From: Diprion similis
Taxonomy: Eukaryota; Arthropoda; Insecta; Hymenoptera; Diprionidae
DNA: 64,000 nucleotides
Direction of reading: 5' to 3'
NCBI RefSeq assembly: GCF_021155765.1
Contig: NC_060112.1
Span: forward strand, 25,138,001 to 25,202,000
The notes below the pieces were generated by a model. The model was not told the origin of the DNA and searched no databases. It saw only the letters and a list, made by a program, of their open reading frames with translations. How positions within the stretch are numbered: position 1 is the stretch's first letter; every line of letters starts with the position of its first letter. Of this stretch, positions 1 through 64,000 are shown piece after piece. The translations under genes were made by a program, and so were the position numbers.

Positions 1-2069
1 TTTTCGCACTGAATATTTCATACGGCTGGAGGAAATTGGTGCAAAATTATCGCGTTCAATTGTAAGAATTATCAACGAATGGGCGAATTATATACCTCGG
101 GTGTATAAAGATTTGACGGTGAATTTCTGCGTCTCTCTTATCCGTGAACATTTTCCCTTTCCCTCGGTCGTCCTCTTTCTAGTCACCCCTGTATATTCGC
201 GAGGCGTGGGAAGATCCACAGCCGTCGGCGCCATTCTGTAGCGTCGCGACGCCGCGGTATCGACGTACCGCCCACACCAACACAATCCAACTTTGTTATA
301 AATTTGGTACAGTATCTGTTGGGATCGAACAGGTGTTCGGCCATCTTGTCTTTCCCAGGGCGAAATGCTCTAGAAAGTACTAAAGCCTAAGGATCGTCGC
401 TGCTTGTATATATGAGTGTCCCTGATACTGCCCCAAGACTATTGTACATGCCTTATCACCCAGCAACATCTTCGTTGCATATTCTTAGTTGCATTTACGC
501 TTGAACCTATGCCACTAAGAATTATCGGCTATACAACCCCGTGAAAACAGTTTTCAAATTAAACAAATTACAAAATCGAAGTCAGCTCAACAAAACGCGG
601 TGCCACCGTATTTTTCAAATACCAAAGCTTGATACTGTCCGTTCAATATTCATGATTTAAATGACTAAAACTCACTGTTTTACCTGCAGGCTATTATTTA
701 TTTAGCTTATCTTTCAATTGAAAATTATACCGACGTTGCGTGAAAAGTTTTTCATTATAATAAATTATACGGTGCGATTCCTACATTCGTTGGATCAATT
801 TTGTTAATTTCTAGGTGATGACATGAATTATAACTCGTCGTGGTTATAAGATTATTTTTATTTTCATTTTGTTTAATCTTCTATTTATATATTTATACAT
901 GTATGTATAAGTAGGTACCGCTGCTTAAAAGTGAATGACTAGAATTAGTATACACGTATAATACAGGTTAAATATACAATAGGTCACACGGTACATCAAA
1001 TAACCATATAATGGCTATTTGAGACAGTCGATATGTATATCTATATTCGCGTTTTTGAGCTTTTTTTCTTCACGTTAATCTTAATACGTACGAGGATTGA
1101 GTGTAACCTCCATTTCAACCAATTGTCACATAGTACATGTTATGACTAGATCTTACCTAAACCATAACAATTTTATCTCGCTCGTGATCACGACAAAAAG
1201 ACTTCAAAAAGGATATAGTTTACGTAATTTACAATCATCAGACAGTTAATCAAGCAATCGATCGATCGAGTGAAATTTTATAACGTTATAATTGAAGATA
1301 TGAAAATAATAATAACGAGACCGCATTTTGTTTTTTAATATAAATTGATAAATTTTGTTTCTCATTTTTCATATTCCAAGCCGCTTCCGAGATTGATTAG
1401 ATATAATTTTGAGACTTTGATTTATAACTGAGAAACTGCGAACTATATATATTCACGCTGATAATCTTGAAGAGAAATTTAGTTTCTACGTTGGTATGTA
1501 TATTATTCAGAAAAAACAATAATTTATTATAGGAATATACAAGTCGACTATTCTCCACAAATGTCTATCACTAATATACGATTTACGACTAGATAATGTA
1601 CAGTTAAACTTAAACACTAAATAACATTTTGACTAGATCGATTTATATAATGCTTCGCAACGTATTAGTTCACTCTGAAAATTCCATCAGATTTGAGCGG
1701 TAAAATTATTCCGTAATTCCTTCAAAATTAAATATTTTTCGAGTAAACTATAACATGATATTATTATATTTTTCCTCCGTGTATTATTTTTCTTATCGCA
1801 ACACCGATAATGCTTGCATATTATACAGCGTGATCCGAACACTTGCTGTTCAAAGACCGCGTTCGATTTTTTTTACGTTAAACTTTAGGTAACGTCTCAG
1901 CTACATTCTGGTAATATCACTCTTTGAAAATCTCTGCTAACATTATTCTCATCGCACTAATCATCGCGCAAAAGAGCTTCTTTTTACCTTTCGACTTCTT
2001 GTCGTCTGCATGTCGAACGACGTCTGGATTTACGCCCGGAGAGGTTGAATGACGCTATTTTCAACAGTT
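1..2069. other. Gene-poor AT-rich intergenic DNA
   Basis: I see no coding exon here on either strand. Open frames are short and look like chance, including a 65-codon minus frame near 88-285. The right end probably contains the 3' untranslated region of the bHLH gene that stops at 2070. Nothing else stands out apart from AT-rich simple sequence. Confidence 0.6.
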
Positions 2070-4535
2070 TCACTCAACGAAGGTGTTCCCACCACCGGGA
2101 CCCACGCCTCCGACGCTTTTGTTAGCTCGAGGATCTTCCGGCGTCCAGACTTTCGCGTACATCGTACCGTTCGGAGAAATGTCAGATTTTCTGGACCATG
2201 ATAACGAGTGTGAGAGAAACGGGTTACCACCGCTACCTGAAACAAGTCTCGTTCCATAAAACACTGAAATAAATAATAAACATTTGCAAGTTAAAATTTG
2301 GAAAATCAAAACGGGATATCCACGCCACGAAACAAAAACATTGATTCCATTGTCGAAGTCGCAGGTCATCCACTTTTTTCGATCACCATCTATATTTTTT
2401 ATATTACTGTTTCAACTGGTATCAATCGGTTTAACGATCGGTAAATTATTTGAACTAAAAGCCTTTGCGAGAACGAACAACCTAGTTCCATTTGCGATGG
2501 GAATTCTGTAACTGTTTACATTCGAGCTTACATGCAATTAATTCTACGCGGGTGTTGTAGGACAATTAAAATTTGTTACTATATTTTTTTCTTTCTTGTT
2601 TGAATTTCATAATGGGGCAGAAGGGATGACAGACAACGACGTCGCACACCTGTCCGAGGGTGCAACGGAACACAGCGGATAGGTGAAGAGGGACCGTGCA
2701 GGTAACGCGTGATTATGATAAACGAGCAGGATCGCGACAATTACAGACCGGAAATACAAACACAGCTTCGAACAAGCAACGTTTCACGGGGGGCCTTATG
2801 GATATTTGACAATTATGCATAACTAGAGGTTCCATGTTTGCCACCTCTGCAAGTGTCAAAACCAACAATGAACATCGTGATTTATACCATACGATTAGTG
2901 ATTGATGTCGATTGATGAAAGAGCTAGAAAATTACCCAGAAATAATGTGCACGCACGTGTATCGTAAACTAAAGCTGCAGCGAACAAAGAATTCGGAAGA
3001 AATTATAAAGGTATCGAAAATTTTGGGATTTGAAAAATCGGTCCAGCTTTTTTGTATGGAGCCTGCGGAAAATCTGCAAAGCAATTATCGCAAACATCAC
3101 TCGTCAACGTAATATACTTATCGACAAACTTACCGCGGACTATGACTTTCTTCGAATCGTCGCGACCGGAACATCGTGACAAGCTTCCACCGGTGAGGGG
3201 ATCGTTGCCCTTATCGGCCCGAACGAGTTCGTTGAGGAAATTGATGTATCCGATGGCGAGCTTGAGCGTGTCAACCTTAGAGAGCCGCTTTTCGTACGGA
3301 AGAGTTGGTATGTGGGCTCTGAGGCCCTCGAAGGCATCGTTTATGCTCTGCATTCGCCGTCGTTCCCGAAGATTCGCTGCTTGCCGTTGCTGAACCGCTT
3401 GCCGAGGACATTTTCCGCCTGAAGACGATCCTCCTGATCGCCGATTGCGCCCGTTTCGTCTATAGGACAATCGCAGGATCGAATTTGCGTCAATCGAATA
3501 ATTCAATTAGGAAAGAATGTGGGTCCATGGGTAGACAATCTGGTGTCGAGATCGGGTCTCTCATCGGTCATGTTTCAAGTCAATTATACAAGTAGAAAAG
3601 TCCAGACAACTTAGTGCAAGCTGAGAGGCGTCTATTTTTACACATGGAATTAATACACCGCAAGAAATGAGACGTAAGACGTCTTTTAAAATTAAATATG
3701 GCGAGGTTAGAGTGATCCATTCTCGCCACCATACGTCGCAACGCCACATTTTCATTCGCGATTTATAGTTTAAGAAACGCATTGTGTATGGCAAGAATGC
3801 TACAGCAGATTTGAAACCGGAAACCGGAACGTTAATGACTTTTTTCATGCATTGCAAAGTTTCACGGCAATCATAATCATGCTGTAATCGACCGTCGGGT
3901 ATCAGCGTATCGAAATTTAACAAACATGGATAGACTTCACACTGTCAACGAAATAGACTCGGCAATTGAGGAGCTCTGGGCTCGTTTAAACAGCTTGCGA
4001 TAAGAGGTGATAGATAGACTGGTTTATCCAAGCATACAGCAGCATAGTCACCGTATGTTCACTTGTGCGCGTATTTAAACAAAAAAGAACGCAAAGAAAT
4101 GCGTCGACGATATTATGAAACGAATTAAAAATCCACACCATTCGATATTATTATTATTATTATTATTACTATTTTATAGTACGCAATTGAAAACCTAATT
4201 ATGCATATCATGATTAATAAAAATGCTAAATGTCAGTAGGTAAATAATTATGTATTTACTCACTCTCTAGTGTGATTTTCCTGGTCACTGCTATACGCGC
4301 TCTCGTTGTCACTGCTGTTTTCATCGTATAGATACAAATCGCTGCCACTCGTGCTGCCTGTGCTTCCTGGTGGATGTGAAGGCATTTGGGGAGGAATCGG
4401 GAGTAAGCTCGCCGTCGTTGGAGGTCCACAGTGCGGTGGCAACGACGGTATCGCAGGATTACCAAGGAAGCTGTGAGCTTCGTACATGTACTGCCTATTC
4501 ATCATGTCCAGATCGAGGTTGTCAATGGAATACAT
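2070..4535 (-). CDS. Fer1: PTF1A/Fer1-type bHLH transcription factor
   Basis: A class II bHLH activator that acts in the nucleus. It is joined from three exons: 4264-4535, 3134-3459 and 2070-2236, giving 254 residues. Both junctions have GT/AG ends (donors GTGAGT and GTAAGT) and keep phase. The N-terminal exon is Ser/Pro-rich and acidic. The bHLH spans about residues 114-170, with basic region [14 protein letters not shown], then [20 protein letters not shown] and [16 protein letters not shown], which is diagnostic of PTF1A over other bHLH families. The last exon carries HSLSW (W213) and [10 protein letters not shown] (W230), the two C-terminal peptides that in vertebrate PTF1A contact RBPJ. 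In vertebrates the family drives pancreas and inhibitory-neuron fates; in flies the relative is 48-related 1 (Fer1). Length matches the fly protein. The start is the first ATG in the exon-1 frame. Family assignment is very secure; the symbol follows fly usage. Confidence 0.93.
4146..4173. repeat. (ATT)n microsatellite in Fer1 intron 1
   Basis: A short run of TTA/ATT triplets in the intron between coding exons 1 and 2 of the bHLH gene. It is simple sequence with no evident function. Confidence 0.8.
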
Positions 4536-5369
4536 TTTGCCGCGTTTTCTTACTTACTACTCGCCGATTTAAATCTCACACATTCCCGAATCGACCTACG
4601 CGCTAGTTCAAACGATCGCGATTTGAATGTCGAATTAACGTTCTTGGAACTTCGTTCGAAAGCTCATGATCGTTGGAAATTCACTGCGTCACTCTGTTTC
4701 CTCTTTACTCGAATAATCTAGTGCAGGGACAATATTTGGTACATTTTGACTAGTTAGATCGAGAAGAGCCGGCTTTAACATTTCTTCTCACAAATTCTAC
4801 TGAATGGTCCTATTTTAACAACAGCGAGATCGGCCCGTGTACCTCGATATCAAAGACACGAAATCTTCCAGAGACCTCTCCATTCCAACAACGGTATTTT
4901 TCAATCGCTGTATGCTGTACACATGCTCCACAGGAATTTCTAACACCCTCTCTTCGCTATCGCAAAGGGGGAAGAACACGCGTCGGCGACACGCGTCAGC
5001 GATCGGTTCTCCAAACAATCCTTTAAACGTCGACGCGTGTCGGCCACGCGTCAACCGAACCTTGGTCCCAGGCTACAGGTGTGAGAAAAATAAAAAAAAA
5101 CACCCACTGCCTGCACTTGCAACACCCAATCTCAGATTTTCCTCACTTCGTCACACTTGCCGCAGGCAACGCACAGACCGAAAAGCGCATTTTCACTCAT
5201 TGAGACACTTCGTTTCATACTAACATGAACAAACCACAACGGGTCATATTTTTCAACCCTCTCTTTGTTCCGTTCTCTCCCTCGATTTCTTTATACTCTT
5301 TTGCTTATTTTCACTTGATTGTAAGAATCTTCTCTAACTTATTTTTCGAATACAAACTAATCAAGCTGT

Positions 5370-5610
5370 TACGGTATGCCGTGGCGCAGGCGGGTCCCTC
5401 GGGAACGATGCTGCACTTCGGTTATCCCTATAATACTGAGTCTCGATTCAAGACTGGAAGCCATTCCCTGGCGGTGAATCCCTGCGCGGTACGCTTTCGT
5501 CCAATCGGGGGTGTCGGAGGCGGCTCCGTTCAACTTGCCGACGAAAGGTGGAAGCAGGGGAACGCGGAAACACGCCGCCACGGCACCGCCTATCCATCGA
5601 TCTGATAAGG
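5370..5610. promoter_or_regulatory. GC-rich, CpG-containing island upstream of Fer1
   Basis: About 240 bp of clearly higher GC than its surroundings lies 0.8-1.1 kb upstream of the Fer1 ATG. It contains a CCAAT core (gtccaatcggg) and many CpGs. A 126-codon plus-strand frame crosses it but has no recognisable protein signature, so I read the segment as a possible promoter or enhancer. Function is inferred from composition and position only. Confidence 0.3.
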
Positions 5611-7746
5611 GTCAACTGCGCTAAGAGGACGCATCCAGAGCTGGATAGTCGCTAAATATTTCTTCCAAGACTTATTCCGCCACGCACTTTGTTTACACAC
5701 GATCGAATGAATCGACTTCCGGCATCGATTAAGCGCTTTGATGAACCCTGTGGAAATCCGTTTACTGCATTTGCCCGTAAATGACGTAGTTCAAAGTGTG
5801 AATTGCAGATCGAATATATGTACTTGTTCAGGGAAATTCTTCATGAATTTTCGAGTTCGACTCTGCACACAGGTTCTGCGTTTACTCAGAAAACCTGATT
5901 TAGTTTCCTCGGTGTGAAATTTTTTAATGAAAATGGTGAGATATATATATTGTTTCTCAATAAAAGTGCACTCTCAAAAATTTCGATCAATTATTACAGA
6001 GATTCGTAGGAGAATGTATAAAAATGGTATGTCTGTAGCTTTAAAGAAAAATATCGGAAAAATTATATGCAGAGTCTGATTAAGGAAAGTAGATTTCGCA
6101 AACTTCATCCAGATGAAAAAATAAATTATCTCCATTCCATCCTTGATCCTACGTTGTCAGGTTTTGATCGTTTCATGAATCATTTCTACATGGAGTAAAA
6201 ACAGATCTCAGTACACCCATAATTCAAGCGGATGTAGTAATATTTTCACCGTAGTTATTAGACACGTGATTAACTGATAAATATTTTATGCATCAGATTG
6301 CAGACTGCAGGCTCTGCGGCTTAGGGTTCTACCATACGTATACATTTACACATACATATACCGCAATAATTACAGGTTGGAGTTCGGAGGCCAAATGTCG
6401 TCCCGGTGCTTAACCCGACCGCGTTGCACCAGTCATACATGCACGTGTCTCTCACGTGTCACTAATTTCCTGGCGATTGTATTTTAATCGTGATTTTGAC
6501 TGCCGCAAATATAAACCGCAGCGTGCTGCCCTTTTATCGGTCACCCCTGCAGTCAGCCCTCGTTAATTGGTTGTCTATATTTTTATCGCTGAATTTTGAC
6601 ATTCGGGAAAACAATAGAGAAATGAAGATTAGAGTATACTTTTGAAACATGTGTCATATGAATAGTTCATTCGTTTGACGTCTAATAATAGTTTATGATT
6701 GTTCAATTTCTACAGCGCGGACTTTTATACAACCGACATCCATAATTTACTGCACCACCTGGATGATCCATGTAGGACAAATCGATCCGATTTCATAATT
6801 CATTTTCGAGGGTGAAATAAATTCATATTTCACGCGGTTCGAGTTCGAATGTATAAGGCGTACCTACCTTCCACCCATCGTGAATCTTGTGCATGATATA
6901 CCTACCTACGAATGGATGACACGTAATAAATGATCGGCATCCTTTGACGACACCGACAAGCTAATAATAAACAAAGCCTCATCACAACTTGCCATGTGTT
7001 CGATCGCCCTCGTGAACTGCAAGGATCCTGAGGGTGCCCAGGAGTGCCAGGCTATTAAGCTGCTGTAATTAGTGGGAATAAAATATCGCTCTGGATACAC
7101 GATTGAGTGTGCTGGGTTAAGGATACATGCATAGACATAACATACGTGCATATTAACACGAACACACGTCTATTGCAGGGGAAACATCAAATCGGAAATG
7201 AAAAATGTTGGACATAACTTCCAGCAGGGAGCGAGGATCGAGGCTTCGTAGATTTGTGGGAACGAATTATCACGAACCGAATGTCCGGGTAATGCAGAAG
7301 ACCCGGAAAAATAATTAAAACTTGTACCTTGTATTCTTATCTATTTTTTCCTACTACCTACAGTTTTCTTTTTGTATTTTAATGCAACGCCTGCTGCAAT
7401 GGTTATCGTACCGTTGGGCGAACTTCGGCCAGCCAATCACGTGCGTGTACGCGTATTGCAGACGTAATCCGCACTGAAAATAAAGGATTAGAATCTCTCC
7501 CTATTGTAAAGAGAGTTTTTCGTACAACGACGATTCAGAGATACGGCGATGAGCCATCCAAACAGTTAGGGACTACGAACCGGGGGATCTGAAATCCTTC
7601 ACGTCTGCACGTGCTTCGATTGCTCTACAAACCCGCGTTGCCAAAGTCCAGAGTGAATATTATCTTTACATTTCACGGATTTACTCCAGCATTTACCTCC
7701 GTATCAATAAGTATTCAGTCACTTATTATTTCAAGTTACACCCGAT

Positions 7747-7879
7747 AGTTTTCTGTGAAACTTGCCGATGAACGCCAGCAGATAGGCAACCGAAGCTACA
7801 TTTACAATATGTAGCAATACAACATGTAGCAGCGGTTGTCTATTTGCCGGCGTTGAGCATAAACTTTCACGAAAAACTC
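7747..7879. repeat. Imperfect long inverted repeat (fold-back, ~50 bp arms)
   Basis: The left arm (about 7747-7798) and right arm (about 7825-7879) are reverse complements with scattered mismatches. Matching blocks include AACGCCAGCAGATAGGCAAC on the left against the complement of gttgtctatttgccggcgtt on the right, and GTTTTCTGTGAAA against the complement of tttcacgaaaaac. The loop is about 25 bp and holds two further ATGTAGC copies. This fits a small fold-back MITE or a hairpin RNA precursor. No flanking target duplication was identified. Confidence 0.6.
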
Positions 7880-8221
7880 CTAACATAATACACGATTAAA
7901 CTTAATAAAATTACAAAACTATGCTGTACGCCAATGATACAAACTTTTTTTATAGCTTCATCTCTGAGTTTATACCTATCCGTAATTAATGTCAATCAAC
8001 TCACATAATTATAGCTTGGTGAAACTTTCCTGAACGTGGAATACAAGCAAACTTATCTGCCCGGGTTCGCACAGCTCTTGTGCGTTATGAAAACTGTACG
8101 AGCTGGTATGACGGCGTGTCAAATTGCAAATGGATGTTGTACTCTCCTGCTAGGTATAAATTAATAGACACTTAATAAACCTGGAGCCCCTCACTGCGTG
8201 TTTCCCGGGGTTTCTAGGGTG

Positions 8222-8264
8222 TCGAGGGATCGAGGGTATCGAGGGTGTTGGGGTGAAAACCCCA
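8222..8264. repeat. TCGAGGG triple repeat followed by a GAAA-loop hairpin
   Basis: TCGAGGG occurs at 8222, 8230 and 8239. It is followed by TGGGGT-GAAA-ACCCCA (8249-8264), a perfect 6-bp stem capped by a GNRA-type tetraloop. No gene is adjacent and no function is assigned. Confidence 0.55.
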
Positions 8265-9289
8265 GGTGCGGCTGTGTCCGGGATGCACCGTGGCTAATCG
8301 GCTCTTACTTCTCAAGTCTGGATCTACCGAGGTGTTGGATAAGTTTCCTGTCATTAGACGTTCAATAAAACGTCAAATCTTGCATCGAGCATGATTAGAA
8401 CTTATATTATAGGCAACGAAAATCGATACTTTTTTTCACATTTCTAAGCGATGGTCGCACATTGGCTATTTATTTAGTTATTATATTCATAAATTACGGA
8501 GGAAATTAAGAAACAGAAAATACTGTAATTATAAACACAAGCTTGAATGTCCACGTTTCGTTTCGAATCGCTTGAAACAGGTTGAAGATCAAGTGGTCTA
8601 GTTCGATTTTACCCGGCGATGGCGATAATGTTATTCGGAAAGCTACTCCATACAAATTAATTTATTTTTGTATTTTTTAGTGAATACTTTCAATTAATAA
8701 CCCTGTCCTAGCTTATCTTTGCAGAGTACTCTGATAAAGTCCACGTACAATACTGAGAATATCGAGGGCTAAGTCATTGTCGAAATTGTTTACACTACAT
8801 TTCCATTTTTTAAACATCTCCATACATTTTCTTTTAACGTTACCTTGCAATATCTTCAAGCTCACCCCAAAAAAATTTAAATTAAATTCCTTCAATATCT
8901 AGAAATCTCTAGAAATCTTCAAAAATGTCTAAAAATTGACAATATTCTCCCTACAACATCTCTCATAATCTCCAAGCATCTCCTTATATGACCTGTCCAT
9001 TGAACACCCAATCTTCCTTAATTCTGATCCCCCCCCTCGGGAAATATATTTCACCAATTGGGTTATAATCAGAAGTGGTTTACGCCACGTTTATCTGTAA
9101 CGCATTAATTACTACGTATATTCTACAGATAATTCTATTGTTGTGGATTTATTTAATTTCTGTTCTGCTTTACTTCGTCTATATTTTATTATATACTTAT
9201 ATATATATGACAATCGTTGTTTTGGCATTACGCATATTTTCCTCTAACCCGCACCTGTCTAATGTATACTTGTACATCCGGTCACTGTC

Positions 9290-9450
9290 TGTCCTCGCAT
9301 ATCAATGTGTGCATTCCGACTTCCGGTCTGTGGGGTACCTCTACATGGGGGATGTACCCGAATCCCGAGTACACCGTCTGCTCGGTGGGGGTGCTACGGG
9401 GCCCAACGGGGGGCGCGACCCCTAAACACTGCACGCTCCGACGCACCCGG
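9290..9450. other. GC-rich compositional island of unknown origin
   Basis: Around 160 bp rich in G and C runs sits in AT-rich intergenic DNA. All frames through it are short and resemble no family I know. It could be a fragment of a mobile element or a regulatory island; the sequence alone does not decide. Confidence 0.3.
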
Positions 9451-10446
9451 GGCAAATGGCAAATCGATTTACCATCGCATTTTGTTATGCTCCCGGAATG
9501 ATAGATAGATAGATCCAATGATCGTGCAGAATTTTCCGCTGCCGTTTTACATGGGTGTTCTCTGGACCGAATCTATCCCATGTCGCGGTGGTCATAATTG
9601 AATATTCAACACTCTCTTGAATATGAGATAAGTCGGTTGAAATATCCCAAATGAATATGAGCTTGTACTATTACACCCGAAGAAATAGGGCATGAGAATA
9701 ATTAGGCAGACTATTTCTTTAATGAATTTTGCGTAATTTCCGTTCCAGATTTACGTTTTCACTAGCAAATTATGATTCACGACGTTTTTTGTGTTTACAG
9801 CATAAAAATGTACGATATTGTACAATTTTTATATTCATAAATTGACTATCGATCCATCAGTGCACGAGTGCAAAAGTTTTCTGCAATTATCGACTAGTCT
9901 ACACAGCCTCTTACAGAAATTCAATCATAAAAAATTACAGAACATTGTTGGCGTTGACTGAAGAATAGGATTGCGTGTTGAACGTTCCCCGCCGATAAAG
10001 AAGCTACCGGATCGTTATCACGACTTTTTACGACCCAGGCCCACTTACCGGCAGAGTATCAATTAAGAAAATTCTTCCACGCTTCATTAAATTTTTCCAT
10101 AAACGTCAATGTGTTTGCATCTTGCACCCCATATTTCGCATTTCAAATGAAGATCGATATTACGCGGTAAGTTAAAACAAGAGTCGTTCGATATGAGCGA
10201 GTCGACCTGAACCGATAATCGATGTGAAATGCGACGGCTGTTTTGTTCATGCCTTCACGCGATACCTCGGAGACGAGGAATATTTTTGCTGAGCTGGGTT
10301 GTTTACATCCCCACAAAAAAAGTGTCGATCATCCGACTGGAGCGGAAAGAAATTATTTTTTTTAAATATCTCCAGTTAATCTTACGCGGAGAAATTATTC
10401 CCGATAAAAATAAAAGTCAAATTTTTTAGTGAAAAATAATCGTATC

Positions 10447-13328
10447 ATGAAAGTGACTGTGACCACGTTGAGCGATGACATCTTTGTACTCGATGTCAGC
10501 GAGGAGCTGGAGCTCGAAAATTTCAAGGCGTTCTGCGAAATTGAAAGCGGTTTTCCGGCCCATGAAATCGTGATTGCATTCAACGGTCGTCCGTTAATGG
10601 ACGACAAAAAACCTCTAAAGGAGCATGGAATCAAAGACGGGGATGTGGTCATTTTACAGCACATGCAACAGAGCGGTTCTGGACTTAGTTTGCAGGCGTT
10701 CGATGGAGGTTGGAGTTCTCACTAGTTTTGCTAAACGGCAAATTTTCACCACATTCTTCCATTTCTTTGCATTTTTTTCCCCTATCAAAATTTATCAAGG
10801 TGTTCAAATTTACCCTTTTCTACTTTATTATACTGCACTTCATTCAGTCAATTTACTGAAGTTTTTATTTATTTACAAGTTGTTTACATCACGTTGACGG
10901 GAGAATGTTTACAACGAGTATTTAGCAAAAACAAACAAAAAGACAAACTTTTGCTTACATTTGAATCTCAACAATCATATAATTCATTTTTCATCTAATC
11001 TCGAGTCTTGTGACTCAATTCAGCGCAATTTTATACATTCAATTTTTGCTGATCACCGGTTACTTTGTTGATGAATTCTATTTATAAATCACGACAAACT
11101 TTATACTTTTATATAATGCTACAGCAACGATCTATGTATACCCATAATCTGCTTGTCACTGTTGCTATTTCTGTTTTCCATTTTCTTTTTGACTTGCACA
11201 AAACGAACGGCTTTTTCATTATTTTGCACACGAAATTTTATATGAATAGAGCAAAAACATTTATTTTGACATTATTCTCATACTTGGATAAGCTTTGTTT
11301 GTTGGACGCGAATTGAGCTTCGAGCTTTGATGTCAAAAATAAATGATTGAAACTCTCTGCATTCACCATAGTTGATCAGAGGCTGTTTAATTCTAAGATT
11401 CACAAATTTAGCTGTACCTACGTTGGACTTCAGCGCGATTAGGATTCCTGGATCTTCAAGTAGAGCCGCGCCAAGTTCAAGCGGAGCTGCAGCACCGCAG
11501 AGACCTCAGAATTCACGTAGCGAGGATGACCCTGTTATGATCAGAGACATGTTCCTCGCTAATCCAGATCAGCTAGCTTTACTTAAACAAAATAATCCCA
11601 GGCTAGCAGATGCTTTACTTTCTGGGAACATTGGTAAGAATTTTAAGCTTAGGTTTGAAACTTAAACCAATTGCAGATAGTATAAACAAATATACTTTAC
11701 TGAAAATCGTTGAATTTAAATTTTATACCTAAATTTTATTACAGAAAGGTTTTCGAATGTCTTAAAGGAACAAATTAAATCACGCGAAGAACGCCAAGTC
11801 CAGCGTGTAAGGATGATGAACGCAGATCCTTTTGACACAGAAACTCAACGACTTATAGCAGAAGAGATAAGACAGAAAAATATCGAGGCAAACATGGAGG
11901 CAGCTATGGAATATAATCCTGAAACATTTGGGACTGTAGTTATGCTCTACATAAATTGTAAAGTAAACGGTTTTCCGGTGAAAGCGTTTATTGATTCAGG
12001 TAATTCCAGTACCAGTTAAAATATTATGGATAGCTATCCAAGTTGAAGGTCAAGTTTATTCACAGCCTTGCTAAATTTAAACGTTGCAGAATCCAAGGGT
12101 GACCGAATAACTTTCGCTCGACACATAAACAGTTTAATAATAGAACTCGCCTTTATCTGACTATCCAACCCAGTTTAAACTTAGAAATGCATGGCAAGAA
12201 ATTTTACGAACTTTAAAAATGCATCTCACGATAATTCTCATTGTCTGATCAATTCCACTCCACAAACAGGTGCTCAAACTACAATTATGTCTGCCGCGTG
12301 TGCAGAACGTTGTCACATAATGCGTTTGGTGGATTCGAGGTGGGCAGGTGTGGCGAAAGGTGTAGGAGTGCAAAAAATCATTGGCCGTATCCATATGGTA
12401 CAGATACAGATAGGTCAAGATCACCTGACGACATCTTTCAGTGTGCTTGAAGAACAGCCAATGGACATGCTACTTGGTCTTGATATGCTCAAAAGACATC
12501 AGTGTTGCATCGACCTGAAAAAAAACATACTAAATATTGGTACAACTGGAACTGAAACTCCGTTTTTAACTGAGGGTGAGTAAGGAATATACTTAATAAT
12601 GGTTTAAACATAGACGTCTGATGACATGTCACACCTCATATTGTTCTTTTCAACATTGATACAGGCGAACTACCAGAATGTGCAAGGCTGAGTGGAAATA
12701 GTGATGAATCCTTAGACGACAGAGATTTGCAAAGAGCATTAGAAGATAGTTCAAAGGATGCTAAAAAACAAAAGCAGCAGGGTAAGTATGTATCTGTCCG
12801 GGCTTCCCCAACTTCCTAAATCCCATTCCCTAAAATTTACAACATACAGAAAATATTCTAATCTTGTCCATGTACGTTATCATTTTATATCAAATTTCAT
12901 ATAATAATCAGCAAAGTTGCACTGAAGTGCTTGATAACGTTAAAGCTTATCAAGTGATTAAAATCACCTCTTCGATATTCCTTTCCTGCTTGCCTGGACA
13001 GCTTCAGAAATGTCAGAAATGCTCTTGATAAACATGTGTTTACGTTTCCTAACTGTTAAGTTCCGGTAATCATGATTGCCTGATTTGCTTTTCAGACGGG
13101 CCAAGCGCAAGTAATAGTCCAATGAATGTCACACCATCAATGTCGTCGAGCACGACAACAACTTTAGAAACAACCGTTCTTCCACATGACCCCTTCACAG
13201 ATGGTACAGTAAAAGAGATTGAAGCCTTAGGTTTTACACGCGCGCAGGTCATTTCAGAATTACGTCGATTTAACGGAGACAAGGCTCAAGCTACAGCTGC
13301 GCTGTTTGCTAAATCATTGAAATTCTAA
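10447..13328 (+). CDS. rngo: DDI1/rngo ubiquitin-shuttle aspartic protease
   Basis: DNA-damage-inducible 1 homologue (fly: rings lost), a cytosolic proteasome-shuttle protein with a retropepsin-like protease domain. It cleaves highly ubiquitinated substrates; in worms and mammals it activates the SKN-1/NRF1 proteasome-gene regulator. Six exons: 10447-10708, 11412-11633, 11745-11999, 12270-12575, 12665-12781 and 13096-13328; 464 residues. All later introns share phase 1. The exon 1/2 junction (GAG|GTTGGA donor) is the least certain. Domains: ubiquitin-like at about 1-76 ([10 protein letters not shown] near its end), a helical domain at about 150-225, then the protease with catalytic motif DSGAQTT (Asp245, split by the exon 3/4 junction) and [16 protein letters not shown]-like [10 protein letters not shown] follows, then a C-terminal UBA ([11 protein letters not shown]). 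The start is the ATG at 10447. An in-frame GTG at 10429 was not used. AATAAA lies at 13361. Confidence 0.95.
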
Positions 13329-13360
13329 TAATGAAGAGGTTATTAAATATTTCGAGGAAT

Positions 13361-13366
13361 AATAAA
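13361..13366 (+). terminator. Likely poly(A) signal of Ddi1
   Basis: A canonical AATAAA lies 33 bp after the Ddi1 stop codon. Other AATAAA-like words occur further right (near 14274), so longer 3' ends are possible. Confidence 0.45.
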
Positions 13367-14464
13367 GAACACTAGTGAAAAGAATCCTTTGCTTGATAGT
13401 CAGTACAATGTGTGTCGTCAGCATGTTGGTAAAAAGAAAGTCGTGGCATAATATCAAATGAAGTATTCAGTGCCACATGTTTGAGACAATTATGTGATCA
13501 TTTGTACTGGTCGAATTGATTCTTTTCGTTCAATGTGGTATGGAACGACGAATAAATAAGTAAAGAATGATTAATATAAAGTTTAAGTATATGCTACGTA
13601 CGGCAGCTTTCAAAATTATCATGTATTTTCCGTAAATGTTGGCTGCCATACTTTGATAAGCCTCTAAATCATGCGACTGAACAATGTAATTATATTTAGC
13701 TGAGCCTACGCTAAAAGCGTAACTCACACAAGTAGAAAAGGAAAGACTTCGATACAAGAGAAAAGAAAAGAAAAAGGGTGCTCACACTTTTATCAATTTT
13801 TAGTGTGAATTCATTTTATCTCTATTTCAAACCAGAGTCCTAGTGAAAAAGGTTGAATGAGTTAACCTTATGTATATGTAGATACAAATTGCCAAGTTTT
13901 GTGTGACAAATCTACTGTCTGAAGAGGTAAATTTGTTTGCTAAGCTTCTGATCGTGACATGTAAATCACTATTATTTTAAATGCTAAAAAAACGCACGAA
14001 GTAATTTGAAAACTTCAGAGCTACATAATCAGGTGAATTTTCAGATAACTCTAATCAAATTTCACAATGGTCGCGAGTACCTCGTATCAGCATGCCTCTA
14101 GTTAAAGATGATCAGACTGCAAAGAATACACCACCGTTCAAAGCTCAAAATCGATTTATGACTTAAATATTTTTACAATATTTTCGATTCTGTAAAAAAA
14201 TGACTAAACTTGCACAATGTGTACGTGACATGTACACACTACTTCCGAAATGTTAATACCTAATTGCAATAGAAATAAACTAGTGTAAATATATTATATT
14301 TATCTACTGGTTCATTGTTGGAAACATGATTGGAAAAGCAATAAATTCAAGCAAATGTAATTTTATTGTGGTACTTGTACTAATTTCGTTGAGATTATGA
14401 TTCCCACGCATGCAGCACAGTCGGTATTACTAATTGGTAACTGTGACGATATATACTTAGAAAG
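13367..14464. other. Convergent 3' intergenic region of Ddi1 and inositol dehydrogenase
   Basis: AT-rich DNA between two genes that face each other. It probably holds both 3' ends. I see no exon; the 75-codon minus frame near 13530-13757 has no recognisable features. Confidence 0.55.
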
Positions 14465-14470
14465 TTTATT
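14465..14470 (-). terminator. Likely poly(A) signal of inositol dehydrogenase-like gene
   Basis: Plus-strand TTTATT reads AATAAA on the minus strand, about 29 bp past the stop codon at 14499-14501. A second TTTATT lies near 14361. Confidence 0.45.
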
Positions 14471-14498
14471 ATTGGTGAAAAAGTACATTTTTACATAA

Positions 14499-16123
14499 CT
14501 AATTTTTCTTTGGGAGTTCGTCCGCTCCCCATTTGATCTCGACCATTTTTCCGCTGCGAGCAGACTCCTCACAAGCTGTCGCAATCTTACTGACTGCCAG
14601 AGTTTCTCTGTAGTCAACAATTGATTCTGCCTTTCCATGAACGATGTCTAAGAAGTGCTCCATTTCCGTCTGATAAGCATTGCGGTAACGACTAGGGAAG
14701 CTGTACCAAATCGGTGCGGTGGTAAGCCCATTTAATCCATACTGAGTTTCGACACAGTGAATCGGCTGCTCGTTGGTGGCTGTGAGCATACCCTTGGGAC
14801 CGAAAACTTCCAATCGCTGATCGTAACCATAATTGCAGTTTCGGGACAGATCAACTATTCCTAAAGTTCCCGAGGGGAAGTAGAGGGTAGCGGCGACAGT
14901 GTCGTGATCGTCCAAAGCTTTGATTTCAGGAATGTGAGTGTGTGCTTGTACGGCAACCTGAAATGTTTATGAAATCGTTATAGCTAGAACACTTGGTTAG
15001 TGATTTGAAATAATTACCTTAATGGGGTATTCTCCAATGATCCAAGTCATCATATCAATGTCATGGACCATACAGTCGTGGAAGATACCGCCTGAAGTTC
15101 TCAGGTACTCAATAGAAGGTAGCGGAGAGTCCCGGGAGCAAACTTTGATGGTTTGAACATGGCCGACTTCACCTTTTTGCACACGTTGCCTCACCGCACC
15201 GTAGCTTGGGTCGAAACGCCTGTTGAAAGCACAGAAGAGTGGCTTTCCAACAGCCTTGGCGGTTTCGTAGCACTTGACACTATTTTCACGCGACTCGGCA
15301 ATGGGTTTTTCGCAGAAGACAGCCTTCTTAGCTTTTAAAGATTCAACCACGATTTCCTCATGAGTGAAAGTTGGAGAAGCGACGACAACAACGTCAACTC
15401 TAAGAAAAGAAACAAAAATGTTTAGCAAAACGGTCTTCTCAAATTGAATGCCAAGTCAATTGATTATAATATATTACTTGGGATCCTTGAACACAGCGCT
15501 GGACTGTTTACTGTTTAGGAAAGTAGCGTCATTGAGTCCCCAGAACTCCTTCAAAGCTGCCCACTTGGATTCGACATCGTCGACAACATAGATAATCTTA
15601 ACACGAGGATTGCGAGCCAAAGATGATAAGTGAATGGTTCCGGCACGGCCAAGTCCAAAAATAGCCAAATTCAGAACTTTCTCACCTGTTCTGCTTGACT
15701 TTAAGGCTACATTGTCTTCGTAGCTGCAGAAATAAATTAAGCACTTAGACAAGATAGTATATTAATCGTCTAATTGTAAGAACTGTTCTCTCAAGTAATG
15801 CTCCGCAACTGCAGAAATAAAATAAGCACTTAGACAAGATAGTATATTAATCGTCTAATTGTAAGAACTGTGTTCACAAGTAATGCCACAGTCGAAATTC
15901 AAACATTGAAGAGAAGAAGTAGCAATTCCTATTCGTCATTGATTATTTCAACCATTATGAAAGTCTAATATATGACTCGAGGGTTGCTTCGGAGCTTAAA
16001 TGACTAGAAACATTGTGCGCAATGTAGACGTATTACTTACATCTTGTACAGGTAGTCCTCTGGTGGCGGCGTCGGTGTGGGCTGAACGTAGGGCGAAGCT
16101 TCTTTGAATTTTATGGTGGCCAT
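14499..16123 (-). CDS. Myo-inositol 2-dehydrogenase-like oxidoreductase (Gfo/Idh/MocA family)
   Basis: An NAD(P)-dependent sugar/polyol dehydrogenase, probably cytosolic; myo-inositol is the likely but unproven substrate. Four exons: 16041-16123, 15478-15723, 15018-15399 and 14499-14957; 389 residues. All junctions keep phase. The Rossmann fold starts near residue 45 with GLGRAG (51-56). CEKP (Lys141) and D218-x3-H222 in FHDCMVHDID match the Lys, Asp and His of bacterial inositol dehydrogenases. The C-terminal half (LEVFGPKGM and following) is the usual alpha/beta substrate domain. Residues 1-44 are an extra N-terminal part with a proline-rich PTPTPPPEDYLYK stretch absent from bacterial enzymes. 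A diverged copy of exon 1 lies at 19113-19196 upstream, and the acceptor of exon 2 sits in a tandem duplication. Family is secure; exact substrate is not. Confidence 0.92.
15724..15888. repeat. 85-bp tandem duplication covering an intron acceptor
   Basis: Copy 1 (15724-15808) and copy 2 (15809-about 15888) are nearly identical with an 85-bp period. Both begin with CTGCAGAAATAAA and share a long identical core, including ttagacaagatagtatat and taattgtaagaactgt. On the minus strand each copy ends in TTATTTCTGCAG, so the 3' splice site of exon 2 of the inositol dehydrogenase-like gene exists twice. Use of the upstream site would add about 85 bases that quickly meet an in-frame stop. Confidence 0.9.
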
Positions 16124-19112
16124 GGCGGACTAGAAGTTTGATCTTACGTTGAGACTGAACAAGTAGCCCAATGTTGAGCGATGTTCAATATATGCATTTC
16201 TTTAAATGGAGTGGGGAGGTATCTTTCCTAAAGCTAATCTCTTTATATTGCCACATCAGAGTTTAGAGAAAAAAAGAGAACATCTGTTGGACGTAATGTA
16301 TTTATGTTCAATGATTGATAACGCGGGATTGACGAACGTTGATTTATGTAACATTTAGTAATTATTAGATTACATTGGAAGCACGCAGGGTGTTTGTTAT
16401 ATTTAGCAGTATAATTTTAAATACGCTACAATGCTTTCCGGAACAAGTATTGGTTCCATTGTCAATCATGCTGAATAAAACCAAGTTAACAGCAGTAAAC
16501 AAATCTGCCCAAACTTTTCTCAGAAGCCAAATTCTGATTGTAACGTTGATCTTCGATCTCTTCCTCTGCGTAACTGTGAGTGCATGATCTATGTGTAACG
16601 ATATACAATCTTGCTGTTATATAATACTGCCAAAGTTTATAATAATAAATATCAAATATTATATCCTTTATACAGGACCAGTTCAAATCCAATCCTAACT
16701 AATAATTGCAAATGATTTTTGAAATCTTTGAAGAAACGAACGTGTTTCTCAACTTGATCAGTATTAAAATAATGTGACCTGTCTGCTTATTTTCATTAAT
16801 TACTCCTATGGTGGTTCATATAATTTCCTAAAGTCCAAACGGAGTAGAATGAAAATCACGTATTGTAAGTTTCCTCAAGGTATTTGCACGGTGGTAAAAT
16901 TGACTTTTCTGTATATTCAAATAATCAGTAATTGCTTGATACAATTGTGTCAAACAATGATTAATTCCCTCCTCTTCTATTATATTGGTATCGTTACTTT
17001 TATAGCATGCGCATCATTCGAGCAATAAAAAAATGATTTATGGTACCGATATTATTAAAGATGTTCTGATTATCTGGATCGGTATGAAATTATGCTTCAT
17101 ACTTGTAGATACAAATATGTATTGGACTTCTAAATTATACGACTGAGAGTCCTGTATAAAAAAAACTTTTAATACTGATGTGTTATGAATTATGCAATCT
17201 GAAGATATTATTAATGCTTCCAATTTAATCCAAGAAATACGTAATTCAGGATTATATCATTAATTACAGATTAGAACTAATTTGACAAAATATCAACATG
17301 TCTTGATGCACCGAACGTTCTGCTGCTCGCAGCTATTCTGTCCTTCATTTACTTTATACAGATTATAAAAATGCTTCCTATACCCATGCAAGTGTGCTAT
17401 CATAAAACGAGTCCAGTAATTGTTCTCTGTCAACTTCTATTCTTAAATAACAAAGTATAAGAATCTCAAGCACTTCCAGCCACTCATAGTGGAATTCATC
17501 ACCTCAGCTGAAATCAGAATTTCAAAAGCAAGATAATTCCGGTTCTATCATGATACGCATCATCAAAATTTTTTTTCAGTTCACTCGATTCTGGTAATAA
17601 CTAGTTCCTCGATAGTACAAAGTAAGGGGAGATTGTTAGTTCTGGAAATTTCTATAAATATTCCACGGTCTCTTGTCTACGTCACTCAATTCCCAAATCA
17701 CTGACCTTAAGTTGTTTGTTTCACACAGAGTTGGCTTATTACATCTTACAACTTATCCTTGGCGATCTAACAAGACCTTAGCTGACGTTACTGTCAGATA
17801 TTCAAAGAATGTTCAATATGAACTCATTGAAATATTATTTATCAGTGTTGTGTTCAGCATTGGATTCAAAGTCTTGTATAAGTCTGAATGTTTTAGGTAA
17901 AAAACCCAGATAGTCTTTCATGTGCCTCTTAGAAATTCTGTTCAGAATCAGTGTCAGGACTCGCAATAGACGATAATCCACTTGTTAATCCATGTTCAAA
18001 ATCATTTCAAAATAAGCCCATTCTCCTCAATCTGCCACAATTTTATTTTTCATTCCTTCAACTATATCTCAGAAACGCTTCATCTCCCTTTGACTGAGCA
18101 TCGCAGTAAGTGGATAAAACAACTCTGCTAAATTCATGTGGTATCAGCTGTTGCTGTTAACTGTTAACTGTTAACTCTCCACCTGTGTGTTTAACTGCTA
18201 ATTAATTTCTAATCATACATCGATTTTTCCCAACAAGAATTTCATTGCGTAACATAATTCAAGTCCAATGAATGATAATGTAATGCTTTTATCAAGTTTA
18301 AGTTGTGTAATATTTAGTCGATAAAACTTATCATACGTTAGGGATTACGTAGCTGTAATATCTCTGACGATTCGTTTTTTATTTCAGAGTTGACAAACGA
18401 CCGTCTTAATCTCTCATACGATACACTGAACTGGAACCATAATCAAACTCTTTTCTTAAGGTCATTGTTCGGTACATGATCTCTGATCTTGGCAATTGCT
18501 CAGGGTAATCGATTTTTGTATAGATCTATTAAAAGATTTCTTTATACCCATTTTAATTGATACTATAATATGCATATTCTTTATGATCCGAAATATCTTG
18601 ATCCTACTGCACTTATCATTATATCCAACTCACACTAATTTACAGATCATACAGCTGGTCATTCTTTAAAATACCTACCATTTTTAAAAATTCTCAAATT
18701 CAAATACTGAAGAATACCCTTTACGCAAGTATAACAGTTTCAAAGTTCTGATCATTGTCAAATATGAATTCAACTTTAATCACTGTATCAAATATAATTG
18801 AGTACTATCGTAGATTGTATCGCGCAGCTTGAGATCTCATAAGTAGCTTATTAAAAGATAGACTCATTAGTGCATTGTTAAATTTTGTTTCAATATCAAC
18901 TGTAATATTGAGTGAGAAAAATAAATATTGGATATCATGGGAATAAACGAGAGTGGATTACTTATCATGGGTAGTGAGGTAATAATTCACACGCCAATTT
19001 CTTGTTGATAAATATCCTATCTACTACTAGCCTATCATAGGACCAAACACCTCCAAACGTTGACAGTAACCATGAACATCACAACGTGACTATTTGACTA
19101 TATGACTACTTT
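16124..19112. other. Upstream region between the two copies of the dehydrogenase first exon
   Basis: AT-rich sequence, 3 kb. It should contain the promoter and 5' leader of the inositol dehydrogenase-like gene at its left end. I looked for degenerate copies of the Rossmann, EKP or HDID exons on the minus strand and found none. A CTGTTAA triplet repeat lies at 18153-18176. No other gene is visible. Confidence 0.5.
18153..18176. repeat. Three tandem CTGTTAA units
   Basis: A short 7-bp tandem repeat, three full copies, in intergenic DNA. It has no evident function. Confidence 0.75.
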
Positions 19113-19196
19113 CGCCTTGTAGAGATAATCCTCCGGAGGTGGATCAGGTCTAGGCTGAGTATAAGGGAAAGCATCTTTGAACTTGACAGTAGCCAT
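19113..19196 (-). pseudogene. Diverged duplicate of the inositol dehydrogenase first exon (donor lost) or alternative first exon
   Basis: Reading down from the ATG at 19196, this encodes MATVKFKDAFPYTQP then RPDPPPEDYLYK. It matches exon 1 of the gene at 14499-16123 in 21 of 27 residues, without gaps. Of 19 changed codons, 13 are silent, so the copy evolved under protein constraint for some time. The 5' flanks of the two exons also look related. At the end, the real exon has AAGAT|GTAAGT while the copy has AAGGCGAAAGT: the donor GT is GA. The frame then runs to a TAG after GTA GTC ATA. The nearest other GT (AAA|GTAGTC) would give the wrong phase for exon 2. It is either a formerly used alternative first exon, now dead, or the 5' stump of a lost paralogue. 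Confidence 0.65.
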
Positions 19197-20651
19197 TGCT
19201 GAGGAGAATTTGGTTCCACTGTGACACTAAACGAGTGACCAATTGATCAGTGCGGTTTAACAGATGTATTCCATTCTCTTTGCTAAAGTGATGAAACACC
19301 TTGTCGATAGCTGATATTTTTACACTACGATATCATGGTTTGCAGAAAAAATATAATTGAATGGACTGGCACCCAATGGATAATAATGTAAAAATCACAT
19401 GAAGTTATATAATAATTTATCAATATCGCCTATCTGCGATTCTGAGTTATGTAGGAAGCACATAAAACACGAGTTGCAGTTCTCAATAAAAATTTCACCA
19501 TTCGCACTGAATGAAAAAAAACACTCTGCACAACAGAGTTCCAATTCTGAATGCGGTAGATAAGTGCAAAAAAATTTCAAACAACACCATTACAGAGCAA
19601 TGCTGTTATAAAATACCTCCTGCATATATTTCATATATTGCAGTTCATTTAGAAGGAAATTTCATTTAATGGAATTTTTCTGTTCAGGACAAAGGCAAGT
19701 AAGTAGTTACAAAATCGCAATACAATCCCTCTAAAAAAAAATATTTAAACGTCGTCAATTTCGTTTATTTTTTTTATTATCAATTAATCATAATTAAACT
19801 GCTCTTGTTCAAACTTTCATGATAAGTTGGAGTCCAATTTTGTCATAGTAACCCCAAAGGATCGCAAATGAAATGACATCCCTCACAAGGCAGCTAGTGA
19901 ACAATTTTTTTTTTTTTTTTTTTGTATCAGAATAATTATTGTGTATAACTGTATAATATATTACAATATCTTCAGATTATATTCTGAAAATTGACCAAAT
20001 TATGGTTAATTTCATTATTGAGGTACAGACTTATAGTTTTCGTTTCTCGAAAATATAACTGTTGGAAATGGTTACACCCAACGTGTTATCACTCGATACA
20101 ATAGATTGAAGAAATGTATCATTTACTAATGATATTATCAGTAGAGCATCGTTAACGTTATGTCATAGTATCATGTAATAATTAATAACAACCTATAGCA
20201 TGTAAAAGCAATGGATTTGCCATACGAGAATTATTAAAACTTCTTCACGGAAAGTGAAATATAAATCAAAAATTCATTAAATTTCGGGTCTTTACAAATA
20301 CAGTGTTGAACATAAATTCGACAATAGTCAAGAACAGTAAGATCGAGTGTTCCAAGGCTTCGTAATACCTATTCTGGTCGTAGAGCTTGATGCGTTCAAA
20401 TAGTTGAACAACACCAAACAAACATTGATTTACCATCAAAAAATTGTCACAAAGTATTTTAAAGAAACGCGAGTCTCGTCGACCCGACATTTTCAATGGT
20501 AACCAGCCGGCTTGGTGATGGTACACATCTGTATTACTCTGATTATACACAGAGACACAAATGATTGAAACTGTCACCAGAATTTACAAATTGCATAACT
20601 TGTATTATTCGCAACACAATGTCACAGGTATTTTACACTCATAAGGACAGT
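19197..20651. other. Intergenic region and WDR33 3' flank
   Basis: No supportable exon is present. It contains a run of about 21 T at 19904-19924. The right part is likely the 3' untranslated region of Wdr33, but I could not fix its poly(A) signal. Confidence 0.5.
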
Positions 20652-28502
<7,851 letters not shown>

Positions 28503-28587
28503 ATTGATGGTTTGGAAAATGGGATAATTTAAATAACTTTATATAAAATCAAGGTCTCTTCTAGTTAGACTCAGATCCAGAGACATA

Positions 28588-28632
28588 TTATAGAACAAAG
28601 TTACGAAATATATTTAACAATAGCGACGCCAT
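28588..28632 (-). promoter_or_regulatory. Putative upstream ORF in the Wdr33 leader
   Basis: On the minus strand, after a likely 3' splice site (ATTTCAG ending at 28647), the leader has an ATG in AGGATGGCG context. It opens a 14-codon frame ending in TAA before the main ATG at 28502. Such short frames often damp translation; here this is inferred from sequence alone. Confidence 0.4.
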
Positions 28633-28646
28633 CCTTGCGATAATAT

Positions 28647-31600
28647 CTGAAATAAAATTGAAAATGTCATAGTTACAAAAATTGTAGTTTCTGCATCATT
28701 AAAAATTCGTCACCGATAACGTGGTGTAATATGTGGTATAATAATGGATCATGAAAGAGTGCTGACAAAGAAATAAAATAAAACGTAAGACAAACTTTCT
28801 AAGAAGCATAATATTTTAATATTTTTCAACTTTATATAACATGTTTACTACCAAATAACATGTTTTTGGTAGTTGTAGAAGCCCGTGTTACGAACATAGC
28901 CAGCACAGCTGCGTAACACTTGTATTTACAGTAAGAGAAAACTAGAAAGGAAGAAATACATTGGACAAATCTTGATATGTGAAAGAGTAAGTAAATTGAA
29001 GAACGACGGGAAACAAAAGTTCTGTCTCGCGACGAAAATTTGGACGAAAGTAAAGGTGCCCACTTTTAAAGCACCAGGGATATGATGATGCAAAAACTGT
29101 AGTGGGGATGTGTAGTATCAAGCAACTACGTTTGAAGGTTAGTCAATAATGGTGTGGTCAACTCGTGACAGAGACGATTATCGTAGCAAATTTAATCGAA
29201 GTTTGAGTCGGGTCAAAAATACAGATCATAATACGGTAAAATAGTGAGAACAACCTGCTGCAGTAGTGTTGCGATTATATTTCTCGAGGCCTACTCCCAG
29301 GTCACCACTTCAGCATACACAAAACACTTCGACGCTCTAAGGCCACAAATTACCAACCGTTTTATTTACAATAATACTGTAGATATAACGCTAAGCGAAC
29401 ACTCTCCGGACAAGCGTCATTAACTTTTCTATGATCTCAACGCGTATAATACACACTACGACCGTCAGATTGAGAGAATATTGTGCATGGGTGCTAACGA
29501 CGCCATGATGTATAAAGACACTTTCTGGCTGTTCCGGTTCGAAAATCCGGCGTTCCGCTCAGCCACTTAATAATGATTATCTGCGCCCCTGCAACGTCAG
29601 AGCTCGCACCTGTAGCCGCGCTGTACATACATACATACGTGTTAAAAACATCGCATAAGAATTACTCGAATCTTTGAAACAGCCAGCTGATGAGCACCAA
29701 AATCACTCGCATTATTAAGCCTAGCTCTAAGTTAAATAAATTAACATGTAAGGATAATAAAATCGTTATCGAAACAAATGATATAAGTTAGAGCTCTTTC
29801 TAGTACAGCTGGCTTGAGCCCACTTTTACTTAATACTTAATCTAAGTGGTAGGAAACTGATAAATACAGAAGAAAATAATAGCCTGTAGATTGCAGGGAA
29901 GATTTTCATCATTTTTCCACATTGATTCATTCCAAATGAACCCTAGTCAAGATATACAGAAAACCGTAGAAAATGAAACAGCTTGTGCAAAAATTTAATA
30001 CAGTCTGTACTTCAGATTCTCGTATACTTTCAACGCCGAAATCTAACAGGCATCCGGCCAATTGATATTATAAGTAATTATCGTTTACTGAATATTAAAG
30101 ATATACGATATACATGCATCTCGTATAATTGTTGAATAACGGAAATGGCCGAGTTTCGAGATTTGTTCCACCGGTCCCATTGTTCGCAATCGGCGGATCT
30201 CCTGACGCCCAAAATTTGTGGCGAATTTCATTGGTAAATAAAATATAGTCAGAAAAATTATGAACCGAACGACTATCCAGAAACCGATTGCCAATGTATG
30301 AATGAGTTTCAATTTATAAAAGAACTTTTTTTATCAATCTTATGCACCCGTCATTCGATTCATTTGCCGCGCCAAGAATGATGTTTCTTTGTTTTTCCAG
30401 CGTCTTTTACGCCTCTAGCGGCGGCCGGCCGAAGTGAAAAACAGTTGCGGCACGCTTCTTTTGCAAAGCGGAAACGTCTAACCGCAGATCGAAAAGGGGC
30501 TTTTAGTGTTTTATAAAAATTCAGCGATGTGTAGATTGTTTTTGGCTTTAAAATAAGAAAGAAAAATAACAGTTTAATGTGTCGTGCGAGGGGATTCACA
30601 GCAGTATATACGCGATTCTTAAGACCCGCCGAAAACGCGGCCAGTTGTATGATGTACCATGTAAAGGTGTAACGTGAAAGAGTCGCGTGCTGTGGTGTAC
30701 TGCGAGATAACTTTATTTATTATTTCGAGGAAAAATGACAAAATTACTGGCTTGTCTATCGGTATCGTTGTCGTACAGTTAATGCCCGAGTTCCAAAAGT
30801 TGATGAACAAACTAAATAGAATCGTACGTTAACGAATATAGTTATTTACTTATTTTATACTCGTTTGACTTATCCGTTATTCGTGCACAAATATGCCTGT
30901 ATTTCCATTGAGTGATACGAGTTTGCTGAAGAAATAATCCATACTTTTCTTCCGTGATTAGCACATGCATTATCACTAGCTTTTTTGCCTATACTCGCAG
31001 AATGAAACATGCGTTGTAATGTACGCTATAATTGATCTGACCCCGTTCTACAACCCAATGTATAAGTTACTTGTCATGTCACGATTCATAATTTATATTA
31101 CACAAGACGAGGAACAAACAAAATATTGTTTTCAGTCCTGATAAATTATTACCCATTCTAAAAGGGTTAAAATACCGATTTCGCCTATTAATTTGGATAA
31201 CTTGCAACGAAACGGTTGAGATATTTCAGTGCTGAAATTGCAAGGACGTATGAACGCGTGTCGAAACAATGTTTATTCCGTTATTTCGCAATTTCTACTT
31301 AATGATGTAACTGTCCTCTGTCAAATACAATACTAATGACTTGTCAAAATTTTGTGCACTGTATTAAGCGCATTCAATGTTGCATAGAGAACTTTGAATT
31401 GAAGACACTAGGTTACAGTATACCTTTAAAATACAGATTAAGTATAGTTAATGTAGTGTTTGATAGTGCTCGCTCTTTTAGTCTGCTATTTGCATAATTT
31501 GGTAGGCAAATATTGATAAATCTCTTATTACTGTGTATATTCAAAAAGATCGTTTCTCGTCTGAAAAAAGATAGATTCTTTGCTATGAATGCACATTACT

Positions 31601-32115
31601 TAGTTAAACGAATTATTCTCAAATACTGATGATAACCAATGAGCTGTTAATTGAAGAGGTGGAAATTTCCTCTTAAATCTTACATACGATTGGTTGAATA
31701 CAATTTCGCTTTGCATTAATATACCTGTGGGAACTGTACGTAGTGTGAAGAAAAAAACGTCTGATACATGTTCGAAGTTCAAAGTCTAAATTTCTTTCAA
31801 ATCTGTTATGCGAACTGACGTGAGTTCTCTTTATGTATTTCATGAACCAAGAGTCCGTCAGAATGAGAAAAGCCTCCCAGTAATATAGAAACACAGTTTA
31901 GAATTATATTTTCTGATAATTTACAATATAATAATAGACAAAAACACTGAAATATTTCTCTCCTAAAATCGCGTTGAATTATGTTGTTTAAACACATAGA
32001 CGGAAAAATTGCAATATCATGATCTCGGATAATTATGCACTTTTATATGTCTACTTTGAAAATTTCATAACTTCTTTAATTAATCATACATTTTTATGTT
32101 ATATCCAAAATTTAG
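28647..32115. other. Divergent upstream region between Wdr33 and the RMDN gene
   Basis: About 3.5 kb between two genes transcribed away from each other, so it should hold both promoters and noncoding first exons. A more GC-rich patch lies near 30400-30480 (cggcggccggccg). I could not place transcription starts and see no further coding exon. Confidence 0.5.
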
Positions 32116-32119
32116 CACC

Positions 32120-34161
32120 ATGAGTGACATAAACTCTCCACGATTGATCGCCACTGCAGTTGCTGCGGCGTTTGGAGTTATCGGGGCTGTGGGTCTGTTC
32201 GTGTACCAGAAAATACAGGAACAACAACAGACCGAAAGAGTCAGACGCGACTTGGATAAAATGGGTGAAACTATGGCCGAACTACAAGCACAGTTGGATC
32301 TTTTGAGGTAGGCTTATTTTAGTTTAAGATATTTCCATAATCACTTTACATCTAGCCTCATTTAACGAGACTATCAATAAAATAATAAATACAGCTTGAA
32401 AGATTATTGTTATAACAGTTTGTATTTCAACTTGCCTAACTAGATTGCAGCAAAATCAACGCAAGAATCGAGAAAGAATATCGCGACGAAAGCAGAATCT
32501 CAAAAATAGCAGCACTTATTCTGCAACAGACAATGACACTGATGTAGATGCTTTTTCAACAGCTGACACAGATTTTGACGATGATGAATTCTTTGATTTC
32601 TCCGACATGGAGTCAGGCGATGGAGACAATGAAAGGTCTGTAAATTCAACAGCTTAATAATGGATCGTAATCAAACTAATCACTCATATTCCGTTTCAAC
32701 ACATAGAATAATAAATCTTCCTGCAAAGGAAGCAAAGTAGAAAGTACAAACTGGACTCCTTACCACAAAGGCAAGTCTTTCCTTTCACAAACAAATCTTT
32801 TGCAGTGATTAATGTTATCTCTTAATATTATCACAGCATTTTCAAATGCCAAAAGATTTCGATGGATACTTTTTATATTGATGCACGCTAGTAAAGTAAT
32901 TTACTATAAATAAACGTGTCAATTTTTGTGCCCACTTGTTGTGTGTTTTTAGTTTTTAAATTAATTTCATCTGGAATACATACCGCCAAATGCATTTTCT
33001 GATTGTACTTCGTACTTGATTACTTCAATTCAATTAAACGTTTGATATTTACATCAATTGATGTGTACCAGAGTTGCATTATATATTAAAGAAATGTGAA
33101 AATGCTTACCTCGTGGCAACTTTTTAGCCAGAACAGATATATGTCACATGAATTATAGAAAGTTTAGCAGAAGGAAGTATATGTTTAGTAATGCAGGATC
33201 TCAGGACCAACAAACGAACTGGACAGAAGGCTCGCTGAAACAGACAAACTAATCGATGCATCCGAACTACATCCAGGTAGCGAGTGTGAAGAGGCTCTTA
33301 GTATACTACGTAATCTACTTGTTAAATATCCAGATAATATTGAAGTTATATGGAGGCTGGCAAGAGCTTGTCACAGGTGCTCCACCAATGCCACGGAGCC
33401 AAAGAAAAAGGTGGCTCTTATTGTCGAAGGTAAGGATTTAAGAAGCAAAATAGTAAAATTGAAGTATTCTCTAAAGTTTTTTTCCTGAAATATCCACGTA
33501 TTCTAGCTCCAAATAAAATTTTTATCATCTCATAGGCCTCAAGCCATGCGAAAGATTTGAAGAAGCGGACAGTGCAGACTTTCACAAGTGGTACGCAATA
33601 CTGATAGGATCACACGGAATGTTTCTTCCGACTAAAGAAAAAATAGAAGGTGGCTTCCGCTTCAAAAAACATCTCAACAAAGCACTAGAAATCAGACCAG
33701 ACGACCCGGTACTTCATCATTTATTGGGACGGTTCAAGTTTGAAGTTGCTGGCTTAACTTGGATTGAAAGAAAGGTCAGTTTGACTTTATTCGTGGTCTG
33801 TTTTAGTTGACTATTCCAACCTTTGAATTATTGATTGGAAATTTTTTTTATCGTATTGAATAAAAAATTCAACATTTCGTTTAATTTCATACAGGTTGCA
33901 TCAACATTGTACGCAGAACCTCCGAGTGCAACTTACGAGGAAGCGATTGTTGATTTTGAACGCGCCGAAGAATTAACAATAAAGCCATTTAAAGATAATA
34001 AATTACTTCTCGGTAAATGTTATATAGCAGTTGGACGTTATCAAGACGCAATCAGATGGTTCGAAGAAACTAGCAAAGTTCCAACGGTTAGCGAAGAAGA
34101 CCGTGTTTCGCAAAATGAGGCCGATCGACTTTTATCAAAATACTCTAAATATCGTTCATAA
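32120..34161 (+). CDS. Regulator of microtubule dynamics (RMDN/PTPIP51-like) membrane TPR protein
   Basis: An RMDN-family protein. Human RMDN3 (PTPIP51) is an outer-mitochondrial protein that binds ER VAP proteins and transfers lipids. Five exons: 32120-32307, 32444-32635, 33197-33429, 33536-33774 and 33895-34161; 372 residues, all phases consistent. Residues about 9-30 form one membrane segment (IATAVAAAFGVIGAVGLFVY). A coiled coil follows at about 31-62, then a basic linker, then an acidic stretch containing EFFDFSD (111-117), a near-canonical FFAT motif. The C-terminal half is the TPR-like RMDN domain with LLGRFKFEVAGLTWIERK and AEPPSATYEEAI, both family signatures. The start at 32120 (CACCATG) is preferred over an in-frame ATG at 32096, because a likely 3' splice site (TTTAG) ends at 32115. 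Whether it matches RMDN1, 2 or 3 cannot be told without a tree. Confidence 0.9.
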
Positions 34162-34302
34162 TTAGAGCTATTGAAATTAAAACTGTAAATATGCATATAA
34201 ATATATGTGTGCATGTATGCTCGTTTCATGATATAGTAACGTGCATTTAGGTATTACATTTATAAATGGTGCTCGTATTGTGTAGTGGAACTTTGTGTTA
34301 AA

Positions 34303-34491
34303 GAGTAAGGAATAAAAATAGGAGAGGCATTTGAGTATAATGTAAAAAAATTAGTAGGTGATTTGATGAAATGTAATATTTTTGGTTTGGCATAACGAGT
34401 AAGGAATAAAAATAGGAGGGGGCATTTGAGTATAATGTAAAAAAATTAGTAGATGATTTCATGAAACGTAATATCGTTGGTTTGGTATAAC
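34303..34491. repeat. 94-bp tandem duplication in the RMDN 3' region, copying an AATAAA
   Basis: Copy 1 (34303-34396) and copy 2 (34397-about 34491) are nearly identical with a 94-bp period. Shared words include aaggaataaaaataggag, catttgagtataatgtaa and aaaaaattagtag. The duplicated unit contains AATAAA, at 34311 and 34405, about 150 and 245 bp past the RMDN stop codon. The gene may therefore have two equal poly(A) sites. Confidence 0.9.
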
Positions 34492-35556
34492 ACGTGGTTC
34501 ACAAACTTTTTTTATAAGACACTGAATGAGTGAAATATACACCCTGATCTAAATGTATTGCGTTGTTTATTCGATTCCAATAATCAACTCTGCTATGCTT
34601 ATTAGATAATTCTAAGCACCTTCAAAACCTTCCAATTTAAATCACTAATTGAGCTTATGTCCGATATCGTTAAGCTTATTAAAATAATCGTGAAGTATGG
34701 ACTGAAAATATAGAATTCATTCTGCAGTTGGATGAAATTTGCGCCTGAAAGAAAAGAAAATCTACAAACATATTTGTTTTCGCTATCTCGTACTTTCGAC
34801 GTTTCAGGAAGAACGAGACAGTTATCAATCGTAGAGAGATCCTTTTATACCTTTATGATTGAAAAATAGTGGATCGGCTAAATTTCTTCTTGTGCCTTGT
34901 AAAATATGAACAGCTGCTTATTCTCTGGCATTCTCATTGTAAGTTATTCATCACCTAACACGCACTCGTTTTTGTATACCTGTATGTGTAACTTCCAGAT
35001 CAATAATGGTCCAACACAGCATCCCAGAAGCCACTAGCATGTCAGATAAGAGTAGAGCAGGGGGATGAGTGTGCTTTCACGGAGGGGTGAGTTGAGGGAA
35101 GCCCCTCTGGCAGTCCTAGGGGGAAGCCAAATCAAGGCTCTACTCCTAGAGTAAATTAGTTAGTGTCAAGTTCTGATGTCAGTGAGAAGTGGTATGATAA
35201 ATTAAAACATTACCTTTCCTACTTTCAGAACGTGGTTGAATTTTGGGTGTACAAACTGGCAAATTCAAATAACTCAGTAATCTCATTTATAAACAAAGAG
35301 TTTATGCACAATTAAGATAGATATCTATTTCATCATTTAGTATGAACATTGTAAAAGTGGTGGTAACATCTTTTTCTCAAACATATCAGTCCAGTTTAAA
35401 AGATCATTAAACATGGAAGCCGTTCATCGCTTTTTTATTGATAATGAAATAACTTTTCCCAGATTATAATCACCCATTGTCGTATTCATGAATGCTCTTC
35501 TTTTGCTGTCATAGAGTGATAAAATTACAACTAAGAGATATTTTATTCATCCACAG
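34492..35556. other. Intergenic region between RMDN and acyltransferase genes
   Basis: No coding exon is seen. The region includes the small inverted-repeat candidate at 35048-35152. The acyltransferase's noncoding first exon must lie here or in the preceding sequence, since a splice acceptor (CATCCACAG) ends at 35556, just before its first coding exon. Confidence 0.5.
35048..35152. repeat. Short inverted-repeat element candidate
   Basis: GAGTAGAGC on the left and its complement GCTCTACTC on the right bound about 100 bp of more GC-rich DNA. That DNA contains an inner GAGGGG...CCCCTC hairpin. It may be a small non-autonomous element. No target duplication was confirmed. Confidence 0.35.
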
Positions 35557-35572
35557 GAGTGTGTAAATTGTA

Positions 35573-37089
35573 ATGCGAGCGCTGTTGCGCGGAGCACTCT
35601 ACTGTGCTTTGTGGTACGGCAGCATCGTCGCTGGATTTTTATTCATAGCATGCCCACTTTTGCCTGTATTACTGCTGAGCCCTATAAGATTTCGAAAATG
35701 TGCAGATTTGCTATTCTCATGTTGGGAACTTTATCCAACGGTAAGTCTGTATGCATTTGCTCTCTTTCGAATACTCATTCATAGTCACACACCAAAACCC
35801 ATGATCATGATTGCGCAATAAACGAATTTCTGAATATTAATACAAAAATACTTCACTCAGGGATTACTCGAGTTATTCGGTGTAAAGATTCTGGTATCCG
35901 GAGATCACATTTCCCCTTATGAATCAGCCATTCTTGTTATGAACCATCGAACCAGAGTTGATTGGAATTTCCTATGGGCAGCAATGTACCAGGCATGTAT
36001 GCCAGAAGTTGCTGCTCATAAATTAAAATTCATTCTTAAAGACCCCATTCGACATATTCCAGGGCCAGGTATGAACAAACAATTCTTTCAATTTGCCATT
36101 ATGATAATGCAACAATTAATGTCCTTCTAACAATCATGTTGGCAAGCCTTTTGTAAAACTATTTTATTTGCATTATGTTTCATAGAATTGTAAGCACTTT
36201 GAATTATATTGTAAAGACATTATAACTGGTGAAGAAATGAAACAAAAACCAATTACAGGGTGGGTGATGCAGATGAACGGCTTCCTTTACATAACGCGAC
36301 ACTGGGAGGAAGACCGAGGACGTTTGTCAAACTCACTGAATTATTTAGTGGCGCTAGGCAGGCGTTGCCAACTTTTAATATTCCCGGAAGGGACAGATTT
36401 GACTCCAAATAGCAAAGAAAAGTCAGACAACTACGCAACCAAACATGGTTTGCCAAAATATCACTACACGTTGCATCCAAAAACAACCGGGTTCAGTTAC
36501 TTGGCACGTCATCTTCACCAGGCTCAGTACCTTGATGCTGTTTACGATCTGACAATAGCATATCCTGACTATGTACCACAATCAGAGGTGGATCTAGTAA
36601 GGGGAAAATTACCTAAGGAAGTCCATTTCCACGTCAAGCGTATTCCTGCTTCCGATGTTCCAATGGATGACTTGATGCTGCGACAGTGGCTGGAGAAGAG
36701 GTGGCATCAAAAAGAAACAACTCTCAAAGAATTCTCCAAAGAGAAAGCTTTTCCAGCTAAAGTGTGGCCAATGGCTTCTTCATTGCCTCTGAGAGCGGCT
36801 ATTGGATTTTGGAGTTTGCTAACAGGTGAGAAATGTAGCTCGTTCCGAAAACGGAATTCAAAAATTGTCCTTTAATGGTTCGAAAAATTTGTGAAAAATG
36901 ACTGTTAGTTGTGTAACGGAATTTTTTTTACCATCTACAGGTGCAACAATCTTGTTGCTCATTATTTCTCCGTTATTTCAACTATGGGCTTTGGTACATT
37001 CAGCTTTATTTGTTGCCCTCTCCTTGTTCAGCACTGGTTTCAATCAAATTGAAATGGGATGGTATTGGCGCTGGAAAACTCAAAGTTAA
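35573..37089 (+). CDS. Lysocardiolipin/lysophospholipid acyltransferase (LCLAT1/AGPAT type)
   Basis: A membrane acyltransferase of the PlsC superfamily that moves an acyl chain from acyl-CoA to a lysophospholipid; the ER or its mitochondrial contacts are the usual site. Four exons: 35573-35740, 35861-36068, 36259-36825 and 36941-37089; 363 residues with consistent phases. Residues about 12-35 form a first membrane segment. Motif I is NHRTRVDW, with the catalytic H85-x4-D90. The ITRHWEEDR segment (137-145) follows, then FPEGTDL with EGT at 169-171, then LHPKTTGFSYL, typical of LCLAT1 rather than the classic AGPAT1/2 type. Two hydrophobic segments end the protein (about 305-350). The first coding exon follows a 3' splice site, so a noncoding exon lies upstream. 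AGPAT5 or AGPAT3/4-like naming is less likely but not excluded. Confidence 0.9.
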
Positions 37090-40000
37090 GAAAACGTATT
37101 TGGGTATAATAGCATTGTGAGCAGAATTTTTTTTTTTCATCTGCGGAAAACTTGGTGCCACAACATTCTATGTTGCACCATGATGAAACGCAGATGACTA
37201 CAGAGGCAAGTAGATGTCACTATAAATTTTTCTAAATTGCGAGCTATCTCCTGAACTCTATCACTATTCAATCAGATTGAAATGTTTTAATTGTTAGCAG
37301 GCACTAGGTTTCGCATTCTAAGAAACAGTAACAAGGTGTGAGAAAATTCGTAAACGCATATGATGTTTAACTACATGGAATAATATGCAAACACTTGCTA
37401 CGAAACGTTATTTTTCTTAATTAATGGCTTTTGAAGCAGTTTTAAAATTTTTTACAGCTTTTTAAATTAATTTATTTTAGTACATTTGATGTACACCTAC
37501 TGCGAAAGATATTTATCTTGAACAGTGTTGAGAATTAGTATTTTTTAATGCAACAGTTATATACTTACAAACATCCATCGAGTCTTCTTGAGTTTTACTG
37601 AGACTTTCTATGGAGTGTTGACAGCATGACTGCATAATATACGAATAAGAGAATTGCTTGGTATTTCGTACACATTGGAAGTTGATTTCTAGTTTTCACA
37701 CCTACCCGAACACTTGAACGTGCCCTTAAAATTTTATACTAGTAGTAGAAGTAAGATAACTGAAAAATTTATTTTCTTCTCTCATTCATCATTTAGAATT
37801 CAACTCGCAGAGTGGCATTGAGTGTAATTTCGTTGATTGCAGTTATTTTAGCCCAACACATTCAAAATTTAGTTTATTTATCCAGCAATGAAAAAAGGGT
37901 GCTTACTAGCATCACGTGCAATTTTATAAACAATTATTGCATTTCGGAAATATATTGTAAATTTAATAATGGGCTTCATCTATTCGCTTGATCAACTACA
38001 CGTACTTTTCACAATCGATGACTGCGCAACAGTACACCCCAAAGTTTAAACTCATTTTAATATATTAAAGACGATATCAGTAATAGTGTTCGATAATAAC
38101 CACAAACAATGCCAAATAATTTTGGTTTTCAAGCACTCACTGTTACACTATTATTTCCGCCAGTGATATCCGCAGCTCAATCTAATTAGTTGTGTACTAC
38201 GTAATATAAATTTAAGACGTTTTGCGACCCTTGTTGACCTGTTATTTTATGATCAATTGTAGGATCGCCTCATATCCTGTTTGAATTTCGATACACAGAG
38301 TGTATTTACATTTTAAAGAATAGCTTATAGTAAAATTTTATCCAATATACTATATATATATACTATTTTAAGCATCCAAATACAACATCTCTCGATTGAT
38401 GCTCGGAAAAAATACAATTAACACTTGGCGACATGGAAAACTCAACCAGATATTTGTTAAAAAACCAAATATGTGTAGTCATTTGAAATAGATAAATTAC
38501 ACAGTCATAATTGTGAACATGAGATCTAACACATATTTAATTCATCTGTCACCATTATCCATCAATATTGTTTGTAATTCTAATTATCAGATAATCCTGA
38601 AAATTTTTTATTTCATTTGTCATAAAAATATTAGCCATGAATAGTACTTCGATAATCTAGTGATATAAAATACAGCTGTACATAAGATTCACCAGGTGTT
38701 AATTGCAGCTTCAGCGAGATCAGCATTCTAAAATATACGTATTGGAAGCTCAGACAGAGAATATATTTTTTCCGTAGTTCTAGCATATCTCGTAAAATAA
38801 GAAAAAGTGAATTCACGTGCCAAAGAAGCAACTATGGTCGACGACACTTCTCTATTAGCTCAACAGGTTCAATTTATTGTGTAAAATTGGCTTCATGCGT
38901 ACTTGAAAATAGTATTTGTGTTTTTTTTTTTCACAGAAAAAACAGCATAATATTTTTCCAACAATAAATTGAGTAAATAACAATTAACAAGTAAATGTTT
39001 TTCAAGTGCGATTCATAAATTATTTCATTAAATCTATTGAGTGATAGTGATGAATTTAAGTGTTGGGACCAGAATAGGTTGCAGTATGTATTAATAGAAA
39101 AATCTCTAATAGATATCTTGTACTGTTTGTAAATTAGCACCACCATACATATAAATATCTAAGCAGTTAACTAGATTGAATGATATAACAACTACAATGT
39201 GTATGTATATAAAAATATATAAGAATGCTCGAGCATCTTTAGCTACATAAATGTATCTTGTTAATTATATATTCGTCATTCAAAATAGACAGAAATTACT
39301 TGTATTGGTGTTAGTAAGGGATGGGCCAAGTGTTCATGCAATTATACTAATCCTAAGTGTGTACAAACCTGATAGGGTAAATTCATTTAAACTCTAATGG
39401 CGTTAAGGCAATATCTTCTATAGCAACAGAAGTGATGTACAAAGTTCGATAATACAGATCCAAAGATATTCAAAGCAGCACTCTTTGCACGTGTGATTAA
39501 AGAAGAACATTTTAGTTTTACTGTATAGAGAAATAGAACGTAACGGGAAAAACATGCTTAAGATTAGTCATTATTTAAAAGTGTATCAGCCGACCCTTAG
39601 AATTCTCTGTAGCAAAATGAAGAACATTGAAATTCATTTTGGTTTCGAATCCTGTGATAATGAAACTTCGTGTTCATATACTAAAAACTTTTTGGCAATT
39701 GAAAATATCATCATCTAGAAGCGTCTGTCTAGTATATTTTTTGTTTTAACAGATCAATTTTATTCTTAGAAATCATATCTCAGTGATATTTTCTTTTCAT
39801 TTCACAAATATAACACAAAAGTTGATCATTACATGACAGATGCATTCGGCATTATAAGAATTCAATGGCATACCATTGATTCATGTCACTTTTTGTTTTA
39901 AAACTCGGACATTATCCAAAACAAAATCAGCAATCGAATAAATTAGGTCTGCTCAATGTGAATGAATAGTTTTATCGTTAGTTAGGGATAAATGATAAAT

Positions 40001-40450
40001 AATAATCTGTTTTCAATCGATATTTATTTTCTTCGATAGAAGAAGACATGTTGAACAATCTCGTACTATCACTGATACTCAGGCATACTTATGAACGATA
40101 AGTATGTTGATATTACACAGTTTTACGTGTGTTACATGTTTTTCGTTTCATGTGCCTGTAACCTATTAATATTTCAATTCTAATGAACTTACTTTCATGT
40201 ATGATAGCAAAAACGTGTAATTGTGACATGTATAGTCAAAAGTTAAATACTTTAAATCAATGCAATTAATGGATTCAGTGTAAATTTTTCATTCAATTAA
40301 AATCATGTTTCTGTGCACTCGATGTATGTACATGTATGTATCTCATTTTAAAATCAAAAGTGCAACACGAATCCGCTCACAATTTCCTCTCCATAGTCCC
40401 GAAAAGAAATGATCATTCAGAAAATTGTAGTAAGTATAAAATTGAAATAC
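37090..40450. other. Convergent intergenic region between acyltransferase and RRP1 genes
   Basis: About 3.4 kb of AT-rich DNA between two convergent genes. It should contain both 3' untranslated regions, which may be long. No exon, RNA gene or clear repeat was recognised, and all open frames are short. Confidence 0.55.
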
Positions 40451-43426
40451 CTATTTAAAATTCCGTTTATAAAATGGATTTACTGGACTTTTTATTGGAC
40501 TAGGCTTGAGCACGCCCACAGGAGGCTTTCGGTTGGCGTCGAAAGGTATAGCAGGGCTCTTTTTCAACTGAAGCCTATAATCCGACGTGTGCTGAGCTGT
40601 ATTATTCTGAAGAACTATTTTCACTTTCTTTTTGGAGGTGGACGACGAAAGTTTATTAATTGCTTGTGTTTTTGGTGTGGTGAAACTGGTAGCATTAATA
40701 GTGGAAATCTCTGTGATCTGTAATTTAATATCAAAAACAATGACAGAACTTTAAAACATTATTCAGACGGAACACACGATTCATTTCATTCTCATAAAGT
40801 AAACGTACCGATTGTTTCGTTGACTGCTTTGTCCGCACTGGTGTCAACCAGGATAATGCCCGGTTCGGTTGTGACTTGTCGGCTGATTTTGAAGTATCCT
40901 GCAAACTAGTAGTTGGAAGACGAAGATTTGATACTGATGGTGACGTTGAACTAATATCTGTAGAAATACTCCAATTCCCTTCAGAACTGTATCTCTTTAC
41001 TTTCTTCAGACCATTCTTGATAAGAGATTTCTTTGCCAGCGTAGAAGGCTCGGCATTAGATAAATTGCCATCATCCTTCAGCGGCTTGGGTTTGATGATT
41101 TTATTCACATTCTTCGCATTCTCATTTGCATCATTAGTGTCACCATTTTGCACCGATCTTACACTTTTCAACTTTCTCTTTCTTGGAGTATCGGTAATTG
41201 TGGCTACACCTTCGTCATCACTTATCGTAGCACTTCTTTTCTTTTTTTTAGAGGCATCTACAGTACTTGTCTTCACTTTGAGAGGGCTAGCTTTGTCGTT
41301 TTCATGCTCTGATATGTGCTCTGCTGATATGTTCTTTTTTGCATTTTGTTTTTTCGCCTTTGTGGTATTTTCAGACTTTACTTTTTTGGTTGCAAAATCA
41401 GAATCCTGGTCCAAATTTGAATCCTCTTCTATCGCTTTTTCACTTTTTTTCTTACGTTTACCCCTGATGGTATCAGAATAAAGTTCCTGTTCAAATTTCA
41501 ATAATCTCCATGCTCCACTCTTTGAACTAGTCTCAGATTTGGAACCCTCATGAAGTTTCACTTTCTTAATACCTAATGGCATATTTCCTTCAGACAACTC
41601 ATTATACCTATAAAAGTGCAAATCATGTATTTTGATGCTAATTATCATGTTTAGTTTTATTTTCATCTTTTAAAATATGGTGATTACAAAATGGGATGAA
41701 AAATTTTTAACATTAAAAGAACAAGTCTTTCAGGGAAGTAAGAATTCATGGAAATTTTATCCTAGAGAAATACTAACGAACATAATTATATTTACTTACT
41801 CTTTAGCTACCCTTACTATTTGCCGTCGAGATTTTGTTGTAGACGATGGATGAAATCTGTAGTTCATAACCATATCAGCCATGACTTTAGCATTAACTGG
41901 TAATTGTGGTAAATCAACATCCACTCTACCAGCCCGCGGATCCAATGGTTTTTCATCTGCATTATCAATTGGACGATCATCGTCAGAATCACTTTTCTCT
42001 TCGTTATCATCTTCGTCAGATTCATCGACTTCTACTTTTTGCATCGATTCAATGTCTCCATCGGGAAAACCTGCCTAATTGTTTAAATGCGAAAGAAAAT
42101 TGCATTAATATTACATGCATCGGTATCATATAGGTATTTTCTAAAAAATTCAATATCTGTACACATACGTGTCTCCAAGCTTCGAACTTTTCCATGTAAT
42201 CCAAACCAGCATCGGATTGAAAAATTAAATACCTAAAAACATGCTTCATGACATGCCGTATTTCTCTTTCATCGTTCATAGTTGCCAAGTGCACTGCAAA
42301 GGGTCTGACGAATTCTACGACAACATCTTCTGGTACATCACCACCACTCACCTATCAAATATATCGAATTGACATTTGATTCAACATTACAGACTGTAAA
42401 CTAAATAACTGTATTTCTAAGCGAACACCAATATGGATGAAGTCTTTCTCAACAAACCAATATGGATTGTTCACTGACTTTTTGGTTCATTGGAATATTT
42501 TCATTTTCTTATTTCTTAAGAGTTTTTCAAGATATTTGACAACTTTAGAGATCATACATCGTTATTGCATACCTTTGCCAATTCTTCCATATACAATTCT
42601 GTTACGTGCAAACTGAAACCTATGGTAGCTTTTGATTCTACCAAAAGGTCTTCGATTATCTTTGTAACTCCGTCAACCCAATCCCGATTCCATAGTTTAT
42701 TTTTACACATTGTGAAAGTTTGTCGAATGATTCTTCGTACCAACTGTGAGAGAAACGAAAAGTGTAACAACTCTCATACATTAGTTTAGACAAGACCGTT
42801 TTTTGCACTTAAACAGAAACCTACCATTTGGAATTTGTCTAATCTGTACTGATCAATTCCGAACCATTCAGTTGCGAGAGTCAGTAAAGTACATTTAGTA
42901 TAAAGCAGAGCAGTATCTCTGTTATTAAAACAATGTACGAGTTTACTAAGCGACTCGGCTAGTTCTTCTTGAATCAGTGGTTTATCCGACATCCACATAC
43001 AGTAATAGAGGCCCTTCCACAACCTCATGAAATCCTGTTCCTCGAAGGCTGTAAATATTGAAGATTAACTTTAGGGGGAGTAACATTTTACTCGAGCATA
43101 TGCAAATCTTTGTAGACCTTGAGATTTGAAGAAAGGATATTCTCTATCCAAAATGTAAGGAATTATAAATTCTTACCAAAGGAGCTTTCGGATCGCACAG
43201 TTAACCATTTCTTTAGGTTCTTTAGCACCTTATCTCTAACTTTTTTGTCATTACCAGCAAGTAGTTTGGCAAATTTTATTTCGTGAGCAATGACCAAGGT
43301 TTTTTGGTTCTTCGGTGACTTTCGGGTTTCGTTCTTCTGAATTTTTCCATTTTTGAACTCCTGCCCGACACGTTTGGTTCTTGGCAACACGTGCTTGGGT
43401 TTCCTCTGTATTTTTTTCACCGACAT
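40451..43426 (-). CDS. RRP1 (Nop52 family) nucleolar rRNA-processing protein
   Basis: A nucleolar factor for large-subunit pre-rRNA processing (yeast Rrp1, human RRP1/NNP-1). Seven exons: 43177-43426, 42825-43048, 42573-42743, 42169-42351, 41800-42074, 40809-41607 and 40451-40717; 722 residues. All phases agree. The N-terminus is very basic. The Nop52 domain (about 35-260) includes EIKFAKLLAGNDKKVRDKVL, LKKWLTVRS, DFMRLWKGLYYCMWMSDKPL and ATEWFGIDQYRLDKFQM. An acidic Asp/Glu/Ser stretch follows, then a long Lys/Ser-rich disordered tail. It ends in a short conserved-looking PFDANRKPPVGVLKPSPIKS element, encoded by the last exon, which I read directly from the minus strand. The start is the first ATG (MSVKKIQRK), reached just after the basic leader. 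The last 88 codons are outside any long standalone frame and rest on splice phase. Confidence 0.92.
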
Positions 43427-44647
43427 TTTATCACACTTACTATACCTCTTTACACGCGAGGTAAAATACTTTCGGTCGCAAAACACAGAAAAACAGATGA
43501 AAATGTTCACTCAAGATTCTCTTTACATCCGTAACCTGGTGATTACATATCAAAATATCTATCCGAAAACGTGACACGATTTTGGCAGTCGCTCTCCGCG
43601 CGCAGGTACTACGAACATAACCTACAAATTGCCAGATTGTTTCCCTCTCAAACTCAATCACAGACCTAACGGATGCCAACTAAATGCTAACTGCGGTAAT
43701 ACGCATCAGCCACGCCAAGTAACCATGCGAATATTTTTCGTAAGATTTTCAAACGTGGCGCGATGAATAAATGATTCTGATCAATGGAAACCGAAATTAA
43801 GGCTATTATTCTTATGTATACATAGAATTATATATATAGATATATATGGATTTAATTCATTTCACTCTAAAAGTTTGTGAAATAACGGTTATGGAAAATC
43901 ACCGCCCTAATGATACAGTTGTGACCATGAAAAATTGGAGGAAAAATTGTGTTGGCCCACAATATCGTTGAGGTATAAAAAACAACCTCCATTTTACGGT
44001 TATGCGAGAACTCTCAGCATTATCATCGCTTTCCGACATTTTCCTCTTTGTCCAGCTTACTGACTTAGAAAATTTATAAACCGTAGTAACGGTTGGGAGA
44101 CATTGCGTGGATATTTGTTTGACGTGTGCTTGCGGTTAATTTGTCAAGAAATTCCTCCTCAGGCTGAACTGTTACGTAGAATTAGCTGAGTCATAAAAAT
44201 TACCAAATGTATACTGCTCATACCTAAAGAAAAATAATGCATTTTTCACTCTGTTTGGTTGTTATCGGTGTATTTGAATCTTTATTTCGTATCTGATTGA
44301 ACATATCGGAATACGATTATGTTACGATTGTCTCTCACGTCTATGTACACAGCTACACCATAATTTTGGAACGGTGCAGGGGCTTTGTAAGCGATCGACA
44401 TTACCATTTCTGTAGAAGCGTTTGCAATTATATTTTGACTGTATGTGCCTTTATTACTCAATTAGTCTCGGAAGCTTGGCAATTCTAATAACAAGCTCAG
44501 TGTACGGATCAAAGATTAACGTTAAACATATAGGCACTACACAACCTACGACATTGCACATGCAACTGTGAAATTCGCATGAACTAAACCAAGCAGCATA
44601 ATACTAGTGCGAATCGATAATGGTTCTTTGACGTAAATAATTTTGGT
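43427..44647. other. Intergenic region between RRP1 and histone genes
   Basis: This contains the RRP1 promoter at its left side and AT-rich DNA beyond. I found no supportable exon or RNA gene. Confidence 0.5.
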
Positions 44648-44663
44648 GGCCCTGAAAAGGGCC
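44648..44663 (-). terminator. Histone 3' stem-loop of H2A
   Basis: On the minus strand GGCCCTTTTCAGGGCC is a 6-bp GC stem with a TTTC loop, the replication-dependent histone mRNA 3' element bound by SLBP. It starts 28 bp past the H2A stop. A purine-rich CAAAGAA follows 18 bp later, as expected for the U7 snRNA target. Confidence 0.93.
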
Positions 44664-44691
44664 GATTGTGTGTTTTGATGATAGTAGAAGT

Positions 44692-45362
<671 letters not shown>

Positions 45363-45734
45363 ATGCCACCCAAGGCGAGCGGCAAGGCTGCGAAGAAGGC
45401 TGGAAAAGCGCAGAAAAACATTTCGAAGGGCGACAAGAAGAAGAAGCGTAAGAGGAAGGAGAGTTACGCTATCTACATCTACAAAGTGCTGAAGCAAGTC
45501 CATCCCGATACCGGTATTTCGAGCAAAGCTATGAGCATCATGAACAGCTTCGTCAACGACATTTTTGAGCGTATAGCTGCTGAATCATCACGTCTTGCTC
45601 ACTACAACAAACGCTCGACGATAACTTCTCGGGAGATTCAAACTGCTGTCCGACTTCTACTTCCTGGAGAACTTGCCAAGCACGCAGTCAGTGAAGGCAC
45701 AAAGGCAGTCACGAAATACACCAGCTCCAAATAA
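45363..45734 (+). CDS. His2B: Histone H2B (replication-dependent)
   Basis: A core nucleosomal histone, intronless, 123 residues, as in other insects. It starts [15 protein letters not shown] at the ATG at 45363. It contains the basic repression stretch [20 protein letters not shown] and the histone-fold motif [20 protein letters not shown], and ends AVTKYTSSK with the conserved C-terminal ubiquitination lysine region. It is divergent from H2A and has its own 3' stem-loop 27 bp after the stop. Confidence 0.98.
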
Positions 45735-45761
45735 TCTGACTCCTTGATGCAAACAAAAACC

Positions 45762-45777
45762 GGCCCTTTTCAGGGCC
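45762..45777 (+). terminator. Histone 3' stem-loop of H2B
   Basis: GGCCCTTTTCAGGGCC, identical to the H2A copy, lies 27 bp past the H2B stop and is followed by ACCATTC. The purine-rich element CAAAGATCG about 18 bp further fits the U7 histone downstream element. Confidence 0.94.
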
Positions 45778-48737
45778 ACCATTCTTATCCAACCAAAGAT
45801 CGAATTCCGAACAATAAACGAGTGTCTACTATTGCAATTTTGATGAATTCAATATGAATTGAAAATATACGAATTTGAAATCTGTGTCACACTATACGGC
45901 AGTCGTCTAATGATATTAACACTTGTCAAATATTATCCATCTTTTTCGTTTTTATTCGATTCCTACTTGTTTCAAACTATTGTGAATGTGTCCAATATGT
46001 TCAACTTAATACTGCTTGAAGTATCACTTCGGTCGAATTACTACAGATATACAGACTGAATCAAACCCTGTATAAATACCTAGTAAAAAATCAAAACTCT
46101 GTGAAGCTAGGCTTGCATAACCTATAAGCAGTAGGGCTTATTTCACTTTTTGAACGCTCTTCATTGACTCTTGTTACAAATTGTCACCTCACCACTACCC
46201 GTTAAAAATTGCATTACTTTTTCTGTGATAAGAATTGTGATACGATTGGAAGAATTTCAAAAGCCGGTTGATTGCTATCACTTCCATTTTATCGCCTTTA
46301 GTATTAGAAGTCGTAGATATTGTATAATGTCAACTGCTGGAGATGTACAGACATTATTATAACCGAAAATTCAGCCGTGTTTGATTCTGTTACTGTTAAT
46401 ACGTCGGGGAAATGATAGCAAACTGCTGTACGTTCCATGACATTGTGCCAGGATTTTGGAATAATCAATTGTCACCAATTCATGAATAGGGTCGGCCGAA
46501 CATCTCCAGCGAGAAATCTCTGCAGAATGCAACATGATAGATTCCGCCATTCATCTGTTCTAATCATGAAAAGGGAATGCGATCGAAATATCCTTTTCCT
46601 GTAGGTCCGCGAAAGGCAGAGTAATACAAACGATATACGGCAGAGACCAGCTAACGTACTAAACGGATTGCACCTTCTCAGCAAGTCAGTAGCCGTTTTG
46701 CCCTTCCCCATTCAGTAGCAGCCGCAGCTGTCGTTGCTGCGTGATGAATACCATGAAGAGGGAAAGGTACAGTCCGTCGAAAAAGTGAATCGCGTCGGAG
46801 CACGTTGGTCCGCTGCATTCCATCTCTTATGAATTGAACATATTTTGCGAGCTCATACCAGGTATCGTTTACTACACTAGAACAATTTTTTGGTGTCTGC
46901 ACCAGACACTCGCCAAAAATACGTATTATATACGAAAAACTAGTTTTCCGAGCTACTTGGCTGAAGACACGCCATAGTCATGTCACATCTTATATGTAGA
47001 CTATTTTTGGGAGTGAAACAAAAAGGGTTTCAATCCTGTTTGCAGTACCTGCATCTACATACGAGTAACCGTTGACCATGAGATAGTAACGGATTACAGT
47101 TGGAAGTTTTATTCTCTCAGGTCTTGGAGTTCAAGATGACTAATCAATTAGTTTATCATAGGGAAGGACTTGAATTTTGTAAGAATTATGTACCCTAATG
47201 AGTATGTATCTTGCAGCTAGGTGAAATATGATTGTTAGAAAAACATATCTTCCAATAAGAAAATTTATAAAAAAATATTTATAAAGGAAATAGAAGAAAA
47301 AAAAAAAATTAAGAGGTAAAATAAATAAAATTTTTAATAAACTTTATTATAAAACAGTATTACATAGTTTCGAAACAATAATTATTACATTAAATTGAAA
47401 TATAATTAGACAATTCTCAAATCTTGTTTTGTCTATCTTATATATGTAATAACATAACAGTAGTAATAAAATTCTCCAATCACAGATATCTGCAAAGTGA
47501 ACCACTTTTCTCGACTCACCTGACTGTATCAAAGTTCACTAGAATTCACGATTATTTTATATGTAAATTAAAGATAATGATATCAGTTCTTAGACCGCTT
47601 TTTTTGAATTTCAATAAGAATATTTTCAAAGTTTTTCCTCCGCCATGGGCAGCCTTATTCTATATGTCTAAAATAGCAATATGCTAACTTAAAAAAATAT
47701 TATATACTGATAATGATAGTGTAGTACATCGTGAAGAAATTTCACAGCTTAAATAGTTATAAAAAAAGTGATAAATAGTAATAACATTTCAAGTGGGAGC
47801 CAAAAAAAGCTTTCTATTCAGGAAAGCCAAAAACATCTTTTAACAAGCGTGATGTAATTTTTAAAACGCTGTACACATAGTAGTCCACGAGACAGAAAGT
47901 TGTTGATCAATTTAGCTGTCATTCATTCCCACCATAACAGTTGTTTAAAAATTTTAGTCTTATACGTCAATGGTTACATTTACGATTACTTTCAATTCAT
48001 AGTTGATTGTAAGAATCAACTTTAACGACATCACAAGTGACATGCTAGACGTCGTTCCTGTGCCAGCTAGACACTGCGCATCATACACATGTTCATTTTA
48101 TCATGCATTAGTCAATTTGGTAATTGGAATTAGCGGCCTTTAAGTACGGAATATAAAAGGGTGTAATTAAATCACGACACGTGAAACGTGAAAGACCTTT
48201 AAGCACAATATTGAGATTTTAATTTGCACTTGACACATACTGTCCCGAAGGCAAACTGAATTCAATAAATGGGTGGCAGACCAGCCATTTTATCATGTTT
48301 TCCCTTTATGTCGAGATCCCTTGACCCTGTTCTCATCCCGCTTTGGTTCAACTGAACTTGAGCAATAATTTAGCATCAAGATTTAATTACAAATCGCGAA
48401 TTACAGTAGAACCTTGCTGCTATCAACTTAAAACAGCCACTGGCTTGGTTCACTCCGGATCCATTTGCAATGGTTCGCGAGCATACTAATTCACTTCAGC
48501 GATTGGCTCACACCCTGTCAAGGGATGAAGCAAAGCTCCCTTGTTGTTATTAGAAAGCTTATGCAGTTGATAACAACGTGATTCTAACGTATGACATACA
48601 ATGCATGATTTGGAGATCACTTTTCATTAAGCTCCGAAGAGTATACTGCTGGCTCTGTGTTGAGGGTTTAGGAAGAATATTACTCTGCAGTGCAGAATTA
48701 CTCTTAGGTACCAATCGCATAAAGCCCTTCACCTCGT
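45778..48737. other. Intergenic region between H2B and choline kinase
   Basis: AT-rich DNA with no H1, H3 or H4 gene and no other supportable exon. A minus frame of 74 codons near 46678-46902 lacks any recognisable signature. The right end is the 3' untranslated region of the choline kinase gene. A perfect 8-bp hairpin lies at 48001-48021. Confidence 0.55.
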
Positions 48738-51700
48738 TCAGTCCATGTCTGTGACTTTTCGTTTTACTCCACTATCTACTGCGTCCATTTGCAATGCGAT
48801 TGCCTTTTCTTTCAACTCTTGGTAATTTTTCAACCTACTGACGGCGTAATCCTGAAGGAAATTGATAAAATTATGAATTACCCTTAATAAATTATCGAGA
48901 CGTGTCAGTCAGTGACATTTCTGAAAGTTAACAAGAACATGTAACAAATTGTGTCTTGAAATACATCTTACCCAGTATCCAAATGGGATTTGGGATAGTT
49001 TGGCGTTGACAATGGACCAGAGTCCCCAAAAAAGATGACTTGCTAATGAGAATGTCTTGATTTCCCGCATCATACGTTCTTCTTCCACGCTTCCCTCTTT
49101 GTTTAGCGTCCTCAGGTAACTCCGGATAAAGTTTAACTGTCAAGAATGAGGTTGAATAAGTCTAATGCATGCTGAGAAGAGGAAAACCTAATTATTGTCT
49201 CTGATCGTTTGAATGACATCTACTATTATAGCATTTACTAACTGGAATTCCCAGATAATAGTGCAGGATATTTGGAAAAAAGTGCAATCGACTCAGTAAT
49301 AACATAACTTACGTGATAAATGATCAACCAAAATTTCTTTCATATGTTATCGATACCTCTTTAGGTATTGAAGTATTTATCGACACAGAAGTTTACAACT
49401 TTATGTATACAACAAGATTGCATGGTAAAAAGGGAAAATTGTTATAGTTTCACCTAGTCGAATCAACTGTATTCATGTCCGGAATTGTGATGAGAATGAA
49501 AAAAAAAATCGAGAAACAGAAAATCATAACAATTGGAGTGATTACAGGCACACAATTCCAAATACACTGAATAATTAAGAAACTTCAGAGTTTGTTTCTT
49601 TATATACGAAATTCAGCATAGCAACCAAGTTATAATTTTTTTCTGCACATTTTCATTTATATCTAAATTTTTTGTTTATTTGTAAATTAAATGTGTACTT
49701 GAAAATGATAAATTTATTAATTATAATGATATTTATGAATGGGATTTTCGTTGTGCTTACAAATATGATATATTTTCGGTAATTCAATCACTTTTGCATG
49801 AGAAATAAAAAATGATTCCAATTCTTTAATGCTATATGCATTGGTTTTGGTATGAATTTCAAGGGTTTTATGATTATTAGTGATTTTGCATTATGTGCAA
49901 GGATGATAATTGTCAATATATATTTTTGAGGGAGAAGTCCATTGAAATTTTTTAATCTTGGTTCACCTTCATACAACTACAATCTAATTGTAAACCAAGT
50001 ATTTGTGATTACTGTAGTAAGAAGGGTGACCCTCGATGAAGTAAAAGAATAATTATAATTCTAAGGTCAAGAATAAGTATACATATAAGGTTATGAAACT
50101 ACTTGGTCAACGTTATGAATCAGCAAATAGAGAAACATACTCTTCAAAAGTGTCTCGACTCCGAATATCACAGTTTTGTGATTGAACGTTACGTTACAGT
50201 TACAGGTGTTTGCTCATTTTTTTTTTTAAGGGTGGTAATAGATTTTGGCTATTGAGAGTGCGTGTAGAGGTACTCTAGTGTCGTAGATGCGCAGATGCGG
50301 TTCTGGTTGTCGCCATGTTGATATAGGCGCAGGTTGCTCAGCTTCCACCAAAACGCACAGCGAGAGTAGAGTCCATCAGACTGGGGATTTGATTTGGCCC
50401 ATCGATTTGATGATAGCAGGCATCAGCCTTCTCTCAAGGAATCGCGTTCCTGTGAAACTAACATATACACACGCCAAGGTGTCCTATCCTCTTCTCAGCG
50501 CCTCAACATAACATTAAATGGAGAAAGCAAAGAGCGTCACACGCAAAGTGAAATCTATCAGATTACTTTCAAACTTTATCAAAAAATCATTCCAATAGAT
50601 CAACGTGTTAACTAATACGCCATATTCAAAATAAAAAAAATTATTACCACTTCAGGTAAAAAATTAGTCTATTCTCTTTCAACAGTATACAATTTTTCAA
50701 CAAATTGTAAAACGGCTTGTTATACATTTTGAATGGATCTGTAATTGTGAAGTTTTAATATGAATCATAACGTTCTTTCTGAACAGTTGGTACTTATATA
50801 ACTCACACTTACAAGTCCTTTTTTCTAGAGGAAAAAAATGAATTTCGTAAAACACTGTGTTGCGTGTGACAATGCTGCTCTAAACCCCTGACATATCGAG
50901 TATAATATTCCAACTATGCGTAATGCTTTTTATGCAAACTAACAACAATGAATGAGGAGTAAAAGTAGGTTTGGTTTGCCGTAAAAATATCTCTTACCGT
51001 TACTTGCAACAAGTTCATGATTTGAATTTCCCTCTCCCCCCACCAACCGCGCCCCATCTGAAACTTACCTTTTGCTCTCTGGTAGGGCCAGCCGCTCCTC
51101 GCTCATGGTAGAATGGATACTCGGGTGCCGTGTAGTCGTACTGCCACTCGACGAAATGGTTAGCAACATCGAATCCTCTGTAGTTGTACGAACAGTATTC
51201 AAAGTCGATGAGGACTAATTCTGGTTTCTTGGTGTTTTGCCTCAGAAGGATGTTACCTTCTTGCATATCATTATGACAGAATACAACAGGAAATTTGTTC
51301 TGCATTATGAAACACCTGTAAGATCATGAATATTTTTTTTCTTAATCTCATCGTGGAAATTGTTTTTTCTCATTACTTTTACTGCATTCAACAACCATTA
51401 ATTAATGTTTCAATCAAGGTAACATGTACGAAAATTGTACTGTTAGCATCCTTTGAAGTAATCCACTATAATATGGAAACTACTAGATAAAATCTCAAAG
51501 CAGTGAAAAGGAATAACGCTCCAAATTATACCTAAGCCATTTAACTTCCTGAGACAAGTCCATGGATCTGAGTACATTGACGTTGTCCAATAGTTTTGGT
51601 TCCACTTCACCGGGGTTTTCAAGGACATCCGTAGCAGTGTCGAGCCATCTTGCCATGGTGTCCCATAGCCAGGTGGGTTCTTTGCTAATGGGAACTTGCA

Positions 51701-54700
51701 TGGAATGTATGTTGGCCATTTTTTCAGCGATCATGACACTCAGAGACGGGTCAGCGAGTTCTTTGGTCAGCAAGGGTCTCGCCGGAATGTATTCTTCAAT
51801 TCTACCCCCAGGAAATATGCCGTGTAGCTTTGGGCCCAGCCGTCTTTCTGACAGAAGAGTGAAAATCACAGACTCTGTAATCAGTCCTTCCAATGCTCGT
51901 TCTCCATGGACTTGTCCATACAGTCGCAAAAGCACCTGCCGTGGCTCTCCTCGTACCGGTGCGGCTCCTTCCGGAAGCTCCACATTGTACAGCCAGTTGC
52001 TCAAGCCACCGCTAAAGCATAAATGTAGTACGCATTTAGGATTAGTTCGTAACTGTACGTTAACGTGTTGAAATAACAAAAGACGACGGCTTATCTAAAT
52101 CCATCCTTACATAACTTTGTTGAAGCATGACAATTCCAAGAGATAAATATAATAATGGTTACAGTTGAAATATTTTCAATTAAATATAGATTATCTTTAA
52201 AGGTAAATGGCAATTTTCATGCAGCTGAATCAATTTGTATGGAAATTGAAAATATGGCATATTATTCAAACAGCATTGAATTCTGGATGGTTTTTTGCTA
52301 TTTTCGATTCACACTGTTTGCTGGTACTTCGTCTCAACTTATTAATATGACGAATATGATGACTCAGGCTCTAGAGTTCCTGCGTAATAGCACGCTATTA
52401 ATTAAATTTTTTCTGCGTATTAACCAGCAGCCAAGAAATATGTGAGTCACAAGACACAATATGTACCAATCTTTACACATCTGTACGAGACAAAGTTTCT
52501 GTACAAATGAAGTATGTTAATTATAAACAGAAAAAAAAATGTAGTTCGTGAATTTGTGTTCTTCTATCTTTTAAACAACCGTTTATCTTCAACTATTTAT
52601 CTATAATTCTGTCGTCAAAATTGAAAAAGTATGTTTTCTCGATTTTTGTATATATTTTACTTTCAAATTTCGCTGCTATTTACATATAATACTGGTAAAA
52701 ACTTCGATTCGAATGTAAGAGTATAAATTGAATATGATTGAAAATGTCAGGTATATGCGCAATTTGCCGAACGGTAAAATTTATCCTTACCATCAATTGA
52801 AATTAGTGAAGAATTATAAATACAACAGTTGTGAGCTCACCTGATCCGTTTGAAGCCGATATTATCCGCGGTAACATACTTCCATGCACCGTGCAAATAA
52901 TCACGACAGATTCGCGCTGCTGTCTCTCTCATTTCCGGATTCTGCTCTGACATCTACAACGAAACAATGATAGGTAAAATTTACAAGAATATATTTCAAT
53001 GATTATGAAGTTTCATATCGCGTGCAGCGGAAAAATCCCGAGCACAATCTTAAATAAATGTAGCCATGAAAGAACTGGGACGAATTTATGTTGAAAGAGA
53101 CTTGCGTTTATTATACAAAAGCTAATATTGGGAATAGATAGGAAGATAAAAATCAGCCAATCTAAAGTAGGATTGGCTGCATCAGTGCGATAATGTACTT
53201 TTTACACACAATGACCAAATCTCTTATCTCAATCAAGTAAAATTACTCGTAGTATCGTGAAGATCCGTTCATCATACGACGCGAACGTTCATAAAGATCG
53301 TACGTAACTGCCGCCTGGAAAACCAGCAAAGCTATCCGCGTTTGCGCGATGTTAAAGGATCAATAATATTCTCACGATACTTAAGTGTTACAGCTTGAGG
53401 TAGACAAGGTGTGAAGAAAAAGGCCTTGTTATAACCAATAACATAATACATTCTAATTATTTGTTGCGATTATGCGTTAAATTAAATTACAGTCTTTTTA
53501 CAATATGCTCCATGACTGATATTCATCAACTTATATTAATCAAAGTTTTTTGTATATTATTCGTCTATGTAACACACTATTTAAAAAAAAATTGAATATT
53601 TCATTACGCAGCTTGCGACGAAAAATATATAACAATCACACAGGGGCAAATCGAAACAAGGTCATGCAGCTTGCATAACACCGAAAGTATTTACTGCATG
53701 TATAACAGTATGTATGTTATACGTATGTACGTACTTATATTTCGAAATACACGAGTACAATTTGACCTACTTTTTTTTTTTTAATGAAATCTTTGGTAAT
53801 GATTCATGTCTACATATGCAGTGGGGTTTATCATTTCTTAGCGGTTATCACTTACGCAGCTTTACACTAACAAAATCTCGATGCATTTTCTAAGTGAAAG
53901 TAGATGCTTTAATAATAATTGTCGATTATGTGGTAATTTGCGCAGTTATACATAGAGTTAAAAGCGTTAATGTTATGTGTATTGATTAAACAGCATGAAC
54001 GGTGGTATATTGTTTCAAACAACATATGTTCAGTGCGGTATAACAATCAGTATTGTTGCTATAAACGAGTTGCGGTGACGCACGCGATAATGTAACAAAG
54101 AAAGTAAAAAATGTCGGGAAAGAAATGACGATATCGCGTCGATTGTAAAATATTCATATAGTTATTATTAAGTGTATCGAAACAGTTTCAAGGGACACTT
54201 TTAATATTTACTTGCAGACACCTGCTGCCATTGAACTAGTAAATACGACGTTGTTTTATGTTAATTTAGTACCAAAGAAATGCGTAAACAGTTCCTGTCC
54301 TTGCAGCGCGGCAAGCTAAATATAGATACTCGAAAAATCAACGAAAATAATTCCTTAGAAAAATATTCGCAGTAATTATTACAATCGAGTTTGGGTTTTT
54401 TAAACAACTTTTCAGGGCCAGGATTTCGTACAGAATCGATTAACGTATGTAAATATCAAAGGTGTCGTTTATATACGATCAATTGACGTACGTACTTGAG
54501 AAGATGAAACCGAACCGTCGCCTCCAAGGATCTGACTAATAGTGTACAAAAATTACGAATAGTATCTCGATAATATTACGAACGATATCGATCGAGCAGA
54601 ATACTTAAACCTATGTAGTCTGCATAGATTAGATCAGTACAAGTGGGTCTTGAATTAGGATGATATTACACATTATCGTATCTATAGTGTATATTCATCG

Positions 54701-57004
54701 GCGTCGGTATCGAATTACTTTCAACTCGCTATCGATCCATCCGCTAATTGAATGTACGAATAATGATTGACTTTAAATAAAACAATCAATTTCTTTTATG
54801 CGTTTTATTTGTATATGTATTATTCTGATATTAAAAATGTACCAAGCATTTAAGTTGAGAAGTACATTCAAGGGAAATTTAAAACCATTTTACCGGATGT
54901 CGAGTATCTATACTGTTAACAATGCTACTTCATCACTTACGAACATGTGAGAGCAATCGTGATGAACCTTGGACCCGAGCTTGGACTATAACTAACTCTC
55001 GATAATATAGTTATACGTTCCACGAAAAATTTCCACCGCAATCAATTCCGGTTAAACAAACTGCATACGTGACAATTAATATATAATACCAAGTTGTGTC
55101 ATATAGATAATTGAAATTAAATTGTACCTCCAAAACCCGATTGAATTCAACATAATTTGATCAATACCGTTTGACGCCAGGTTATAAGCGGTCAATTATA
55201 TGTTCGCTTATTAACCCTTCGAGTCAGACATTACTGTTGAGTCAACTTTTATAACAAGACGTTGACAACAAGATATATAGCAATCTATCGTTTTTGGAGT
55301 CACCGGTTACGAATCTGAAATCAGATTTTAAATATTCAAGATGGCGGATCCAATATGGCGAATGAAAATTTCAAATTTGATCGGATCCGATCGAAAAACT
55401 CTACGCAGGCGTTTTAGGGTCGGTAATTGGATTCGCTATACTCAATTTTTTAAATCTGAGTTTGGATTCGTAGACCGCGATCCCAAGAACCCCTGTACGG
55501 AGATTTTTCTTCGGATTCGATCGAATTAGAATTTTTCATTCGCCATATTGGATCGGCCATCCTGAATTTTTTAAATCCGATTTCAGATTCGTAATGAGCG
55601 ACCCCAAATATCACAATTGTTGTGAAATATGTAAATGTGTGGATGAGTAACTTTCTCAGAAATAAATCATTGTTTCAATTTTCACAATTTTTTCCAACAA
55701 TAATAATTTACATTATATCACAATAATTATTTTCATGTATTGCAAATCTAGTAGTATATTATCAGAAATACCAGAAAAACCGCAAAGAAATTTGTTGAAA
55801 AGTTCTCTCACTATACGAAAAAATTTATATAAAATAGGTGGTAAGGATACACTCACTCGTCTATCGATAATTTCATTTTGTAAATTGTAAAACTTCCCCC
55901 AAGATTGTGAACCAATGCAATACTAATTTGAGGGATTGAATTGATTGGCTGATCTATATATCTAATCCTTTACCCACGCAATGGAGTTATTACATTTCTG
56001 ATCGTAAGTAATGTAATTTGTTTAAGCGCAATATGCATACTTTGACCAAATTATGCATTTTCGCGTATACTTAACGGACAGTAAACTCGATGGCGTTCCT
56101 GACTGATATTATACCTTAATATCAAAGTTTTTGCAAATAAAATTGGACCTTTCACACTATTTAAAGACTTTCCTGGTCCAAACCGTTTTACCATCATTTC
56201 GAACACGGTAAAATATGTTCCCTGTTTTCCCGTCAGGGCTGCATTATGCATGCGTAAAAATAGCTCGAAAAGGGGGACTAGAAAACGTTTCCCTGCGAGT
56301 TATAAATATCGTGCACATGGAGCAGCAGAAAACGATGAAAAGGAACGAACCAAGAGATACAATTTCCGCAGTAGTAGCTGCGAATAATCGTATAGCAACA
56401 TAGCAATTACTTTTGCTGCGCCAAGGCTTAACGGTGGAATTCCTGACCGATGAAAAGGCCTCGGCGTCAACGCTCCAAGAGCAACGATTGCAAATTGCGG
56501 CTGTTGCACCTAACAAGCCATGTAAAAAAGTGCCGTTGATTATCTTGAAATCATGATTTTCAACTTTGTGATGTATTTTGTGATTGTTTAATTGTCACCT
56601 ACATCACAACTCAGGTATACGATAATTAAAATGTGAGACAAACTGTGTTTTAAATTTTTCATGGATCATAGTGTATCTCTTTCCCCCTTACAATTGTTGC
56701 GCTGCAACGCAATGATCGTGAGTCGAACGAGAGCTGCAGTCGCTTCTCGAAATATTCTCGAAAGTATCCGTGAGCCGACGGCAGACGTCACCTTGATGAC
56801 TTAAAAGCGTCGTGTGGCTAGACAAGGGCGACTTTTGAAGGCGCCCTAGATACGGAATCTAGGGATAAGACGACGCGTAATAACGACTCGCGTAAAATCG
56901 AGAAGCCAGCGTGGATTCAACGCCCCGTAAAATCGGATAAGCGCTACTGCGTAAAACGTAGAATTAAGTGTTCCGAGTTTACATACCTTGTTTTGAACAC
57001 CCAT
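48738..57004 (-). CDS. Choline/ethanolamine kinase
   Basis: A cytosolic kinase that makes phosphocholine or phosphoethanolamine from ATP, the first step of the CDP-choline (Kennedy) pathway. Six exons: 56987-57004, 52841-52953, 51532-52011, 51069-51315, 48972-49136 and 48738-48851; 378 residues, all phases consistent. Exon 1 codes only MGVQNK; intron 1 is about 4 kb. Exon 2 also begins with an ATG, so a start there is possible. Motifs: ISGGLSNWLYNVELP (nucleotide loop), VLLRLYGQVHGER, then the Brenner phosphotransferase motif FCHNDMQEGNI (218-225) and LVLIDFEYCSYNYRGFDVAN with Asp241. The tail has LASHLFWGLWSIVNAKLSQI and FGYWDYAVSRL, matching the family end. The sequence fits both choline and ethanolamine kinases of animals; choline/ethanolamine (CHKA/CHKB) type is favoured over ETNK. 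Confidence 0.95.
49137..51068. other. Intron 4 of choline kinase
   Basis: A 1.9 kb intron between exons 4 and 5. It is AT-rich, with a higher-GC patch at about 50260-50510 in which two plus-strand frames of 73-74 codons overlap. They show no domain and I do not call them genes. Confidence 0.6.
52954..56986. other. Intron 1 of choline kinase
   Basis: A 4 kb intron, mostly AT-rich. It holds the inverted-repeat element at 55293-55608. Near its 5' end (56840-56960) are a perfect ATCTAGGG/CCCTAGAT hairpin and three GTAAAA-CG words in CpG-rich DNA, probably part of the promoter-proximal region. No coding exon was recognised. Confidence 0.6.
55293..55608. mobile_element. MITE-like element with ~100-bp terminal inverted repeats
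   Basis: The left end (from TTTGGAGTC) and the right end (to GACCCCAAA) are reverse complements over roughly 100 bp. Blocks such as TTACGAATCTGAAATC and GATCCAATATGGCGAATGAA are found on the left, and their complements on the right. An internal 48-bp segment (about 55438-55489) is a direct copy of the right end. There is no protein-coding capacity; a 62-codon frame is incidental. It fits a non-autonomous DNA transposon or fold-back element in choline kinase intron 1. No clear target duplication was seen. Confidence 0.75.
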
Positions 57005-59493
57005 TGTCTGGAGATTTGCTAAAAGCGATGCAGTTGAAGTAGAAATATTTGAAGATCGAAGTTCGCTACAGGTTTACTGCACGCGAGAAAACACTGGTGT
57101 TTCCCACTAGGTTTTCAGTCTGGAAGGCTAATAATAGACTTGGCTTTCGCTCTTGTAGTTCGTAAACGGAAAGCGCTACGTAAGAGCGAAGCTACTGCAG
57201 GTATTTAGTTCCAGCGATTACGCGTCTATCGCAAAATCCAACGCTTCACTTTTCCTTCTAGCTTTGACAGCAGTAGGTTCTACTGATCGATGGTGTAAGT
57301 AGGGAGATTGAGAGTAACGAATTTCTGTCAAACCAACAATAACAACAAAAATATTATCCAGCGACAGCGAGAATCGTATGAAACACGCTCGTTGAACGTC
57401 ACCAAGTATATGGGCGAGGATTGGGCACGGCAGGAGCTTACTAAGGCTAAATCTGACTTGGTGGGAAGGGGCGGAAGGCGATTGGTCGGCTTTTTGCCAG
57501 TGACGATCTTGCGACTCGAAATCGGCCAATCAACCCTCGATATTTGTCGACTTGCAGGTGCGCAGGCGCTATTAGCCACGAGGGCTCAGGGCTGTGTCAA
57601 AAAGAGGTTCCGTCCCGGTATTTCATATCGGGAGAATTTCCGCTATTGCTGATTCGCTTGCGATTGGAATCAAACGTGAAAATATCGAATGGTGACAAGA
57701 TTAAAGGCGAACTCTAATTAATCCGAAACTACACAGTAACTAAGGCTGCGAGGCTTCGGAATAAAGGTAAGTGTAAACAAATATATACAAGATTAAACCG
57801 CGTGCTCTACATTCTAGTACATCAGTCGGTTAAATTCACTGCTTTACCCACTTTCTACTAATCGTTATTTGCAGGTGCAAATATAGCCTACATATTTTGA
57901 ACGATGGTTTAGCAAGTTTGAGAAGGTAAACATCTCACGACGTCACGACGTCTGACATACGTAATTTAACATAATGCTGCATTATGCGTTGTGAATTACG
58001 CATGCAAAAAACGTTGTCCGTAGCCGAAAAATTATACGAAATTAGAATATCAATACATATATATATGAAAAAAGAAAAAAAAAAACAATTACGGCCTACA
58101 AACAGTGAGTTGGGGAATGTGTATCTTACGCTCAGTTCAATTCGTGTATACACAACATACGCGGATATACCTACACTACAAGTTCCGAGCGAAGGTGTTT
58201 TCAACCGCTTTATGGCAGCTTTACGTATGTACATAATTCTACATACGTAATGCTCTATATGATAAGAATGCGCACTCGTGCAGGCCTACATATCGCGAAG
58301 AAATCAAGGGTTAAGGCTAGCCGACGCAGGTGCAATTGCACGTGAGTCAGCATACATCGAACGCTAAAGGGTGTGCAAAAATAGACGTCACGTTCTTAGA
58401 AATCGCACCATAATATTCCGACGAGCTTACAAATTTTGGGTAGACGCAATTATTTATTTTTGAATATTTTTGCGTAGAGGTGAACGAGCCAGATTTACTA
58501 ACTAACTTTGTAACAATTTCGTTCAAATTTATCTACGTGTCGTATGTATGTGTCTGAAACACGGTGCAGTGTTACAAACCGACTTGCAACTCGTGTGAAA
58601 CTTTTGTCCTTGTTCTTTTATCTTTTCAGATGAAAATAGAAATCTGGATCGTCGCGAATAATGCATGTAGGATTAGTGCTACGATGCACTAAAACTTCGT
58701 TAAATAATACATCTAAATATGCCAACATATAACGAAGAATTTACAGTTGCAGGTGTGATACTCGCCTAGCTTCTAATACTCGGTGCAGTATAAATCTGCT
58801 GCTCATCAGGAAATTTATCTATTGTTTTACACCGTTACCATGATTCAAATCTGCAGATAACGTTGAAAAAATATAAACATTTTTGAAATACACATTATAA
58901 GATTACAGCAGGGTTTTTCCGTCTGGATGTTCAACGCAGATTGCATGCTTCGTCGCTTATCCAGTCGGTATACATGTATTATTATCATGATAATGTGCCG
59001 ATCGATTTTTTATACTTACTTTTCAAGTGTTTCTTCTGAGAATATTTTCGATAACATATTCCAGCTAGATTTATCATGTTAACTATACATATTTATCACA
59101 ACTAATAACCTCCAATTGGACAATATTGAATCCTACATTACATAACGATAGCTAAGAGTTGTTTGATAAACAAGTTTATCAAATCGATACACATTTTAGA
59201 CATTGAAGTTATCATTGAAATATTCCGTTATTGATCAGAGCTATAACGTATACTTTCTGCAGTCGTCAAGAATTATATTCTAATGCAATGATCAAAATTG
59301 AGATGATTGCACTATTGTTAATCTTTATATTCATAATAAGTTCTTCCCTCGGGGTTGGAAATTAACGTAATCTTCGTGGGCTTTGTCATCCGTGGAATAA
59401 CGATCGGCGTACCTTTTATACCTGCAGCCTTATACCTGCGTGACGACGCGATTCAACTCAGATTAGCACTTTGCAAGGATTTTGTTGGCAAAT
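57005..59493. other. Choline kinase upstream and intergenic DNA
   Basis: The first 700 bp are CpG-rich and likely hold the choline kinase promoter and 5' leader. Frames of 83-114 codons cross 57218-57652 on both strands but look like composition effects, without domains. The rest is AT-rich with no gene seen. Confidence 0.5.
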
Positions 59494-63855
<4,362 letters not shown>

Positions 63856-63985
63856 GTCCGAAACAAAATGCGAGTTCTATACTATACGAATTTTATGACA
63901 ATGACTCACAATCTCTCACGTCGGCTGCATCGCCAGTCATTGTCGCAGAATTTCTACAGAATGGAACTCGTGTTTTGCTTCGGAC
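63856..63985. mobile_element. Fold-back element with 51-bp inverted repeats
   Basis: The left arm 63856-63906 starts GTCCGAAACAAAA and ends GACAATGACT. The right arm 63935-63985 is its reverse complement with 40 of 51 positions matching. The loop is 28 bp. Right after it, GACCGAAATAAAATGCGA (63983-64000) repeats the beginning of the left arm, so a further unit continues past the window. It may be a MITE, a tandem fold-back array or a hairpin RNA source. Confidence 0.75.
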
Positions 63986-64000
63986 CGAAATAAAATGCGA

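Follow-up and report, generated by a model that had tools for sequence, protein, structure and literature searches.

A conserved exon copy upstream of an inositol-2-dehydrogenase-like gene in Diprion similis, read as part of a probable tandem-duplicate pseudogene

Why should the first exon of a dehydrogenase gene occur a second time upstream of that gene, conserved in protein and without its splice donor? The question is raised by a 64,000-nucleotide stretch of the Diprion similis genome (NC_060112.1, positions 25,138,001 to 25,202,000), referred to here as the window, for which a first-pass annotation had offered two explanations, a former pair of alternative promoters or a lost paralogue. 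Judged from sequence comparison, the exon copy very probably (at roughly 93%) belongs to a tandem-duplicate pseudogene, here called relic B, of the intact gene, here called gene A.

Gene A (16123-14499, minus strand) comprises four exons, with splice sites chosen by hand, which together encode a 389-aa Gfo/Idh/MocA protein that is inositol-2-dehydrogenase-like and has no internal stops. The exon model is as follows.

16041 to 16123, minus strand: gene A exon 1, 83 bases, ending in phase 2, donor GTAAGT
15478 to 15723, minus strand: gene A exon 2
15018 to 15399, minus strand: gene A exon 3
14499 to 14957, minus strand: gene A exon 4, running to the stop codon

Matches to PF01408 (75 bits, cut-off 24) and PF02894 (84.2 bits, cut-off 22.9) place the protein among the Gfo/Idh/MocA oxidoreductases. 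The profile for inositol 2-dehydrogenase IolG, TIGR04380, aligns with residues 45-376 at an E value of 2.8e-92, but the score of 309.1 bits lies below the equivalog cut-off of 355, and the protein does not qualify as an IolG equivalog. The Protein Data Bank holds 73 distinct matching sequences, and among the best 60 of these 73 the top names are dehydrogenase, inositol 2-dehydrogenase and myo-inositol dehydrogenase. Gene A matches solved inositol dehydrogenases, for example, 4hkt and 3euw, and differs from IolG in its 44-residue N-terminal extension as well as in its TIGR04380 score under the equivalog cut-off. Intron 1 of gene A contains an 85-base tandem duplication (15716-15885, 92% identical) in which the 3' splice site is repeated together with the first 8 bases of exon 2; use of the distal copy of this site would lead to an early stop, as read by eye.

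The copy of exon 1 lies in the same orientation, 3 kb upstream of gene A.

19114 to 19196, minus strand: relic B exon 1, open over 27 homologous codons, donor GA

The homologous codons occupy 19196-19116, followed by the two bases GC that precede the old exon boundary. The similarity is found by tblastn at E values of 1.5e-8 in the window and 5.5e-6 in a whole-genome search. We reproduce the first-pass coordinates and counts in full: 21 of 27 residues are identical to those of gene A exon 1, and 13 of the 19 changed codons are silent. At the level of bases, 24 of 81 differ, distributed as 3, 4, and 17 over the first, second, and third codon positions. Third-position GC is 0.67 in gene A exon 1 and 0.41 in the copy, and 0.51 over all of gene A.

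The loss of the donor is likewise borne out, the AT/GTAAGT of gene A corresponding to GC/GAAAGT in relic B, where GT has become GA. From its start the frame of relic B exon 1 runs for 32 codons (19196-19101) and then meets a stop. It had been claimed that no other GT provides the phase needed for exon 2. This holds from the old boundary to the first stop, but not within the exon itself, where phase-2 sites comprise a weak GT at base 14 of the open reading frame (CAA/GTTCAA) and a GC at base 41.

The copy of exon 1 is not isolated. About 150 homologous bases upstream of it and two pieces of exon 4 downstream of it, all of which the first-pass annotation had omitted, accompany it.

16125 to 16274, minus strand: gene A 5' flank shared with relic B, 97 of 155 alignment columns identical, 0 of 500 shuffles reaching the score
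19198 to 19351, minus strand: relic B 5' flank, aligned to the gene A flank
19102 to 19113, minus strand: presumed deletion junction region, GAAAGTAG, donor-like but mutated, followed by the first TAGTCA
19039 to 19101, minus strand: relic B first exon 4 piece, gene A residues 271-291, 14 of 21 identical
18037 to 18109, minus strand: relic B second exon 4 piece, residues 327-351, gene A CDS bases 981-1052

The 5' flank alignment covers about 150 bases before both start codons and stops one base short of each. Its score of 70.5 compares with maxima of 62 among the 500 shuffles and 48.5 over 82 other pieces of the window, and in a strict version of the test none of 1000 shuffles reached the score. 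Under stricter gap costs, the raw alignment of the upstream regions yields a 16-base match over 1.4 kb and a 43-base part over 200 bases. We presume that the flank of relic B represents promoter and 5' untranslated region.

The first exon 4 piece begins 12 bases beyond the relic B exon 1 boundary. Its 3' 33 bases are convincing, and its 5' 30 bases are diverged, weakly similar, and contain a TAG. When the gene A protein is compared with the whole window by tblastn, the piece is returned at an E value of 0.043. Its ungapped score of 57 exceeded all 200 values obtained by shuffling the 3-kb interval (maximum, 50) and all 1000 obtained by shuffling the adjoining 100 bases (maximum, 38). When the window was divided into pieces of 100 bases on both strands, with gene A excluded (n = 1240), the piece starting at 19001 ranked first with a score of 54, the one at 18001 (minus strand) ranked second with 43, and the third scored 38.

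The second exon 4 piece carries a 1-base insertion at 18094, which shifts the frame, and an in-frame TGA. Its gapped DNA score of 55 was reached in 0 of 300 shuffles and again in 0 of 1500 (maximum, 41.5; Gumbel P of about 5e-6), the next best score being 37 among 42 3-kb chunk-strands with gene A itself excluded. By the ungapped measure, 2 of 200 shuffles reached its score of 43 when residues 28-389 served as the query and the first piece was omitted; with residues 292-389 alone as the query, none of 200 did. The two pieces are separated by 929 bases (18110-19038), compared with 107 in gene A, and this extra sequence of about 0.8 kb may stem from an ancient insertion or represent an intron missing from gene A. 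Over 16200-19030, no other copy scored in a genome search that skips simple repeats and very common words and that a common transposon could therefore escape.

These remains bear directly on the alternative promoter. Had the 5' flank and exon 1 been duplicated alone, relic B would represent a dead former promoter and first exon of gene A, and its well-preserved flank and exon, correctly oriented 3 kb upstream, do resemble an alternative first exon. Such an exon, however, would not be expected to be followed by two pieces of exon 4 on the same strand and in order, nor does relic B, past the old boundary and before the first stop, offer a phase-2 donor for joining exon 2. We therefore depart from the suggestion of former alternative promoters, which we consider highly improbable. 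The other suggestion, a lost paralogue of which the first exon survives, is supported, with the addition that the 5' flank and two exon 4 pieces survive as well, in order.

The remaining parts of gene A left no signal on the minus strand of 16124-19060: the scores of exon 2, exon 3, the 5' part of exon 4, the three introns, and the 3' untranslated region were reached by 111, 19, 77, 90, 92, and 20 of 200 shuffles and by 46 of 100, respectively. The exons were also scored on the plus strand, without shuffles. Nor was there a signal for residues 292-326 in 18110-19038 (116 of 300 shuffles reaching the score) or for residues 352-389 in 16800-18036 (252 of 300). Upstream of relic B, a minus-strand match to exons 2 to the 5' part of exon 4 scored 37, a value that 7 of 300 shuffles reached; the plus strand gave 23.5, reached by 287 of 300. 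The minus-strand match, at 19397-19298, is taken as chance, since it has many gaps and lies partly within the conserved 5' flank. Because no remnant of exons 2 and 3 could be detected, we infer a deletion in relic B.

The place where the two remaining coding parts meet bears on whether relic B could be a processed, that is, reverse-transcribed, copy. Gene A intron sequence is unrecognizable in the interval, as such an origin would predict, but relic B adjoins gene A in the same orientation, and the bases past the edge of exon 1, GAAAGTAG, resemble the gene A donor, GTAAGTAA. From exon 1 the sequence passes through these donor-like bases into the middle of exon 4, away from any splice site; exons 2 and 3 are missing, and the original exon join is not visible. 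The 150 bases of upstream homology also count against a processed copy, though a 5' untranslated region of that length would permit it. Taken together, reverse transcription appears a very unlikely origin. Three copies of TAGTCA, at a spacing of 8 bases, extend from the junction region into the first exon 4 piece.

How long the second gene was maintained is a separate matter. The first-pass annotation had concluded from the silent changes that the exon copy was under selection. This is probably right, given the saturated third positions and the simulations described below, but the silent-codon count alone is insufficient, because the constraint on gene A itself also removes replacement changes; half of the divergence may stem from gene A, and the count therefore cannot by itself show constraint on relic B. 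Third positions of the exon 1 pair are near saturation (17 of 27 differ), with a dN of 0.158 and an undefined NG86 dS. Since the protein is conserved all the same, relic B probably functioned as a gene over most of its existence.

We simulated the pair with gene A constrained throughout (replacement acceptance, 0.1) and B constrained likewise except over a set final share of its history, when it evolved neutrally, using the gene A exon as a stand-in for the ancestor, a kappa of 2, and 1500 runs at each of 5 divergences. A run was counted when it differed at 17 or more third positions and at no more than 7 other sites and kept 21 or more identical residues, thresholds that were taken from the data. 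With B neutral throughout or for half its time, no run qualified in any setting. The qualifying fraction was at most 0.0033 with B neutral for the last quarter, at most 0.021 for the last tenth, and at most 0.061 when B was never neutral. Within this simple model and for this short exon, the simulation favors long constraint and a late death of relic B.

The second exon 4 piece presents a different pattern, with differences flat across codon positions (8, 6, and 7 of 24). Third positions account for 17 of 24 differences in exon 1 and for 7 of 21 in this piece (Fisher P of 0.017), and first and second positions differ at 7 of 54 sites versus 14 of 48 (P of 0.052). The contrast can be accounted for by a late neutral phase in a region of the protein that is less conserved; that exon 1 kept a function is the less likely cause. 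Such a function would mean that, after the enzyme part had been deleted, the 5' flank and exon 1 stayed under selection, the flank and 32-codon frame (19196-19101) still making a short peptide, which would carry PPPEDYLYK as an isolated element close to its end, or the flank acting as an enhancer or other regulatory element of gene A. The absence of stops and frameshifts from exon 1, its strong third-position bias, which the second exon 4 piece lacks, and the still recognizable 5' flank are all compatible with this; if true, retained selection would explain a protein-constrained exon 1 beside a neutral-looking later piece of exon 4. Against it, the exon 1 sample is short (81 bases), and residues 327-351 are only moderately conserved, gene A sharing about 8 of 25 of them with 3ezy, its best solved match, so that a live gene could give the same contrast. 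On balance we regard selection on a surviving peptide, or on a regulatory flank, as highly improbable.

Back-translated and searched with zero mismatches, the PPPEDYLYK element, for which the first-pass annotation suggested a possible role of its own, occurs at two places in the 269-Mb genome, gene A and relic B, and the reversed control gives none. A genome search with the gene A protein produced 8 matches among the best candidates scored, namely, the four exons, the relic B copy, and three weak matches of 24 to 27% identity on two other contigs. The claim that the element is absent from bacterial enzymes held over the six frames of 36 bacterial loci, which returned no match. Bacterial alignments to gene A start at residue 39 or later in 33 of 36 cases and at residues 21, 30, and 31 in the other three.

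As a separate observation, gene A residues 14-44 (16084-16041 plus 15723-15675), QPTPTPPPEDYLYKIYEDNVALKSSRTGEKV, resemble the tail found at the very C terminus of several bacterial relatives, at about 35 to 42% identity over 29 to 34 residues and a best tblastn E value of 0.003; 16 of the 36 bacterial loci, many of them closely alike, fall below 0.1. Against four tails picked after the matches had been seen, 0, 0, 0, and 1 of 2000 shuffles reached the score. A profile built from 10 tails scored 3.8 bits, a value reached by 13 of 3000 shuffles, and an unrelated stretch of gene A gave 2.5, whereas the score against the gene A tail itself was reached by 304 of 2000 shuffles. None of the curated profiles matched the extension, and the sole solved chain returned was a helicase at an E value of 0.096. 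The extension may descend from a former head-to-tail fusion of two such enzymes, or the resemblance could be due to chance.

Returning to the tandem-duplicate pseudogene, the 5' flank, exon 1, and the two exon 4 pieces of relic B are each similar to gene A beyond chance, and all lie on one strand in the gene order of gene A, which is why we read relic B as a duplicate of the whole gene. Its homology to the intact gene extends beyond one exon, and it bears disabling changes: exons 2 and 3 are undetectable, the donor is GA, and a frameshift and a TGA interrupt the second exon 4 piece. We propose that the gene was duplicated long ago, leaving two dehydrogenase genes head to tail with separate promoters, and that protein constraint maintained both until their silent sites were close to saturated. 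The upstream gene would then have lost its function, with a deletion that began shortly after the start of intron 1 and ended midway through exon 4, so that 1182 bases in the gene A arrangement would correspond to 12 in B, and the TAGTCA copies at the join would be end-joining filler or slippage. With GT mutated to GA at the start of the intron and the remainder of the intron gone, exon 1 would be left without a working donor. As far as its sequence indicates, relic B has no apparent present function.

In these respects relic B resembles other duplicated (non-processed) pseudogenes, since it adjoins its intact paralogue in the same orientation, shares the 5' flank, and is truncated, frameshifted, and stopped; it differs from them in no point of principle, although it keeps only the 5' flank, exon 1, and two pieces of exon 4, with exon 1 the best preserved of these. 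A duplicate gene that persists and then decays by deletion is an established outcome, and relic B is ordinary gene loss after duplication. Among the full-text matches listed in a literature search, no title concerned this locus or insect inositol 2-dehydrogenase paralogues; two bee papers among these matches mention inositol 2-dehydrogenase by name (PMC8298419, PMC10090045).

The surroundings of the locus contain several further open frames. One at 12185-12583 (plus strand) is like part of what we take, from its translation, to be DDI1, and those at 20652-28538 (minus strand) are like parts of what is presumably WDR33. Two divergent frames at 44692-45734 are presumably histones H2A (minus strand) and H2B (plus strand), again named from their translations. 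Contig 1 of the 60 contigs that make up the genome starts with TTAGG telomere-type repeats, as would suit an insect.

For annotation more generally, the case advises caution: where a lone conserved exon is met, weaker remains should first be sought nearby. The DDI1-like and WDR33-like frames are useful as synteny anchors and make relic B a comparative marker, in that relatives branching before the loss should hold an intact second gene between them. Ultimately, relic B suggests that the lineage of Diprion similis long kept two dehydrogenase genes of the gene A type and then lost one.
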